Shown: positions 1 to 64,000 of the stretch, piece by piece | Layout: the number at the start of each line of letters is the position of its first letter | How positions within the stretch are numbered: position 1 is the first letter of the stretch | Origin: Hydrogenimonas sp. | GTDB taxonomy: Bacteria; Campylobacterota; Campylobacteria; Campylobacterales; Hydrogenimonadaceae | Assembly: GCA_015490295.1 (NCBI GenBank) | Contig: WFYC01000066.1 | Span: 62,001 to 126,000, forward strand | DNA: 64,000 nt | Direction: 5' to 3' | Made by a program: the position numbers and the translations under genes | Notes under the pieces: generated by a model | Database searches by the model: none | What the model saw: only the letters and a program-made list of their open reading frames with translations | Told to the model about the DNA's origin: nothing

Positions 1-2480
1 TTGTCCTCTACAAGCTCGTAAAGAGCCCTTTTGAGCGGTCTCGCACCGTAGACCGGGTCGAAGCCGGCTTCGGCTATCCGCTCTTTTGCAGCTTCCGTAA
101 GCGAAGCTTTGATATCCCTCTCTTCGAGTTTGGCCTCTATGTTTTTGAAGAGGATATCCACGATCTTCGTTATCGCCGTCTTGTCGAGCGGATTGAAGAT
201 TATGATGTCGTCCAGCCTATTCAAAAATTCGGGCTTGAAGTACATTTTCAGTTCGTCCCTGACCGCCTTTTCACGATCTTCTGGATCTCTGAACTCCATA
301 ATCTTGTCGCTCGCGATATTCGACGTCAATATTATGATCGTATTTCTAAAGTCGACCGTCACTCCCTTGTTGTCGGTAAGCCTTCCGTCATCCAGCACCT
401 GCAGAAGCACGTTGAAGACATCCGGATGCGCCTTTTCGATCTCGTCGAACAGGATTACGCTGTAGGGCTTTCTGCGCACAGCTTCGGTGAGCTGTCCGCC
501 CTCTTCATACCCAACATATCCCGGAGGCGCACCTACAAGTCTGCTGACTGCGTGCTTCTCCATATATTCGCTCATATCGATTCGGATAAGCGACTTTTCC
601 GTATCGAACAGGAACTTCGCCAGCGTTTTGGCGGTCTGGGTCTTTCCAACCCCTGTGGGGCCGAGGAAGAGAAAGCTTCCTATCGGCCTGTTCTGTTCGC
701 TCAATCCCGCCTTGTTTCGCTTGATGGCACGGGCGACGGCCTTTATAGCCTGCTCCTGGCCCACTACATCTTCCGCCAGAACATCTTCGACATGCAGGAT
801 CTTCTCCTTCTCGCTCTGGAGCATCTTCGTAACCGGAATCTGTGTCCAGCGGCTGACTATCTTGGCGATCATCTCTTCGTCTACGGCATTTTTAAGAAGA
901 GTTCCCTCTTTCTGCATTCTCTCCCACTGTCCGTTGAGCTGCTTTAGCTGCTCTTCGAGCTGAGGAATCTTGCCGTACTCGATTTCGGCGGCCCTGTTGT
1001 AGTCGCCATTGCGTTTGGCCGCTTCCGCTTCGCTTCTTAGCTTGTCGATCTCGACCTTTATATGAGCGATATCGTTGAAAACCTTCTTCTCGGTCTCGAA
1101 CTGGGCCTCGAGCTTTCGCTTCTTCTCTTCCAGATCCGCCAGCTCCTTCTCTATCTCTGCAAGCCTCGCTTCACTCTTTTTCGACTCCTCCATCATTAGG
1201 GCCTCTTTTTCAACCTGCAGCTGGCTGATCTCGCGTTTGACACGTGCAAGCTCGCTCGGTTCGCTCTCTATCTGCATCTTCAGCTCCGCGGCCGCCTCGT
1301 CGATAAGGTCTATCGCCTTATCGGGCAGGTACCTGTCGGTAATATAACGCGCAGAGAGTTTGGCCGCTGCGACCAGCGCACTGTCGAGAATCGTGACGTT
1401 GTGAAACGCTTCTAGGCGCTCACGCAGTCCGCGCAGGATCTGCAGGGCCTGGTTGATGGTCGGTTCATTTACATGCACAGGCTGGAAGCGGCGCTGCAGA
1501 GCCGCATCTTTTTCAAAATATTTCCTATACTCTTTCAGGGTAGTGGCTCCAATCGTATGCAGCTCGCCTCTTGCAAGAGCAGGTTTGAGCATGTTTGCGG
1601 CATCCATGCTCCCTTCGCTGGCTCCTGCACCGACGATAGTGTGTATCTCGTCGATGAAGAGTATTATGTCGCCACTGCTTTTTACCTCTTCGATTACGGC
1701 TTTGAGTCGGTCTTCAAACTCCCCTCTATATTTTGCGCCCGCAATTAGTGCGCTCATATCGAGAGCTACGACACGCTTGTTCTGCAGGCTGAGCGGAACA
1801 TCTTTATTGACTATTCTCTGCGCAAGCCCCTCTACAATCGCCGTCTTACCGACACCCGGTTCACCCAGCAAGATAGGGTTGTTCTTGGTCTTGCGGATCA
1901 AAATCTGCATGACCCGCTCGATCTCCTCGTCTCGGCCTATCACCGGGTCGAGCTCACCGTCTATCGCCTTTTTGTTCAGGTCGATACCATACTTTTCGAG
2001 CGCCTCGAGCGTCTCGTCTGCCGTCTGGCTCTCAATCTTCTTGCCGCCGCGAATAGCTTCGAACGTCTTTTTCAGCTCCATCATATCGACATACTTGCCT
2101 AGAACCTCTTTAATCTGCGGATGGTCGAGGTTTGCCAGAAGCCATGTATCAACTGCCAGATACTGATCACCCTGCTTCGCCATCAGCCCTTCGGCTTTCT
2201 GAAGACTCTCCTGCAGAGGACGAGAAATTTTTATACTCTCCTTCGTTACGGTAGAGACTTTCGGAAGCTTGTCGGCTACGCTTTTCGCCTCCAGCTCTAT
2301 GGGCGCTTTATCCACACCCATTCTATTCAGCGCCTGGTTCAGTACGCTTCCTGAATTGGTCAGTTGTCCCCAAACCAGATGTACCGGCTCTACCTCCGGG
2401 TTCTTGTTGTGCAGTGCAAGACTCACCCCCGACTCGATCGTTTCGGTCATCTGGTGTGTCAGCTTTTCGAAAATACTCAT
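1..2480 (-). CDS. clpB: ATP-dependent chaperone ClpB (3' end cut by window edge)
   Basis: Hsp100 disaggregase that acts with DnaK to pull proteins out of cytoplasmic aggregates. It is absent from the ORF track because it runs off the window, but frame reading from the ATG at 2480 is open to base 1 (about 827 codons of an expected ~857). The order is Clp N-domain (about residues 1-150), first AAA+ module with Walker A GEPGVGKT near residue 205, the long charged coiled-coil middle domain that separates ClpB from ClpA/ClpC (about 400-520), and a second AAA+ module with GPTGVGKT near residue 607. An AGGAG ribosome site precedes the ATG. A consensus sigma70-type promoter lies upstream. It is divergent from ctpA, the same arrangement I recall from Campylobacter jejuni. 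Confidence 0.97.
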
Positions 2481-2515
2481 TTCGCACATCTCCTTTTCAT
2501 TAATTGACTGCCGAG

Positions 2516-2545
2516 ATTATAACAAGTTTAGTCCCTTATTGTCAA
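2516..2545 (-). promoter_or_regulatory. clpB promoter, sigma70-like
   Basis: Read on the minus strand this is TTGACA, an 18-base spacer, then TATAAT, about 35 bases upstream of the clpB start. Such a full -35 is unusual in Campylobacterota. No CIRCE (HrcA) inverted repeat and no clear HspR HAIR palindrome is visible; there is only a direct repeat of AACTTG. Confidence 0.7.
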
Positions 2546-2648
2546 GTTTCTTTATTTATTGCCTCTAAAGAAGAGAAAAAAGGTTCGATTTTTTCAACAT
2601 TCGACACGATTGCAGGCAGCTTGTTATCACTTTTTTAGTTGGTGGTGG

Positions 2649-2654
2649 TATAAT
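2649..2654 (+). promoter_or_regulatory. -10 element upstream of ctpA operon
   Basis: TATAAT lies 35 bases before the ctpA ATG, without a recognisable -35 at normal spacing. This fits the housekeeping promoters known from Campylobacterota, which rely on an extended -10 rather than a -35 box. Confidence 0.5.
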
Positions 2655-2689
2655 ATCCTCCATAAATTTCAAGACGGGTATAGAAAAAG

Positions 2690-4012
2690 ATGATGAAAAG
2701 AAAAAAAGGCTTGATAGCCGCGGGATTTATATCTACTTTCGCCGCACTTACACTGGTAGGCGCTCCAAGCCTGTTCGCAAAAAGCGATGCCAACAGCACG
2801 GTTTCAAAGCTTGAAGCACTGAGCAAATTCACTCGGGTGATCGGAACGGTCGAGAAGTACTATGTAGACGACCTGACGATCAATGAGATTATAAACAAGG
2901 CGATAAAAGGGCTTATGGCCAATCTCGACGCCCACTCCTCTTTTCTCGACACCAAGAGTTTCAAAGAGATGAAGATCCAGACCAGCGGAGAGTTCGGAGG
3001 ACTTGGAGTGACGGTCGGCATGAGAGACGGCGCGCTTACGGTCATCGCTCCTCTTGAGGGAACCCCGGCCTATAGAGCCGGTCTGAAATCCGGAGATATC
3101 ATACTTAAAATTGATGATAAATCGACTCTCAATATGACGCTCGACGAAGCGGTATCTTTGATGAGAGGCAAGCCCAAAACCAAGATAACTCTCACTATAG
3201 TTCGCAAAAACGAGCCCAAACCGATCGTGGTCACAATTATCAGGGATATTATCAAGATAGAGTCGGTTTATACCAAAAAGGTCGGCAGCGATATTCTCTA
3301 TATACGTATCGTCTCATTCGACAAAAAGGTGGTACACGACATAAAAAAAGCTCTGAGAGAGAATCCCAATGCAAAAGGTCTCATCATAGATCTCAGAAAC
3401 AATCCGGGCGGACTGCTGGATCAGGCTGTTGGCACGGTCGACCTTTTCGTCGACAAAGGTGTTATTGTCTCCCAAAAAGGGCGTGTAAAAGATGAGAACC
3501 AGGTCTACAAAGCACACAGCAAGGGTACCTACAAAAAGATACCGATAGTCGTACTGGTCAACGGCGGAAGCGCCAGCGCCAGCGAAATCGTCAGCGGCTC
3601 TTTGCAAGATCATAGGCGTGCGGTCATCGTGGGAGAGAAGACGTTTGGAAAAGGAAGCGTTCAGATCATTATGCCCATCAACAAATCGGAGGCTCTCAGA
3701 CTCACCATCGCACGCTACTATCTCCCCAGCGGGAGAACGATCCAGGCGGTAGGCGTAACACCAGATATAAATGTCTCTTTCGGAAAAGTGACTGTCGAAG
3801 AGAACCACTTTTCACTTAAAGAGTCTCAGTTGAAAGAGCATCTCAAAGGTGAGTTGGAAAAGATCGACGGAAAGAGCGAAAAAGAGTCGGAAGAGAAGAG
3901 TACTACATCCAAAGAGAAGGTCATTACAACCGAAGAGCTCTATAACGACAACCAACTCAAAGAGGGTGTAGACATACTGCGTGCACTAATCATTACACAG
4001 GAGAAGAGATGA
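2690..4012 (+). CDS. ctpA: S41-family carboxyl-terminal processing protease (CtpA-like)
   Basis: Periplasmic serine protease that trims the C-termini of envelope proteins. Residues 1-30 form a signal peptide ending near LFAKS. A PDZ domain follows (about 95-185, with GGLGVTVG), then the S41 catalytic core. The catalytic serine sits in [13 protein letters not shown] and the paired lysine in [11 protein letters not shown], so the Ser-Lys dyad is intact. The C-terminal ~60 residues are highly charged ([16 protein letters not shown]). The 440-residue length fits the family. It overlaps purC by four bases (ATGA), so the two are translationally coupled. The same pair occurs in Campylobacter, although a protease has no evident role in purine synthesis. 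Confidence 0.95.
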
Positions 4013-4719
4013 CAAAAAAAGAGCTGCTGTACGAGGGGAAGGCCAAACGCCTTTACACAACGGACAACCCGGAACAACTTATCGCGGAGTTCAAAGATGA
4101 TCTTACCGCATTCAACGGCGAAAAACACTCTATGGAGAGAGGCAAAGGGGCGCTGAACAACAAGATAAGCACGGAACTCTTCAGACTGCTTGAGAGCGCC
4201 GGAATCCCCACCCACTTCATAGATATGCCCGACGAAAACCATATGCTCGTAAAAAAGGTGGATATCATTCTCATAGAGGTCGTGGTAAGGAATATCGCGA
4301 CAGGAAGCCTTACAAAACGTCTGGGGATCGAAGACGGTACAAAACTTCCGTTTACTCTTGTTGAATTCTACTACAAGCGTGACGACTTGGGAGATCCGCT
4401 TATCAACGACGAGCACTGCCTTATACTGGATCTTGTCAAGAGCGAAGCCGATCTCGAAGAGTTGAAACGGCTGGGACGCGAAATCAATACAATCCTGAAA
4501 GCCTTTTTCGCGAAGAAAGGTCTCAACCTTGTAGACTTCAAAGTAGAATTCGGATACGACAGCAGCGGGAAGATCATCCTGGCAGACGAGATAAGCCCGG
4601 ACAGCTGCCGCTTTTGGGATATGGAATCGGGAGAGAAGCTCGACAAAGATCGCTTCAGACAGGGCCTGGGCGGACTCAAAGTAGCCTATGAAGAGGTGCT
4701 CAGGCGTATATTGAGCTAA
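4009..4719 (+). CDS. purC: Phosphoribosylaminoimidazole-succinocarboxamide synthase
   Basis: SAICAR synthetase, which joins aspartate to CAIR in the eighth step of de novo IMP synthesis using ATP. The protein begins [16 protein letters not shown], the family's N-terminal signature, and contains [16 protein letters not shown] and [14 protein letters not shown], which form the nucleotide and substrate site. At 236 residues it is the normal short bacterial monofunctional form. The start is set by AGGAGAAG just before the ATG, inside the last codons of ctpA. Downstream purS and purQ belong to the same pathway but lie 125 bases away, with a hairpin in the gap. Confidence 0.98.
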
Positions 4720-4747
4720 TCAGGCTAAAATCGGGATTGAACAGATA

Positions 4748-4764
4748 CGACTCTTCGAGAGTCG
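4748..4764 (+). other. Perfect hairpin between purC and purS
   Basis: Arms CGACTCT and AGAGTCG flank a TCG loop, 28 bases after the purC stop. There is no following T tract, so it is not a standard terminator. It may stabilise the upstream mRNA or separate expression of purC from purSQ. Confidence 0.4.
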
Positions 4765-4844
4765 ACCCATCGAGGGCAAAATTGTAACCTGCGCTTTCGG
4801 TACGATGCCGGAAGCAAGCCAAGCAGTCAAGGAGAACCATTTCA

Positions 4845-5087
4845 ATGAAAGCAATAGTCAACGTATATCTTAAAGAGGGGGTCCTTGACCCTCAGGGCAA
4901 AGCTGTACACCATGCACTTGGAGCTCTTGGCTTCAGTAGTGTCGAAAATGTACGTGTCGGCAAGCAGATCGTTCTGGACTTGAAAGCGGAATCGATGCAC
5001 GAAGCCGAAAAAGAGGTCGAGAAGATGTGCGAAACACTTCTTGCCAACACCGTAATTGAAGACTACTCCATAGAGATCGTGCAATGA
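4845..5087 (+). CDS. purS: Phosphoribosylformylglycinamidine synthase subunit PurS
   Basis: Small structural subunit of the three-part FGAM synthase (PurS-PurQ-PurL). It bridges the glutaminase PurQ and the synthetase PurL. The 80-residue length and the pattern KAIVNVYLKEGVLDPQGKAV ... VGKQIVLDLK are typical of PurS. An AAGGAGA site lies nine bases before the ATG. The end overlaps purQ by four bases (ATGA), consistent with equimolar synthesis. PurL is not in the window. Confidence 0.96.
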   Translation: MKAIVNVYLKEGVLDPQGKAVHHALGALGFSSVENVRVGKQIVLDLKAESMHEAEKEVEKMCETLLANTVIEDYSIEIVQ

Positions 5088-5755
5088 GAATCGTCATTCC
5101 ACAGTTTCCCGGTACAAACTGCGAATTCGACACCAGATACGCATTCGAACATCTTGGGCATGATGTACAAATAGTATGGCACGAAGATGAAACCGTTCCT
5201 GCTGATACCGATCTTATCGTGGTTCCCGGAGGCTTCAGCTATGGTGACTACCTGCGAAGCGGTGCGATAGCCCGCTTCAGCCCGATCATGAAAGCGATAA
5301 AGGCGTATGCCGACAACGGCGGATACGTTCTGGGGATATGTAACGGCTTCCAGATTCTTCTGGAGAGCCATATGCTGCCGGGAGCCATGAAACGTAACGA
5401 AAATCTTCACTTCGTTTCAAAGCATCAATATCTCAAAGTGGAAAACAGCAACAACCGCTTTTTGAGAAAATGCAAAACGGGAGAGATATTGAATATACCG
5501 ATCGCACATGCCGAAGGCAACTACTTTATCGAAAAAGAGGGCCTTGCCAGGCTTTATGATAACGGTCAGGTTTTGTTGACATACTGTGATGAAAACGGCA
5601 ATCCTGACAATCCCAACGGCTCAGTCGACAACATTGCCGGGATCTGCAACGAGAAGCGGAACGTTTTCGGACTCATGCCCCATCCGGAGAGAGCTATCGA
5701 AACCGTTCTCGGTTCCAATGACGGCGTCAGAATGCTGGAAGGTTTTCTCTCTTAA
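5084..5755 (+). CDS. purQ: Phosphoribosylformylglycinamidine synthase subunit PurQ
   Basis: Class I glutamine amidotransferase that supplies ammonia to PurL for the FGAR to FGAM step. The nucleophile is the cysteine in [12 protein letters not shown], and the His-Glu pair of the triad is in the C-terminal PHPERA. The N-terminus [15 protein letters not shown] is characteristic of PurQ. The length of 223 residues is normal. It overlaps purS and is followed without a gap by a membrane-protein gene, continuing the order seen in Campylobacter. Confidence 0.97.
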
Positions 5756-6886
5756 GTGTCATCGATGTTTATCCGTTCCATCCTCGCCGTTTTTTTTGCA
5801 GTAGGAGTGCTGCTCGCCACAGAACCGGAACCTTCGGTTTTCCCGGATTACGAACTCGAGTGGAGTGAAGAGATCAATGAGACGACTGCAAAGCCGGCAG
5901 AGAAACTCATATATCTAAACCTGGAGAAGCTTCCGGAAAAGATATATGTCGGCCAGATATTTCCGGTCACTCTCAAGGTGACTTCCCTTGAAAGAGAGAG
6001 GCCTTTCGAGATAAGAGTCGAAGATGGGGAAAACGTCGAAATTGTACAAGAGCCGGAGAAGATCGAACCGAAGGCGATAAGCCGGATCAGATACTTCTTC
6101 AAGGCGACAGGAAAGTACATTCGTCTACCGGATTTCATAGCCTATTACGTTGATGAACCGCAAAGAGAATACAGAATCGAAGGGAGCGGCATACAGGCCG
6201 TTCGACTCAACCCTCCAAAAGATTTCTCCAACGTCCTGGCGCAGAATATGGAGCTTGTCAACTATCAGGCTTCGACATACACGAACGACAGCAATGTCCT
6301 GGCGCTTCAGCTTAGAATCGAATACGGCAACTATGGCGATTTCCGCCTTCAAAACTCATCAAACCAGGGAATCGACTCCTACAGCGGAGATTTGAACGAT
6401 ACGACACTCTACTATTACGCCGTCTATCCGGCAGGACTCGAACAGCTATCGTTCAGCTATTTCAACCTTCAAAAAAACAGGTACGAAAAGTTTCATATAC
6501 CGATTATAGTCAAACGCAGCAGCGTAAGCACGCAAAGCAACCTCGACCCGCAAGCGAGTGAGTTCACTAAATTCAAAATAGCGGCAACCGGATTTTTGAT
6601 ACTCCTTTGGCTCGTTCTCTGGGCTCTGCGTAGAAGCTGGATCTATCCCCTGCTCATAATACTTGCCGCAGGATACCTGATAACGTACCTGATACCGCTG
6701 AAGAGTGTCTGTATAAAACCCGAAAGTAGACTATATCTGCTTCCCACTGCACAGAGTACACCTTTTATGACGCTCTATGAGCGTACGTATGCGAAAAAGA
6801 TGAATGGTAACGAGAGCTACACCAAAATCCAATTGCCGAACAATACGATAGGATGGATCAAGAATGAAGATCTTTGCTCGAATTAG
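5756..6886 (+). CDS. BatD-like membrane protein with SH3-like C-terminus
   Basis: No enzyme family is recognised. A signal peptide (about residues 4-22) is followed by a periplasmic beta-rich region of about 260 residues that resembles BatD-type proteins (EKLPEKIYVGQIFPVTLKVTS). Two membrane segments follow near 283-325, then a ~50-residue tail resembling a bacterial SH3 domain (YTKIQLPNNTIGWIKNEDLC). The GTG at 5756 immediately follows the purQ stop; an ATG at 5765 is the alternative start. The end overlaps plsC by 23 bases. The position between purQ and plsC matches the unnamed Cj0515-type gene of Campylobacter. An envelope-associated role is inferred from topology only. Confidence 0.8.
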   Translation: MSSMFIRSILAVFFAVGVLLATEPEPSVFPDYELEWSEEINETTAKPAEKLIYLNLEKLPEKIYVGQIFPVTLKVTSLERERPFEIRVEDGENVEIVQEPEKIEPKAISRIRYFFKATGKYIRLPDFIAYYVDEPQREYRIEGSGIQAVRLNPPKDFSNVLAQNMELVNYQASTYTNDSNVLALQLRIEYGNYGDFRLQNSSNQGIDSYSGDLNDTTLYYYAVYPAGLEQLSFSYFNLQKNRYEKFHIPIIVKRSSVSTQSNLDPQASEFTKFKIAATGFLILLWLVLWALRRSWIYPLLIILAAGYLITYLIPLKSVCIKPESRLYLLPTAQSTPFMTLYERTYAKKMNGNESYTKIQLPNNTIGWIKNEDLCSN

Positions 6887-7571
6887 GTTCTACTACTCCG
6901 CATTGGTAATCTCTTGCATAGTCTCGGTGATGATCATACTCCTCAAGCTCCTCCCGAAGCAGAAAGGAAAAATACTTCACTACGGCAACAGAACCATGAT
7001 GGCGCTTATGTTCGCGGATATCGAAACGGCAGGGGAGCCGGACCCGAAAGCTCAACTCTATCTTCTCAACCATCAAGGCATTGTAGATATAATCACGATG
7101 GAGGCGCTGCAGGACAAAAATATGAACTGGGTGGCCAAGAGAGAACTTTTCGAAGTTCCATGGTTCGGCAAACTCCTTAAAAACGGTGAGATGATATCGA
7201 TAGATAGAAGCGATAAAAGAGGTTTGATAAAACTTCTAAAAGATATCAAACACTCCATATACGTACTGCACAGGCCGGTCGCCCTCTTTCCTGAAGGGAC
7301 TCGGGCAAAAGATCAGAAGCTCCTGCCATTCAAAGAGGGGGCCAAATTCATAGCTGAAAAGCTGGAACTCGTAGTTCAACCTGTAGTGATCGTCGGAAGC
7401 AAGAGAGTCGTCAACGAGCATGACAGAACCTCTTTCGGAGGAGATGTGAAGGTCATTTTTCTCCCCTCTATAGATATGAAGAGCGCCTCTTCGGACTGGT
7501 ACAGGCAGCTGAGAGAAAAAATGCAGGAGACTATCGACAAAGAGCTCGAAACGAACTCTGTCAGCAGATAG
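6864..7571 (+). CDS. plsC: 1-acyl-sn-glycerol-3-phosphate acyltransferase
   Basis: Inner-membrane acyltransferase that converts lysophosphatidic acid to phosphatidic acid. An N-terminal membrane anchor (residues 8-30) precedes the catalytic HX4D motif NHQGIVD. The acceptor-binding FPEGTR motif appears about 75 residues later. Its length of 235 residues is normal for PlsC. It is the last gene of the ctpA-to-plsC run, with its start inside the preceding gene. No terminator hairpin is evident in the 34 bases before the convergent cytochrome gene. Confidence 0.95.
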   Translation: MKIFARIRFYYSALVISCIVSVMIILLKLLPKQKGKILHYGNRTMMALMFADIETAGEPDPKAQLYLLNHQGIVDIITMEALQDKNMNWVAKRELFEVPWFGKLLKNGEMISIDRSDKRGLIKLLKDIKHSIYVLHRPVALFPEGTRAKDQKLLPFKEGAKFIAEKLELVVQPVVIVGSKRVVNEHDRTSFGGDVKVIFLPSIDMKSASSDWYRQLREKMQETIDKELETNSVSR

Positions 7572-7605
7572 CCTTACTCCTTTGCCAAATTCCGGTCATC
7601 CGGCA

Positions 7606-9087
7606 TCACAGCTTCGCTTGGAGTAGATCGAGAGTTTTCGACTCGTTGGAGTCGTAATCGGGCACCCACTTCTTGAGACACTCTCTATCTTTTACGCACG
7701 GATCCGTGAGGCTCTTTAAAAATGCCACCAGCTCTCTTAACTGCTCATCGCTGAAATCTACACTTCTATGGGGAGATATTCCGCTGTTACGGTTTGCTTC
7801 CAACTGCTGAAGTGCATGCCGGGTATTCTCTTTCGTATCTTTGCACTGCGCCAAAATTCCATACTGAAACAGACTATTTTCATCGAACTCGAGAGCGGTC
7901 TCCGGCTTGAGCATATGTCTTACCATAGCTTCGAGCGTAACGAATGCTCCGTCATGCCCCCATGGGCCGGTAACCTCCACATTCAGAAGAGTAGGCGTTC
8001 TGAACTTATATCTATCCGACTCGTTGAGCGTAACGTTCTCGCGCCCGTAATCCTCGGTCGAAGCGTCGTGGTTTTTCCCGCGTCCGATTTGCGGAACGGC
8101 CATTACATACAGCTTCTCACCGGTAAAAAAATCTCCTTTGTGGCACTGTACGCAGTTGGCACCGCCCTCTTCGTAACTTCTGAAAAAGAGGTAGGCTCCC
8201 CTCTTCGCCTCCTCGCTTATCGCACTTCTATCCCCTTTGAGATACCTGTTCCAGGGGTTATCGACAAAGAGTTGAGAACGCTCGAATTCCGCTATCGCAT
8301 TGAAGATATTACTTCTCGTTATCAGGGTTGCGGCGTCTGCCGAAGGGTTGGAAAAGCCATCTCTGAACGCCTGCAGCCAAGCCAGGCGAGCGGAACCGTT
8401 CAGGTCGCTGTTGCCGTTGAATCCGCCGAGTCTGTCGACGAGATAATCTCTGACATCATCTTTTGTAACGAGGGAGGAGTGGCCGAAACCGCGCATCTCC
8501 GGCGAACTTGTTACCGGAAAGTTGGCCTGGGCGGCGGGGAGGTTGGCCGCCTGGGCACTTGTCCATAGCACTCTGTCGAAATCGCTGCTGCCGGGTACCA
8601 GCATCTGGCCTACAGAGCCGTTGGCCCCTTTCACGGGAGTTATACTCTCTATTCTGGCATCCCAGAACTGCGTACGGTCAAAGAGCGCCACATTGAATGT
8701 AGATGGAGTGTTTCTGGGTACCGTAGGCCCGCCGTCATAGTAGTGGCCGCTCTCTTTATGAAGACGGCCCGGGCCGACATGATCTGGATCTACAGCCTCT
8801 ACGCCTATCGGAAGAGATAGAGCGTCCGAACCGCCGAGAAACGGGTGGTGGCACGAGGCACAGGCTGAATCCATATCGAGCCCGAGATGTTTGGAGTAGA
8901 AGAGTTTCATTCCGAGCTGCGCTTTCGGATCGTTTACAGATGTGATGTTGCGGTCGGCAGCGGGATCACCGGTAAGGCTGTACTTTTCGGCCAGTGACAA
9001 AAGCTCGCTGTCGAGATCGTCGTTACTGCTACATCCTCCAAATATCAAAACCGAAAGAGCCAGAGCTGTAACCATATAACTTTTCAT
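7606..9087 (-). CDS. Di-heme cytochrome c peroxidase / MauG-family lipoprotein
   Basis: Periplasmic di-heme protein. A lipoprotein signal ends in FGGC near residue 19. Two c-type heme sites are present, CASCH near residue 78 and CVQCH in the middle of the protein, each in the context expected for CcpA/MauG peroxidases. At 493 residues it is much longer than typical CcpA (~330), which places it closer to the long MauG-like branch. Function could be hydrogen peroxide reduction with electrons from a small cytochrome or oxidation of a protein or sulfur substrate; sequence alone does not decide. An AGAGG ribosome site and a -10 box lie upstream. It stands alone, convergent with plsC. Confidence 0.88.
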   Translation of the reverse strand: MKSYMVTALALSVLIFGGCSSNDDLDSELLSLAEKYSLTGDPAADRNITSVNDPKAQLGMKLFYSKHLGLDMDSACASCHHPFLGGSDALSLPIGVEAVDPDHVGPGRLHKESGHYYDGGPTVPRNTPSTFNVALFDRTQFWDARIESITPVKGANGSVGQMLVPGSSDFDRVLWTSAQAANLPAAQANFPVTSSPEMRGFGHSSLVTKDDVRDYLVDRLGGFNGNSDLNGSARLAWLQAFRDGFSNPSADAATLITRSNIFNAIAEFERSQLFVDNPWNRYLKGDRSAISEEAKRGAYLFFRSYEEGGANCVQCHKGDFFTGEKLYVMAVPQIGRGKNHDASTEDYGRENVTLNESDRYKFRTPTLLNVEVTGPWGHDGAFVTLEAMVRHMLKPETALEFDENSLFQYGILAQCKDTKENTRHALQQLEANRNSGISPHRSVDFSDEQLRELVAFLKSLTDPCVKDRECLKKWVPDYDSNESKTLDLLQAKL

Positions 9088-9114
9088 TCAATACCTCTTT
9101 TTCTGTTTTTTATA

Positions 9115-9120
9115 ATTATA
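9115..9120 (-). promoter_or_regulatory. -10 element of the di-heme cytochrome gene
   Basis: TATAAT on the minus strand, 27 bases before the ATG, in an AT-rich stretch. It implies separate transcription from pncA. Confidence 0.45.
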
Positions 9121-9207
9121 TCTTCGGTTTGCTTGAAAAAGCTGAAGTAGCTATTTTTATTAAATAGATACTCTTTTTTAATCCGGTTTTGCGATAAAAC
9201 TTTCAAA

Positions 9208-9801
9208 CTAAAAAGATATATCCAGATCTTGCATAACGGCGGTTACGGCCCCTGCACTCATCATCAGTTTCCGTGCGGACTCGGAGTCTCCTTCGGTTAT
9301 ATCGACACCCTTTACGGCATCTATCAACAAAACCGTTCTAAACCCCAAATTTTCAGCTCCCAAAAGGGTCTCTTTTACACAATAGTCCGTAGCCACTCCG
9401 CAGATGAAAAGGCGTTTCACTCCTCTTTCAAGAAGCAGCTCTTTGAGCAAAGTCCCCTGAAAACCGGAATATGCGTCGAAATCTTTCGACACACCTTTCG
9501 AAATTATGAACCTGTTGTCCGAGGGGATATAGAGCCCTTCACAAAATTCGGCACCTCTGCTGCCCTGAACACAGTGCGTCGGCCATACGCCGCCGTTTTG
9601 TTTGAAAGAGATATGGCTTTTCGGATGCCAGTCACGCGTAAAGAAGACGCAACACCCCCTCTTTTCGAAGAGCTTTGTATAGTCGTTGACTCTACCGATT
9701 ATACTATCGGCCTCCGCAACCGCCAAGGCTCCATGCGGCATGAAATCTTTCTGCATATCTACGACTACAAGAGCATCCTTTTTTGTAACCGCAATCTTCA
9801 T
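9208..9801 (-). CDS. pncA: Nicotinamidase (isochorismatase-like fold)
   Basis: Hydrolyses nicotinamide to nicotinate in the cytoplasm, the first step of NAD salvage. The catalytic triad is readable: Asp in VVDMQKDF, Lys in ISKGVSKDFDAYSGF, and the nucleophile Cys in GVATDYCVKET. The metal ligands are in RDWHP and WPTHCV. The ORF track begins at a GTG (9816), but AGGAGG lies exactly six bases before the ATG at 9801, so that start is chosen (197 residues). It is divergent from pncB, which uses its product, and the two share a 91-base promoter region. Confidence 0.95.
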   Translation of the reverse strand: MKIAVTKKDALVVVDMQKDFMPHGALAVAEADSIIGRVNDYTKLFEKRGCCVFFTRDWHPKSHISFKQNGGVWPTHCVQGSRGAEFCEGLYIPSDNRFIISKGVSKDFDAYSGFQGTLLKELLLERGVKRLFICGVATDYCVKETLLGAENLGFRTVLLIDAVKGVDITEGDSESARKLMMSAGAVTAVMQDLDISF

Positions 9802-9861
9802 ATCTGGCCTCCTCACTATGCAGCTTGAATTGAGTGAAGCTCATCTTTCATATGAAAAAAG

Positions 9862-9867
9862 TATACT
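9862..9867 (+). promoter_or_regulatory. -10 element in the pncA/pncB divergent region
   Basis: TATACT lies within the near-palindrome AGTATACTATACTT, 25 bases before the pncB start. Because the stretch reads similarly on both strands, it could serve or be shared by both divergent genes. No known NAD-repressor operator was recognised. Confidence 0.4.
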
Positions 9868-9892
9868 ATACTTTCATTGAAAGGGGCACAGT

Positions 9893-11242
9893 ATGAAATT
9901 CGGTTTCGTTAACGGTCAGAACATGGCACTGCTTACCGACATGTACGAGCTCACTATGGCTCAGAGCTACTTCAACGCCGGAATGAACGATATAGCGGTT
10001 TTCGATTTTTTCGCAAGAAGGACGAAAAATAGATCCTACCTTTTGAGTGCAGGGCTCGAACAGGTACTATACTATCTGCAGAATATAAGATTTTGTGATG
10101 AGCATATAGCCTACCTGAAAGAGAGCGGTAGGTTCAGTGACGACTTTTTGAGCTATCTGAAAAAATTCAGATTCAGTGGCGATCTCTATGCGGTGGATGA
10201 AGGTGAGATACTTTTCGAGAACGAACCGTTCATAACTGTAGAGGCACCTCTGATAGAGGCTCAGATCGTAGAGACGTTCATTATAAATACGATGCAGCTC
10301 TCGATACTTGTGGCCACGAAAGCGATGCGTTGCCGCAGTGTAGCACAAGATACTGCTCTCGTCGATTTCGGTCTCAGGCGGGCGCACGGCACCGATGCCG
10401 GCATGAAAGCCGCAAGATGCGCTTATATAGGAGGCTTTGCCGGAACTTCGAACGTTCTTGCGGCCAAAACATTCGACATACCCGCTTTCGGTACGATGGC
10501 CCACTCATTCATTCTCGCTCATGAAAGTGAAGAGAAGGCATTTTCCCATTTTCTGAAAACCTATCCCGAAAACTCCATACTTCTTGTCGATACCTTCGAT
10601 ACGATTAACGGTGTCAGACACGCGGTCGAAGCTGTAAAAAGGGCTGGCTTGAGAAACTTCAGAGGTATTCGACTCGACAGCGGAGATATAGAAACTCTCG
10701 CAAAAAAAAGCAGGCAGATACTCGACAGTGCCGGGTTCGAAAAAGCCATGATATTTGTAAGCGGCGGACTCAACGAATATAAGATCAAAGAGCTTATGCA
10801 AAAAAGAGCACCGATAGACGGATGGGGTGTCGGAACGGAGCTTGTCGTCTCGGCCGACACTCCCTATCTCGACTGCGCATACAAACTCGTAGAGTACAGG
10901 GGCAGACCGAAGATGAAGCTGAGTCCCGAAAAAGTGACACTCCCTTCAAGAAAACAGATTTTCAGAAAGTACGAAAACGGCATCATAGCCGAAGATAAGA
11001 TAGCGCTGATAGACGAAAAGATAGATGGCAGCCCCCTTATGAAGCGCTATATACACAGAGGCAGGATCGTCATGGATCCCCCCTCCCTGGAGGCGATTCG
11101 CAAAAAAGCGCAGGAGAGCTTCGACTCTCTGCCGCCGAAAGTCAGAGAGATAGAGAAGTCGCGGATGCCAGCACCCGATCTTGGCCCGGGACTTTCAAGG
11201 ATTATGAAAAAGTTGCAGGCAGATATCGAGAAGTCACTCTGA
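9893..11242 (+). CDS. pncB: Nicotinate phosphoribosyltransferase
   Basis: Joins nicotinate to PRPP to give nicotinate mononucleotide, the Preiss-Handler entry to NAD. Family motifs appear in order: LLTDMYELTMAQSYF at the start, GLRRAHGTDAG, GFAGTSNVLAA, the catalytic-histidine segment GTMAHSFILAHE, and GIRLDSGDI for PRPP binding. The 449-residue length is normal. AAGGGG lies six bases before the ATG. Together with pncA it makes a complete two-step route from nicotinamide. The 3' end overlaps the convergent eIF2B-like gene by nine bases. Confidence 0.96.
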   Translation: MKFGFVNGQNMALLTDMYELTMAQSYFNAGMNDIAVFDFFARRTKNRSYLLSAGLEQVLYYLQNIRFCDEHIAYLKESGRFSDDFLSYLKKFRFSGDLYAVDEGEILFENEPFITVEAPLIEAQIVETFIINTMQLSILVATKAMRCRSVAQDTALVDFGLRRAHGTDAGMKAARCAYIGGFAGTSNVLAAKTFDIPAFGTMAHSFILAHESEEKAFSHFLKTYPENSILLVDTFDTINGVRHAVEAVKRAGLRNFRGIRLDSGDIETLAKKSRQILDSAGFEKAMIFVSGGLNEYKIKELMQKRAPIDGWGVGTELVVSADTPYLDCAYKLVEYRGRPKMKLSPEKVTLPSRKQIFRKYENGIIAEDKIALIDEKIDGSPLMKRYIHRGRIVMDPPSLEAIRKKAQESFDSLPPKVREIEKSRMPAPDLGPGLSRIMKKLQADIEKSL

Positions 11243-12130
11243 ACAGAGTAACGGATGGAGCGAAAGTTTTCTGCATAGCTCCAAAGCCTCGCCCGGCGTT
11301 ACGATGCCATCCTCTGTTACTATACGGTCTATATACTCCAAAGGTGTAGTGTCGAAATAGTAGTTCAACACTTCGAAACAGCCATTGTCCGAAATCTCGT
11401 CGGGGCTCTTCGGGGGCTCTTTCACTCCTCTTAGTTCATAAGGCCAGAACTTCCGACTTCCGGCAAGCACGACAACCGGCACACCGCTCTCTCTTGCCGC
11501 CAGAAGCAATGGGTATGTCCCTATCTTGTGAACCAGTCCGAACTCTCCTATTCCATCCGCACCGATCAGCAGCAGGTCGACCTTGAGACACAAAAAGGGT
11601 GATGCCGCATCGGTAACGAGCGTGGTATCTGCCCCCGCTTCGCAGAGAGTCTGTGCAAGCTTCACACCCTCGTTTTTAGGTCTCGACTCGGTACATATTA
11701 CACGCATTCGGCTCTTGGAGGAAGCTGAATCGAGTAACGTATCTTTGACCAGAGAGCTGTATGAGTGCGTCATCACTGTTTCGATATCCATCTGCGTAAT
11801 CTTCTGGGCCGCAAGACGGCGGATCTGCCATGCCGACTCCTCCATACCCTCTATAAAAGAGTCGCAAAAAGAGCGGATCTCCTCCACCTCTTGGCTTCGA
11901 TCCAAAAAAAAGAGCAGATCGTTGGCAAACCGAAAGATCGACGCCATCATGGGTCTTGCATCGGCTATTGCGACTGAAGCTTCACGCAGGCTCGAAATAT
12001 CGGCACCGCTTCCGACCGCTCTTTTAAAAGCCTCTGCCGCTTTCAGTGTCAGGTATGTAGCTCCATGCAAAGAGTCTTCCCTTATACACTCTATTTCCGA
12101 TTTCAGGCTCACTATAGACTCTTTCACCAT
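11234..12130 (-). CDS. eIF2B alpha/beta/delta-like protein (R15P isomerase fold, catalytic Cys absent)
   Basis: Belongs to the family containing eukaryotic eIF2B regulatory subunits, MtnA and archaeal ribose-1,5-bisphosphate isomerase. An N-terminal helical part (about 1-125) is followed by a Rossmann-like part with ESRPKNEG, LVTDAA, GADGIGEFGLVHKIGT and GVPVVVLAGSRKFWP, all family hallmarks. The segment that carries the catalytic cysteine in the isomerases (THCxS) reads MTHSYSS here, as in non-catalytic eIF2B subunits. The conserved Asp in GADG remains. Function is therefore uncertain: either a sugar-phosphate-binding regulatory protein or an isomerase using other chemistry. It is a single gene next to the NAD-salvage genes, with which it has only a 3' overlap. 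Confidence 0.8.
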   Translation of the reverse strand: MVKESIVSLKSEIECIREDSLHGATYLTLKAAEAFKRAVGSGADISSLREASVAIADARPMMASIFRFANDLLFFLDRSQEVEEIRSFCDSFIEGMEESAWQIRRLAAQKITQMDIETVMTHSYSSLVKDTLLDSASSKSRMRVICTESRPKNEGVKLAQTLCEAGADTTLVTDAASPFLCLKVDLLLIGADGIGEFGLVHKIGTYPLLLAARESGVPVVVLAGSRKFWPYELRGVKEPPKSPDEISDNGCFEVLNYYFDTTPLEYIDRIVTEDGIVTPGEALELCRKLSLHPLLCSE

Positions 12131-12382
12131 CCGCCTCTGAAAAACTGATATTTTATTATTCTACAATTTTACATTAAATAGCTTTTTTGATCCCAAAATC
12201 GTAAAATAGCCGTCATCCATAGAGTGAAGTTGCGGTTTAAGAAGCTGCAGGAGAGTCCAAAAAGAGAGAGAACTCTATCGGATCTACCCTGTTTAATCTT
12301 TTCATAAATAAATTTAGGTTAATATGTTCATAAGTTTTTCTAACTGGCGATTATTCGTTTGGTTATGCAGGAAGGAGAAGAT

Positions 12383-12748
12383 ATGCCTCTGAAGATTACC
12401 CTCTTGACGGTGGTTGCCCTCTCCGCTTTGTTCGGCGGAGTGAGCGGCCGGGAGCTCGTCGAAAAGAGGTGCGGCAGCTGCCATATGGTTTCTAACCCCA
12501 CCATAGAGCAGGTAAAGCATATGGCCGCACCACCTATGTGGGGTGTGGCACGCCACCTTAAAAGGAACATTCCGCAAAGAGGTGAGTTTGTATCTTTCGT
12601 CGCCGACTACATCATGGAGCCGGCTGAAGAGAAGATTAGATTCAACAAAGAGGCGTTCAGGAGATTCGGACTGATGCCCTCGATGAAGGGGACCGTGACC
12701 GACGAAGAGGCGAGGCTCATAGCCGAGTATCTCTACGAAACCTATTGA
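12383..12748 (+). CDS. Small monoheme cytochrome c
   Basis: Periplasmic electron carrier. A signal peptide (about residues 1-20 of the chosen frame) is followed by a single heme site, CGSCH, and candidate methionine ligands in APPMWG and LMPSMKG. The C-terminal LIAEYLYETY helix is typical of class I cytochromes. The ORF track opens at 12359, but GGAAGGAG lies just before the ATG at 12383, giving 121 residues. A ~250-base upstream gap contains AT-rich DNA and no gene. The 3' end overlaps the WD40 gene by seven bases. The partner oxidoreductase is unknown. Confidence 0.88.
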   Translation: MPLKITLLTVVALSALFGGVSGRELVEKRCGSCHMVSNPTIEQVKHMAAPPMWGVARHLKRNIPQRGEFVSFVADYIMEPAEEKIRFNKEAFRRFGLMPSMKGTVTDEEARLIAEYLYETY

Positions 12749-13701
12749 GAGACTCTGCCGATACGCCAGAGAAGAACTCTGCCGCCCCGCTCCGAAGTCA
12801 GCAGAATACGATTGGCTACGAACCTTATCTGGTTCACTATCGCACCGTGACCGACCAGCCGGTCGGTCAGTTTTCCGCTTTTTAGATCGAAAAGCTGCAG
12901 CACCTGATCGTCTCCGCTTAAAAAGATACCTATCTTCGCATCCGGGCTAAGCCCGACGCAAAAGACCGGAAAATCGCTCTTTATGTAGTAGCGGCTCGAA
13001 TCGGAAAAGTAAACACCTATTTTTCTATCGTGTCCTCCGCTTACGAGTACACCCTTTTCATATGCCAAAGAGTGTACCTTGTCCAGATGAGCGGAGTTGA
13101 AACTGCGCACCGTTTTCAAGGTTTCTGTATCCAAAAGAGAGACGTTACCGGCCTCGTCCGCAAAGACGATCCTCCTGCCGTCGTCGCTCACGGCGAAATC
13201 CCCGATAGTGCTTTCGGACGGTTTTGCCCTGCAGGACTCATACCCCTCCTCTATCGAGTACGACACCACTTCGGAACCGAAAGTTCCCAAAACCACTCTG
13301 CCCTCACCTGCAAACCGAGCCTCTTTGATATAGAGTCTCCAGCTATCGCCGACAATCTTTTTGAGTATATAGTTTCTATATATCCAGACATCTCTAAAAC
13401 CCTCGTCTCCCACCGAAACGACAAGAAGCGACCCGTCCTTGGCATCTACACTTAAAACGCTGGCCGAAATCGGTCGTCCCGCGCCGTCTTTTACAGGCTC
13501 CAGGGCTATGCGATGGAGGAGTTTCGCATTTTTCATATCGAAGACATACACGACTCCCATGTCGGTACCGACAAACAGTTTTCCATTATCGACGGCGAAG
13601 TCGCTTACTATGCCCGAAACCGTAAACTCGGCCGATGGATATATATCGCGCCCCAACACGATGGATGGAGCTATAAGAATAAAAAGAAGAAAAGCTTTCA
13701 T
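12742..13701 (-). CDS. Periplasmic WD40-type beta-propeller protein (NapL-like)
   Basis: A signal peptide (residues 1-17, ending IVLG) precedes about seven degenerate WD40 repeats; the clearest are GHDRKIGVYFSDS, SGDDQVLQLFDLKSGKLTDRLVGHGAIVNQIRF and TSERGGRVLLWRIG. This architecture resembles NapL, an accessory protein of periplasmic nitrate reductase clusters in Campylobacterota, but no nap genes are present here. A propeller needs a partner, and the convergent small cytochrome c is the nearest candidate. It is immediately followed upstream by an orphan ABC ATPase on the same strand. The NapL link is inference from domain type and localisation. Confidence 0.75.
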   Translation of the reverse strand: MKAFLLFILIAPSIVLGRDIYPSAEFTVSGIVSDFAVDNGKLFVGTDMGVVYVFDMKNAKLLHRIALEPVKDGAGRPISASVLSVDAKDGSLLVVSVGDEGFRDVWIYRNYILKKIVGDSWRLYIKEARFAGEGRVVLGTFGSEVVSYSIEEGYESCRAKPSESTIGDFAVSDDGRRIVFADEAGNVSLLDTETLKTVRSFNSAHLDKVHSLAYEKGVLVSGGHDRKIGVYFSDSSRYYIKSDFPVFCVGLSPDAKIGIFLSGDDQVLQLFDLKSGKLTDRLVGHGAIVNQIRFVANRILLTSERGGRVLLWRIGRVSQ

Positions 13702-13719
13702 AGTATCGATTATACTCGA

Positions 13720-14307
13720 TTACGTATCGAGTTCTACAATACGGTCACTGCACCACTTCGCGAGATCGCGGTCGTGCGTTATCATCAAAATACCGACCTT
13801 GTCGAGTGTCTTTAGAAGTAGTTTCATCACATCGAGCTGAATAAGGTTGTCGAGTGCAGATGTCGGCTCATCCGCAAGAAGAAGTTTCGGCTTCATTAGA
13901 AGCGCCCTTATTATCGATGCCCGCTGAAGCTGCCCTCCCGAGAGCTCATGGGGTCTCTTTTCGAGCAGTACCGGATTGACCCCCATCTCTTCACATAAAG
14001 AGCCGATTCCGGAAATATCGGCGACATCTTCGATCTGATTTTTTATCGTATATGTAGGATGAAAAGAGCTGTAAGGGTCTTGAAATACCTGTGAAAACGA
14101 AGCCCTCTCTATTCTGCCTACCATAGGTTTCAGATTTCCGGCTATCAGCTCAAAAAGTGTGCTTTTGCCGCTGCCGCTTGGACCTAGTATCGTCACTATT
14201 TCACCTGCATGGAGCGACAATGAGAAGTTACGGTACAACAGCTTCTCTTTCGAATACCCGAAGGTCAGGTTTTCGATACCAAGAACCCTCTCTGGATTTT
14301 CAGGCAT
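13720..14307 (-). CDS. Orphan ABC transporter ATP-binding protein
   Basis: Short ABC ATPase of 195 residues. Walker A is GPSGSGKS, the Q-loop region is FQDPYSSFHPTYTI, the signature is ELSGGQLQRASI, and Walker B is LLLADEPTSALD followed by the H-loop THDRDL. The Q-loop wording resembles oligopeptide/nickel (Opp/Nik) ATPases, but the C-terminal extension of OppD/OppF is missing and no permease or binding protein is nearby. It lies between proA (2 bases) and the WD40 gene on the same strand. Substrate cannot be assigned; a permease elsewhere or a non-transport role are both possible. Confidence 0.85.
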   Translation of the reverse strand: MPENPERVLGIENLTFGYSKEKLLYRNFSLSLHAGEIVTILGPSGSGKSTLFELIAGNLKPMVGRIERASFSQVFQDPYSSFHPTYTIKNQIEDVADISGIGSLCEEMGVNPVLLEKRPHELSGGQLQRASIIRALLMKPKLLLADEPTSALDNLIQLDVMKLLLKTLDKVGILMITHDRDLAKWCSDRIVELDT

Positions 14308-14309
14308 AA

Positions 14310-15542
14310 CTATCTTATCTGCCCGTCACCGTATATTTTGTATTTGTATGTGGTAAGATCGTTGATGCCCATCGGTCCCCTTGCGTGAAGCTTGTTCGTA
14401 CTTATGCCCACTTCGGCACCGAACCCAAACGCTCCTCCATCCGTGAACCTGGTGGATGCGTTTACGTATACACATGCCGCATCCACCTCGTTCAAAAATC
14501 TCTCGGCGGCCCTGTAGTCGTCCGTCACTATCGCCTCCGAATGACCGGAACCGTATCTGCGTATATGGGCTATCGCCTCTTCTATATCTTTTACGACCTT
14601 TATCGAGAGTATATTGGCAAGATACTCCGTATCGTAATCCTCTTCGGTAGCCTCGCCGACCTCTATGATCTTCCTTGTAGCCTCATCGCCCAAAAGCTTT
14701 GTGGACTCGGCGTCGAAAGCGGTTTTAAGCATCGGCAGCAGATCGGCCGCCACCGCTTCGTCGACGATTAACGTCTCCATAGCGTTGCAGACTCCGGGGC
14801 GTTGGCATTTTGCGTTTACCGAAATCTTTACCGCTTCGGCCAGGTCGGCGGCTTCGTGTATGTATGTATGGCAGAGCCCTTTATCGTGTTTGACGACCGG
14901 TACGGTCGCGTTTTCGTTTACGAAACGTATAAGAGCCTCTCCCCCTCTGGGGATTATGAGATCTACATACCTGTCCATCTTTATGAGTCTCGCCACCCCT
15001 TCACGGCTCGCGTCGGGAAGAAGGCTGATAAGCGCCTTCGGAAGATTCTCCTCTTCGAGGCTTTTTTGTATTATCTTCGCGATCGCCTCGTTGCTCTGCT
15101 GTGCCTCTTTCCCCCCTTTCAATATGGCGACGTTTCCGCTTTTGAAACATAATGCCGCCGCATCGCTCGTTACGTTTGGCCTCGACTCGTAGATTATTCC
15201 GACAACACCTATAGGAATGGATACCTTCTCTATCCTGAGACCGTTTTCGGTCACCCACCCGTCCAGGACACGGCCTACAGGCTCTTTCAGGGCCGCTATA
15301 TCGCGCACTGCCTGAGCCATCGAAGCGATGCGCCCCTCATCCAGGTAGAGCCTGTCCATAAGTGCCGAAGATAGACCGTTTCGCTCACCCTCCTCCATAT
15401 CGTACCTGTTGTGCTCTATGATCAGGGTACTGTTTGCCTCCAGTGCATCGGCTATCCTGTTCAAAACTCTGTTCTTCTTCTCACCCGTCAGTGTAGCAAG
15501 TACGCTTGAAGCCTCTTTCGCCTCTTTAAGATAGTTTTCCAT
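14310..15542 (-). CDS. proA: Gamma-glutamyl phosphate reductase
   Basis: NADPH-dependent reduction of gamma-glutamyl phosphate to glutamate semialdehyde in proline synthesis. Diagnostic segments are GVVGIIYESRPNVTSDAAALCFKSGNVAILKGG, the catalytic cysteine region CQRPGVCNAMETL, and FTDGGAFGFGAEVGIS near the end. The 410-residue length is normal. proB is not adjacent. The gene follows gpsA with a one-base gap, so it is probably in one transcription unit with gpsA and the channel genes. Confidence 0.97.
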   Translation of the reverse strand: MENYLKEAKEASSVLATLTGEKKNRVLNRIADALEANSTLIIEHNRYDMEEGERNGLSSALMDRLYLDEGRIASMAQAVRDIAALKEPVGRVLDGWVTENGLRIEKVSIPIGVVGIIYESRPNVTSDAAALCFKSGNVAILKGGKEAQQSNEAIAKIIQKSLEEENLPKALISLLPDASREGVARLIKMDRYVDLIIPRGGEALIRFVNENATVPVVKHDKGLCHTYIHEAADLAEAVKISVNAKCQRPGVCNAMETLIVDEAVAADLLPMLKTAFDAESTKLLGDEATRKIIEVGEATEEDYDTEYLANILSIKVVKDIEEAIAHIRRYGSGHSEAIVTDDYRAAERFLNEVDAACVYVNASTRFTDGGAFGFGAEVGISTNKLHARGPMGINDLTTYKYKIYGDGQIR

Positions 15543-15543
15543 C

Positions 15544-16443
15544 TTAGTCTCTTCTCCTGTTAAGCAGATCTTTCAGACTCATCATAGGGTCCTTTCCTTC
15601 TATTATCGCATATACCTCGTTCGCTATTGGAAGATATATGTCATTGGTTAGAGAGATCTTATGAAGAGCTTTTGCGGTGGCTATACCTTCTGCCACCTCT
15701 CCGATCTCTTCCAGTATATCGTCTACAGCTCTTCTCTGCGCCAGTCCGAGCCCTACCCTGAAGTTACGCGAGAGTTTGCTGCCGGCAGTCAGAAAAAGAT
15801 CGCCGGCACCGCTTAGTGAGAGAAAAGTCTCCTCTTTTGCACCGAACTCCCGTCCGAAACGGGCCATCTCCACCAGCCCTCTCGAAACAAGGCTCGCATG
15901 GGCATTCTCTCCGAGTTTGAGCCCGGCACAGATGCCACCTGCAATAGCAATGACGTTTTTGTACGCACCGGCAATCTCGGCACCGACTACGTCAGTGCTC
16001 ACATAGGTCTTTATGAAGTCGGGAAAGAGCCCGCTCCACTCGATTGCGGCCATGCGATTTCTGCTGTTGAGCACAAGTGCCGTAGGCAGCCCCTCCATCA
16101 CCTCTTTCGCGAATGACGGACCGCTAAGATAGGTTAGATTGGACGCCGGCACGTACTCTTCGTATATCTCATTCAGGAAGGCCCCTGTTTCCGCCTCTAT
16201 CCCTTTTGAAGCGACGAGTATGGAGTGATCTTTGAAGCCGTAGCCGGCTCTTAACCACTCCCGTACCGCTTGAGCCGGAATCGCCATAACTATCATCTCG
16301 CACTCCATAGCTTCGTCGAGCGTGACGAAACCGGCAATATCCCTTTTATGGCGTGACGTTATCACCACATCGCACTTTTTCCCAAGCGCGAACGCCAGGG
16401 CCTGCCCCCATTTTCCAGCACCGATAACTGCAACCCGTTTCAT
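15544..16443 (-). CDS. gpsA: NAD(P)H-dependent glycerol-3-phosphate dehydrogenase
   Basis: Reduces dihydroxyacetone phosphate to sn-glycerol-3-phosphate, the backbone for phospholipids and thus the substrate supply for acyltransferases such as PlsC. The N-terminal Rossmann motif is VIGAGKWGQALAFAL, the substrate-binding segment is YLSGPSFAKEV, and the C-terminal catalytic domain includes GLGLAQRRAVDDIL. At 299 residues it is slightly shorter than the E. coli enzyme. Its start overlaps the end of the upstream RCK gene by four bases (ATGA). Confidence 0.97.
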   Translation of the reverse strand: MKRVAVIGAGKWGQALAFALGKKCDVVITSRHKRDIAGFVTLDEAMECEMIVMAIPAQAVREWLRAGYGFKDHSILVASKGIEAETGAFLNEIYEEYVPASNLTYLSGPSFAKEVMEGLPTALVLNSRNRMAAIEWSGLFPDFIKTYVSTDVVGAEIAGAYKNVIAIAGGICAGLKLGENAHASLVSRGLVEMARFGREFGAKEETFLSLSGAGDLFLTAGSKLSRNFRVGLGLAQRRAVDDILEEIGEVAEGIATAKALHKISLTNDIYLPIANEVYAIIEGKDPMMSLKDLLNRRRD

Positions 16444-17150
16444 CTTTTCTCCATCAGCTTCTTATAGAAAGCTTCCAAAGAGGAAGTCTCTCCCATAACC
16501 ACCAGAATATCACCCGCATCGAACTTATGGTTGATTCCGCGCGACACGAATATGAAGTCTTCCCCGAGCTCCTTGTCGGATATTCCTATCAGTATGAGTC
16601 CGTACTCTCTGAAGTTTATATCGTGTACACACTTTCCTTCAAGAAAGGAGTTCGGGGGAATCTCTATCTCTTCGATGCTTATTCCGTTGTCTACATATAT
16701 TATCTCATCCATAACACGAGTGACAGCCGGTCTGGTAATTATATCGACAATTCTGTTCGCACTCGATTCGTATATGTCGATAACCTTGTCGACCCCTATA
16801 AACTTCAGTTTCCTGGTATTCTCCGCCGATGTCGATACGGAAAGTAAAATGGAGTCATTTGAAATACTCTTTAGAGATAGAGCAAGAAAGATATTCAGCG
16901 CCATCTCATCCATAGCGCAAAACAGAATCTTTCCGTCGACACCTAGCTCTTCAAGTTCGCTGTCGTTGGTTATGTCTATCTGGTACGAAGTGACGATTCC
17001 ATCCTCTTTCGCCTTTTCGATATGCTTCTCTTCCGAATCCACGACAGTAATTTTGGAAAAGTTCACAGATAGCATCTCGTAAACTTTGGCACCGGTCGCC
17101 CCATATCCGAACAGGACAATTTCTAGATTACTGCTTTTTATATCGAACAC
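16440..17150 (-). CDS. RCK-domain protein (TrkA-N plus TrkA-C), partner of the adjacent K+ channel
   Basis: Cytoplasmic RCK protein. An N-terminal nucleotide-binding Rossmann fold carries VLFGYGATGAKVYEML, and a TrkA-C regulatory domain lies at the C-terminus (GDILVVMGETSSLEAF). There is no membrane segment. The ORF track starts at a TTG (17180), but AAGGAAGG lies ten bases before a GTG at 17150, which fits better and still overlaps the channel gene by 23 bases. The gene directly follows a channel that already has one RCK domain, so together they could form the two-RCK gating ring that other channels carry on one chain or build from an internal start. Confidence 0.85.
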   Translation of the reverse strand: MFDIKSSNLEIVLFGYGATGAKVYEMLSVNFSKITVVDSEEKHIEKAKEDGIVTSYQIDITNDSELEELGVDGKILFCAMDEMALNIFLALSLKSISNDSILLSVSTSAENTRKLKFIGVDKVIDIYESSANRIVDIITRPAVTRVMDEIIYVDNGISIEEIEIPPNSFLEGKCVHDINFREYGLILIGISDKELGEDFIFVSRGINHKFDAGDILVVMGETSSLEAFYKKLMEKR

Positions 17151-18714
17151 TCTGTTCCAGCCTTCCTTTGAAATCTGCAATGCTTACACTGTAGCCCATA
17201 ATCACCAGGATGTCCCCCGCTTTCAAAGGTGTATCGTCCGGTGGATTGAAAATGATGAAGTGACTCTTTTTATCACCGGCATCGAAACGTTTCAAAAGCG
17301 CCAAAAGTACAAGCTTGTTCGCCGCAAAATCGAAATCTCCGACTTTTGCGCCATCCAGAAAAGAGCCCAGTTTGACCTCCACTTCATCGATGCGTGCCGT
17401 TCTTTTCTGCGTTATTATCGCCTGTAGCGCTTCGAATGCGACCGGCTGTCCGATATATACAGATCCCAGCATTCCGGCTATCTCTTCTGGCATTATCACA
17501 TGGTTGGCACCGGCCATACGAAGCTTCTTCGCAACACTATGTTCGCTGCACCTCGCTATTATCTCCACATCGCTGCAGAGGCTTCGCGCATTGATCGTGA
17601 TGAACACGTTTATTATATCGTCGTGGGTCACGCATATGACGGAGCGTACATTTTCGCTCAGCTTCAGTCTAAGCAGAGTTTCACTCTTCGTGGCATCGGC
17701 CATAAGCACATCGCACCCATCCATCTCCGCTTTCTGTACTTTTGCGGGATCGCTCTCTATCACCAGGAAATTACGTCTGTTATCTTTCAGTTTTTTGGCG
17801 ACCAGCTGTCCAATCTTACCATAGCCGCAAATGAGATTAAGATCCCTCTTCTTGGCGATACTGTTCATCACTCTTGTCTGCTTTATCTCTGGCAGCTTTT
17901 CGCTGAATGCTGAAACTATGATTGAAGTTAGGAAAGATATTGCGCCTATACCGGTAAGAATCACCAGCATCGCAACCGCCCTGCCCTCAGTGGTGACCGG
18001 GGTGATATCGCCGTATCCTACCGTAGTTATGGTGACGACGGCCCAGTATACCGCATCGAATAGATTCGATATTTCGCTGTTGCTGTTTCCTTCGAAGACG
18101 TATATCATTATCGAAGCTATCATCGCGAAAAACGACAACAGCGTCAAAAGCGTATAGAGCTCCACCTTCTTGCTTCGCAAAATATCGAAAAACTGCAGCA
18201 GACTCCTGCTGTAGCGAAGCATTTTGAAGGCCCTGAAAAGTACGAAGACACGAAGCACCCTGATTTCGCGGTAGCTCGGAAGGATGGCGATAAGGTCGAT
18301 TATAGCCACGGGAGACGATATGTAGGCCCACTTCTCTCGTGAAACCTGCTTGACCACTTTCCACAAAGAGAAGGGCTTTTCAAAAAACTCCGACTCTTCG
18401 TAATGGGCTATTACCACTTTATGCACATCGCTATGGACCCATAGGCGCAGAAGGTACTCTACGATAAATATCCACGTGACAATGTAGAGATCGTAAAAAT
18501 CGAGCCAGTATGCGACATGCTCGTGAACGTCTATTACAAGTATCGTGACACTAGAAAGTATCACGACAATCATGAAAAGGTCGAAGTATTTTTTGTAAGG
18601 GTAGTCGTCGTTGTTGAGAAGATTGTTGAAAAAGCGCTTCACGCGCTGATAGCGCGGAGCGCTCTCCAGCAGGTACGAAAAAGATACTATCTGCCTTATC
18701 AGAAAACGTTTCAA
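17128..18714 (-). CDS. Voltage-sensor-type potassium channel with RCK domain
   Basis: Integral membrane channel of 528 residues. Six hydrophobic segments lie between about residues 40 and 270. The fourth carries a positive residue at about every third position (REIRVLRVF...FRAFKMLR), as in voltage sensors. The pore has the selectivity filter TTVGYGD. A cytoplasmic RCK domain follows, with [16 protein letters not shown] and a TrkA-C module at the end. The start is TTG, overlapping the gatB stop in TTGA. Potassium flux gated by voltage and by a nucleotide or ion ligand is inferred from the domains. The downstream RCK gene is coupled by overlap. Confidence 0.93.
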
Positions 18715-20141
18715 CTGCTCAATCGCTCTTTTAGTAACTGATTTACCTTGGCGGGATTGGCCGAACCTCTGCTCGCTTTCATAACCTGTCCTACAAAAAA
18801 GCCGAAGAGTTTCTCCTTGCCACCTCTGTACTCCTCTACTTTATCACTATTCGCGGCCAGAACATTATCTATCAAAGCCAGTATCGCACTGTCGTCACTC
18901 ACCTGTTTTAGGCCGAGTTTTTCGATAACCGCATCTATTTCACTCTCGGGTTGTTCAAAGAGATAGTCGAGAACCTCTTTGCCCGCCTTGCCGCTTATCG
19001 TTCCATCCTCTATCCGCTTTACAAGCTTGGCGAGTTTTTTCGCATCGACCGGTGCGCTCTCGAGTGTAAGCCCTCCTTTCAAGCGCCCGAGAAGCTCGAC
19101 CGTAAGCCATGTAACGGCATTTTTGGCACTTACACCCTCTTCTATCATCGTCTCGAAAAAACGGGCCATCTCCACTTCCGATGTGATAACGGTTGCATCA
19201 TATTCACGCAGTCCAAACTCTTCGACATATCTGCGCCTCTTCTCATCCGGCATTTCGGGTATCTTTTTGGCGGCTTCCATCATTTCGTCGGTCAAAATTA
19301 CCGGAAGAAGATCGGGCTCGGGGAAATACCTGTAGTCTGCACTCTCCTCTTTGCCTCTCATCGAGCGTGTTTTACCTTTTGCGGTATCGAAGAGCCTGGT
19401 CTCCTGCCACACTTCGTCTTCGTACACACCGTCTTCCCACGCCTCTATCTGACGCTCTACCTCGTAGTCGATAGCTTGATGAATGAAACGGAAACTGTTC
19501 ATGTTTTTAATCTCTACTCTCGTATAGAGTCTGTCGTCACCTTTGGGACGGATAGATACGTTCACATCGCACCTGAACGACCCCTCCTGCATATTTGCGT
19601 CGCTGATATCGAGATAGCGGACAATAGCATGAAGCTTTTTGAGATATCTGACCGCCTCGTCGGCACTGCGCATATCCGGTTCGCTCACTATCTCAAGAAG
19701 CGGTGTGCCGGCCCTGTTCAGATCGACAAGGGAGTGGTCCCCTTCGTGTATATTTTTTCCGGCATCCTCTTCAAGGTGTGCACGTGTGATCCCTATGCGT
19801 TTCCGGCTGCCGTCGTCGAAGTCGATCATCAGGTGGCCGTTCTCTACTATCGGAATCTCGAACTGGCTGATCTGGTACCCTTTGGGAAGGTCGGGGTAGA
19901 AGTAGTTTTTACGGTTGAATACAGACTTTTTGTGAACCGTGGCATCGACAGCATACCCGAACATCATCGCTTTTTTTACTGCTTCCTCGTTAAGTACCGG
20001 AAGCGCTCCGGGAAGACCGAGGCAGACGGGGCACGTGTGCACATTTTGCCTGTCGGCAAAACTTGTGGCACAGTTGCAGAATATCTTTGTTTCGGTATTG
20101 AGCTGCACATGCACTTCCAGACCGATGATAACTTCAAACAT
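18711..20141 (-). CDS. gatB: Aspartyl/glutamyl-tRNA amidotransferase subunit B
   Basis: Subunit of GatCAB, which turns Glu-tRNA(Gln) and Asp-tRNA(Asn) into the amidated forms in organisms lacking the direct synthetases, as is standard in Campylobacterota. The N-terminus [17 protein letters not shown], zinc-site cysteines (CNCATSF ... CPVCLGLPG), the kinase segment [22 protein letters not shown] and a C-terminal YqeY-like tail ([24 protein letters not shown]) are all present. The 476-residue length is normal. gatA and gatC are elsewhere. Confidence 0.98.
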
Positions 20142-20186
20142 TGTTTTCCTTGAATTGGTTAGTTTTTATGTATGTTTCTATTATTG

Positions 20187-20290
20187 TAACGCGAACTCCG
20201 GGCAAAGCCCGCAATTCGGCAGGGCCTGTGCGGCCCTACAACCCACTAAAGCTTCGAAATCAAAGATTCCGAGACGACGTTTCGATTTTA
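20187..20290. repeat. Multi-hairpin intergenic repeat, copy C (degenerate 3' end)
   Basis: Matches the elements at 48.9-49.1 kb: GGCAAAGCCCGCAATT, GGCAGGGCCTGTGCGGCCCT, then GCTTCGAAATC. The first stem is GGGC/GCCC with an AAA loop where the other copies have AGGC/GCCT, and the outer pairs are GAA/TTC where others have AAA/TTT, so pairing is kept. The last hairpin (TTTTACGC arm) is eroded. It fills the gap between gatB and the ThiE-like gene. Confidence 0.8.
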
Positions 20291-20298
20291 TACAGCCT

Positions 20299-20859
20299 CT
20301 ACCGCTCGACAAAATAGCGTATAGATGCAAAACCGTCCGTGCCCGCTCTCTCTACGGCCTCTATCTGCTCGTCCGAGACGATACCGCCCAGTGCGAAGAT
20401 ATTGAGGGATATTTTACCTCTTATTTCTTTTAACTTCTCTAAACCTTTCGGCGGACCCTTGCCCGGCGTTTCGAAGATGGGGCCGTATGTGACTCCGTAT
20501 GCACCCTCTCCTTCGGCTCTTTTTATCTCCTCAAAAGAGTGTGTGCTTACAATGACTTTAAGTCCAGCATCGCACGATCTGCCTATCTGTTCAAACATGC
20601 CGGAAGGCAGATGGATACCGTCCGCCCCAAGCTCGACGGCTGCATCGATATCGCCATGAAGGAAAAAGAGGGTTTTCGGGAAGATAGGTTTTAAACCCAT
20701 AAATGCTTCGGCAAGCACTTTGTACTCTGTGGTTTTCTTGTCTCTCAGGCAGATCAGATCGACTTTCAAATTTGAAAGAGTATGCTCAACAGTGCTCTTT
20801 AAAGTGGAAGGATCCGAGCCGTAATATGCGGGATCAGTTATCGCGTACCTGAGAATCAC
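20299..20859 (-). CDS. Thiamine-phosphate synthase-like protein (ThiE/TenI family)
   Basis: TIM-barrel protein of the ThiE/TenI family. Visible family segments are RYAITDP at the start, VDLICLRDKK, GADGIHLPSGM, VIVSTHS, GVTYGPIFETPGKGPPKGLE and FALGGIVSDE. The usual ThiE GPIFxTxTK loop is altered, and at 187 residues it is a little short, so it could be a TenI-type homologue rather than the main thiamine-phosphate synthase. The ORF track begins at 20883; the GTG at 20859 with AGGA nine bases upstream gives a start matching ThiE/TenI proteins. It overlaps the upstream small membrane protein by 26 bases. Confidence 0.82.
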   Translation of the reverse strand: MILRYAITDPAYYGSDPSTLKSTVEHTLSNLKVDLICLRDKKTTEYKVLAEAFMGLKPIFPKTLFFLHGDIDAAVELGADGIHLPSGMFEQIGRSCDAGLKVIVSTHSFEEIKRAEGEGAYGVTYGPIFETPGKGPPKGLEKLKEIRGKISLNIFALGGIVSDEQIEAVERAGTDGFASIRYFVER

Positions 20860-21160
20860 GAAGCTCTTTCCTGATCGTCTCAAGCAGATGAGTCTGCCGT
20901 TTCAGCTCACGATGCTTCTCGAACTGAAGAGTTGCAAGCTCCAAAAAAATTACCAGAAAGAGACCGAAAAGCGAACCTAAAACGGATGCCATCAATGCAA
21001 TGAGAAATCCGAACGGAAGAAAAGTCCAGAAAAGATATACGGCACCAAGCAGGGCAAGAGCCCATGCGGCACCAAGAAGAAAGTTTATTACTATTTCGGC
21101 AATAGTGCGTCTCAACGAGGCACCGTTACTATAGTGATTCTTCTTCGAGTAGAACCGCAC
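20834..21160 (-). CDS. Small two-helix membrane protein next to atpB
   Basis: Hypothetical protein of 108 residues with two adjoining hydrophobic segments (about 23-72) and a basic, helical C-terminal tail ([21 protein letters not shown]). The GTG start lies inside the last codons of atpB, so translation is probably coupled. I recall an unnamed small membrane protein at the same place after atpB in Campylobacter. Such a position suggests an accessory role near the ATP synthase, but no family function is known to me. Confidence 0.7.
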
Positions 21161-21809
21161 CCGCCAGGTATACGTATGTAAGAATCATGAAGATGAACGC
21201 CTGCAGAATCGCCGAGAAGGTCAACAGCAAAAACGCCGGAAGCGGTACAAGCCACGGGGCCAGCATGAGAAGAACCCACAGGAAAAGATCGTCACCCTTG
21301 ATATTTCCGAAGAGTCGGAACGAGAGGGAGATTATACGTGAGATGTGAGAGACGATCTCTATCGGGAACATCAGCGGGGCGAGCCACTTCACAGGACCGG
21401 CGAAATGTGCGAAGTAGTGGACTACACCATGTTTTCTAATCCCTTCGAAATTGTAGTAAATAAAGACTATAAGGGCCAGTGTAAGAGTCATGTTTATGTT
21501 TCCGGTCGGAGACTCGAAACCGGGGATAATACCCAGTACGTTGCCTATGAAAACGAAGATACCTATGGTTGCGATGAGCGGAAGATACTTTTTGGCGTTG
21601 CTTTCGCCGATAACGTCGCGACCCATAGCGATGATTCCAAGAAGATACGCTTCCATTACGTTTTGCGTACCTGTAGGTACCAGTCTAAGAGACTTTACAG
21701 CCATCTTTGCAAGAACGAGAGCTATTATCGCTGCAAGAAGGACATGCGTAACGAAGAGAAACCCGTGTGAGTGGGAAATGAGACCAAAATAGGTGAATAC
21801 ACCTTCCAT
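21129..21809 (-). CDS. atpB: F0F1 ATP synthase subunit a
   Basis: Membrane subunit that forms the proton half-channels against the c-ring. The essential arginine is in [14 protein letters not shown], and the C-terminal helix [25 protein letters not shown] is typical. Five to six membrane helices span the 226 residues. AAGGAAG precedes the ATG. The gene stands apart from the other ATP synthase genes, the usual split arrangement in Campylobacterota. No c-subunit or F1 gene is in the window. Confidence 0.97.
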
Positions 21810-21866
21810 TCGGCTTCCTTTATCTTAAATTTGTGCGATTCTATCACAACATCCATTAATCACTCT

Positions 21867-22637
21867 TTAAGAACGGTCTTGAAAAAGTCGCTCCTGCCCG
21901 ATTCTGTAAAGAGCAAAATCGTACTTTAGCGGATCGTCGGCCGAGAACCTTTTAAGCGATTCGGTAAGCTCCACAGCCGCTTTCCAATCGTAGCTTTTTC
22001 GCTTCAAAAGCCCGAGTTTCCGGCCCACCTGAAATGTATGCGTATCCAGTGGAATTACAAGATCGGATCTTTTGACCGCGCTCCACCAGCCGAGATCGAG
22101 CGCATCTTTTCTGACCATCCATCTCAAAAACATCATCCAGCGCTTGTATGGGCTTGACGGCTTTAGATTTTCGGGAATAGATCCTGTAAGAAAGCGGTAG
22201 CCTCTACTCTCATACGGGTTTAGTCTGTAAAAGAGGTCTATCAGTTCGAAGACGCCGTCTATAACGCGACTCTCTTTTCTATACCCCTTCATGAACTCTT
22301 CTTCCATTCTGCCGCGTTCCACTCTTCGCAGTGTCTTGAATATCTCGATCACATCTTTACCGGACTGAAACCGGTAGTAACTTTTCAATAGCTCTTTTTC
22401 TATCTGCTCCTCGTCGGTATCGAGCACTGAAAAGTCCAAAGAGCGCAGAAACTGTACAATCTGTGCCGCATTGCCGTATCCAAAAAGCGCACAGAGCAAT
22501 ACGGCCCGCTCGTCATCCTGCTCTCTCGCCACCCAGAGCGGATCCGGCCTTTTAAAAGAGAGCTCTGCCGGATCGTTTCGTTTCGAAGCTTCGGCCTCCA
22601 GCAGTTCAAGCAAGCCTGTAGAATCTTTTGCGTTCAC
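21867..22637 (-). CDS. TIGR02757 (DUF2400) family protein
   Basis: Conserved protein of 256 residues whose family I recognise by the segments FKRPDPLWVARE, AVLLCALFGYGNA, RWMMFLRWMVRKD and VIPLDTHTFQVGRKLGL. The last part resembles helix-hairpin DNA-glycosylase-like folds, but no reaction is established for the family to my knowledge. The GTG start is supported by GGAGG five bases upstream and lies 32 bases inside the rpoN 3' end, so the two are co-translated. Confidence 0.88.
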   Translation of the reverse strand: MNAKDSTGLLELLEAEASKRNDPAELSFKRPDPLWVAREQDDERAVLLCALFGYGNAAQIVQFLRSLDFSVLDTDEEQIEKELLKSYYRFQSGKDVIEIFKTLRRVERGRMEEEFMKGYRKESRVIDGVFELIDLFYRLNPYESRGYRFLTGSIPENLKPSSPYKRWMMFLRWMVRKDALDLGWWSAVKRSDLVIPLDTHTFQVGRKLGLLKRKSYDWKAAVELTESLKRFSADDPLKYDFALYRIGQERLFQDRS

Positions 22638-23865
22638 TCGATCCTCCGATCTGCATCTGTTTTCTATATTTCGTCACCGTCCTTCTGACCATCTTCACAC
22701 CGAATTTCCGTTCTATCATCTCCAGAAGCTTGTTGTCGCTGAGAGGTTTCGAGCGGTCTTCGGCAGCTATCGACTCCGCTATGAACTGTTTGATGGCGCT
22801 GTTGCTCACATCCTCATCTACCGCCGCGGCGAAAAAGGCCTTCATAGGAAAGATACCCCGGTCGCACATCAGGTATTTGTTCGCTATGGCCCTCGAGATG
22901 GTCGAAGGGTTGTGGTCGAACTCTTCGGCGATATCTTTCAACTTCATCGGCCTTATGTCACCGCCCTGGAAAAACTCGTACTGAAACTCCACGATCATAA
23001 GCCCTATTTTGTAAAGAGTCGCCCTGCGCATATGAAGAGCGTCTATGAGATCTCTCGCCTCTTTTACCTTTTTGCGGACGAAAGAGTGATCTTCATCCGA
23101 CTGCTCTATGATAATATCGGGGTAGAAGGTGTCGTTTATCCTTACCTCTATCCCCTCTTCGCTCTGTACGATCACAAGATCTGGAATTATCTGCCGCGAA
23201 GCTTCCATATACTCCAGTGCCGGCGGATTCTTGAATGTCCGAATGACGCCCAGAGCCTTATCGTATCCATCTTCACTTTTGAAACTTCCGATCGAATCGA
23301 AGTTTTCCAGCATCTTTGCCGCAAGTGAATATATCGGCTCTTCCACATCGCTCTGTCGAAGCTGAAAAAGCATAGCTTCGGCCGTATCTTTCGCGCCTAC
23401 GCCGGAAGGCTTCAGGTAGGCAAAACGCTCTCTGATCTTCTCTACAGCCGAAGGTTCCACACCCAGTCGGGCGGCTATATAGTGCACATCTCCTTCGAAA
23501 TAACCCTCGCTGTTTATCTCTTCGATAACGGCATATGCGATCTTTTCGCTAAGAGGGGTGGGGAAAAGCGGAGCGTTTATCTGCTCGACCAGGACTTCAT
23601 AGAGCGACTTGTTATGCAGTGTAAGCGCTTCGATCACCTCCGAACTCGAAGAGTGTTCACCCCTGCGAACAGGTTTTACGGCCGAAGCGGAGCCGAACTG
23701 CTCTTCAAACCCGGATCTCACCTGCATATAGGGATTCTCTTTCTCATACTCCTTCAACCGCTCTTCGAGCTCTTCGATACCGGACTGAAGTATCGGCAGC
23801 CAGCTTCTCAAAGTACTGGATAGCTTGGTCTTAAGCTGCAGACTCTGGTTCTGGCGAAGCTTCAC
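22606..23865 (-). CDS. rpoN: RNA polymerase sigma-54 factor
   Basis: Alternative sigma factor that in Campylobacterota drives mid-class flagellar genes under an FlgR-type activator. Region I is glutamine-rich (KLRQNQSLQLKTKL), followed by an acidic stretch, the core-binding region (residues about 90-290) and a C-terminal DNA-binding part with the RpoN box VRRTVTKYRKQ. The 419-residue length is normal. It follows tsaE and lptB on the same strand, an order conserved in Campylobacter and Helicobacter. No flagellar gene is nearby. Confidence 0.97.
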   Translation of the reverse strand: MKLRQNQSLQLKTKLSSTLRSWLPILQSGIEELEERLKEYEKENPYMQVRSGFEEQFGSASAVKPVRRGEHSSSSEVIEALTLHNKSLYEVLVEQINAPLFPTPLSEKIAYAVIEEINSEGYFEGDVHYIAARLGVEPSAVEKIRERFAYLKPSGVGAKDTAEAMLFQLRQSDVEEPIYSLAAKMLENFDSIGSFKSEDGYDKALGVIRTFKNPPALEYMEASRQIIPDLVIVQSEEGIEVRINDTFYPDIIIEQSDEDHSFVRKKVKEARDLIDALHMRRATLYKIGLMIVEFQYEFFQGGDIRPMKLKDIAEEFDHNPSTISRAIANKYLMCDRGIFPMKAFFAAAVDEDVSNSAIKQFIAESIAAEDRSKPLSDNKLLEMIERKFGVKMVRRTVTKYRKQMQIGGSSERKRFYRLA

Positions 23866-23983
23866 CTGCCCGGCTCCTTTTTATTGAAAAAATCTGCATG
23901 GGCCACCGCGGAACCTAAACCGGAACCTCGCGGGAGAGAAAGATCTCTTGCAAAGTCTCTTCTGCAAAAAACCCAATATCCGC

Positions 23984-24706
23984 TCATAACGTAAAATGCT
24001 CTCCGAGATAGTGTTTGATGACATCGGAGTTCGCCGCTATCTCTTCGGCGCTTCCCTGGGCCATCAGCTCTCCTGAACGCATCACATAAGCCCTGTTGCA
24101 TATACCGAGAGTCTCTCTAACATTATGGTCGGTTATAAGAACCCCTATATCGAGTTCAAGCAGCTGCCTGATGACGTTTTGAATATCTATTACCGCGATC
24201 GGATCGACCCCCGCAAACGGTTCGTCAAGGAGCAGAAACTTCGGTTTGCTCACAAGAGCCCTGGCGATCTCCGCCCGCCTGCGCTCACCGCCACTGAGGC
24301 GTATCCCTTTGCGATTTCTGATAGGCTCTATATTGAAAAGCTCCAGAAGATTCTCTATTCTCTTTTCGGCACTCTTCTTGTCCAGTTTCGCCGCCTCCGC
24401 TGCGATAAGAAGGTTCTCTTCGACCGTCAAGTCCTTGAAGATACTCGACTCCTGGGGCAGGTAGCCTATCCCCAGCCTCGATCGCACGTGAAGCGGGTGC
24501 TTCGTGACATCTTCATCGTCGATGAAAACATGCCCGTCGCTTACAGCGATGAGTCCGCATATCATATAGAAAGTGGTGGTCTTTCCGGCTCCGTTGGGCC
24601 CCAGAAGTCCGACTACCTCCTTTGTGTTGAGTGTGATGGAGACATCCCTGACAATCACATTTTTCTTGATCGTTTTACTCAGTTTTTCGGCTCTTAAGCT
24701 ATGCAT
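23984..24706 (-). CDS. lptB: LPS export ABC transporter ATP-binding protein
   Basis: Cytoplasmic ATPase that powers LptFG extraction of lipopolysaccharide from the inner membrane. Walker A GPNGAGKTTTFYMICGL, signature LSGGERRRAEIARAL and Walker B LLLDEPFAGVDPIAV match LptB very closely. The ORF track starts at 24745; the ATG at 24706 (MHSLRAEKL), with AGGA nine bases before it, gives the usual 240-241 residues and an eight-base overlap with tsaE. A 118-base gap with no gene separates it from rpoN. Confidence 0.96.
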   Translation of the reverse strand: MHSLRAEKLSKTIKKNVIVRDVSITLNTKEVVGLLGPNGAGKTTTFYMICGLIAVSDGHVFIDDEDVTKHPLHVRSRLGIGYLPQESSIFKDLTVEENLLIAAEAAKLDKKSAEKRIENLLELFNIEPIRNRKGIRLSGGERRRAEIARALVSKPKFLLLDEPFAGVDPIAVIDIQNVIRQLLELDIGVLITDHNVRETLGICNRAYVMRSGELMAQGSAEEIAANSDVIKHYLGEHFTL

Positions 24707-25118
24707 CGGTTTCGATCCTGTATAGACGTTTGCCATCTTTAACACTTATTTCGACCAGAGCGGTATAGAAGCCGTGCTCTCTCAAAAGCTCTCTTAAAGC
24801 ATCGTCCCCCCACTCTACCATATGCCATCCTGGCTCTTCGAGACTCTCAAGAAGCCCCATGGCCATAAACTTCTCGTTCGGGCACTGGTAGAGATCGTAG
24901 TGACGCAGCCTGTCGCCGTATACCTGCTCTATCGAAAAGGTCGGTGAAGTGACGGCATCTTCATATCCCATGCTTTCGGCGAGCGCTTTGGCCAGGGTCG
25001 TCTTTCCTGCGGCCAGATTGCCTCTTAAAAATATGACTGCATCTTCGGGAAGACTCTTTCTGATCTCTTCGGCCACCTTCTCAATCTCTTCCAGAGAAGC
25101 TGTTATCGTTTTTGTCAT
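24699..25118 (-). CDS. tsaE: tRNA threonylcarbamoyladenosine synthesis ATPase TsaE
   Basis: P-loop ATPase of the TsaBDE complex that makes t6A at position 37 of ANN-decoding tRNAs. Walker A is LRGNLAAGKTTLAKALAE, then SPTFSIEQVYGD and HYDLYQC ... GWHMVEWGDD, all standard TsaE segments. The length of 139 residues is normal. It overlaps trpD by four bases at its start and lptB by eight bases at its end. Confidence 0.96.
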   Translation of the reverse strand: MTKTITASLEEIEKVAEEIRKSLPEDAVIFLRGNLAAGKTTLAKALAESMGYEDAVTSPTFSIEQVYGDRLRHYDLYQCPNEKFMAMGLLESLEEPGWHMVEWGDDALRELLREHGFYTALVEISVKDGKRLYRIETDA

Positions 25119-26098
25119 AGCGAGTTGGAGACCTTTACGATTTTTTCGAGCGCCTTTTTCGCTCGCCCGGAGTCTATCGTCTCCCGCGCTATCTGCAGCC
25201 CCTCTTTGAAGTCGCGTGCCATGCCCTCTACGATAAGGGCGGCGGCGGCGTTGATCAGAACTATATCCCTTTTTGCCCCTTTTGTCTCACCGCTGAGTAT
25301 GGAGTGTGTGATCTTCGCGTTTTCTGCGGCATCACCCCCTTTTATCTCATCGAAAGAGGCTTTCCCGATTCCAAACTCCGCAGGATCGATCGTGATCTTT
25401 TCAAGACTCCCTTTGTCCAAAATTACCGCTTCGCTGCGATCAGAAACCGATATTTCGTCGAGTCCGTCCAGGCTGCTTACGACCATGGCGCAGCGGCTGC
25501 CGAGCTTTTTCAAAGCTTCTGCCATCTTCGGAACATAAGCCGGGTCGAAAACCCCGATAAGCTGTTTCTCGACACCGGCCGGATTGCTCAGCGGTCCCAG
25601 AATATTGAAGATGGTGCGATGCGGTATCGATTTTCTTATCGGCATAATAAACTTCATCGCCGGATGGTGCAAAACGGCGAATATGAATGCAAATCCGCAC
25701 TCCTGCAGCATCTGCACCTGCTGCCCTGGGGTCAGATCGAGCCGGATACCTAGAGCTTCGAGCATATCCGCACTTCCCGAGCGGCTGGTTATCGAGCGGT
25801 TTCCGTGTTTGGCTACCTTGCAGCCGGCGCCGGCAAGCAGCAGCGACACGGTCGTAGAGATATTGAAGCTTCCGCTTTTGTCCCCCCCGGTTCCGCAGTT
25901 GTCGATAAGCTCTTCGCGCAGATCCTCGGGGACAGGCAGTTTGACAGAGTTGGCACGCATAACCTCCGCTGCAGCCGCTATCTCGTCCGCACTCTCTCCG
26001 CGCTCGGCCATCTCGACAAGGAGCTCCCTGGCCTCTTTTTCATCCATATTTCCACTGAAAAGTCTCTCAAATGCCGATCTCGCTTCACTGTAAGTCAT
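25115..26098 (-). CDS. trpD: Anthranilate phosphoribosyltransferase
   Basis: Transfers phosphoribose from PRPP to anthranilate in tryptophan synthesis. The signature DNCGTGGDKSGSFNISTTVSLLLAGAGCKVAKHGNRSITSRSGSADMLEALG is complete and includes the PRPP loop. The domain order (small helical N-domain, then the alpha/beta PRT domain) and the length of 327 residues are normal. No other trp genes are adjacent. It is overlapped at both ends by four-base ATGA junctions with the S4 protein and tsaE. Confidence 0.97.
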   Translation of the reverse strand: MTYSEARSAFERLFSGNMDEKEARELLVEMAERGESADEIAAAAEVMRANSVKLPVPEDLREELIDNCGTGGDKSGSFNISTTVSLLLAGAGCKVAKHGNRSITSRSGSADMLEALGIRLDLTPGQQVQMLQECGFAFIFAVLHHPAMKFIMPIRKSIPHRTIFNILGPLSNPAGVEKQLIGVFDPAYVPKMAEALKKLGSRCAMVVSSLDGLDEISVSDRSEAVILDKGSLEKITIDPAEFGIGKASFDEIKGGDAAENAKITHSILSGETKGAKRDIVLINAAAALIVEGMARDFKEGLQIARETIDSGRAKKALEKIVKVSNSL

Positions 26099-26343
26099 TG
26101 CAACTCCTCAACATATTCATCCTTTGCACTTTTCGGAATCGTTTTGGTGACCGGTATTTTGAGCACCCTGTAGCGTTTTGCACCCTTCAGGTAGCGGATT
26201 TCGACAATATCCCCGACCTTCACATCTTTGCTCGGCTTCGCCTGAACACCGTTTATGTATACGACTCCGCTTTTTACCATATCCTGTGCCACCGTCCGGC
26301 GTTTGACCAGGTTGACGCTGCTTAAATATTTATCGATTCTCAA
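26095..26343 (-). CDS. S4-domain RNA-binding protein (HslR-like)
   Basis: An 82-residue protein that is almost entirely one S4 domain: MRIDKYLSSVNLVKRRTVAQDMVKSGVVYINGVQAKPSKDVKVGD. Such minimal S4 proteins (HslR/RqcP type) bind structured rRNA or stalled ribosomal subunits. The tail after residue 60 is basic, then acidic. It is the first gene of the S4-trpD-tsaE-lptB-rpoN run. A 190-base upstream gap separates it from the divergent Mla operon. The specific RNA target is not known. Confidence 0.88.
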   Translation of the reverse strand: MRIDKYLSSVNLVKRRTVAQDMVKSGVVYINGVQAKPSKDVKVGDIVEIRYLKGAKRYRVLKIPVTKTIPKSAKDEYVEELQ

Positions 26344-26468
26344 CTCTTCTCCAAAAAAAATTCTCGATTATGTTACATCTTCCGCGTAACTTCAAGCTCT
26401 TATTATAGAGTGTTGATAATAAAGTCTTGTTTATAGCCGCCGACGGCATATCGGCACTGCCGCTCCAA

Positions 26469-26487
26469 AGAGGCTCTGCCGGCCTCT
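26469..26487 (+). other. Inverted repeat upstream of mlaE
   Basis: Arms AGAGGC and GCCTCT with a seven-base loop, about 50 bases before the mlaE start, in a locally GC-rich patch between AT-rich DNA. It may be a leader hairpin. No T tract follows. Confidence 0.3.
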
Positions 26488-26533
26488 GGTTCGTAATGTT
26501 CGTTTATATGCATGTAACTTTGGATTGGATAGA

Positions 26534-27679
26534 ATGACTTCCATGAGCAAAGAGGAATATTTCCATATAGAGCGTTCCGGTGGCACTTTGAGGTTGAATA
26601 TCCTCGGCAGCTGGCGAATCGGTTCTCTTGACACCATAGAGAAGTCATACAAAAATATCGAGCCATCAATCGGCGGTGTAAAAAAGATAGTTGTCGATCT
26701 TGGCGGCATCAAGTCCATCGATACGGGAGCCATGGTTTTCTTTCTCTCACTGCGCGAGGATCTGAAAGGAAAGAGCTCTGTACGGTGCGAAAATATACCG
26801 GACGAATTCTGCCGAATGTTTCGTCTTGTCAAACGCTTTGCCGCACCGCATCCCTCTGCAGCAGAATCACACTTTCCATTCATTCTGCAGCCTTTTGCCA
26901 CTCTCGGCAAACAGACCCATGCCATGTACTCCGATTTTATGCTCTTCGTCAATTTTCTGGGGCAGTCCGCCGTTGCCATGTTTCGCACGCTCATACGCCC
27001 CTCTACTTTCAGAATAAAAGAGACGGCGACCAACATCTACAAAGCGGGCGTTACAGCCATACCGATAATAGCGCTCAGCGCTTTTTTGGTCGGCATCGTC
27101 ATAGCGTTTCAGAGCGCCGTACAGCTGCAAAAATATGGAGCGAACATCTTCATTGTAGATATGATCGGTATCTCGATACCCAGAGAGCTCGCACCTTTGA
27201 TTACCGCGATCATAGTCGCAGGCAGGAGCGGATCGGCCTATACCGCACAAATCGGCGTCATGAAGATCACCGAAGAGATTGATGCCATGAAGACGATGGG
27301 TTTCGGAATTTTCCGTTTCATTGTTCTGCCCAGAATGGTTGCAATGATGATCGCCCTCCCGCTGCTCATATTTTTTGCCGATATCGTCGGAATCTACGGC
27401 GGCCTGCTTGTTGCAAAACTTCAGCTCGATATAACCCCGGCGCAGTTTCTCGACAGACTCCATAGCGAGGTGGATGTAAAACACTACCTCGTGGGCCTCT
27501 TCAAGGCCCCGTTCTTCGCTTTCATAATTGCCGCTGTCGGCTGCTTTCGCGGTTTTCAGGTTTCGGGAAATACCGAAAGCATCGGAAGATACACTACGAT
27601 GAGTGTTGTAAACTCCATCTTCCTGGTAATTGCGATGGATGCTCTCTTTTCGGTAATCTTTACGGAGCTCGATATATGA
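26534..27679 (+). CDS. STAS-MlaE fusion: lipid ABC transporter permease
   Basis: Inner-membrane permease of an MCE/Mla phospholipid transporter (IamB-type in Campylobacter). Residues about 1-105 form a STAS domain (VVDLGGIKSIDTGAMVFFLSL), equivalent to a fused MlaB; the remaining ~270 residues are the MlaE permease with about five membrane helices and the signature ELAPLITAIIVAGRSGSAYTAQIGVMK. The ORF track opens at a TTG (26525); ATGs at 26534 and 26543 are both plausible, and none has a strong ribosome site. It is the first of four overlapping genes making a complete importer or exporter. Confidence 0.93.
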   Translation: MTSMSKEEYFHIERSGGTLRLNILGSWRIGSLDTIEKSYKNIEPSIGGVKKIVVDLGGIKSIDTGAMVFFLSLREDLKGKSSVRCENIPDEFCRMFRLVKRFAAPHPSAAESHFPFILQPFATLGKQTHAMYSDFMLFVNFLGQSAVAMFRTLIRPSTFRIKETATNIYKAGVTAIPIIALSAFLVGIVIAFQSAVQLQKYGANIFIVDMIGISIPRELAPLITAIIVAGRSGSAYTAQIGVMKITEEIDAMKTMGFGIFRFIVLPRMVAMMIALPLLIFFADIVGIYGGLLVAKLQLDITPAQFLDRLHSEVDVKHYLVGLFKAPFFAFIIAAVGCFRGFQVSGNTESIGRYTTMSVVNSIFLVIAMDALFSVIFTELDI

Positions 27680-28479
27680 AAGAGATGATAAAGATGCGCC
27701 ATGTGCAGACACGTTTCGGAAACAAAACGGTCCATGAAGATCTGAATCTTACCGTCTATGAGAGAGATATCTACGGTATTCTTGGCGGAAGCGGCTCCGG
27801 AAAGACGACTCTTCTTAGAGAGATGATCATGCTTCTGTGCCCAAGTGGAGGCAGTGTCGAAGTGCTGGGCTACGATCTGAACAGGATCGGACGCAATGAT
27901 GCACAAAGGCTCAGAAGCGAATGGGGAGTGCTTTTTCAGTTCGGAGCACTCTTCACCTCTTTGACGATCGAGGAGAATGTGGCAGTATGGCTCAAAGAGT
28001 ATACCTCTTTGTCCGATACGACTATCCGGCGTATAGTCCGCTCGAAACTGGAGATGGTTGGGCTCGATCCCGATGTCGGGAGGCTCTATCCGAGCGAACT
28101 AAGCGGAGGAATGATAAAACGTTCCGCACTCGCACGCGCCCTGGTGATGGACCCCAAACTGCTCTTTCTGGACGAGCCCACTTCCGGCCTCGACCCGGTA
28201 AGCGCAGAGGCTTTCGACGATCTAATTGCCCAGCTGCATTCTCTTCTGGGTCTGACTATCGTAATGATAACGCACGATATAGATACAATATTCAATGTCG
28301 TAAACAGAATGGCGGTACTTGGAGATAAACATGTGGTTGCAGAGGGCTCTTTGAAAGAGGTATTGAAAAACGATCACCCCTTTATACGCCGTTTTTTCGG
28401 CGGAAACCGTGCAAAAGCACGAATAGAGGCAATGAATTTGGAGAGAGGTTTATGGAGAGCAGAGCAAGTTACACGATAG
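27676..28479 (+). CDS. MlaF-type lipid ABC transporter ATPase
   Basis: ATP-binding subunit paired with the upstream MlaE. Walker A GGSGSGKTTLLREM, Q-loop FQFGALFTSLTIEENV, signature ELSGGMIKRSALARAL, and Walker B LLFLDEPTSGLDPVSA identify the Mla/Ttg2A class. The length of 267 residues is normal. Its start overlaps mlaE by four bases and its end overlaps the MCE gene by 28 bases. A second, separate MlaF-like gene lies at 55.3 kb, so the two paralogues should not be confused. Confidence 0.95.
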   Translation: MKEMIKMRHVQTRFGNKTVHEDLNLTVYERDIYGILGGSGSGKTTLLREMIMLLCPSGGSVEVLGYDLNRIGRNDAQRLRSEWGVLFQFGALFTSLTIEENVAVWLKEYTSLSDTTIRRIVRSKLEMVGLDPDVGRLYPSELSGGMIKRSALARALVMDPKLLFLDEPTSGLDPVSAEAFDDLIAQLHSLLGLTIVMITHDIDTIFNVVNRMAVLGDKHVVAEGSLKEVLKNDHPFIRRFFGGNRAKARIEAMNLERGLWRAEQVTR

Positions 28480-29417
28480 TAGGACTCTTCGTTTTCCTCC
28501 TTGGAGCCGGTGCTATAGCATTCGCTCTTTGGATGGGGAAGTACAACAACAAAAAAGAGTTCGCCTACTACTATACATACATGAAAGAGTCGGTAGCGGG
28601 CCTTCCGCCGGACGGGGCTGTCAAATATATGGGCGTCAACATCGGAAAAGTCAAAGAGATTCATATTGACCCAAACGATCCTACACGAGTACGCCTGCTG
28701 CTGCAGATACCTAAAGATATTCCCATACGTGAAGGCATGTACGCGACACTCAACTTTACCGGAATCACCGGAATCGCCTACATCGAAATAATAGGCGGCA
28801 AGAAGGGGGCCCCGGTAATAAAAAGTGAGCCCGGCAAAATTCCGGTCATACCTTCCAAGCCCTCTACACTCGCTCAAATCGGTACTTCGGTAAGCGATCT
28901 TGCGGTGCAGATCTCGAAGGCACTGGATAGACTCAACAACGCTTTCAGCGAAGAGAACATAAAACACTTCAACGATATGATGACCAATCTCGACCGATCT
29001 TCCAACTCACTGAAAAAGATTTTGAGTGACAAGAATGCCCGAAACCTGGAGACTCTCCTAAGCTCTCTGGCTGATGCATCGAAAAAGAGTGACAGGCTCT
29101 TCGAAGCGGTAGATGTCATCAAAAAAACTACGCTTGATCTTGGCGCAGAGGGGAACCGGACTCTGGCATCGCTTCAGCAGAGTGCCGACTCTTTTAGAGA
29201 GCTGAATATGAAGCTGATGAAACGTATCGAAGAGGGAGACCTTAATATCCGTCAGCTTCTTCAGCAGACACTTGCACAGTCAAATGCACTTATGAGAGCG
29301 TCTCAGGCACTTGTTTATCAACTGCAAGAAGATGCAATGATGATCAAAAACAGCCCCAGAGACCTCTTTTTCAAAGAGGCAGAACCGACTCTGGGGCCGG
29401 GGGAGAAGCAAAAATGA
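28452..29417 (+). CDS. MlaD-type MCE-domain protein
   Basis: Periplasmic substrate-binding partner of MlaEF. One N-terminal membrane helix (about residues 7-28) anchors an MCE domain (about 40-118, with VAGLPPDGAVKYMGVNIGKVKEI and the FTGITGIAYIEI segment). A long helical region rich in charged residues follows to residue 321 (for example RLNNAFSEENIKHFNDMMTNL) and is probably a coiled-coil tunnel across the periplasm. It overlaps mlaF and is followed by a lipoprotein gene with a four-base overlap. Confidence 0.95.
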   Translation: MESRASYTIVGLFVFLLGAGAIAFALWMGKYNNKKEFAYYYTYMKESVAGLPPDGAVKYMGVNIGKVKEIHIDPNDPTRVRLLLQIPKDIPIREGMYATLNFTGITGIAYIEIIGGKKGAPVIKSEPGKIPVIPSKPSTLAQIGTSVSDLAVQISKALDRLNNAFSEENIKHFNDMMTNLDRSSNSLKKILSDKNARNLETLLSSLADASKKSDRLFEAVDVIKKTTLDLGAEGNRTLASLQQSADSFRELNMKLMKRIEEGDLNIRQLLQQTLAQSNALMRASQALVYQLQEDAMMIKNSPRDLFFKEAEPTLGPGEKQK

Positions 29418-30037
29418 GAAGATTTACGATATCCGGAAAAATTTTTCCGGCGGCACTTGGTTTTTTACTCTTTTTTGGTGGCTGTTCCGTTAAAAAGGTG
29501 CCTCCGACCACCTTTTACCATATCTCTCAAGAGACTCCCGGAATAGAGGAATCTGCCAATAAGAAGGCCATCGACTCTATAAGAGTAACATTCAGCCGCT
29601 CATCCAGAGTAAGCGAAAGTTCATCCATCTACTACACAGACAGAGGTTTCAGGCAGCAGCCGTACGCTTACAGCAGATGGTATGATACCCCCGATACAAT
29701 GCTGGAAGGGAAGCTGATTTTCGCTCTTGAAAAATCGAAAATTGCAAAAAATGTGACAGGAAGTTCGAGTGCAGCGGATACAAAAACGGTTCTTGAAATA
29801 GGAGTTTTGGATTTTGTACATGAGTTCGGCAAGAGCGGCAGATCCAGAGGGAAAGCGATCATTTTGGCTTCTCTTGTTAGAAACAGAGACGGTAAGACTC
29901 TATGTGCGAAGCTTTTTGAAGCCTATTCACCGGCAGCTACGGACGATGCCAAAGGCGGCGTTGCAGCTTTGAACAGTGCATCCGATAAGATAGTGGCGGA
30001 AATTGTAGAATGGCTGGGCGAATGCAACCGTCCGTAA
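29414..30037 (+). CDS. ABC-type transport auxiliary lipoprotein (PqiC/DUF330-like)
   Basis: Outer-membrane or periplasmic lipoprotein that completes the MCE operon. The signal peptide ends at a lipobox FFGGC near residue 24. The mature part has the pattern FYHISQETP ... RVTFSRSSRVSESSSIYYTD ... VLEIGVLDFVHEF, consistent with the auxiliary lipoproteins (PqiC, Cj1649-type) found with MlaD/PqiB systems. The length of 207 residues is usual. It is convergent with the UbiD-family gene, with 37 bases between the stops and no obvious terminator. Confidence 0.85.
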   Translation: MRRFTISGKIFPAALGFLLFFGGCSVKKVPPTTFYHISQETPGIEESANKKAIDSIRVTFSRSSRVSESSSIYYTDRGFRQQPYAYSRWYDTPDTMLEGKLIFALEKSKIAKNVTGSSSAADTKTVLEIGVLDFVHEFGKSGRSRGKAIILASLVRNRDGKTLCAKLFEAYSPAATDDAKGGVAALNSASDKIVAEIVEWLGECNRP

Positions 30038-30074
30038 TTGAAGGTATAAACTCAAAAACGGAACAAGCCAAAGG

Positions 30075-31898
30075 CTACAGAAGGCCGAACTTCTCTATAA
30101 AATCCTCGTCAATATCTATGAGCCCTCTTTTTTGCAGAGACTCCAGCACCCCTCTGTCGCAAAGAACATCACCCGGCCACTCCCGCTCGTAGCCGTCGAG
30201 CTCGTTTTTGTCGGTCGCATCCACCATTATAAACGGCTCTTTGCGTATATCACGCAAAGCATCTATATTGTTGGCAATGCGCCACACAAGCATGTAGGGG
30301 TTCTTTAGGCTGTTGCGTCCGCCATCCACCACGATCAGAATTTTAAGGTGTGCATGAAGCGATTTCAGATCGTCGAAAAGCTGCTGAACAGAGCGCTCTT
30401 TTCTGTAGGCAACGATGCATATCGGATTTTTTGTATGCATAAAATATTGTCTCAAAGAGAGCACATTGTTGTCTATCGCCTTCATTGCACTCAAAAGTTC
30501 TTCATCATCCAATAGTGAATCGACACCCTCTTCTACTTCATCGCCTGTCGCATCGATTCCAAGCTTTCCTCCAACCAGCGTATCGGGGCTGGAGTGGTCG
30601 AGCGCATCCACGATCCCCTCCGTAATCAGCATACGCTGCGGCGAAATTCTGTTTAGAATATGTTCGGTTATCGCCTCATACTCTGTAAGTGCAGGCGCTT
30701 CGCTCCCTACAAAAACGGCGTGCTTTACAAAGCTCATCTGCCCAACACCCCAGAAAGCGTGCATGAACTGCTTTGCATGACCTTTGTAGTGAGTCTGCAT
30801 CTTTGCCAGGATCAGGTTGTGAAAAACTCCGTTTTCCGGCATATGGTAGTCTATCAGGTCGGGTGCGGTCGTCTTTAGGAGCGGAAGGAAAATACGTTCC
30901 GTTCCCCACCCCATATATTTGTCTTCAAGCGGCGGCTTTCCGACCACCGTAGCCTGGTATACCGGGTTCTTCTTCATCGTTATGGCCGTAACATCCATAA
31001 CCGGGTACGGCTCTTTCAGCGTATAGTAACCGGTATGATCGCCGAAAGGGCCCTCTATAACCATCTCATTGGGATCTACCTCACCCTCTATCACAATATC
31101 CACATCTTCGGGGATCCATATGTCGTTCGTGACAGATTTCACTAGTTTGGCCGGCTCGTTTCTTACAAAGCCGTAGAGCATCAGCTCGAACATTCCGTAT
31201 GGAAGCGGTGCCTGTCCGCACCATATGTAGAGCGGGTCCCCACCTATGGCTACCGTTACCGGCATCTTCACTCCGGCCTCTTTATACTGGTCGAAGAAGT
31301 GGCTGGCATCTTTGTGTATCTGCCAGTGCATTCCAAGCCGTCTCTTGTCGTACTGCTGGAGCCTGTACATACCGAGATTCTGCATCTTGCCGTCAAGACT
31401 CTTCGTATATACCTGCCCCATCGTTATAAAAGGTCCGCCGTCTTTGGGCCATGTCTTCAGTATCGGCAGTTCATCCAGATCGACATGTGATGCTGTTTTT
31501 ATTATCTGCTGGCAGAGTCCTTTCTGCTTAAGACGCTTCGGAAAGACGTTTTTCAGCGCGAATAGCTTCGGAAGCATCGAGAGTTTCGCCATAAGCCCCT
31601 CCGGCGGTCTCATATGCATCAGCTCTTCTATCTCCGCCGCTATTTCATCCGGATGGCGCCCGAAAAACTTTTCGGTAACTTCGAAGTCGGCAAACATGTT
31701 CATAAGAAGCGGCATATCGTACTCGATACCCTTGGCACGATTTACCGGTCTTTTGAACAGAAGCGCCTTCGAAGGCGACTTTTTCACCTCTACATAGGCG
31801 ATATGCGCAATCTCCAGATCGACATCGCACGGCTCCTCTATAACTTTTAGATCACCATCACTTTGCAGCCTCTCGAGCCAGTGCGTCATAGTCGCCAT
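30075..31898 (-). CDS. UbiD-family decarboxylase, menaquinone (futalosine) type
   Basis: Prenylated-FMN-dependent decarboxylase. At 607 residues, with LEEPCDVDLEIAHI-like start, the active-site loop EGPFGDHTGYYTL and KPPLEDKYMGWGTERIFLPLLK, it matches the SCO4490-like group that removes the carboxylate from the naphthoate intermediate in the futalosine route to menaquinone, the only quinone route in Campylobacterota. A prenyltransferase or UbiX-type partner is not in the window. It appears to be transcribed alone; upstream lies copy D of the hairpin repeat. Confidence 0.93.
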   Translation of the reverse strand: MATMTHWLERLQSDGDLKVIEEPCDVDLEIAHIAYVEVKKSPSKALLFKRPVNRAKGIEYDMPLLMNMFADFEVTEKFFGRHPDEIAAEIEELMHMRPPEGLMAKLSMLPKLFALKNVFPKRLKQKGLCQQIIKTASHVDLDELPILKTWPKDGGPFITMGQVYTKSLDGKMQNLGMYRLQQYDKRRLGMHWQIHKDASHFFDQYKEAGVKMPVTVAIGGDPLYIWCGQAPLPYGMFELMLYGFVRNEPAKLVKSVTNDIWIPEDVDIVIEGEVDPNEMVIEGPFGDHTGYYTLKEPYPVMDVTAITMKKNPVYQATVVGKPPLEDKYMGWGTERIFLPLLKTTAPDLIDYHMPENGVFHNLILAKMQTHYKGHAKQFMHAFWGVGQMSFVKHAVFVGSEAPALTEYEAITEHILNRISPQRMLITEGIVDALDHSSPDTLVGGKLGIDATGDEVEEGVDSLLDDEELLSAMKAIDNNVLSLRQYFMHTKNPICIVAYRKERSVQQLFDDLKSLHAHLKILIVVDGGRNSLKNPYMLVWRIANNIDALRDIRKEPFIMVDATDKNELDGYEREWPGDVLCDRGVLESLQKRGLIDIDEDFIEKFGLL

Positions 31899-31932
31899 TG
31901 CAAACCCCCGAAAATGAATATCTATCTAATAT

Positions 31933-32026
31933 TACTCTAACTCCAGGCAAAGCCGGGAATTAGGCAGGGCCTGAAGCTACGAAATCAAAAGATTTCTAAA
32001 TGATTTTACATCTTTTGCGTAAAACC
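31933..32026. repeat. Multi-hairpin intergenic repeat, copy D (internal deletion)
   Basis: Begins TAACTCCAGGCAAAGCC, continues GGCAGGGCCTGAAGC and ends TTTTGCGTAAAAC. About 20 bases (the GTGCGGCCCTACAACCCCCT portion of other copies) are missing, which removes the second hairpin. The outermost pairs of the first stem are TAA/TTA here versus AAA/TTT and GAA/TTC in other copies. It sits between hemC and the UbiD-family gene. Confidence 0.8.
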
Positions 32027-32037
32027 GGTAACTATAT

Positions 32038-32994
32038 TTAGAATCTTTCGCATCGCTCCTCTTTGAATGCCATAGCCTCTGCACGTTCGAGCAGCTCTTT
32101 CGCTCCGGCCTCTATCATTATATCGGCCAAGCGGAATCCAAGAGCTGCCGCTTCGCTTCTTGGGGCATCGATGATCTCTTTTAAAATTTCGGTTCCATCG
32201 GGAAGACCGACCATAGCCCGTACAAACACACGATCTGCAGAAACCTTGGCATTGACTGCAATCGGAACCTGGCAGCTCCCTTCGAGCTTTGCGACGAAAT
32301 CGCGCTCTATCTTCGCTGCCAAAGCCGAATCTTCGTCGTTCAGAACCGAAGCGATTTCGGCCACTTTTTCGTCGTCTATTATTTCGATTCCGAGCGAAGC
32401 CTGTCCGGATGGAGGAATCATGACATTATCGTCAATAGGCTCATGGTATGGAACGCTTTCGAGCAGCCCGAGTCTCTTCATGCCCACGTATGCCAGAATG
32501 ATCGCATCGTACTCACCTTCGGCAAGCTTGCGAAGCCTCGTATTTACGTTACCCCGCAGATTTTTGATCTTCAGATCAGGCCTGATCGATCGAAGCTGCA
32601 TCTGACGCCGGAGGCTGGTGGTTCCGACTACGGCACCATTCGGCAGTTCTTCAATATTTCGGTATTTGTGTGAAAGAAAACAGTCTCTTATGTCGTCACG
32701 CTTGGTGATTGCGGCCAGTTTGAGCCCGTCGGGCATCACCGTAGGCACATCCTTGAGGCTGTGTACGGCCAGATGGGCTCTGCCTGCCAGCATCACATCC
32801 TCTATCTCTTTGGTAAAGAGCCCTTTGCCCCCGATCAGTGCGAGGGGCTTGTCCAAAATCTTGTCACCTGTCGAAGTCACAACTTCGAAATCTATCTTCA
32901 TATCGGGAAATCTCTTCTGCAGTTCAGATTTCACATACTCCGCCTGCCACATAGCAAGCTGGCTTCCACGCGTCGCTATTATCAGTTTTTCCAT
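32038..32994 (-). CDS. hemC: Porphobilinogen deaminase (hydroxymethylbilane synthase)
   Basis: Polymerises four porphobilinogens into hydroxymethylbilane in haem synthesis. The N-terminus IATRGSQLAMWQAEYVK, the segment SLKDVPTVMPDGL, GTTSLRRQMQLRS for substrate binding, and the dipyrromethane-cofactor cysteine in LEGSCQVPIAVNA are all present. The 318-residue length is normal. It belongs to a run with proS, hemA and ispB that I recall as HP0237-HP0240 in Helicobacter, here interrupted by a Dsb-like gene and fxsA. Confidence 0.97.
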   Translation of the reverse strand: MEKLIIATRGSQLAMWQAEYVKSELQKRFPDMKIDFEVVTSTGDKILDKPLALIGGKGLFTKEIEDVMLAGRAHLAVHSLKDVPTVMPDGLKLAAITKRDDIRDCFLSHKYRNIEELPNGAVVGTTSLRRQMQLRSIRPDLKIKNLRGNVNTRLRKLAEGEYDAIILAYVGMKRLGLLESVPYHEPIDDNVMIPPSGQASLGIEIIDDEKVAEIASVLNDEDSALAAKIERDFVAKLEGSCQVPIAVNAKVSADRVFVRAMVGLPDGTEILKEIIDAPRSEAAALGFRLADIMIEAGAKELLERAEAMAFKEERCERF

Positions 32995-32998
32995 AGTC

Positions 32999-33838
32999 CT
33001 ACTTCTTTATGAATGATTTGTATTTTTCTCTTGTTATATCTTTCTTGCCGTCGGCGAAAATGGTCGGAGTTCCGGTAACGAGCATTTTTCGTGCAGTGAT
33101 TCTGTCGTGAAGGATGATCTTCTCTATCCTCTTCTCATGAAGCTCCTGGGGTGTGATCTTCATACCGGTCTCTTTTTCTACTATCTTCAAGATCTTTTTC
33201 TCATCTTTTAGTTCCGGATCGATCTTGATCGAATACATCTTGTCGACAACATCTTTTCTGCCCCTCAGTTTCGCCACTTCCATAACCCTGACCAGTGTAT
33301 CGGAAGCGGGGTGAATCGCACTTAGAGGGAGGTGATAATAGAAGAGTGCTATCTTGTCAGGATTCTGCTTCACCGCTTTCAGAAGTTCAGGCACATACAT
33401 TCTGCAAAACGGGCATAGAGGGTCGGAAAATAGAATCAGTTTGTGTTCGGCATCCGGGTTACCGTAAATAAGGTGGGATTCCGAATATATGTCGTCCGGA
33501 AGTTTCGGCTGGATAATGGAGCGTATATCCATCCCGGTTTTGCGATCTATAAGCTCCGTGGTTATCAGATTTTTGCTTACAAAAAGAATTGTCTCAAAAC
33601 CTATTTTTCTCGTCTTCTTATCTCTTGTTAGCTCCAGATCCGCCTCCACTACATATGCGGACCACCCTTTTACACCCGGTATCGGAAGCTTTTCGGCCAC
33701 CTCAATACTCTTTATCTTCAGCCCTCTGTTCTGACTTAGCTTCTTTTTTACGAAATTGATCACATCCGTATCGCTGCCGGCGATGGCCAGGCTACTTCCT
33801 ATTATCAGGATGGTCAATAATCTCAACATCGATGACAT
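32999..33838 (-). CDS. Periplasmic DsbC/DsbA-like thiol:disulfide protein
   Basis: Secreted thioredoxin-fold protein. A signal peptide ([21 protein letters not shown]) is followed by an N-terminal ~100-residue region and then a thioredoxin domain with the redox motif LCPFCRMYVPEL and a cis-proline segment VTGTPTIFADG. The overall layout (dimerisation-like N-domain plus CxxC domain) resembles DsbC/DsbG isomerases. The ORF track starts at 33862, but AAGGAG lies six bases before the ATG at 33838. It overlaps the fxsA 3' end by 47 bases. It may assist cytochrome or envelope protein folding; that is inference. Confidence 0.87.
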   Translation of the reverse strand: MSSMLRLLTILIIGSSLAIAGSDTDVINFVKKKLSQNRGLKIKSIEVAEKLPIPGVKGWSAYVVEADLELTRDKKTRKIGFETILFVSKNLITTELIDRKTGMDIRSIIQPKLPDDIYSESHLIYGNPDAEHKLILFSDPLCPFCRMYVPELLKAVKQNPDKIALFYYHLPLSAIHPASDTLVRVMEVAKLRGRKDVVDKMYSIKIDPELKDEKKILKIVEKETGMKITPQELHEKRIEKIILHDRITARKMLVTGTPTIFADGKKDITREKYKSFIKK

Positions 33839-34229
33839 CGCACTCTCCTTCTTTGAATTCATCTTTTGTCTCCAGGCCGGACCTTCCGGCCGGTCGGGCT
33901 TTTGAAAAGAGTCTGCGCGCTATAAAACCGGAAAAGATTCCAAACTGCAGAAGCAGTCCGACTATATCGGTGAAAAAACCCGGAACAATCAGAAGTATAG
34001 CGCCTACCAGCGCTGCCAGATTCTGTTTTTGAAAAGATTCCGGCGTTATCTCGCCGGGCATCATGGCCCGCATATTTTCGGAAAAAGTATAACGGAAGTT
34101 TGTTAACAGAAGCAAACCCGCCAGCGCACTGCCGATCACCTCCATAAAGGTCCAGAACGGCCCTATGGCTGCAGAAATCTCGACCGATACGAATATCTCC
34201 ACAAAGAGGTAGATCAGAAAATAGATCAT
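33792..34229 (-). CDS. fxsA: FxsA family membrane protein
   Basis: Inner-membrane protein of 145 residues with three to four hydrophobic segments. The family signature GxxxTxxEVxxSALxGxxLL (here [20 protein letters not shown]) and the [16 protein letters not shown] segment are clear. In E. coli FxsA overproduction interferes with phage T7 F exclusion; its normal role is unknown. The ATG overlaps the proS stop (ATGA), so it is coupled to proS. Confidence 0.87.
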
Positions 34230-35992
34230 CCCACAATTTCCGCAGTTTTTTCAGCCGCATCGTCTACGCCAGCTTCTACTCTGACAAGACCGTCACGCTT
34301 TATTATCTCCACTTTTCCTTCCGAAAGCTTTTTGCCGACCACCACAGCACAGGGAAACCCTATAAGTTCGAAATCTTTCATCTTGAAACCGAAGCGCTCA
34401 GGCCTGTCGTCCAAAAGAGCGTCCACTCCCATTTTTTTCAGATCTCCATATATTTTTTCTCCAACACGAAGCTGCTCTTCATCTTTTGCATTGCCGACAA
34501 CCACCACCGCTTCGAAAGGCGCCACACTCGAAGGCCAGATAGATCCTTTCTCGTCGTGATGCTGTTCAATGACTGCCGCCAGCAGGCGGCTTACGCCTAT
34601 GCCGTAGGTTCCCATGACAAACGGCTTCGACTTGCCATCCCTGTCAAGAAAATTGGCATCCAGAGGCTCGGAGTAGCGAGTACCCAGCTGGAAAATGTGG
34701 CCCACCTCTATCCCTTTGGTGTATGCCAGCTTTCCGCCGCACTCCCTGCATTTGTCGCCGATCTTCACCTGAACAAGATCGTCGAACTTTTCATCCTCTA
34801 AAACATTCAGGTTGACTCCCACGATATGGTAATCTTTTTCGTTCGCTCCGCAGATCATGTGCGAAGCACCCTTCAAAGAGTTGTCGAAGAGTGTTTTAAC
34901 TTCAAAAGAAGCCTTTCGGGAAGTATATATCTGCCTGTTCTGCTCATCCGCAAGAGGGTTTCTTCTAATGGAGACAGGTCCGATAAAACCCGGTACAAGA
35001 TCGGCCGTCTCCAACTCCTCCTCGGTTACGTCCACAAGTTCGTTCGCACCTACGCTGTTGGCCGCTTTGGTCTCTTGAAGCTCATCCGAACCTCTCAGGA
35101 AGAAAAGAATGATCTCATTTTTCCCCTCGTCATAAACTGCACGTTTTGCAACGCACTTTACAATATAGTATGGATCGACATGGAAATATTTCGCCAGATC
35201 CTCAATGGAGGTGACACCGGGCGTATGAAACTTCATAAGATCGGCTTCGGGAGCCTCCGGAATCTCATCTGTTTCGGCCCTCTTCGCAGCCTCAATATTC
35301 GCGGCATAGTCACACCCATCGCATACTACTATCGTATCTTCTCCGCTGTCGGCAAGAACCATAAACTCTTTGCTGCCTTCGCCGCCTATGGCGCCGCTGT
35401 CCGCTTCTACAACCCTGAAGTCGAGCCCCATCCTGCTAAAGATTTTACGGTATGTCTGTTCCATAAGGTTGAACTCTCTGACCATATCTTCATGATCGGC
35501 GTGAAAGCTGTAGCCGTCTTTCATTATGAATTCACGCCCGCGCATAAGACCGAATCTGGGTCTGGCTTCATCACGAAACTTAAGGTTTATCTGGTAAAGA
35601 TTGGCCGGCAGCTGCTTGTAGCTGTTTATGAACCGGCCGGCCAGCTCCACCATCATCTCCTCATGTGTAGGCCCGAGAACGAATTCGTTCCCTTTTCTGT
35701 CGTTGAAGCGAAGAAGCTCCGCACCATATTTTTCGTATCTACCGCTCTTTTTCCAAAGCTCGGCCGGGGTTACGAAACCGAGCTGGACCTCTTGGCATCC
35801 GGCAGCATCGAGCTCCTCTTTGACGATGGCTCTTACCTTGTCCAAAACCCGTTTGCCAAGAGGCAGAAAGTCGTATATACCGCTGGCCACCTGATAGATG
35901 AACCCGCCTCTTACAAGATAGATATGGCTTGGAAGAACGGCATCTTTGGGTGCCTCTTTCAGTGTAGGTATCAGCAGTTTTGAAAACCTCAT
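34226..35992 (-). CDS. proS: Prolyl-tRNA synthetase
   Basis: Class II synthetase of 588 residues, the long bacterial form. Motif 2 and 3 regions are visible ([42 protein letters not shown]). Between them a ~180-residue insertion ([15 protein letters not shown]..., near residues 225-400) is the editing domain that removes mischarged alanine. The C-terminal anticodon-binding domain starts near residue 480. Upstream is a 270-base GC-rich, hairpin-containing gap, then hemA on the same strand. Confidence 0.98.
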
Positions 35993-36025
35993 TCTCTTTT
36001 TCCTGTTTTTTTATTTATTTTATAC

Positions 36026-36050
36026 GCTTCGTCGGCAAAGCCGCCGAAGC
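36026..36050. other. Hairpin in the proS-hemA gap
   Basis: Arms GCTTCGTCGGC and GCCGCCGAAGC with an AAA loop and one internal mismatch, the same 11-3-11 layout as the first hairpin of the intergenic repeat family, though the sequence differs. It could be a diverged repeat or a structured proS leader. Confidence 0.45.
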
Positions 36051-36185
36051 TGCGATAACTCTGCGTTCGCCTCGGCAGCGGGCCCACGCGCAGATGAACC
36101 GCGCTTATATTTTTTCTCTTTCTTCGCCGGAATACGCCGAAGCTGTACTCAGATATGTTCCTGATAAACAAGCGCTCCCTGCGTG

Positions 36186-36202
36186 GCCAAGCGCGGCTTG
36201 GC
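36186..36202. other. Second hairpin in the proS-hemA gap
   Basis: Perfect arms GCCAAGC and GCTTGGC around GCG. It lies between the hemA stop and the proS start on the minus strand. A T-rich tract is not adjacent, so terminator function is uncertain. Apart from these hairpins the 270-base gap shows no ORF or RNA gene I recognise. Confidence 0.4.
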
Positions 36203-36263
36203 TGTGCATATAAAAAGCTTCACGCCATTTTATCAAAGTTTCGCCGTTAATGGCACCGCTTAG

Positions 36264-37571
36264 TCAACGCAAATCGTCTTTCATAATGAATTCGCACTTG
36301 TATTTGTCTACCATCCTGACATCCGCATCGGTTTTGAATATATACTTCATCGCCTCTATTATCGTATCCGCCCTCGGCTGCTCCGCCACATCCCTGAGCT
36401 GCTTTGTAGGTGTATGAAGAAACTTGTTGAATGCGTTGTGCACCAGCTTTTCAACATTTTTTTGAGTCTCCGGCGGAATGAAACCCTTTTTTACCGCTCG
36501 TTCAATCTCTGCCATTGCCGCCCGTCTGGCCTGCTCTCTGACATCTTTTATGAGCGGATCTATCATAAGCGTCTGAAGCCACTTGAAAAACTCTATCGTA
36601 TAGCGGCCAACTATCTCGTATGCCCTGCGTGCCTGCTCTTTTCTCAACGCCATATTGTTGTCGACAATCTCTTTAAGATCGTCGACGGCATATATATTTA
36701 TTCTATCGTCGCCTATATCCTCTATATCCCTGGGGACCGCAAGATCGAACCAGTGCCTCTCGAACGATGTCGGTTCCACCATCTCTTCGGTAATTATGGG
36801 ATGCGGAGCACCGGTCGCCGAAAAGAGAAGCCTATATCGGTTGATATAGTCGACAAGGGTGTGAAAAGGTTCTATATCTATATGGTCTCCTACCGCATCT
36901 GCAATCTTTTTGGCGTTCTCTACGGAGCGGTTGAATATAACGACGTTGCAGCCGTTTGCCACCAGGTGCTTCGCCACTATTTCGCTCATCTCACCGGCTC
37001 CTACAACAAGCCCGGTAAATCCGCCCAGATTACCTCCCATGACCTCTTTTGCCTGCGATACTGCAGCACCGGCGACCGAGACCGGGTTTTTCGATATCTC
37101 CGTAGTGTTACGGACTTCTGCCGCACATTTAAACGCATAATGGATCAGTCTTGAAATCTTCTGGGAGCAGAAACCGTTCTCGAAAGCGAATCTGAAAGCG
37201 TCTTTTAACTGCCCGGCGATCTGCGTTTCACCCACTACGAGGCTGTCGAGCGATGAGGCGACGGAAAAGAGATGGTGTACGGCACCCTCGTCTTCATAGA
37301 CATCAGCCCTGCCTTCGAGCTCCTCTATAGAGAGGCCGCTGTGTACATGCAGAAGCTCGAAGATCGCATGCAGTGCGGCAGAGGGGATGGATGTACTTAC
37401 CAGGAATTCGACCCTGTTACAGGTGGAGAGCAGCATCGCTTCGTTGATCCCCTCCGTTTTTAGAAGAGTTGCAAGGGCCTTGGCTTTAAGATCTTCATCC
37501 GGGAATGCCAGCTTCTCCCTGACTTCTATGTCGGTATTTTTATGTGAATAGCTGACTACAACATATTGCAT
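36264..37571 (-). CDS. hemA: Glutamyl-tRNA reductase
   Basis: First enzyme of C5 tetrapyrrole synthesis, reducing Glu-tRNA to glutamate semialdehyde. The catalytic cysteine is in LSTCNRVEFLVST, followed by the conserved VGETQIAGQLKDAF, and the NADPH-binding domain contains VVGAGEMSEIVAKHL. A C-terminal dimerisation helix completes the 435 residues. It overlaps ispB by one base. The haem (hemC, hemA) and quinone (ispB) genes here together feed respiratory cofactor supply. Confidence 0.97.
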   Translation of the reverse strand: MQYVVVSYSHKNTDIEVREKLAFPDEDLKAKALATLLKTEGINEAMLLSTCNRVEFLVSTSIPSAALHAIFELLHVHSGLSIEELEGRADVYEDEGAVHHLFSVASSLDSLVVGETQIAGQLKDAFRFAFENGFCSQKISRLIHYAFKCAAEVRNTTEISKNPVSVAGAAVSQAKEVMGGNLGGFTGLVVGAGEMSEIVAKHLVANGCNVVIFNRSVENAKKIADAVGDHIDIEPFHTLVDYINRYRLLFSATGAPHPIITEEMVEPTSFERHWFDLAVPRDIEDIGDDRINIYAVDDLKEIVDNNMALRKEQARRAYEIVGRYTIEFFKWLQTLMIDPLIKDVREQARRAAMAEIERAVKKGFIPPETQKNVEKLVHNAFNKFLHTPTKQLRDVAEQPRADTIIEAMKYIFKTDADVRMVDKYKCEFIMKDDLR

Positions 37572-38467
37572 TAAAAATCCCTCTCTATCATAGCTGTTAC
37601 TATATCCGCCAAAGAGGTTTCACCTGCTCCCTCCATCAGCGAGACAGCCTCATCTCCAAGCTCTTTGGCGTAAAGGTAGGCTTTTTTCAGCGCGCCCGTT
37701 TCGTCCATCATCGCTCTTATCCACTCCTTCTCCTCTTCAGACAGCTTTTTTGCATGAAGAGATTTCAGTCGTTTACGGTCGCTTTCATTCAGCGACTCGA
37801 AAAGATAGATATACGGAAGCGTACTTTTGCCCTCCTCGAAATCGTGCATCGCGGGTTTTCCGAGCTGTTCGCTGCTTTGCGAGATGTCGAGTATATCGTC
37901 TACAATCTGAAATGCGATGCCGAGATTCCGTCCATACACACCGTATATATGAGCATCCTTACCGGCCAGTATAGCGGCAGATGCGGCGGTAGCTTCGATC
38001 AGTGCCGCGGTCTTTTGGTAGATCATCTGCATGTATGCCTGCTCATCCGCATGGAAGCTTTTAGAGAGTCGCACATCCATTATTTCACCGATACTGAGCT
38101 GCGTAACGGCTGAAGCGATTTTCGAGGCTACACTCCGCTCGAATCCCGTCAGCTCCTCGAAACCTTTGGAGTATAGAATATCGCCCATCATAACAGCCTG
38201 CTTGCTGCCTTCGGTGGCGTTCAAAGATGCGACACCCCGACGAACCATGGCATCGTCGATCACATCGTCGTGCAGAAGACTTGCCGCATGGATCATCTCT
38301 ATAATGGCAGCAAGCCGTACTGCATCATCACCTGTACCTGCGATTTTAAGAACGAGTTTTGCACGAAGACGCTTTCCGTGAGGAAGATTTACAAAAAGTT
38401 CCGAAACATATTCATTGGACAGATCATCGATAAACTGCCGCATCAGGGATTCTACACGCTCCAACAT
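37571..38467 (-). CDS. ispB: Polyprenyl (octaprenyl-type) diphosphate synthase
   Basis: Trans-prenyltransferase that builds the menaquinone side chain. Both aspartate-rich motifs are present: LLHDDVIDDAMVRRG and FQIVDDILDIS. GKRLRAKLVL near residue 30 binds the diphosphate substrate. At 298 residues it is at the short end for the family but complete. Chain length cannot be read with certainty. It precedes hemA in the same transcription unit, as in Helicobacter (HP0240). Confidence 0.94.
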   Translation of the reverse strand: MLERVESLMRQFIDDLSNEYVSELFVNLPHGKRLRAKLVLKIAGTGDDAVRLAAIIEMIHAASLLHDDVIDDAMVRRGVASLNATEGSKQAVMMGDILYSKGFEELTGFERSVASKIASAVTQLSIGEIMDVRLSKSFHADEQAYMQMIYQKTAALIEATAASAAILAGKDAHIYGVYGRNLGIAFQIVDDILDISQSSEQLGKPAMHDFEEGKSTLPYIYLFESLNESDRKRLKSLHAKKLSEEEKEWIRAMMDETGALKKAYLYAKELGDEAVSLMEGAGETSLADIVTAMIERDF

Positions 38468-38470
38468 GAT

Positions 38471-38899
38471 CTATTTTTTTCCTTCCGTGTAAAAAATCTC
38501 GCTCATACCGTAATCTTTTATCTTCAGGTCCAGATAAGCCCTCTTCTTTTTTTCATCGAAAGCCTTGAATACGATAAGCGCATAAGGTCTCTCCATCTGC
38601 TTTTTGGATGCATCGGCAGCCTTGGCAAAGAGTCCGATTTTAAAAGTATCCAATCCATACTTCGTGTACAGTATCGGCTGAAAAGTACGTTTTTCATAAT
38701 TTACATGCATTACCAGCGCACCGTTTTTATAAAGCGTCCAGAGAAATTTGAGATTGTGTATGCGTCCGCCCTCACGAATCTGTATCTTTTGCCAACTATC
38801 TTTCTTCAGACTGAAAGCGGCGCTATGGTCCCACTCCCCGGCTGCAAAAAGCGGTGATAGAAAAATAGATACAACCGCAGCCAGAAGGGCTCTACTCAT
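38471..38899 (-). CDS. Conserved periplasmic protein (HP0241-like)
   Basis: No named family is known to me. A signal peptide (residues 1-20, LLAAVVSIFLSPLFA) precedes ~120 residues with alternating hydrophobic and charged residues, suggesting a beta-rich fold (SWQKIQIREGGRIHNLKFLWTL). Its place between the DUF2018 gene and ispB matches HP0241 in Helicobacter. It overlaps the DUF2018 gene by eight bases. A secreted role is inferred from the signal peptide only. Confidence 0.75.
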   Translation of the reverse strand: MSRALLAAVVSIFLSPLFAAGEWDHSAAFSLKKDSWQKIQIREGGRIHNLKFLWTLYKNGALVMHVNYEKRTFQPILYTKYGLDTFKIGLFAKAADASKKQMERPYALIVFKAFDEKKKRAYLDLKIKDYGMSEIFYTEGKK

Positions 38900-39173
38900 T
38901 CTGGGTCAATATATTCGCCGTCAGTTCGATATATCTGCTCTGTATGCAGTTCTCCAGCTCTTCGGAAGGCAGATAGGCACGTTTTCGCACCTCCTCTTCC
39001 AGCGCCTCTTCACCGATCTTCTCCTCGAGCATCATCTCGAGAATACATACTCTTTGAACGAGCTTGTCCAGCTCCAATTCGACAAGATTTCTGTTTGCGT
39101 TGTATACTATGTCAAAAAACTTCGCCTTTGGCGAACCGCCTGTAAAGATATCCTCTTCATCTTCAAAAATCAT
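38892..39173 (-). CDS. DUF2018 family protein (HP0242-like)
   Basis: Acidic, all-helical protein of 93 residues: IFEDEEDIFTGGSPKAKFFDIVYNA then two long helices (LVELELDKLVQRVCILEMMLEE; EEEVRKRAYLPSEELENC). It matches the Campylobacterota-restricted family whose Helicobacter member HP0242 is known for its intertwined, knot-like homodimer. Its function is unknown. It is the first gene of the DUF2018-HP0241-ispB-hemA group, and the short length agrees with the family. Confidence 0.85.
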   Translation of the reverse strand: MIFEDEEDIFTGGSPKAKFFDIVYNANRNLVELELDKLVQRVCILEMMLEEKIGEEALEEEVRKRAYLPSEELENCIQSRYIELTANILTQNE

Positions 39174-39258
39174 ATCTGTAATCCTCTTCCATCATCAAGA
39201 TAAAACCTCCCACTATAATCAATTATTATTCAGTGGCATGGCGCTACAAAAAGGGATA

Positions 39259-41226
39259 TTATACCACATCTTCCTTTTCGGGGCCTTTTTCTATATCCTC
39301 TATCGGTGCCGGCTCTTGAATGTAGTAGCCCTGCGCTACATCTATTCCAAGCTCACGAACCTTTTTGTAAATCATCTCGTTGCTTACAAATTCCGCTACC
39401 GTTCTGATGCCGAGTTTTTTTGCGAAATCTATTATCGCCTCCACGATCACCTGGGCATTTTTGTCGTTATGAATATTTCTTATCAGCGACCCGTCTATCT
39501 TGATAAAGTCGGCTTTAAGCTTTATAAGGTAGGAGAAGTTGGAGTATCCGGTACCGAAATCGTCTATCGCTATCTGGCATCCAAGATCTTTCATTTCGTT
39601 TACGAAACTCTCCACCTCCGGAAATATTTCGATATTTTCACTCTCGAGAAGCTCGAATATCACCCTATGCGCGACACCGTGATGAACAATCCTCTCTTTA
39701 ATATAAGAGACGGTTTCAGGATTCAGGATATCTTCAACCGAAAGGTTGATCGAGAAGGTTAGATTTTTTCTGTTTTTGAAAAAAGCACAGCTTAGCTCCA
39801 CCACTCTCATCGTCATGAACTGATACTGATGGCTCTTTTGCGCAAGAGGAAGAAACTTATATGGCGAGACCACTTCGCCATCCTCTTTGATAAGCCTGAC
39901 AAGTACTTCGTAACCTTTGATTTTCTTGCCCTCTACATCATACAGAGGCTGAGCATATGGAACTATCCTATCTTGCGCGAGGGCACTCTTAATCTCTCTT
40001 ATCCAGTAGATATTCTCTCTGTATTTGGTTTCAAGATTCCACTCTGAAGAGAAGATCATAATCGGCTTTCTTTGCTTTCTGGCCTCTTTCAGAGCCATGT
40101 CGGCCTGCTCTATCATCGGCGCCTCTTCGACTGTACAGCCGATAGTAACACGTATATCTACCCGGTTCTCTTCATAATAGAAGTGGGTTCTTTCTATTTT
40201 GCTACGGACGGAGTTCAAAAAAGCTTTCGCCTCGTCCAGATAGAACTTTCCGTTTTTAATAAGGACGAACTCGTCACCTGAAATACGGTAAGCACGGTCG
40301 ATATCCAGCTCTCCAAGCGTATCGGCGAAGTTTTTCAGAATAATATCTCCGGCACGATGGCCGTAGAGGTCGTTGATTTCTGTAAAGTCATCTATATTCA
40401 CAATTGCTACAAGCGCCTCACTCTGTTTTGAGAGATCGTCCATCAAGGCCCGTCTGTTCGGCAGTCCTGTAAGCTGGTCCGTATAGAGCTGCTGCCACAG
40501 TTGTGCGGTCTTTTCTTCGACTTTTTGGGAAAGAATCTGTTTCATATTCTCCTGCAGATCGGTATATGCAGTTACATTCTCCTGCATCTTCCGAACTGCA
40601 TTCATGATAAGTTTGATCTCTTTGTCATCGCTTTCGCAGTCCAGTACCAGATCTTTACCTTTTACATCATACTCTGCAAGTGCACCTGCTACCTTTTTCA
40701 GAGGTATGAGGCGTTTTCTTATCTGATAAGCGAGAGCTATAAACAGAAGCGTCGCGACAGAGAAAAAGAGAAGCAGAAGACGTGTCATCTTCTGAACCAT
40801 CTCACGATAGTGCATACTGGAGTAGTGAAGCTGAAGCAGCGCTATCTGCTTGTTTCCACCAGGCTCGAAAATGGGAGTCGCTATCTGAAAAGTCTCGGTT
40901 TGAGCGTTCAGCCCGTTGGAGTGGCGCTTCATCTTTCTGATGATCTCTCCGTTTTTCTTCAGGTATACAGCAAGAATATCCTTTTCGGTCATTATCTGCT
41001 TTACGGCCTCATCGACCTTGTCATTGAAGCCCAGATAGAGGTTTATTCCGATCTGCGGTGCGAACATCTTTGCCACAAGTTCCGCCTTTTCCCTCTCCAC
41101 ATCATAGAGGGTCTTTTTTCCTATATGTTCAAAAACGAAAAACATCGACGCTAATACTATAAGAGCGACAAAAAGGACATAAAAGATGATCTTGGTAGAG
41201 AGTGAATACCCTTTCTCACTCTGCAT
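39259..41226 (-). CDS. Membrane GGDEF-EAL cyclic-di-GMP protein
   Basis: Inner-membrane sensor. TM1 at about 12-32, a ~115-residue periplasmic sensor region, TM2 near 150-170, a HAMP-like linker and coiled coil, then GGDEF (about 243-390) and EAL (about 400-640). The cyclase motif is SGDEF, one change from GGDEF. The phosphodiesterase motif is EVL with the rest of the site kept (DDFGTGYSNFSYL, KIDGSL, VAEFVSN, QGYYIQEP), so c-di-GMP hydrolysis looks feasible and synthesis is possible. The ATG at 41226 with AAGG seven bases upstream is preferred to the TTG at 41232. It overlaps the periplasmic gene by 11 bases. Confidence 0.93.
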   Translation of the reverse strand: MQSEKGYSLSTKIIFYVLFVALIVLASMFFVFEHIGKKTLYDVEREKAELVAKMFAPQIGINLYLGFNDKVDEAVKQIMTEKDILAVYLKKNGEIIRKMKRHSNGLNAQTETFQIATPIFEPGGNKQIALLQLHYSSMHYREMVQKMTRLLLLFFSVATLLFIALAYQIRKRLIPLKKVAGALAEYDVKGKDLVLDCESDDKEIKLIMNAVRKMQENVTAYTDLQENMKQILSQKVEEKTAQLWQQLYTDQLTGLPNRRALMDDLSKQSEALVAIVNIDDFTEINDLYGHRAGDIILKNFADTLGELDIDRAYRISGDEFVLIKNGKFYLDEAKAFLNSVRSKIERTHFYYEENRVDIRVTIGCTVEEAPMIEQADMALKEARKQRKPIMIFSSEWNLETKYRENIYWIREIKSALAQDRIVPYAQPLYDVEGKKIKGYEVLVRLIKEDGEVVSPYKFLPLAQKSHQYQFMTMRVVELSCAFFKNRKNLTFSINLSVEDILNPETVSYIKERIVHHGVAHRVIFELLESENIEIFPEVESFVNEMKDLGCQIAIDDFGTGYSNFSYLIKLKADFIKIDGSLIRNIHNDKNAQVIVEAIIDFAKKLGIRTVAEFVSNEMIYKKVRELGIDVAQGYYIQEPAPIEDIEKGPEKEDVV

Positions 41227-41755
41227 CGACAAACCTTACTATGCTGTAAAGAGAAGGTGCAAAGAGAGTCCCGGCTTTTTGAAGTACCGCCCTGTTCATA
41301 TATATGACGGTAGACTGCTCTATAGTCAAGGCGAAAAGCGCTCCATATTTCAAATCTTTGAAATCATACACAAAAACCGGAATCTTTTCACGAAGAGCGA
41401 AATCTACAGCTCTTTTCATATCCTCTTCATCGGCTTTCAAAATATAGAACGCATCGGAGTGAAACGGCGGCTCCAACTCTCTGAAAGTGGCCATCTCCGC
41501 CTCGAAGGAAATACCGCCCAGGCTATGATCGTAATATGCCTCTATCTTGTCGACGATCTTCTCAGCCGTAAACTCGTCTTCAGGCTCGTAAAGTACAGTA
41601 AAGACGACCGGCTTGTTATTGTGCCTGGCTGCAATTCCCTCTTCGAGCATCAAAAGTTTGGGATATATTCTGCTTTGTGCATCAAGAAGCAGTTCGTTAT
41701 AGGTATACCCCCACATCGACTGCCAAAAAATCAGCAAAAGAGCGATATACCGCAT
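41216..41755 (-). CDS. Small periplasmic protein, YfiR/DUF4154-like
   Basis: A signal peptide (residues 1-16, IALLLIFWQSMWG) and ~160 mature residues. The content, a mixed alpha/beta pattern with VVFTVLYEP, FYILKADEEDMKRAV and STVIYMNRAVLQKAGTLFAPSLYSIVRFVD, resembles the YfiR/DUF4154 periplasmic proteins that regulate membrane diguanylate cyclases. The assignment is by pattern, not certain. It begins immediately after the TonB-receptor stop (TAAATG) and overlaps the GGDEF-EAL gene, so it probably links the receptor to the c-di-GMP protein. Confidence 0.72.
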   Translation of the reverse strand: MRYIALLLIFWQSMWGYTYNELLLDAQSRIYPKLLMLEEGIAARHNNKPVVFTVLYEPEDEFTAEKIVDKIEAYYDHSLGGISFEAEMATFRELEPPFHSDAFYILKADEEDMKRAVDFALREKIPVFVYDFKDLKYGALFALTIEQSTVIYMNRAVLQKAGTLFAPSLYSIVRFVDAE

Positions 41756-43831
41756 TTAAAACGCCTTTGCAACTGTAAGCATTACCGTACGGCCCTCTGC
41801 GGGAAAGTCGGTGTCATAGTTATACGGTTCTGACGGGTAGTGAATATCGGCATCGAAAATATTCTTTGCACTCAATCTGATTTTATACCCTTTTCCCCCT
41901 TCATAACCTATGGTCAAGTCCAAAGCGGAGTAAGCAGGAACTTTATCTTTTCTATAATCATAAGTAGCTCTCTTTTTTGAACTGACATAACGGGCTATCA
42001 AACCGGTTTCCCAATTTTCGGAGAGTGCCATATGGTATGTCATTTTGGCCAATCTTTTAGCTACATTGTCGAGCGGCTGATGGTTCGACTTTTTTCCGTT
42101 TAGTTGCGTAAAGTTAAAATAGAGTCTTCCTATTTTCAGTATATGTGTTTTATACTCAACAGTCACCCCCCAAATATCTGAACTTCCGCTGTTTCTGTAT
42201 TGATGGTCACTATTGAGATTGTCGATTTGATCACTATTTTTTAGATAGAATAGATTCAGTTGAACGAACTCGTCGATTCCGAATCTGTGAATATAAGCTC
42301 CCTCCCAGGCATTGACAACTTCCGGATCAAGATTGTGGTTCCCGACGCGTGCACTGTTGTTCAGCGTATAGACCTCCTGCCATGAAGGAGTACGGATAGA
42401 GCGACTGTAGATGAGCTTGTAGACATTGGAGCTGTCAAACTGATATACCGCTGAAACTCTAGGATTAAATTGGGTCGAAATATTGTTGTTTTTCTCGATA
42501 TTCAAACCGGCCTGAAAAGTCAAACTCTTAGAATACCGATAGCGATCCTGAAGAAAAACTCTCCATGTAGTACGCTCTGCATCCGGGTCGGTAAAGGGCA
42601 AAATTTCAGAATAGTCCAAAAGACCTATGCCGTCAGAACGGTCTGTAGTTATGGTAAGTTCCTTCAGTGTCTCATCTTTGGATACAAAATAACCAAAATC
42701 AAACCTGTGAGATTCAAAACCGTCGGATGTCGCATAAGTACTTTGATATATTTGCCTCTGATTTACTTCGTGTATGCCATAAAATCCATCCGGGAATGCC
42801 AAAGGTTGTTCTATAAAACCGTTTGAAGTTAGTGTAACTGGGAAAATCAACCCTTGTGGTGCAAGCATAGATGCACTCTTAAACGAACTAAGTTTAACTC
42901 CTCCCTTCACAGAAATAATCCAGTCTTTGAAACTCTTTTCATAACTTACTTGAGCATATGAGAAAGGGAATTTTGCATGGTCGGATGGTTGCGGAAGCAT
43001 TCCATTAATACCGAATGCACTTCCTCTTTCATAATATAACGTTCTAGCGTCAAGTCTAAAAGCGCCATATTGCACGCGTAATCCCATCATATAGCTGCGC
43101 ATCCATAAAGGCGCTTCCCCATCTCTTGAAAGAGGTACGTTTACAGCGCCGTAACGCCTGGTAGACAAGGCATCTTTGCCTACCGGCAAAGACTTTTCAT
43201 CCTGCTGGTAGTAAATATCGGCATAAACAGATAATTCATCTGCTTCATGCCTGAAAACCGCTCCACCCATTTTATAGTCATAACTTCCGGCTTTCACTAC
43301 AAACCTTTTTTGGTTCCCCTCCATAGGTAAATGCTCGGCATAAGTAATTACTCTTATAGAACCGGCATACGCATTGACCCCATTACTTATACCTCCGGGG
43401 CCTCGTGTAACTTCAATACGTTTTATCATCTCAATGGGCATAGAGAGCCATGCACCGTAACTGTCGAAAAAGAGATCATTTACTTCAACATCATCAACGA
43501 ATAGTTTGCTTTGACCAAATGCGAATGGATTCGAACCTCGAAAGACAAGACGTTGATTATCCATATTGTCTGTCGCGATATCTACTCCAGGTACCAACTG
43601 CAACGCTTCTTTTAGATTTGAAACACCTAACTTCTCTAGTTCTTTACCGGAGAATACTGAAATTATATATGGTTGATATGGTTCACTTATTTTGGTCTGT
43701 TCTGCAAGTTTTCCTATTTCATGTGCATCTTTACCAATACTTTTTACAAGATTTTTAACATTTAAATCACTACCATTTGCTGCCAAATAAAAAGTTGAAA
43801 TCGTTAAAAAAATATTAATAAACTGTTTCAA
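41756..43831 (-). CDS. TonB-dependent outer-membrane receptor
   Basis: A signal peptide (1-20) and a plug domain (about 50-160: VFSGKELEKLGVSNLKEALQLVPGVDIAT, VFRGSNPFAFG, IEVTRGPGGISNG) precede a ~500-residue beta barrel that ends in phenylalanine, as outer-membrane barrels do. The start is TTG with AAGGAG six bases upstream, 17 bases inside the acyltransferase gene. No siderophore-specific feature is visible, so the ligand is unknown. The barrel and plug DNA is clearly more AT-rich than the flanking housekeeping genes. TonB-ExbBD are not in the window. Confidence 0.95.
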   Translation of the reverse strand: MKQFINIFLTISTFYLAANGSDLNVKNLVKSIGKDAHEIGKLAEQTKISEPYQPYIISVFSGKELEKLGVSNLKEALQLVPGVDIATDNMDNQRLVFRGSNPFAFGQSKLFVDDVEVNDLFFDSYGAWLSMPIEMIKRIEVTRGPGGISNGVNAYAGSIRVITYAEHLPMEGNQKRFVVKAGSYDYKMGGAVFRHEADELSVYADIYYQQDEKSLPVGKDALSTRRYGAVNVPLSRDGEAPLWMRSYMMGLRVQYGAFRLDARTLYYERGSAFGINGMLPQPSDHAKFPFSYAQVSYEKSFKDWIISVKGGVKLSSFKSASMLAPQGLIFPVTLTSNGFIEQPLAFPDGFYGIHEVNQRQIYQSTYATSDGFESHRFDFGYFVSKDETLKELTITTDRSDGIGLLDYSEILPFTDPDAERTTWRVFLQDRYRYSKSLTFQAGLNIEKNNNISTQFNPRVSAVYQFDSSNVYKLIYSRSIRTPSWQEVYTLNNSARVGNHNLDPEVVNAWEGAYIHRFGIDEFVQLNLFYLKNSDQIDNLNSDHQYRNSGSSDIWGVTVEYKTHILKIGRLYFNFTQLNGKKSNHQPLDNVAKRLAKMTYHMALSENWETGLIARYVSSKKRATYDYRKDKVPAYSALDLTIGYEGGKGYKIRLSAKNIFDADIHYPSEPYNYDTDFPAEGRTVMLTVAKAF

Positions 43832-44408
43832 AGAAAAGCTCCTTGTTCAACTTTATTAACTCATCCGTAAACATAACGCATGGTGCACGCAATCTATTTC
43901 CATACAACTGATAAGACCCAATGGGATGATAGGGCATTTTCAAAATCAGAAGTAGTCTTAAAAAACTCTCTTCCAACGAACCATAGGAACAAACAATGCC
44001 CATATCTTTCATCTTTTTGCCTGCATTGATCTTAACCAAATCGATTATTTGTTTTGTATTTTTTATACCTCTGCAATCTTTTCTTATGAATATACGAGAT
44101 AGTTCCCCGATTGTCTCACTCTCTTCATACGGCAGTAGTTTCAGTTTTTCTCTTTCGTCTATTTTCAGTGCATTTGCAGCCGGATATCCAATTTTAGAAT
44201 GATGGACCAAGCGTACACAGGCCGCAAGTTTTTCATATTTGTCAAAAAAAGCATACTGTATGCTATACTTATCATACCTATCGCTCTCATATTTATCTGG
44301 ATAATTATTTTTGTCAAAAATCCCCTCTTCTTCACATGCTATCTGATACCTAAAACGATAAATTTCTTTTATTAATCTTTCATCTTTTGCTTCAATACAT
44401 TTGAACAT
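43815..44408 (-). CDS. N-acyltransferase of the LuxI / FeeM / exosortase-associated type
   Basis: A 197-residue GNAT-fold protein. The spacing of conserved residues fits autoinducer-synthase-like enzymes: EIYRFRYQIACEEEGIF, then YESDRYDKYSIQYAFF, then LAACVRLVHHS, then ETIGELSRIFIRK. These correspond to the Arg, Asp-Asp, Arg and Glu-Arg positions of LuxI and of the N-acyl amino acid synthases and PEP-CTERM-associated acyltransferases. It may join a fatty acyl group to an amine to make a signal or a lipid; the product is unknown. The ORF track starts at 44468, but AAGGTGG precedes the ATG at 44408. It heads the operon with the TonB receptor. The gene is AT-rich, suggesting acquisition. Confidence 0.78.
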   Translation of the reverse strand: MFKCIEAKDERLIKEIYRFRYQIACEEEGIFDKNNYPDKYESDRYDKYSIQYAFFDKYEKLAACVRLVHHSKIGYPAANALKIDEREKLKLLPYEESETIGELSRIFIRKDCRGIKNTKQIIDLVKINAGKKMKDMGIVCSYGSLEESFLRLLLILKMPYHPIGSYQLYGNRLRAPCVMFTDELIKLNKELFFETVY

Positions 44409-44475
44409 TTTAAACCACCTTATTGCTTTAAGAATTATTATCACAAAGATGAGCTTAAATTTACTCAAATAGTCG

Positions 44476-47400
44476 TCATTTCGGGTGTTTTATCTCTATT
44501 TTGTATAGAATCGAAAAGAGCAGAGGTACGAAATAGAGGTTCAGTACCGTCGCCCAGATGAGTCCGAATCCCAGGGTTACCGCCATCGGCTGCAGAATCA
44601 GTGCCTGTCCCGAAGCGAAAAACATGAGTGAAGAGAGCCCAAGGACCGTCGTTATCGATGTGAGCAGTATCGGTCTTAGCCTTAGCTTTGCTCTCTCCAG
44701 CAGCGAATCGAGGTCTTTACACTTTTTTATGAAATCTATCATTATGAGGCCGTCGTTGACGACAACTCCCGAGAGTCCCACGATACCTATGAGACTCGGC
44801 ATCGTCAGGTTTATACCCATGATGTAGTGGCCTATCAGAACGCCGAGTATCGAAAGCGGTATCGTCGAAAGTGTGATCAGCGGCAGAGCTATCGAATCAA
44901 ACATCCAGACGAGCGCCACGAAGATCAGAAAGATCGCTATGACCGCCGACTGTATAATCTCCCGTTTTACAGTTCGGTTCTCCTTCTCCTCCCCTTTTAT
45001 ATCTATGGAGATCCCCTCCTTTTCTAGATTCTTGAAAAGCGGAGCGAGCCTCTCCATCACCTCGGCGGATGTAACGAGACGCTTATTCAACGATGCATAG
45101 ACGGTGCTGACCCTCTCTCCGTCCACCTTGAAGATCTTCGCGAAGCTCTTCTTTCTCTCGAAATCCGCTATCTCGTAAAGCTTCACCCACTCCATGCGGC
45201 CTGGGACCTGCAGTTCGAAGCGCTTCAGCGTCTCGTAACGCTCCTTGTTCATATCTTCCATGCGGATGCGAACCAGGCCCTCGTCGTTGAACATCTTCGC
45301 ATACTCACCTTTGAGAAAAAACGGCTGCAGTGCGGCGGTCAGGGCACCTTCGGTAAATCCAAGCAGCTGCCCGTAGCTGTTCAGTCTGAGCTTCAATTCG
45401 TCTTCACCCTCTTTCGCATCGTCGCTTATGTTATGTACTCCATCTATTTTCGAGAGCTCGTCTTCCACCTTTTTGAGCGCCGAATAGACCTTTTGGGCAT
45501 CTCCGCCGAAAGATATCTCGATATCGCTCTTTACGATTCCGGCCTGCGGCACTATCACGTTCAACTCTTTAAAGAGCGGTCCGTAGCTGTCCTTTTTAAG
45601 CCTGAAAGGCTCTACGATCTTCTGAATCTGCTCAGCCACCTCCTGTGCCGAGCGCTTTCTCATCATGTCGGAGTCGTTGTATTCCGGGCTCAGGTAGGGG
45701 TTTATGTAGCGGTCGAAGAAGTTCTTCGGCACCGGCTCATGGAGATTCACGAATATATGAAACAGATTGTCCGCATGCTCCCCTTTATTGTTACTGTCTA
45801 CCTTCAGCCCGATTACTGCGGTTATCGAAGATACATCCTCTTCGGGAAGCCTCTTGAGCAGCTCCCGCTCCAGTTGTGTGACTATCTTTTCGTTTTCGAA
45901 AAGGTCGTTGTTTATATCTACCTCGCCGTTTACATATATCTGGGTGGTGTCGAAATCGGGAAAGAGCTGAAAACGGCTCTGCTTGGCAAGTATATAGGTC
46001 ATCGATCCGATAAAAAGAAGCATGAGAAAGACGGAAAGATACCTGTGTCTGACCATGGGTCGCAAAATAGCCGCGTAGATTTTATAGTTTTTCTCCCAAA
46101 AACGGCGTGTGAAGCTCGCCTCTTTTGTAGGTTTGAGTATATCTTTCGCATGCAGAGGAAGAAAATAGAACGCCTCGAACAGCGAGCTTACAAGCAGAAT
46201 GCTTATCATGACCGGAAGCACTTTTATAAACTCACCCAGCTTGCCGCTGAGCATCAGAAGCGGTAAAAACGCGAATACAGTCGTCATCGTGGCAGTAAGA
46301 ACCGCAGGAAACATCTCCACGGAACCCTTTATGGCCGCCTCTTTCGGCTCCATCCCCTCCTCAATATAGCGGTAGATGTTTTCGGCTACGACGATAGCTT
46401 CATCCACGAGCATACCCAGGGCTATCAGAGTACCAAGAAGCGTGAGCATATTGAGGCTGTAGCCGAGAATCTCGGAGGCGACCAGGCCTATCATGAAGCT
46501 TACCGGAATGCCTACCGCGACGACGAGTGCGATTCTGGCATTGACGAAAAGAAGCATCGACAAAAATACGAGGCTGAGACCGAAGATTATATTGGAGACT
46601 ACGGTATTGAGACGGTTCTTTATCCATATGGAGGTGTCGGTATAGACATTGAAGGTAAGATCCTGATAGCGTTTCGAGTAGCCCGAAAGGAGCTCCCTGA
46701 TCTGCTTTGAGAGGGCTATCGCGTTACCATCTTCGGACTTGCTGACGGAGATGGAGACATTCTTTATGCCGTTAAAGTGGGAGATCTCCGACGGATCGCT
46801 GAGTGTAAACTTCACCTCTGCGATATCTTTGAGCCTGATCGTCTTTCCGTCTATCCTTAAAAGTGTCTCACCCAGGGCCTTCGCATCTTTTTCACCGTTT
46901 ATCGTACTTACGAAAAGGTGGTTACCCCGCTCCTTGATAAAGCCTATAGGAAATATGGAGGCGATATTCGACAGAGCGCTCACGACCGAACGTTTCGTAA
47001 GTCCGTAAGCCGCAATCTTTTCGGAATTCAGAAGTATATCGAGCTCATCGTCGGCGTCGCCGTAGACGGCAATGTCGCTAAGGTCCTTGAAATAGGCCAG
47101 GTCGCCCTTTATCTCCTGCGCTACCTGAAGCAGCCTCTTTTTCGGAACATCTCCGGCCACCGCTATGATGACGAGAGGAAAACTTCTCTTTGCCACCTTG
47201 GCGATGGGCTCGTCCATATCCGAAGGGAGATCCCGCCGGATATTGGCGATGATATCTTTGACGTCGCTTAGAGCCAGGTCCGCATCGTTTCCGGGCTTTA
47301 TGTCGGCACCTATCGAGAAAGAGCCGTTTTTGATAACGGACTCTATGGTATCTATTTCGCTCAGGTTCTTCAGGCCGTCCTCTATGGAGTGCACGGCCAT

Positions 47401-47589
47401 CTTGTCGAGCAGGTCCGCACTCGCCCCCGAGTAGTGGCCAGTCACGACTATTCTGTCGAGGTTTGCGGGTGGAAATATCTCTTTGGGAATATTTATATAG
47501 GCAAAAATGGAGAGGATGAGCATAAAAACTAGAAATATATGGTTGAGTATAGGCTTCTCTATGGCAAATCTTACAAACTTCTCTATCAT
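44476..47589 (-). CDS. RND-family efflux transporter permease (AcrB-like)
   Basis: Inner-membrane proton-driven exporter of 1037 residues. It has a TM1 start (IEKPILNHIFLVFMLILSIFAYINIPKEIFP), two large periplasmic loops and two groups of helices. The TM4 proton site reads GMLVDEAIVVAENI: the first Asp of the usual DD pair is kept, the second is Glu. In TM10 the lysine of AcrB is replaced (GVVVNDGLIMIDF). This is a sequence subfamily seen in many uncharacterised RND pumps. No membrane-fusion protein or TolC gene is adjacent, so its partners must lie elsewhere. Substrate is unknown. Confidence 0.93.
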   Translation of the reverse strand: MIEKFVRFAIEKPILNHIFLVFMLILSIFAYINIPKEIFPPANLDRIVVTGHYSGASADLLDKMAVHSIEDGLKNLSEIDTIESVIKNGSFSIGADIKPGNDADLALSDVKDIIANIRRDLPSDMDEPIAKVAKRSFPLVIIAVAGDVPKKRLLQVAQEIKGDLAYFKDLSDIAVYGDADDELDILLNSEKIAAYGLTKRSVVSALSNIASIFPIGFIKERGNHLFVSTINGEKDAKALGETLLRIDGKTIRLKDIAEVKFTLSDPSEISHFNGIKNVSISVSKSEDGNAIALSKQIRELLSGYSKRYQDLTFNVYTDTSIWIKNRLNTVVSNIIFGLSLVFLSMLLFVNARIALVVAVGIPVSFMIGLVASEILGYSLNMLTLLGTLIALGMLVDEAIVVAENIYRYIEEGMEPKEAAIKGSVEMFPAVLTATMTTVFAFLPLLMLSGKLGEFIKVLPVMISILLVSSLFEAFYFLPLHAKDILKPTKEASFTRRFWEKNYKIYAAILRPMVRHRYLSVFLMLLFIGSMTYILAKQSRFQLFPDFDTTQIYVNGEVDINNDLFENEKIVTQLERELLKRLPEEDVSSITAVIGLKVDSNNKGEHADNLFHIFVNLHEPVPKNFFDRYINPYLSPEYNDSDMMRKRSAQEVAEQIQKIVEPFRLKKDSYGPLFKELNVIVPQAGIVKSDIEISFGGDAQKVYSALKKVEDELSKIDGVHNISDDAKEGEDELKLRLNSYGQLLGFTEGALTAALQPFFLKGEYAKMFNDEGLVRIRMEDMNKERYETLKRFELQVPGRMEWVKLYEIADFERKKSFAKIFKVDGERVSTVYASLNKRLVTSAEVMERLAPLFKNLEKEGISIDIKGEEKENRTVKREIIQSAVIAIFLIFVALVWMFDSIALPLITLSTIPLSILGVLIGHYIMGINLTMPSLIGIVGLSGVVVNDGLIMIDFIKKCKDLDSLLERAKLRLRPILLTSITTVLGLSSLMFFASGQALILQPMAVTLGFGLIWATVLNLYFVPLLFSILYKIEIKHPK

Positions 47590-47598
47590 CCGGTATGC

Positions 47599-47916
47599 CT
47601 AGAAGATGGTGTCGAGGATCTGGTTTTTTACCTTCAGACCCTCGACCTTGCGGCTAAGGAGTTTATGCTCTTCCAGAAGAGCTCCGTACTGGGTCTCGAG
47701 ACGGTCGATGGCACGGCTTTCGTAATAGATCGAATTTCGCAGATATATCTTCGGCATTAAAAGAAGGAGAGTTATGAAAATCGTGATGATGACGATAAAT
47801 AGAAACTGCCAATCTGCCGTGCCATCGTAAACGGTCTCACTGATACTATCGGCCAATTCAATTTTTTCTTTAATGTTCTCCTGCATAAAATTTTCAACGC
47901 CCTTCTTTTCACCCAT
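47599..47916 (-). CDS. FtsL-like bitopic cell-division protein (candidate)
   Basis: A 105-residue protein with a short cytoplasmic N-terminus, one membrane helix (about 38-58, FLFIVIITIFITLLLLMP) and a periplasmic helical segment with leucine/heptad spacing (RAIDRLETQYGALLEEHKLLSRKVEGLKVKNQIL). This is the size and topology of FtsL, and it begins one base after the rsmH stop, which is where ftsL lies in most division clusters. The sequence itself is too diverged to prove this. Helicobacter has an unnamed gene at the same place, as I recall. Confidence 0.7.
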   Translation of the reverse strand: MGEKKGVENFMQENIKEKIELADSISETVYDGTADWQFLFIVIITIFITLLLLMPKIYLRNSIYYESRAIDRLETQYGALLEEHKLLSRKVEGLKVKNQILDTIF

Positions 47917-47917
47917 T

Positions 47918-48856
47918 TTAACTCTCTTGCTCTTTGAAATGGAAACATCTCAATTTCGCGCTTCTGCTTCGCGGGTTACGCTCGAGCTCCTCATCCGTCG
48001 CCGTCATAGGTTTCCTGCTCAGCATCTCGCCCAGTTCATGACTGCCCCCGCATTCGCACCTGTAGACTCCCGGAGGGCAGATGCACTTTCGGCTCCACTT
48101 CCTGAAACGCTGTTTTACGAGCCGGTCTTCCAGGGAGTGAAAAGTTATAAGCCCCACCACCGCACCGGCCGGCTGATCGGTCTCCAAAACATCGAGAAGC
48201 CTCGTTACCTCGCCGAGTTCGTCGTTGACCTCGATCCTAATAGCCTGAAAGAGTGCCGTCGCAGGATTGGTTTTGCCCTTTTTGCGCAAAACTTTTGCGA
48301 GTATATCGGCAAGTTCCACACCGCTTTCAACAGGCTTTCTGCTTCTTGCTTCCACAATCGCCCTGGCCGCTTTTTTATAGGCTCTCTCTTCGGCATAATC
48401 TCTGAATATCCTCTCGAGCTCTTCGAGCGGATAACTGTTTACGACATCATAGGCGCTCAGCTCTGTATCGGGGCCCATCCTCATGTCGAGTCTTTCGGAA
48501 AGAAAGCTGAACCCTCTCTCCTTTTTGTCAAGCTGCAGAGAAGAGACACCGAAATCGGCCAGGACTCCGCATACTCTCGACTCTTTAAGAATCTGAGGTA
48601 AAATATCGGAAAAGCGCCCTCTTCTGGCTTCGAACCTCTCACCGAACTCTTCAAGCAGCCTGCTGGAGTACTCTATCGCCTCCGGATCACGGTCTATACC
48701 TATCAGTTTTATCTGCCCGAAGCGCTTGAGAATCTCTCTGCTGTGCCCTCCGTAGCCGAGCGTGCAGTCGACAAACACTCCATTTTGGGGCATCTTTTCG
48801 AAGCAGTCGAGCACTTCATTCAAAAGTACGGGAATATGAGGTCTTTCGTTTTGCAT
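47918..48856 (-). CDS. rsmH: 16S rRNA (cytosine(1402)-N4)-methyltransferase
   Basis: SAM-dependent enzyme (formerly MraW) that methylates C1402 in the ribosomal P site. HIPVLLNEVLDCF, VDCTLGYGGHSREIL, LIGIDRDPEAI, the LADFGVSSLQLD loop and ITFHSLEDRLVKQ are all present. The ORF track extends upstream to 49021, but those extra 55 residues are encoded largely by the intergenic repeat; the ATG at 48856 (MQNERPHIPV) gives 312 residues, normal for the family. A second in-frame ATG at 48880 is an alternative. It precedes the FtsL-like gene. Confidence 0.96.
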   Translation of the reverse strand: MQNERPHIPVLLNEVLDCFEKMPQNGVFVDCTLGYGGHSREILKRFGQIKLIGIDRDPEAIEYSSRLLEEFGERFEARRGRFSDILPQILKESRVCGVLADFGVSSLQLDKKERGFSFLSERLDMRMGPDTELSAYDVVNSYPLEELERIFRDYAEERAYKKAARAIVEARSRKPVESGVELADILAKVLRKKGKTNPATALFQAIRIEVNDELGEVTRLLDVLETDQPAGAVVGLITFHSLEDRLVKQRFRKWSRKCICPPGVYRCECGGSHELGEMLSRKPMTATDEELERNPRSRSAKLRCFHFKEQES

Positions 48857-48892
48857 ATCGGCCCAAGTTTTTATCTGCATTATATCACTGAT

Positions 48893-49012
48893 GCTACGCA
48901 AATTCCAGGCAAAGCCCGCAATTTGGCAGGGCCTGGCCGGCCCTACAACCCCCTGAAGCTTCGAAATCTCAGATTTCGAGATGATTTTACGCTTTTTGCG
49001 TAAAACATTCAT
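48893..49012. repeat. Multi-hairpin intergenic repeat, copy A
   Basis: First of two direct copies with an exact 120-base period. It holds four potential hairpins in a row: CCAGGC/GCCCG-type with AAA loop, AGGGCC/GGCCCT, TCGAAATCT/AGATTTCGA, and TTTTACGC/GCGTAAAA with a TTTTT loop. TACGCAAA at the left end and TTTGCGTA at the right end form a terminal inverted repeat. It lies upstream of rsmH. Confidence 0.9.
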
Positions 49013-49128
49013 GTTACGCAAATTCCAGGCAAAGCCTGTAATTTGGCAGGGCCTGTGCGGCCCTACAACCCCCTGAAGCTTCGAAATCTCAGATTTCGAG
49101 ATGATTTTACGCTTTTTGCGTAAAATCA
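49013..49128. repeat. Multi-hairpin intergenic repeat, copy B
   Basis: Second tandem copy, nearly identical to copy A. The first stem is stronger here (arms AAATTCCAGGC and GCCTGTAATTT, loop AAA, one mismatch), and the last stem has ten pairs (GATTTTACGC/GCGTAAAATC). The terminal inverted repeat is TTACGCAAA ... TTTGCGTAA. It starts right after the stop codon of the DUF72 gene. Confidence 0.9.
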
Positions 49129-49129
49129 G

Positions 49130-49852
49130 TCATATCATCTCGATAAGCTTTCTGGCATTTTTTACGGCGTAGCCTCCGAAGTCGTTGTTGAAGTATACGA
49201 ACATCGACTTCAGGCTATCCATAGCCGAACCGATCCTCTCGGCCCACTCGGCCAGCTCCTCTTCGCTGTAGCTTCCTCCGTATCTGCCGGTAGGGCCATG
49301 CAGACGGATATAGCCGAAGTCGGCCGTAAGCTCCATCTGCATTTCGCGCCTGCCGAAATCGTTTATGCAGAGTGCCACGTTGTAGGATTTCAGAAGGTTG
49401 TATATGTCGTCGCAGAGCCAGCTGTCGTGCCTGAACTCCATCGCAAATCTGTAGCCCGGAGGTAGAATTTTCAAAAAATCCTCCAACAATCCGCGATCCA
49501 TATGCAGCGACGGAGGAAGCTGAAACAAAACAGCGCCCAGCTTCGGTTTGAGCGGTTTTATCAGGTGCAGGTAGCGGTAGAGCTCTCCTTCGCAATCGCG
49601 CAGTTTGCGGTAGTGGGTAATGGCACGGTACGCTTTGAGCGAAAAGAGGAAATCTTCAGGCGACTTGTCGAACCAGTGTTCTGTCGTCTTCAGTCTCGGA
49701 AGATGGTAGAAGGTGCTATTCAGCTCGACCGTCGCGAACTCTCTGCAGTAAAATTCGAAAAAACGGCTTTTTGGAAGATCCTGCGGGTACAAAACAGCGC
49801 GCCAGTGCTCATAGTAAAAGCCTGAAGTCCCTACCCATACACCCTCTCTCAT
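49130..49852 (-). CDS. DUF72 family protein
   Basis: TIM-barrel-like conserved protein of 240 residues, recognised by VGTSGFYYEHWRAVLYP, FATVELNSTFYHLP, LGAVLFQLPPSL, AMEFRHDSWL and FVYFNNDFGGYAVKNA. No reaction is established for this widespread family. The ATG overlaps the bioA stop by four bases, so it is co-translated with bioA. The stop codon abuts the tandem hairpin repeats, whose nearest stem may act as an mRNA end. Confidence 0.92.
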   Translation of the reverse strand: MREGVWVGTSGFYYEHWRAVLYPQDLPKSRFFEFYCREFATVELNSTFYHLPRLKTTEHWFDKSPEDFLFSLKAYRAITHYRKLRDCEGELYRYLHLIKPLKPKLGAVLFQLPPSLHMDRGLLEDFLKILPPGYRFAMEFRHDSWLCDDIYNLLKSYNVALCINDFGRREMQMELTADFGYIRLHGPTGRYGGSYSEEELAEWAERIGSAMDSLKSMFVYFNNDFGGYAVKNARKLIEMI

Positions 49853-51144
49853 AACGATTTCACCGCTTCGTATGCCGTCTCTATCATCATCCTTATCTCC
49901 CCGTCGCTTATCACGTAGGGAGGCATGAAGTATATAACGCTTCCAAGCGGTCGGACAAATACTCCGCGCTTTAGACAGAAGTCGAAAACCTTCAGGTTTA
50001 CCCGCTCGGAAGGAGCGTATCCTTGAAGTTCCACTGCCGCTATCATTCCGGTCCGGCGAACCTCCTTGACATTCCCCAGGCTCTCGAACGGCTTTAAAAG
50101 TTCACCCATCAGTTCCGCCTTTTCGACATTCTTCTCTATGACACTCTCTCTTTCGAAAATATCCAGCACCGCCAGAGCACAGCTGCACCCGAGCGGATTG
50201 CCGGTATAGCTGTGCGAATGCAGAAATGCTCTATACTCTAGGTAGTCGCAGTAAAAGGCGTTGTAGATCTCGTCGTGGGTCAATACGGCGGCCATCGGCA
50301 TGAAGCCGCCCGTAAGACCTTTGGAGAGGCAGATGAAATCGGGCACTATGCCGGCCTGCTCACAGGCGAACATCGTTCCGGTCCGTCCGAAACCTACGGC
50401 GATCTCGTCGGCGATCAGATGGATGTTATATCTGCTGCATATCTCCTTTGCCTTTGTTAGATAGATCGGGTGGTACATATGCATGTTTCCGGCACACTGT
50501 ACCAGCGGCTCGACAATAAAAGCAGAAACCCTTTTTGCATGAGCTCTCAAGATATCCTCCAGGGCATCCGCCGCTTCGAGCGCCGACCTTTCGCTTCTGT
50601 CTGCTGGAACGGGTGTCTGTACGGACCTGATAAGAATCGGTTCGTAAGTCTTCTTGTAGAGTTCGACATCACCGACCGAAAGAGCGCCTATAGTTTCGCC
50701 GTGGTAGCTGTTGGTGAGAGAAAGAAAGAGCGGCCGCTCCTCGCCGTTGTTAAGGTGTGCATGATAACTCATTTTAAGCGCGACTTCCACAGCACTCGAA
50801 CCGTTGTCGGCAAAAAAGAGTCTGCTTAGATTACCCGGTACGATTTCACACAACCTTTCGGCAAGCCGCACCGCCGGTTCGTGTGTAAAGCCGGCAAGCA
50901 GAACATGTTCGAGAGTTCCCGCCTGTTCGGTCAGCTTTTTCGCTATATAGTCGTTGGAGTGTCCGAAAAGATTAACCCACCAGCTGCTTATGGCGTCTAT
51001 ATACCTGTTCCCGTCGAAATCTTCCAGCCATACACCTTTTGCGGATCTTATCGGAACGAGAGGAAGAGACTCGTGGTCTTTCATCTGTGTACATGGGTGC
51101 CATATGTGGGCGAGGTCGCGCCTCATCATCTCCGAATTGTCCAT
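49849..51144 (-). CDS. bioA: Adenosylmethionine-8-amino-7-oxononanoate aminotransferase
   Basis: PLP enzyme that makes 7,8-diaminopelargonate in biotin synthesis using S-adenosylmethionine as amino donor. [13 protein letters not shown] at the N-terminus and [13 protein letters not shown] are specific for BioA. The PLP-binding lysine is in [12 protein letters not shown] and the pyridine-binding Asp in [14 protein letters not shown]. The ORF track starts at 51165; AAAGGA six bases before the ATG at 51144 supports that start. No other bio gene is adjacent. It is divergent from ppiD-ftsA-ftsZ. Confidence 0.95.
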
Positions 51145-51177
51145 TTTTTTCCTTTCGGGCTGCACTTAAGTGTCAAC

Positions 51178-51200
51178 GTTTGTCAAAGTTTCTGACAAAC
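51178..51200. promoter_or_regulatory. Palindrome overlapping the ppiD-ftsA-ftsZ -35 region
   Basis: Perfect arms GTTTGTCA and TGACAAAC separated by seven bases, covering the -35 of the rightward promoter and lying 34 bases upstream of bioA. It has the form of a dimeric repressor operator. The regulator is not identified. Confidence 0.5.
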
Positions 51201-51219
51201 TGTAAAAATATCGTATAAT
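51192..51219 (+). promoter_or_regulatory. Promoter of ppiD-ftsA-ftsZ
   Basis: CTGACA, a 16-base spacer, then TATAAT. This leaves a ~100-base leader before ppiD that contains a long palindrome. Read on the other strand, TATTATA overlaps it and may serve bioA. Confidence 0.6.
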
Positions 51220-51247
51220 ACCGATATTTCCGACGTTAACAGAGCGA

Positions 51248-51277
51248 ATTTAAACCGGAATTAATTTCGGTTTAAAT
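51248..51277. promoter_or_regulatory. Long palindrome in the bioA/ppiD intergenic region
   Basis: Perfect ten-base arms ATTTAAACCG and CGGTTTAAAT with a ten-base centre that can pair further. In the ppiD transcript it would be a strong leader hairpin. As DNA, the half sites TAAACC/GGTTTA resemble BirA operator halves, but the spacing is shorter than in known biotin operators. Confidence 0.5.
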
Positions 51278-51326
51278 AAAATTGTTAAAGCAATTATAAC
51301 TCACCGAAGCTACCAAAGGCCTTTGA

Positions 51327-52799
51327 ATGATAACCTGGATGCAAAAACACAGAAAATACCTGGTTGTAACCATATGGATCAGCACCATTGCATTTGTCGG
51401 TGCCGGATTCGTCGGTTGGGGAACCTACCAATACGGCAGCAAGAGCAACAGCATCGCAAAAGTCGGCGACATACCCGTTACGATGACCGAGTTCCAAAAC
51501 GCCTACAGCAACATATACGAACAGTATAACCGAACGCTTGGAGGCAGACTGGATGAAGCCACAGCAAAACAGCTCGGCCTGAAACAGCAGGCGCTGCAAT
51601 CGCTCATCTACCAGACACTAATCAAAAATTTCGCCGCGGAACATGGAATAGTCGTGGACGACAGCGAAGTTCAGCAGGCGATCGTTTCGATCCCGGCGTT
51701 TCAAAAGGACGGATCGTTCGACAAAGAGTTATATTTATCGACTCTGCGGAACATGCGCATGAAGCCGAAAACGTTCGAGGCCGCTCTTAAAGATGAACTG
51801 CTGGTCAAAAAAACACTGGGACTGTTCGATATGGATGCGACGCCGCTTGAGACGGAAGCTTTCGGATCGGCTATTTTTATCTCCGACAAGATCAGGTACA
51901 GAGTCTTCGACGCTGAAGATATTGAGGTTAAAACGGATAGAGAGGCCCTGAAAAAGTATTGGGAGCAAAACAGGGCGAAATATATGACACCGACACGATA
52001 CAAACTCTCACTGCTCTGGATTGAGCCCTCCTCCCAGAAGCCCGACGAAACAGCCATAGAGGAGTACTACAGGGCCAACAGAACAGACTTTACCGACAGT
52101 GAAGGCAAGATTCTCCCTCTTGAAGAAGCGAAAGATAGAGTCATCGACGCCCTACGCCTGAAAGCTGCAAAAAAATCGGCCCAACTCGCCTATATCGATC
52201 TTAAAAAAGGGAAAAAAGCGCCGGAAGAGAGTCTGACGCTCGATGCAAACGACCCCAGGTTTTCCGAACAGACCTGGAAAGATATCGAAGCGGCAACGGC
52301 ACACACCACACTCAAACCGAAAATCGAAGATGACAAATATGTCGTAATCAGAGTAGAAGATGTGATCTTGCCCAGAGAGGAGAGTTTCGAAGAGGCATAT
52401 CCGGATGTCAAAGAGGACTACATTGCGAAAACGAGAAAAGAGAGACTCAAGGAGCTTGCCGAATCAGCTAGTAAAAATCTGCAAGACGGCACCGTATCGG
52501 ACTTTTTGACACGCGATAGCGTTGACAAACTGAAACCCCTCTCAAATGACGAAGCCGCCGCCTTTTTGCAGAAACTATTCAGCTCAAAAAGTGCTAAAGG
52601 GGCGATACTTCTTGACAACAAAGCTGTCAGTTACGAGGTTCTGGAACAGAAGTTGCTTAATAAAGATAAACTCGAGCAGAATCTTGCGTTTATAAAAGAG
52701 AATACTCGCAAGATGAAAGAGAATCTGCTCCAAAGCAGCCTTATCAAAAGGCTTCAGCAGCAGTATCCTGTTGAAATATATCTAAAGGAAAGCGAGTGA
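51327..52799 (+). CDS. ppiD: PpiD/SurA-N-type periplasmic chaperone
   Basis: Membrane-anchored folding factor. One N-terminal helix (about residues 11-33, LVVTIWISTIAFVGAGFVGWG) is followed by the SurA_N-type chaperone region (VGDIPVTMTEFQNAYSN ... LIYQTLIKNFAAEHGIVVDDSEVQQAI). At 490 residues it is shorter than E. coli PpiD (623), and I see no parvulin signature such as GGDLGW, so prolyl isomerase activity is doubtful. Its stop overlaps the ftsA start. The order ppiD-ftsA-ftsZ is conserved in Campylobacter and Helicobacter. Confidence 0.88.
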   Translation: MITWMQKHRKYLVVTIWISTIAFVGAGFVGWGTYQYGSKSNSIAKVGDIPVTMTEFQNAYSNIYEQYNRTLGGRLDEATAKQLGLKQQALQSLIYQTLIKNFAAEHGIVVDDSEVQQAIVSIPAFQKDGSFDKELYLSTLRNMRMKPKTFEAALKDELLVKKTLGLFDMDATPLETEAFGSAIFISDKIRYRVFDAEDIEVKTDREALKKYWEQNRAKYMTPTRYKLSLLWIEPSSQKPDETAIEEYYRANRTDFTDSEGKILPLEEAKDRVIDALRLKAAKKSAQLAYIDLKKGKKAPEESLTLDANDPRFSEQTWKDIEAATAHTTLKPKIEDDKYVVIRVEDVILPREESFEEAYPDVKEDYIAKTRKERLKELAESASKNLQDGTVSDFLTRDSVDKLKPLSNDEAAAFLQKLFSSKSAKGAILLDNKAVSYEVLEQKLLNKDKLEQNLAFIKENTRKMKENLLQSSLIKRLQQQYPVEIYLKESE

Positions 52800-54160
52800 G
52801 CAAACCTCTTCTGGCGATTGACATCGGATCCAGCAAAGTTAGTGTTGTCATAGCCGAACAGAGAGAGAGCGGTGTAAATATTGTAGGTTCAGGTGTCGCA
52901 AAGTCACAAGGGGTGCGTAAAGGTACGATAACGAATATCGAGTTGACATCCCGTTCGATAAGACAGGCTATAAGCGATGCGAAACGACTTGCCGGCACCA
53001 TAGCCCCCAAAGCCGTCATATCGATCTCCGGCGCCTATACAAGATCGATAAACAGCTCCGGAATCGTAAACATACCCCAGCAGGAGATCGGCATTAAAGA
53101 GATAAACCGTGTCATGCAGACAGCTCTTTACAATGCCAACATACCGAACGAATATGAGGTACTGCATGTACTGCCGTACAACTTCAAAGTCGACGAGCAG
53201 GAGTTTATAGAAGATCCGTTCGGCATGAATGCCAGCCGCCTCGAAGTCGACACACACATCATCACTACACAAAAATCGAATCTGAGCAATTTGAAAAAAG
53301 CGGTCAAATCTGCCGGCATAGAGATAGACAGTGTTGTTCTTGCCGGTTATGCTTCAGCTATTTCAGTACTCGGAGACGATGAGAAGGAGCTTGGAGTCTG
53401 CGTAATCGACATGGGCGGCTCTACGTGTGAAATGGTTGTCCACTCCGGCAACTCGATACGCTTCAATACATTTTTGGCAGTCGGCTCCAACCACATCACA
53501 AACGACCTCTCGATGGCCCTGCACACTCCACTGCACGTAGCCGAAAAGATAAAACTCGAGTACGGCTCTTTGAAAGCTCCCTCCAACGAGCTCATAGAGA
53601 TTCCGGTAATCGGAGACGAAAACGAGAATCACGAAGTCTCTTTGGAGATTGTCTACAACGTTATTCAGGCAAGGGTTCAAGAGACCCTTATGATCCTGGC
53701 CAAAGAGCTCGAAAAGAGCAACCTCAAGGAGCAGATAGGGGCCGGAATCGTCCTGACCGGGGGAATGACCAAGCTCGAAGGGATCAGGGAGCTGGCTATG
53801 GCGATTTTCGACAACATGCCGGTCCGCATAGCGAAGCCGCTGCAACTCGAGGGTGATTTCAAACCGCTGCACGATCCTGCATTCTCGACGGTAGTCGGAC
53901 TTTTGGAGTATGCGGCCGGTGGATATACCCAGTATGAGATCGATTCCAACAGAAAGATGCTGCATAAAAAGGGGGTTGCAACATCCAGCGAGGGAGATAC
54001 GAATGAGGTATCGCTGACCTCCGGAGATGAACCCGAGCCCGGAAATCTGAAAAACGATGAGATAAAGCAGACGCTGGCAAGGGTGGCACAAGAGGATGAG
54101 AAAGAGAGCATAGGCCAAAAAATCAAAAAGCTTTGGCACTGGATGACACAGATTTTTTAA
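52796..54160 (+). CDS. ftsA: Cell division protein FtsA
   Basis: Actin-like ATPase that tethers FtsZ filaments to the inner membrane. The phosphate-1 segment LLAIDIGSSKVSVVIAE, the SHS2/1C domain (about 85-165), phosphate-2 VCVIDMGGSTCEMVV and the adenosine motif GIVLTGGMTKLEGI are present. The C-terminal helix IGQKIKKLWHWMTQIF is amphipathic and is the membrane-targeting sequence. The GTG start overlaps the ppiD stop (GTGA). It is followed 11 bases later by ftsZ. Confidence 0.97.
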   Translation: MSKPLLAIDIGSSKVSVVIAEQRESGVNIVGSGVAKSQGVRKGTITNIELTSRSIRQAISDAKRLAGTIAPKAVISISGAYTRSINSSGIVNIPQQEIGIKEINRVMQTALYNANIPNEYEVLHVLPYNFKVDEQEFIEDPFGMNASRLEVDTHIITTQKSNLSNLKKAVKSAGIEIDSVVLAGYASAISVLGDDEKELGVCVIDMGGSTCEMVVHSGNSIRFNTFLAVGSNHITNDLSMALHTPLHVAEKIKLEYGSLKAPSNELIEIPVIGDENENHEVSLEIVYNVIQARVQETLMILAKELEKSNLKEQIGAGIVLTGGMTKLEGIRELAMAIFDNMPVRIAKPLQLEGDFKPLHDPAFSTVVGLLEYAAGGYTQYEIDSNRKMLHKKGVATSSEGDTNEVSLTSGDEPEPGNLKNDEIKQTLARVAQEDEKESIGQKIKKLWHWMTQIF

Positions 54161-54171
54161 AGGAGTGAAGA

Positions 54172-55326
54172 GTGAGCAGCAAATTTTCAATCGAAGAGTC
54201 CCCTACTATCAGTGGAGCCAAGATAAAAGCGATAGGGGTCGGCGGCGGCGGCGGAAATATGATCAACCATATGATCAACCAGGGAATAGATGGAATCGAC
54301 CTGATCGTTGCGAATACAGACGTGCAGGCTCTTGAAACCTCAAAAGCCCCGTACAAAATACAGATAGGTGAGAAGCTTACCAAAGGTCTGGGTGCCGGTA
54401 TGAAACCAGAGATCGGCCAGCAGTCCGCGATAGAGAGCTTCGATGCCATCAAAGAGGTTCTTGACGGGGCAGATATTGTCTTCGTCTCTTCCGGTCTCGG
54501 CGGAGGCACCGGTACCGGAGCGGCACCGATCATTGCACAGGCGGCAAAAGAGGTGGGTGCTCTGACAGTTTCTGTGGTCACAAAGCCTTTCAGATTCGAA
54601 GGAAGAAAAAGGCAGAAACTTGCCGATAGCGGACTTGAAGAGCTGAAAAAAGAGAGCGACTCCATAATCGTCATTCCCAACGAAAAGCTTCTGAGCATTA
54701 TCGATAAAAACCTCGGTATCAAAGAGAGCTTCAAGATGGTAGACAACATCCTCTCCCGTGCAGTCAGCGGAATCAGCAATGTCATACTCTCAAAAGGGGA
54801 ACACGATATAAATCTCGACTTCGCCGACGTAAATACCGTCATGAGCCACAGGGGGCTGGCGCTCATGGGTGTTGGTGAAGCGAACGGACCGAGTTCGGCA
54901 TACGAAGCTGTCAAAAACGCCATCGAATCGCCTCTGCTCGACAATATGAGCATAAACGGCGCGATGGGTGTTCTTGTACACTTCCATATTCACCCCGAAT
55001 ATCCGCTTCTTGAGATCAGCGAAGCGATGGGTATCGTGGAGGACAACGCCGACGAAGATGCTCACGTAATCTTCGGCACCACAACCGATGAAACCCTCGC
55101 TCCCGACGAAGTGAAGATAACTATTGTCGCTACCGGTTTTGAAAACGAAGAGGAGAAGAAGGCTGAAGAGGAGAAGAGAGAGGCGAAAACCCAGATAACC
55201 CTGATGCAGCCGGAACTCGACGAATCTTCGATTCCCGCCAGCACTCCGCGTGTAAAGGTTGTCGGCGGCTACGACAACGAAGAGATTCTCGACATCCCCA
55301 CCTGGATGCGAAACCAGATGGACTAA
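54172..55326 (+). CDS. ftsZ: Cell division protein FtsZ
   Basis: Tubulin-like GTPase that forms the division ring. AVGVGGGGGNMINHM-type N-terminal loop (here AIGVGGGGGNMINHMIN), the tubulin signature GLGGGTGTGAAP and the T7-loop segment DLDFADVNTVM-like (NLDFADVNTVMSHRG) are intact. A ~60-residue charged linker leads to the conserved C-terminal peptide LDIPTWMRNQMD, which binds FtsA. The GTG start has AAAGGAG six bases upstream. At 384 residues it is normal. A hairpin lies 22 bases beyond the stop. Confidence 0.98.
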   Translation: MSSKFSIEESPTISGAKIKAIGVGGGGGNMINHMINQGIDGIDLIVANTDVQALETSKAPYKIQIGEKLTKGLGAGMKPEIGQQSAIESFDAIKEVLDGADIVFVSSGLGGGTGTGAAPIIAQAAKEVGALTVSVVTKPFRFEGRKRQKLADSGLEELKKESDSIIVIPNEKLLSIIDKNLGIKESFKMVDNILSRAVSGISNVILSKGEHDINLDFADVNTVMSHRGLALMGVGEANGPSSAYEAVKNAIESPLLDNMSINGAMGVLVHFHIHPEYPLLEISEAMGIVEDNADEDAHVIFGTTTDETLAPDEVKITIVATGFENEEEKKAEEEKREAKTQITLMQPELDESSIPASTPRVKVVGGYDNEEILDIPTWMRNQMD

Positions 55327-55333
55327 GCTCTGC

Positions 55334-56092
55334 TCAACGCTCCTGAAACTGGATGGGACCTTCACTCCTCCCATCCAGGAACTGCCTTACATAAGGGTTT
55401 TTCGTATTTTTGAAATGCTCCGCATCACCTGTTTCTATTATCTTCCCGTCATACAGCATCGCGAAATAGTCACCCGCTTTGAAACTCTCTTTAATATCGT
55501 GTGAAATCAGAACCGAAGTGACCCCCAGTCTATTTTTTAGATGTATGATCATTTGAGAGATAAGGTCGCTCGTAATAGGATCAAGGCCGCTTGTAGGCTC
55601 ATCGTAAAGAATTATCTGCGGATCCATAACTATCGTACGTGCTAGACCGACCCGCTTGCGCATTCCGCCGCTAAGCTCGTCCGGAAACAGGTTCATTACC
55701 TCTTTAGGCTTCAGGGCCACCATCTCCAGGCGCTCTATAATCCGCTCTCTTATCGAGCTCTCGTCCATGTCTGTATGCTCTCTTAGTGGAAATGCCACAT
55801 TTTCATAAACGTTCATACTGTCGAAGAGTGCCCCGCTCTGGAACAGAAAACCGACCTTTTTTCTGATACGACGTATCTGCTCTTCATCGGCACGGCTGAT
55901 CTCTTCACCATCTACCCATATCTCACCCTCGTCAGGTTTCAGAAGGCCCACTATATGTTTGATGATTGTGGACTTTCCGCCGCCGGAGAGGCCCAGAATT
56001 ACAGTGGTCTTGCCTTTCGGAATCGTAAGGTCGACCCCTTTTAGCACATCTTTCGGGCCGAAACTCTTCTTCAACCCTTTGATTACAATCAT
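55334..56092 (-). CDS. MlaF-like ABC ATPase, second paralogue
   Basis: ATP-binding protein of the Mla/Ttg2A class. Walker A is LGLSGGGKSTIIKHIVGL, the Q-loop is FLFQSGALFDSMNVYENVAFPL, the signature is ELSGGMRKRVGLARTI, and Walker B is IILYDEPTSGLDPITS. The ORF track starts at 56179; the ATG at 56092 (MIVIKGLKKSFG) is chosen from family length (252 residues), with GAGG seven bases upstream. Unlike the copy at 27.7 kb it has no MlaE or MlaD neighbour. It is convergent with ftsZ, seven bases between stops. Confidence 0.93.
   Translation of the reverse strand: MIVIKGLKKSFGPKDVLKGVDLTIPKGKTTVILGLSGGGKSTIIKHIVGLLKPDEGEIWVDGEEISRADEEQIRRIRKKVGFLFQSGALFDSMNVYENVAFPLREHTDMDESSIRERIIERLEMVALKPKEVMNLFPDELSGGMRKRVGLARTIVMDPQIILYDEPTSGLDPITSDLISQMIIHLKNRLGVTSVLISHDIKESFKAGDYFAMLYDGKIIETGDAEHFKNTKNPYVRQFLDGRSEGPIQFQER
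55349..55378. terminator. Hairpin between convergent ftsZ and mlaF-like ends
   Basis: Perfect ten-base arms CTGGATGGGA and TCCCATCCAG with a ten-base loop, 22 bases after the ftsZ stop and within the last codons of the opposing gene. There is no T tract, so intrinsic termination is uncertain; it could stabilise the ftsZ mRNA end. Confidence 0.4.
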
Positions 56093-56106
56093 TCTCCAAC
56101 CTCGGT

Positions 56107-56610
56107 TCAGACGATTTTTCTGTAGAGATATCGTCCCAAAAGTATCGCCAATGCTACCACAAAGATCTTGAAATCCCACTCAGAGGCTATATGTGCTTTT
56201 TGAAAAAGTTCGTTTTCGAGTATAGATTCCCCCTCTGCCTGAAACTCAAGAATCTGTGGGGTATAGTAGAGGGTAAACATAAACCCTGTCCATACAGTTA
56301 CAAAAGCACTGTAGAATGTTACAGGGTCACGATAGAAGCGGAGAAAATGGTACCCCTCCGCTACAAGTATTGCTGCACACGTTATGTTTACCACTATATT
56401 GCTCTTTATGAATATCTGAGTCATTATGAGCCCCTCCTGGTAATGGGAGAGCACTCCCCCGCCGAGCAGATCATCGGCATGAAATATAACGGGGGCGGCG
56501 AACACCCCTGCACCAAGACCGATTCCAAGCGTTACTCCAAGAAGCATCAGATACGGTATCCATAGATATTTGGGCATAGAGAGCTTTACAGCCGCTTCCA
56601 CTCTTTTCAC
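56107..56610 (-). CDS. DUF4149 family membrane protein
   Basis: A 167-residue integral membrane protein with four hydrophobic segments (about 15-40, 68-90, 100-120, 148-165). LGVTLGIGLGAGVFAAPVIFH and GFMFTLYYTPQIL fit the DUF4149 family, whose function is unknown. It begins right after the prmC stop and is followed by the second MlaF-like ATPase 14 bases later, so the two may be co-expressed. It is not an MlaE-type permease. Confidence 0.8.
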   Translation of the reverse strand: MKRVEAAVKLSMPKYLWIPYLMLLGVTLGIGLGAGVFAAPVIFHADDLLGGGVLSHYQEGLIMTQIFIKSNIVVNITCAAILVAEGYHFLRFYRDPVTFYSAFVTVWTGFMFTLYYTPQILEFQAEGESILENELFQKAHIASEWDFKIFVVALAILLGRYLYRKIV

Positions 56611-57456
56611 TTATATTATCCTTTCGTTTCCAATAGAGTTCAAATAGAAACCTCTGTCATATCCTGCGAGGTCCTTATAAAATTGCGGTATCGGCAGCGA
56701 GAGTCTGCGGCAGTACTCCGAAATCGGTTCTCTCTGATCATAGCCCATTTCACAAAGAAGATGAGCCACTTTTCGCTCATTTGCCGCATCTATTATCTTT
56801 CTGAGAAGTTCATCACCACGCTTCCCGCCTACCAGGGCGTTTTCGGGCTCATAGTGCAAAGGGGCCGGAAGCTCGTACTCCTCGCTTATATACGGAGGAT
56901 TCGATACGATCATCTCCACATGCGCATCAACACCCTCGAGAAGGCTGCACTCGACCAGATCTATCCTCTCCGCAAGATCGTATCGCTCAATATTTCTTTT
57001 CGCATAATAGAGCGCATCTGCGCTTATATCGGTAGCCGTTATATGCAGATTCGGAAATTTTCGTGCCAGCACTATGCTTACAGCGCCGCTGCCTACACCT
57101 ATCTCCGCTATATCACTCAAGCCGTTTGCCTCTATTACTTCCGCACACTTGTCGACCAGAAGCTCGGTCTCCGGCCTCGCTATCAGAACACCCGGTCCTA
57201 CTTCGAGCTCAATATCGTAAAACGAAACCCTGCCTGTTATATACTCGACCGGCTCTGCCGAAGTACGTCTCTTTACAAGATCGAAAAAGGGTTCATCGGC
57301 TTCAAGCTCATCGGAAGAGTTGAGATGGAGCAGGACTCTGTCGCATTTCAAAAGGTGCGCCAAAAGAGTCTCGGCTTCCATGCGCGGCCTGGAAGCCGTT
57401 TCTCCCAACATAGCGGAAGCTTTTCTCAAAGCCTCTTCTATAGTCACAGGCTGCAC
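56611..57456 (-). CDS. prmC: Peptide chain release factor N5-glutamine methyltransferase
   Basis: Methylates the GGQ glutamine of release factors RF1 and RF2. The SAM fold carries IAEIGVGSGAVSIVLARKF, and the catalytic NPPY motif appears in VSNPPYISEEYELP. RPRMEAETLLAHLL and VEYITGRVSFYDIELEVGPGVLIARPETELLVDK are the usual N-terminal segments. The 281-residue length is normal. Its start overlaps the end of the M48 peptidase gene by 13 bases. Confidence 0.96.
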   Translation of the reverse strand: MQPVTIEEALRKASAMLGETASRPRMEAETLLAHLLKCDRVLLHLNSSDELEADEPFFDLVKRRTSAEPVEYITGRVSFYDIELEVGPGVLIARPETELLVDKCAEVIEANGLSDIAEIGVGSGAVSIVLARKFPNLHITATDISADALYYAKRNIERYDLAERIDLVECSLLEGVDAHVEMIVSNPPYISEEYELPAPLHYEPENALVGGKRGDELLRKIIDAANERKVAHLLCEMGYDQREPISEYCRRLSLPIPQFYKDLAGYDRGFYLNSIGNERII

Positions 57457-58688
57457 TCTCCTTTTAGAGCCTCGTCACTCTTGTCCGCCGTGCTCTTGTC
57501 ACCCAGAGCCTTCAGTCTCTCGACTATGGGCGGATGGGAGTAGTAGAAAAATATCGTGAGCGGGTGAGATTTCGGGAAGCTCTGGTTCTCGTCTACAAGT
57601 TTTTTCAGAGCACTCACTAGATCCGATGCGTCGCAGAGCTGCGCGGCGTACCTATCGGCTTCATACTCGTTTTTTCTGCTGACAAAGCTGATAATGGGCA
57701 TGAACAGGAATAGAAACACCGAGATAAGAAGCATAAAAAGAACCATGAGCATTGCAGGCGTCTCCCTGACGCCCAGCTCCATGAAAAAACTTGTCGGAAT
57801 ATGGCCGAAGATATAGAAACCTACAAACAGAATTCCGCCGAGCATGGCGATATTTTTATAGATATCGTGGTGTTTGAAGTGGCCCAACTCGTGGCCGAGA
57901 ACGGCAAGCAGTTCGTTGTCGTTGAGCTTTTGCATCAGGGTGTCGAACAGAACTACCCTCTTGTTTCTGCCCAGCCCTCCGAAATATGCGTTCAATCTCG
58001 AATCGCGCTTGCTTGCGTCAACGACGAAGACCCCATTACTCTCGAAACCGCTTCTACTTAGAAGATCTTTTATCTTGGCATTGAGCTCTTCGTTTTCAAG
58101 AGGGGTGAATTTGTTGAACATGGGTGCTATGAGAGTAGGATACATTAGATTGACTATTACGATAACCGCAAAAATCAGAAGAAAGCTGAAAAACCACCAC
58201 AAGGGAACGTTCATGATTATCCAGGCGATTGCGGCACTTAGAACGGTGGCGACCGCCAACGTCATCAGACCGCCCTTGATCTGGTCGCTTACGAAAAGAT
58301 CCGGGGTCATATTGTTGAATTTGAACCTCTCGTCTATAACGAATGTTTTATAGATAGAAAAGGGAAGCTCTACGATGTAGTTTACGATCAGAAAGAGGTT
58401 CACGGCAACCACTGCCTGCAAAACGGGGTTCATATTCCATGTCAGGGTATCGAGCCACCTTATACCCCATGAGAGCCAGAAAACGAAGAGTGCATACTCT
58501 ATCAGAGTCTCCACTATCTTTACGCGCTCTGTAGATATAAGATAGTTCGCCGCCTTCATGTAGCGGCTGGGGGTCATTAAAACAGGGTTCATATGTTTGG
58601 CACGTGCCACATACCCTATCTGCATGACACTGATGTAGATTTTTATAAGGACATATATGAAAAATATAATCGAGAGAGCCTGAATCAT
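57444..58688 (-). CDS. M48 (Ste24-like) membrane zinc metallopeptidase
   Basis: Integral membrane protease of 414 residues with about six to seven hydrophobic segments. The zinc site is LGHELGHFKHHD, and a further ligand Glu lies in RKNEYEADRYAA. SGFESNGVFVVDASKRDSRLNAYFGGLGRNKRVVLFDTL is typical of Ste24-like (CAAX protease 1) members. In bacteria its substrates are mostly unknown, with membrane-protein quality control the likely role. It precedes prmC, an order I recall from Helicobacter. Confidence 0.93.
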   Translation of the reverse strand: MIQALSIIFFIYVLIKIYISVMQIGYVARAKHMNPVLMTPSRYMKAANYLISTERVKIVETLIEYALFVFWLSWGIRWLDTLTWNMNPVLQAVVAVNLFLIVNYIVELPFSIYKTFVIDERFKFNNMTPDLFVSDQIKGGLMTLAVATVLSAAIAWIIMNVPLWWFFSFLLIFAVIVIVNLMYPTLIAPMFNKFTPLENEELNAKIKDLLSRSGFESNGVFVVDASKRDSRLNAYFGGLGRNKRVVLFDTLMQKLNDNELLAVLGHELGHFKHHDIYKNIAMLGGILFVGFYIFGHIPTSFFMELGVRETPAMLMVLFMLLISVFLFLFMPIISFVSRKNEYEADRYAAQLCDASDLVSALKKLVDENQSFPKSHPLTIFFYYSHPPIVERLKALGDKSTADKSDEALKGECSL

Positions 58689-58808
58689 CCTCTTTTCCCC
58701 TGCTTCTTCATGGACCCTCCTGTCAAAATAATGATGATTATAGCCAAGTTAGGTTAAAATCTCGTTTCAATTCATTAATGTAAATCATCTTTATAAGAAA
58801 AGGCGTTT

Positions 58809-60761
58809 ATGGCACTCGTTGACCTGCTTGATGTGGACAAACAGTTTGAATCTCAAATCATATTCAAAGGGATCAACTTTCATATTGATGAATATGAAAG
58901 AATCGTGATTGTCGGCCGAAACGGCAGCGGCAAGAGTACCCTGATGAAAATCGTCAGTGGCGAAATAGAGCCAGATGCCGGGAAAAGGGTCGTCAGGCAG
59001 GGAATCCGTATAGAGATGCTCTCCCAGCAGCCGCTCTTTGAAGCCGGTGTTAGCGTAAGAGAGGCGATAGAGAAAGAGCTGACACAGATACAGGAGGCGA
59101 AAAAGCGCTTCGAAGAGATCTCCGCAAAGCTTGCCGAGGATTTCGAGAACAGGGCTCTGCTTGAAGAGCACGCGAAACTAACGGCCTTTCTCGACTACCA
59201 CAACGCATGGAACCTCGATGACAAGATAGAACGTATTTTGAAAGAGTTCGACCTCAAAGCCTACGAGAACAGGCCGGTAAACCTGCTTAGCGGAGGAGAG
59301 CAAAGACGCGTAGCCCTGGCATCTTTGCTGCTCAAAAAACCGGATATTCTGATGCTGGACGAGCCTACCAACCATCTGGACGTCTACATGGTGGAGTTTC
59401 TGGAGGAGCTCCTTTTGAAAGAGAAGTTCACACTCCTTCTGATCTCGCACGACCGCTACTTCATAGACCGCATAGCGACCAGAACGGTAGAGATCGACGA
59501 CCATAAGCTCAGAAGTTTCAAGGGTGGTTACGAGAGCTATCTTCACCAAAAGGAGCAGCTGCTTCACGCGATGGCCAAAGAGCATGAAAACCTTCTCAAA
59601 CTCCTGAAATCTGAGGAGGAGTGGCTCAGACGCGGCGTAAAAGCGAGACTTAAACGGAACGAAGGGCGAAAAAAGCGGGTCATGCAGATGCGTGAACAGG
59701 CGAAAAAGAACCCCTCAGTCATACGCAAAATAAGACTAGAACTGGAGCGTGAAAAGCACCACTTCAACCGTGAAGAGGGAGTAAGCAGAAAGAAGGTTCT
59801 TTTCGAGATAGAGCATCTTGAAAAGAGGCTTGGAGAGAAACTGCTCATTCACAACTTCTCAAACAGAATACTTCAGAAAGACCGCATAGCCATCGTTGGT
59901 AAAAACGGCAGCGGAAAGTCCACGTTCTTGCATCTGCTGCTCGGCCGCGAAAAGCCCGACGGAGGAGTCATAAAACGTGGGGATTTCAAAATAGGCTACT
60001 TCGACCAGCACAGAGAGATGCTCGATGACGACAAAAACCTGATAGAGACCTTCTGTCCTTACGGAGGAGACCGCGTAGACGTACAGGGCAAAAATATGCA
60101 CGTCTACGGCTATCTGAAAAATTTCCTCTTTCCCAAAGAGTATCTGGATAAAAAGATAGGTGTACTCAGCGGCGGCGAAAAGAACCGCGTCGCACTGGCA
60201 CTTCTATTTACAAAAAAGGTCGACTGCCTGATTCTCGACGAGCCTACCAACGATCTCGATATTCCCACCATCAACATACTCGAAGAGTATCTGCTCAACT
60301 TTTCGGGAGCCCTTATTTTTGTAAGCCACGACCGCTATTTCGTTGACAAGATAGCCAAAAAACTATTCATCTTCAAAGGACACGGCATAGTCGAAGAGAG
60401 CTATCAACCCTACTCCGAGTTTCTCGCTATCGAAAAAGAGCTCAAAAACGTGGAACAGTACGAACATGAACTAAAAACCCAAAAAGCTCAAACGACAGAC
60501 GACAAACGACAAACGACAAAAAAGAAGAAACTGAGCTACAACGAACAGCGTGAACTCGAACGCCTGCCGGATGAAATCGACGCACTGGAAGAGCGCATAG
60601 CGCAGTTGAACGAGTGCCTCGCGGACCCGGATTGCTACCAGGAAAAAGGGATACAGAATCTTACCGATGAACTGAATGAACTCGAGATAGAGTACAACAC
60701 AAAAGCGGACCGCTACCTCGAACTTTTGGAGTTGCAGGAGGAGTTGGAAGGGCAGAGCTGA
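58809..60761 (+). CDS. ABC-F family ATPase (Uup-like)
   Basis: Soluble double ABC protein with no membrane part, of the class acting on ribosomes. First cassette: VGRNGSGKSTLMKIVSGE, LLSGGEQRRVALASLL, LMLDEPTNHLD. A basic linker of ~100 residues (WLRRGVKARLKRNEGRKKRVMQM) is characteristic of Uup. Second cassette: VGKNGSGKSTFLHLLLG, VLSGGEKNRVALALL, LILDEPTNDLD. A C-terminal coiled coil (NEQRELERLPDEIDALEERIAQL) ends the 650 residues. Four copies of a seven-base repeat interrupt the stretch between cassette two and the coiled coil. Confidence 0.94.
   Translation: MALVDLLDVDKQFESQIIFKGINFHIDEYERIVIVGRNGSGKSTLMKIVSGEIEPDAGKRVVRQGIRIEMLSQQPLFEAGVSVREAIEKELTQIQEAKKRFEEISAKLAEDFENRALLEEHAKLTAFLDYHNAWNLDDKIERILKEFDLKAYENRPVNLLSGGEQRRVALASLLLKKPDILMLDEPTNHLDVYMVEFLEELLLKEKFTLLLISHDRYFIDRIATRTVEIDDHKLRSFKGGYESYLHQKEQLLHAMAKEHENLLKLLKSEEEWLRRGVKARLKRNEGRKKRVMQMREQAKKNPSVIRKIRLELEREKHHFNREEGVSRKKVLFEIEHLEKRLGEKLLIHNFSNRILQKDRIAIVGKNGSGKSTFLHLLLGREKPDGGVIKRGDFKIGYFDQHREMLDDDKNLIETFCPYGGDRVDVQGKNMHVYGYLKNFLFPKEYLDKKIGVLSGGEKNRVALALLFTKKVDCLILDEPTNDLDIPTINILEEYLLNFSGALIFVSHDRYFVDKIAKKLFIFKGHGIVEESYQPYSEFLAIEKELKNVEQYEHELKTQKAQTTDDKRQTTKKKKLSYNEQRELERLPDEIDALEERIAQLNECLADPDCYQEKGIQNLTDELNELEIEYNTKADRYLELLELQEELEGQS
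60492..60519 (+). repeat. Heptanucleotide tandem repeat inside the ABC-F gene
   Basis: Four consecutive units, ACGACAG then three ACGACAA, encoding TTDDKRQTT between the second ATPase cassette and the C-terminal coiled coil. Seven is not a multiple of three, so loss or gain of one unit would shift the frame. Confidence 0.85.
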
Positions 60762-60777
60762 ATAAAAACCTGCCCTA

Positions 60778-61062
60778 CTACCGGAAAATTGCAGGCATAC
60801 TCATCTGCTGCTCAAACTCTTCGTCCCAATAGCAGTTCTCGTAACCTTTATCCCACCCCTTTTTATATTCCCGGTCATTAAAGTAGCGTTTGGGAGGTTT
60901 TCGTTCAATAAAACTGTTTTGGGCACTCTCCCACCCATTTTCGCATCCACTGTGATATCCCTGCACAAACGCTGAAGAGCGTTTCTGCAAATAAGACTCT
61001 TGAGACAGGCATCCGCCAAAGAGCACTATTGCAGATACGGCTGCTAAAATCTTTTTAACCAT
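60778..61062 (-). CDS. Small hypothetical lipoprotein
   Basis: A 94-residue protein with a lipoprotein signal ending LFGGC near residue 18. The mature part is rich in aromatic and charged residues (FVQGYHSGCENGWESAQNSF; YKKGWDKGYENCYWDEEFEQ), with two GY/GW-rich segments that look like an internal repeat. Two further cysteines could form a disulfide. No family is recognised. It is eight bases downstream of the sirtuin gene on the same strand. Its function is unknown. Confidence 0.7.
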   Translation of the reverse strand: MVKKILAAVSAIVLFGGCLSQESYLQKRSSAFVQGYHSGCENGWESAQNSFIERKPPKRYFNDREYKKGWDKGYENCYWDEEFEQQMSMPAIFR

Positions 61063-61069
61063 TGTTCAA

Positions 61070-61882
61070 CTACTCTCCCGATATCTTTTCAATACCTTCG
61101 AGACCGCCCATAGCTATACCATAGCCCAAAGAGGCCTCTATCTGCGGCTCTCTCGGATTTATCCGTATGAGCGTCGCGCCGAAATCTCTCGCTATGCGCT
61201 CACCCGTCATCCTGACGGTAGGCACCGCAGTTCCGGCACCTATCTCCACTATTACGAGTCTCAGCCTCTTTAAAGCCACCCGTTGCAAAAAGTCGTCGAA
61301 CCTCTCTCCCTGCGTGCGGGTACGGCCGGCATCCCAGCCCCAGTCGCCGAACATCAGAATGTTGGGCCTGGCGGTCGATCCGCATTTTTGGCACTTCGGC
61401 CACTCAAGCGCCCTGAAACTTTCCATATCGATCGGTATCTCGACCCCATCGGCACTCCATATACCACCGTCACAGCTGCTGCACTGCAGATGGTGGATGC
61501 TGCCGTGGCACTCCACAATTTTCTCTTCATCGAATCGGGCTTTTTGAAACTGTCCGTCTACATTGGAGGTAAAGACGAACCACTCCTCTTTGCTCTTCGC
61601 CAGATCCAAAAGCATGCCAAACCCATCATGGGGCTCGGTATCACGATACAGATGCAGCCTGTGACCGTAAAAAGCCCACGCCAGTGCAGGATCTGCCTCG
61701 AACCAGTGGGGATTTGCCAGCTCCACAAAACTGAGACCCAACCTCTTTGCCACCGGATAGGCCCGCCAGAACCCCTCGTTTCCCCTAAAATCCGGCAGCC
61801 CCGAGTCCACCCCCATTCCGGCTCCGGCTGTAATAAAAAGTGCATCTGATTCCGCGACTATCTTTTCGAGCTTGCTCATCAT
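61070..61882 (-). CDS. SIR2-family NAD-dependent protein deacylase
   Basis: Sirtuin-type enzyme. The NAD-binding segment is FITAGAGMGVDSGLPDFRGNEGFW, the catalytic histidine is in ECHGSIHHLQC, and two CxxC pairs (CSSC, CQKC) form the zinc site. The canonical GAGxS reads GAGMG, and the later TSNVDGQFQKA replaces the common TQNID. The ORF track starts at 61915; starts at 61882 or 61879 (MMSKLEK) give 270-271 residues of normal type. Deacylation releases nicotinamide, which the pncA/pncB pair at 9-11 kb could recycle. Confidence 0.9.
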   Translation of the reverse strand: MMSKLEKIVAESDALFITAGAGMGVDSGLPDFRGNEGFWRAYPVAKRLGLSFVELANPHWFEADPALAWAFYGHRLHLYRDTEPHDGFGMLLDLAKSKEEWFVFTSNVDGQFQKARFDEEKIVECHGSIHHLQCSSCDGGIWSADGVEIPIDMESFRALEWPKCQKCGSTARPNILMFGDWGWDAGRTRTQGERFDDFLQRVALKRLRLVIVEIGAGTAVPTVRMTGERIARDFGATLIRINPREPQIEASLGYGIAMGGLEGIEKISGE

Positions 61883-61929
61883 GCGGTTATTGTACAACAA
61901 AAAGTTTCGGAGCAAAAGCCGATTATCGG

Positions 61930-61935
61930 TATAAT
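61930..61935 (+). promoter_or_regulatory. -10 element upstream of the thioredoxin-like gene
   Basis: TATAAT lies 32 bases before the ATG, with no clear -35. Confidence 0.4.
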
Positions 61936-61967
61936 ATTTTTCCGAAAATCAGCTCGAAAGAGGCAAA

Positions 61968-62285
61968 ATGACCCAAGAAAAAATTGATAAAACCGTCAAA
62001 GAGAGTGCGGGCGTTATGCTCTACTTCGAAGGTGAGCACTGCAATGTATGCCATGCACTGAAGCCAAAACTCTTCGAGGCATTTGAAAATAACTTTCCCG
62101 AAATCGAAAGAGTGGCTGTAGATGTCGCGAGCCACCCGGATATAGCCGCAAACTTTGGAGTATTTTCGATTCCGACCGCCATCATATTCCTCGACTCCAA
62201 GGAGTTTGCGAGAGTTAGCCGCAACGTCAGCATAGCATCCTTGATCGAGCAAATAGAGCGTCCATACGAGATGATGTTCTCCTGA
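61968..62285 (+). CDS. Thioredoxin-family protein
   Basis: A 105-residue cytoplasmic thioredoxin fold without signal peptide. The redox motif is HCNVCHAL (CNVC instead of CGPC), followed by VAVDVASHPDIAANFGVFSIPTAIIF with the cis-proline in SIPT. AAAGAGG precedes the ATG. The altered CxxC dipeptide suggests a special partner rather than general reductase function. It is divergent from the sirtuin gene and followed by a ~127-base gap. Confidence 0.88.
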   Translation: MTQEKIDKTVKESAGVMLYFEGEHCNVCHALKPKLFEAFENNFPEIERVAVDVASHPDIAANFGVFSIPTAIIFLDSKEFARVSRNVSIASLIEQIERPYEMMFS

Positions 62286-62367
62286 TATCCAGCCGACTCC
62301 TAAATTATTATTTTTACTAATATATATTCAGGTGCAAAAATCTTGCATTGGATAAAGTTATCTTATG

Positions 62368-62390
62368 GAACATTGCTATCTGTGATGTTC
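62368..62390. promoter_or_regulatory. Inverted repeat upstream of the cytochrome c'-like gene
   Basis: Arms GAACAT and ATGTTC separated by 11 bases, 22 bases before the ATG. It could be an operator or leader hairpin. No regulator is identified. Confidence 0.3.
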
Positions 62391-62412
62391 TGTACGAAAG
62401 AAAGGGGACGCC

Positions 62413-62847
62413 ATGAAAAAGGTGTTTTTTTCACTCGGCCTCGTAATTTCGTTGTCGGTTGCCGGTCAGCCTCATACACCAATGACCCCGGAGCAGAAGG
62501 CGCTTCAAAAAACGATGAAAACTCTCGCCAAAGGCCTTACACGCATTCAGTACGGTATCCTCTACAACGATCAGGACGAGCTTCTTGCCGGTGTACGGAT
62601 GATCAAGCGTACCCAGGACGGCTTTCTGACACGCCACGGTGAAGCATTGAAAGAGTATATGCCTGAAAACCCGAAGTTTGCCGTAAGTCTGGCAAAGCTG
62701 AGCGAGAAAAATATCGAGCGCTACATAAGAATGATGCGCAGCGACATCTTCTCCAAAAAGGACTACAGCCGTATCACGGCAGGGTACACCCACATCATGC
62801 AAGAGTGTGTAGGGTGCCATCGGAAACTCAGAAAGCGGAAATGGTAG
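62413..62847 (+). CDS. Cytochrome c'-like protein
   Basis: A signal peptide (residues 1-18, FSLGLVISLSVAG) precedes a helical mature protein of ~125 residues. The single heme site CVGCH lies near the C-terminus in HIMQECVGCHRKLRKR. A C-terminal heme in a four-helix layout is the arrangement of cytochrome c' and related class II cytochromes, which bind NO or act in electron transfer. AAAGGGG precedes the ATG. No neighbouring oxidoreductase is seen. Confidence 0.85.
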   Translation: MKKVFFSLGLVISLSVAGQPHTPMTPEQKALQKTMKTLAKGLTRIQYGILYNDQDELLAGVRMIKRTQDGFLTRHGEALKEYMPENPKFAVSLAKLSEKNIERYIRMMRSDIFSKKDYSRITAGYTHIMQECVGCHRKLRKRKW

Positions 62848-62862
62848 CACACACTAGAAACG

Positions 62863-62896
62863 GCCGGGGCTCTCCCGGCGCAGGAAACTCCCCTGC
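62863..62896 (+). terminator. Two adjacent GC-rich hairpins after the cytochrome c'-like gene
   Basis: GCCGGG/CCCGGC with a five-base loop is followed at once by GCAGG/CCTGC with a seven-base loop, then AGTATTTGATT. They start 16 bases after the stop codon. Terminator-like, although the T tract is weak. Confidence 0.5.
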
Positions 62897-62975
62897 AGTA
62901 TTTGATTATGGCATCGATTCTCCGGATGTGATACAATAACATCCATAAAAAAATCTTTTACCAAACAGAGGATCC

Positions 62976-64000
62976 ATGCACCCAGAAGTGTTCCAGCCTT
63001 TGCTGAATAGCGACGATATTCAAAACGAACTGTTTGAAAAGACGATCGGAGTACGCAAGGCTACATATTTCGATTTTACGGCGACCGGGCTCGCATACAT
63101 GCCGATAGAAGATAGGATGCGGGAGCTGCTTGAATACTACGCCAACACCCACTCGAAAGAGGCTTACCTTGCCGAGACGATGCAAAAGTGCTACGAAGCG
63201 GCCAGAAAATCTCTCAAGCACTCCCTGGAACTGGAGGAGGATTTTCTTGTGATTCCTACCGGTTTCGGGGCTACGGGAGCGATAAAGCGCTTTCAGGAGC
63301 TGATGGGACTCTACATTCCCCCTGCGGTATGCAAGAGGCTCGGAAGCAAGCCGGAGGTGGAGAAGAGACCGCTCGTCATAATAGGACCCTACGAACACCA
63401 CTCCAATGAACTGGGCTTTAGGGAGTCTCTGTGTGATATTCACAGAGTGCCGATGACCGAAGAGGGTTTTGTGGACCTGAAAGATCTCGAAGAGGTTCTT
63501 GAAAAAAACAGCGGCAGGGAGATCATAGGCTCTTTCTGCATCGCTTCGAACGCAACCGGTATCATCACCCCATATGCCGAAATCTCCGCACTTTTAAGAA
63601 AACACGGTGCAACCGTCTGCTTCGACGCGGCAGCCACATCGGCATATATGAATATACCCTCTTCGCTTTACGACGTAATGTTCCTCTCCGCGCACAAACT
63701 GCTCGGAGGCCCCGGCAGCAGCGGAATTCTGGTCATAAGGGAGAGGCTTGTAGACACATCCATAGCACCTACATACCCCGGCGGCGGGACGGTCACCTAC
63801 GTGAGCCGAAAAAGCCACCGTTTCCACGAGGATGCGGAGGTGCGCGAAGATGCGGGAACCCCGGCCATTTTACAGTTTATCAAGGCGGCCCTTGCCTATC
63901 AGCTCAGAAACGAGATGGGGCTCGAGTGGATAAAGTCTCGAAAAAAAGAGCTTTACGACTACTTTATCTCCAAAATAGCGTCGATCGACGAATTCGAAAT
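62976..64000 (+). CDS. Class V aminotransferase / cysteine desulfurase-like enzyme (3' end cut by window edge)
   Basis: PLP-dependent enzyme that is open from the ATG at 62976 to the window end (341 codons) and so absent from the ORF track. It contains VIPTGFGATGAIKRFQEL, IIGPYEHHSNELGFRE, SFCIASNATGIITPYAEIS, TVCFDAAATSAYMNI and the PLP-lysine segment FLSAHKLLGGPGSSG. These match the class V fold used by NifS/SufS and related lyases. The extended N-terminus and insertion near residue 130 suggest a separate subfamily, so cysteine desulfurase activity is not certain. It follows the tandem hairpins with its own AGAGG ribosome site. Confidence 0.87.
   Translation, partial: MHPEVFQPLLNSDDIQNELFEKTIGVRKATYFDFTATGLAYMPIEDRMRELLEYYANTHSKEAYLAETMQKCYEAARKSLKHSLELEEDFLVIPTGFGATGAIKRFQELMGLYIPPAVCKRLGSKPEVEKRPLVIIGPYEHHSNELGFRESLCDIHRVPMTEEGFVDLKDLEEVLEKNSGREIIGSFCIASNATGIITPYAEISALLRKHGATVCFDAAATSAYMNIPSSLYDVMFLSAHKLLGGPGSSGILVIRERLVDTSIAPTYPGGGTVTYVSRKSHRFHEDAEVREDAGTPAILQFIKAALAYQLRNEMGLEWIKSRKKELYDYFISKIASIDEFE

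Follow-up and report, generated by a model that had tools for sequence, protein, structure and literature searches.

The stretch of DNA that we analyzed (the window; 64,000 nucleotides from Hydrogenimonas sp.) contains four related copies of a short multi-hairpin element at three intergenic sites, each flanked by co-directional genes on the minus strand. All four copies match a covariance model on the plus strand. Two of them form a head-to-tail pair with a period of 120, located between rsmH and a DUF72 gene. An initial annotation of the window had proposed four related copies lying between genes, and both points proved correct. The features are listed in Table 1.

Table 1 Features of the element in the window and of a related element. 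E values are from the covariance model, whose training set contained the window copy at 49008.
Feature	Position	Strand	Description
Element copy	20181-20301	+	E 3.5e-20; degenerate, right end lost; between gatB and a thiE-like gene
Left flank of copy 31926	31919-31925		TATCTAT; 6/7 identical to the right flank
Element copy	31926-32028	+	E 1.8e-12; internal deletion across hairpin 2 and linker; between a UbiD-family gene and hemC
Right flank of copy 31926	32029-32035		TAACTAT
Left candidate target duplication of the pair	48880-48887		TTATATCA; 7/8 identical to the right side at 8 bp; no match at exactly 7 bp
Element copy, unit 1 of head-to-tail pair	48888-49007	+	E 5.7e-27; CTGATGCTACGC at the left end nearly intact; changes in the inner right end (GCGTAAAACATT)
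Element copy, unit 2 of head-to-tail pair	49008-49129	+	E 3.2e-32; inner left end altered (TTCATGTTACGC); GCGTAAAATCAG unchanged at the right end
Hairpin 1 of unit 2	49019-49045	+	CAAATTCCAGGC-AAA-GCCTGTAATTTG
Hairpin 2 of unit 2	49048-49064	+	AGGGCC-TGTGC-GGCCCT
Conserved unpaired linker of unit 2	49065-49079	+	ACAACCCCCTGAAGC
Hairpin 3 of unit 2	49080-49100	+	TTCGAAATC-TCA-GATTTCGAG
Hairpin 4 of unit 2	49102-49128	+	3' arm is the right terminal repeat
Right candidate target duplication of the pair	49130-49137		TCATATCA; overlaps the DUF72 gene stop codon
269-bp non-coding element	L102:1002-1270 (G007)		Family ends and 7-bp target duplications

An intact unit is predicted to fold into four hairpins (z of -5.4 for the plus strand and -6.6 for the minus strand), and none of 200 shuffled sequences was equally stable. 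The outer pairs of the first stem are AAA/TTT in two copies, GAA/TTC in the copy at 20187 and TAA/TTA in the copy at 31933, as the initial annotation had claimed. Its further claim, that the inner part pairs as AGGC/GCCT or GGGC/GCCC, holds in two of the four copies and fails in those at 48893 (AGGC/GCCC, with an A.C mismatch) and 31933 (AGGC/GCCG). The inverted repeat that it described at the ends is present, but TTACGCAAA is exact in one of the four copies and TTTGCGTAA in three, and this repeat is not outermost: the element ends (CTGATG.../...ATCAG) lie six bases further out, the true ends being CTGATGTTACGC...GCGTAAAATCAG. Most full elements are 116-135 bp long, and from this length alone we judge that they have no coding capacity. 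A longer variant, whose first stem contains an additional hairpin-like insert, was seen at L203:1352-1512 (161 bp; genome G016) and near position 197 of L124 (genome G007).

The source genome (G000; 1.77 Mb, 85 contigs, 82% complete) contains 47 places that match a window copy at E < 1e-25, in line with the many genome-wide copies that had been anticipated. Fourteen of these places constitute seven head-to-tail pairs (on contigs C17, C31, C38, C65, C66, C67, and C73). A DNA match to the element was present in 16 of the 100 genomes searched, including the source genome, and a pattern scan of named genomes gave a Campylobacterales MAG (JALWMA) and Hydrogenimonas sp. S139_75 as the nearest carriers. 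A covariance-model search, as suggested by the initial annotation, detected relatives across the class, many of the carriers being vent and sulfur bacteria akin to Campylobacter: model R1 matched 68 of 397 genomes and 15 of 68 genera (E <= 0.001), many of the matches listed being weak (E 1e-4 to 1e-7), chiefly in family f10. The scan scores at most 8 matches per genome and so indicates presence, not copy number, and draft genomes break at repeats. No match to the element was found in plasmids and phages (searched with a single query copy, L282), nor was the exact linker found in viral contigs, where the end pattern occurred in 11 stretches, none with paired ends, which we took as chance.

According to a crude ORF caller, 42 of 50 elements overlap no open reading frame by more than 40 bp, whereas 80-95% of random positions would overlap one. 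At L258:2959-3056 (contig C6 of genome G043), an element with an exact ATACTAA duplication lies at the end of an open reading frame, presumably hemB, and supplies its last codons and stop.

In order to analyze target duplications, we picked both ends of each element from the sequence only and then compared the flanks. This was done for 98 elements, 69 of 167 unique anchors having been excluded for lack of recognisable ends or of sufficient flank; the loose anchor used for this analysis and for the site comparison also admitted false or partial sites. An exact 7-bp duplication was found for 29 of the 98 elements versus 0.57 with shuffled partners, and one with at most one mismatch for 51 versus 3.01. 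Exact duplications at 4-6 and 8-10 bp numbered 0 or 1 each, and 8 bp with at most one mismatch gave 6 elements versus 0.27, such that no other length from 4 to 10 came near 7 bp. The consensus of the duplication is TTANTAA. In the remaining 47 elements the flanks show two or more mismatches, suggesting that many copies are old or that their ends were misplaced. Both the terminal inverted repeats and the fixed-length target duplication of a MITE are present in the family; the window's own copies are weak examples of the duplication (Table 1).

Two 242-bp dimers (in L035 and L075) carry exact 7-bp duplications outside the pair, indicating that a pair was inserted, or retained, as a whole. At several shared sites (L025/L086, L043/L084, and L006/L092), G000 has one unit versus two in the carrier genome G001. 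Site comparisons yielded orthologous gaps lacking the element, but none of them was a clean empty site with one copy of the target. On contig 138 of JALWMA (L077:1-540), at least four units lie beside the same thiE-like gene that adjoins one degenerate unit in the window (20181-20301).

Other non-coding elements have the same or similar ends. In G007, a one-contig genome, 123-bp elements and the 269-bp element of Table 1 both have the ends CTGATGTTACGC and 7-bp repeats. Eight G007 copies of the 269-bp element are among the flank pairs with at most one mismatch (7 of the 8 exact), and this element has matches, some of them weak, in 9 of 18 genomes of the genus. Genome G043, from another family, contains homologues of 116-119 bp that have CTGACCTTACGCA as their ends and carry 7-bp duplications, as well as a 258-bp element and shorter ones with the ends of these homologues. 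The simplest reading would be that one enzyme type serves several non-coding passengers.

We consider it very likely (probability about 0.85) that these repeats form a MITE family, i.e. non-autonomous DNA transposons of the cut-and-paste kind. The comparison originally drawn with a MITE or REPIN thus survives in its first half, on the inverted ends, 7-bp duplications, copy number, and intergenic position, and not in its second half (REPIN/RAYT). A DDE-type transposase acting in trans would bind the ends, excise the element, and insert it with a 7-bp stagger. Head-to-tail pairs would move as a single unit because their inner ends are damaged. Less surely, the hairpins may be kept at the DNA level, through single-stranded or cruciform forms or because one arm is used to correct its partner; hairpin 2 and the linker, which make up the conserved core, may be a binding site required for movement or for host tolerance.

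Alternatively, the copies could be old, immobile repeats from a common ancestor, with covariation produced by template switching between hairpin arms, a possibility that we regard as rather unlikely. Mean identity is 0.88 within G000 and also 0.88 between G000 and G001, suggesting that these copies mostly predate the split and giving no indication of recent movement there. The element is also located at orthologous sites in G001 (in loci fetched for holding the motif), and a transposase partner was not found. Against this stand the 29 of 98 elements in which an exact duplication can still be seen, and the ten full-length copies of the 269-bp element in G007, which are 91-100% identical to the query copy (itself one of the ten) and point to later movement with the same ends in that genome.

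The compensatory changes reported initially extend far beyond four copies. We based the main count on A4 (36 pairs over 107 distinct rows), an alignment that was fitted to the model and leans towards its structure, because hairpin 2 is misaligned in some rows of the MAFFT alignment A1, as is hairpin 3 in G043; the RNAalifold consensus on A1 recovers hairpin 1 only. In A4, 92.6% of cells pair versus 75.8% after shuffling, both sides change in 33 of 36 pairs versus 20.2, and the signal is lost when partners are slid by 1-3 columns. The unfitted alignment A3 gives both-side changes in 12 of 36 pairs versus 7.1, and its measure of further pair types was not above shuffles. Variants of the first stem, with both sides changed, include CAAATTCCGGGC/GCCCGTAATTTG, CAAAGCTTGAGC/GCCCAAGCTTTG, and CACTATAATGAGC/GCTCATTATAGTG. 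The step from these changes to selection on base pairing is less secure, since template switching (palindrome correction) could produce covariation without selection.

A G.U pair on one strand corresponds to A.C on the other, and selection on an RNA from one strand should favour one of them. We counted 73 G.U versus 83 A.C over 35 pairs (pair 28-43 set aside), and 76 versus 129 over all 36 pairs. With G.U and A.C about equally frequent, nothing points to selection on one transcribed strand, and the symmetry would be explained either by folded DNA, by arm-to-arm correction, or by RNAs of both strands. Such a count is a cheap means of telling RNA-level from DNA-level selection on covarying repeats. 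It argues against a structured RNA element, selected as RNA for a role in mRNA decay, processing or termination, which we consider improbable. Strong covariation and stable folds speak for such an RNA, the co-directional genes at the window sites make read-through transcription likely, and ERIC and NEMIS transcripts play such roles in the account given in part of PMC2229807. However, a one-stranded RNA should favour G.U, and the orientation of the element to genes is not fixed (9 same and 15 opposite in 24 tandem gaps). Likewise, Rfam yielded no match at gathering level in the window and no credible match in five element loci (best E 0.93, far below the gathering score).

The search for a mobilising enzyme covered two DDE transposase families (PF01609 and PF13612) and one Y1 family. 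PF01609 and PF13612 each matched in 2 of 18 genomes of the genus; no paired element ends were found at the loci checked (5 of 10 for PF01609 and 6 of 6 for PF13612), and these genes were rejected as the parent IS. The source genome has one Y1_Tnp gene, encoding 261 aa with a C-terminal HTH_23 domain and bounded by an inverted repeat of its own, GGGGTCAGGTGATGC... (L032, positions 2473 and 3336; contig C22); the element ends, at up to two mismatches, have no match in this locus. In several members of the genus GGGGTCAG lies near Y1 genes. Y1 was detected in 8 of the 18 genomes, and not in the carriers G001 (99% complete), G016 (100%), and G012 (79%). A transposase or RAYT gene with ends matching the element, which the initial annotation had suggested looking for, did not emerge: no Y1/RAYT gene flanked by the element repeat was found.

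Another alternative is that a RAYT/TIRYT-type Y1 (HUH) transposase moves the element, as a REPIN-like unit, via single-stranded hairpins. The hairpins, the tandem pairs, the intergenic position, the Y1 gene, and a GTAG located 5' of hairpin 2 on the minus strand in 3 of 4 window copies (31933 lacking the site by deletion) would all suit it. It is very improbable and was rejected, given the exact 7-bp duplications, the unrelated ends of the Y1 gene, the carriers in which Y1 was undetected, and the tetranucleotide of G007 copies, which is mostly GCAG. To our knowledge, target duplications are not expected from Y1 transposases.

An autonomous partner of the proposed MITE was also sought through its ends. 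None of 125 end pairs 300-6000 bp apart had matching 7-bp flanks (in 947,563 bases, overlapping loci being counted more than once). Among the end-pattern matches listed, no parent IS was found in the genus or in G043, where the only long candidate (C6:67-3056) proved to be two separate elements. A survey of 16 genomes from other genera, which relied solely on how far apart the listed places lie, gave none either. An autonomous partner is not required for MITE status, and partners can be lost or missing from drafts.

The core comprises hairpin 2 and a linker, CAACCCCCTAAAGCT. The linker CCCCCTAAAG is present in all 28 rows compared, 25 of them from other genera, and the arms of hairpin 2 are conserved in 26-28 of 28 rows, except for one outermost position (15 of 28), whereas twelve left-end positions range from 17 to 28 of 28. 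The model that picked these rows had been trained on this family and so favours conserved cores, and the search itself accounts for part of the conservation. Should the pattern hold, the interior would be more constrained than the ends, which is not explained by a passive MITE. A core conserved across families with ends that vary is the reverse of what a passive MITE shows and offers a testable case for an interior function. A broader scheme, which we put forward only tentatively and think unlikely as a whole, is that these are class-wide, chromosomally inherited multi-hairpin transposons relying on a resident cut-and-paste transposase that is not itself mobile, a DDE counterpart of the REPIN-RAYT system in which the core would be a putative binding site for the enzyme or a host partner.

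In open-access literature, we found no description of a MITE for Campylobacterota, Epsilonproteobacteria, Sulfurimonas or Hydrogenimonas. Sulfurovum is a genus of the same class as the source genome. GTAG- and CGTC-tagged palindromic repeats of 20-40 bp are reported from Sulfurovum NBC37-1 in PMC3733652, and the section concerned describes for them neither terminal repeats nor target duplications like those of our element. Hairpin 2 with its GTAG might be among those repeats.

In the portion of PMC2229807 that treats them, the RUP, Correia/NEMIS, and ERIC MITEs resemble our element in size (about 100-130 bp), in their stable folds and mostly intergenic position, and in having terminal inverted repeats and a target duplication. 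They differ in having TA-type termini and other ends, in contrast to the 7-bp TTANTAA, the 3-4 separate hairpins with a conserved linker, the presence in 15 of 68 sampled genera of one class, and the partner IS that was not found. The CIR repeats of Caulobacter and Brucella are similar in length (about 110 bp), in their separate arms and linker, in cross-species conservation, and in intergenic position, but a table in the same source gives them no terminal inverted repeat and an unknown duplication, whereas the element has both (PMC2229807). REPINs with their RAYTs, as outlined in part of PMC3116915, also show hairpins, tandem clusters, and persistence without an autonomous copy; the element differs by its 7-bp target duplications and the unmatched Y1 gene. 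The TIRYT-associated repeats covered in sections of PMC3733652 and PMC6006769 likewise have terminal inverted repeats, Y1 genes of TIRYT type occur in the genus, and the Y1 gene of the source genome, bounded by GGGGTCAGGTGATGC, resembles the published TIRYT units. Their ends are mostly GGGG[AT][CG]A[CG], whereas the Y1 genes here have GGGGTCAG nearby and the elements CTGATGTTACGC.

As a MITE family, the element is new and ordinary in kind, its unusual features being the class-wide spread, the 7-bp rule, the conserved multi-hairpin core, and the enzyme not found. The class, for which we found no MITE in the open-access literature, thereby gains a family whose 7-bp target rule is clear. Taken together, the ends, the duplication, and the core offer a way of locating the transposase.

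Some further stretches have similar ends. At L181:1395-1512 (genome G010), a third 118-bp stretch shows no blastn similarity to the window element. A 38-bp stretch at L066:137-174 (genome G004) consists of little beyond two facing ends (CCGATGTTACGC...GCGTAACGTCAG), and G043 contains end pairs of 46-64 bp that resemble it.
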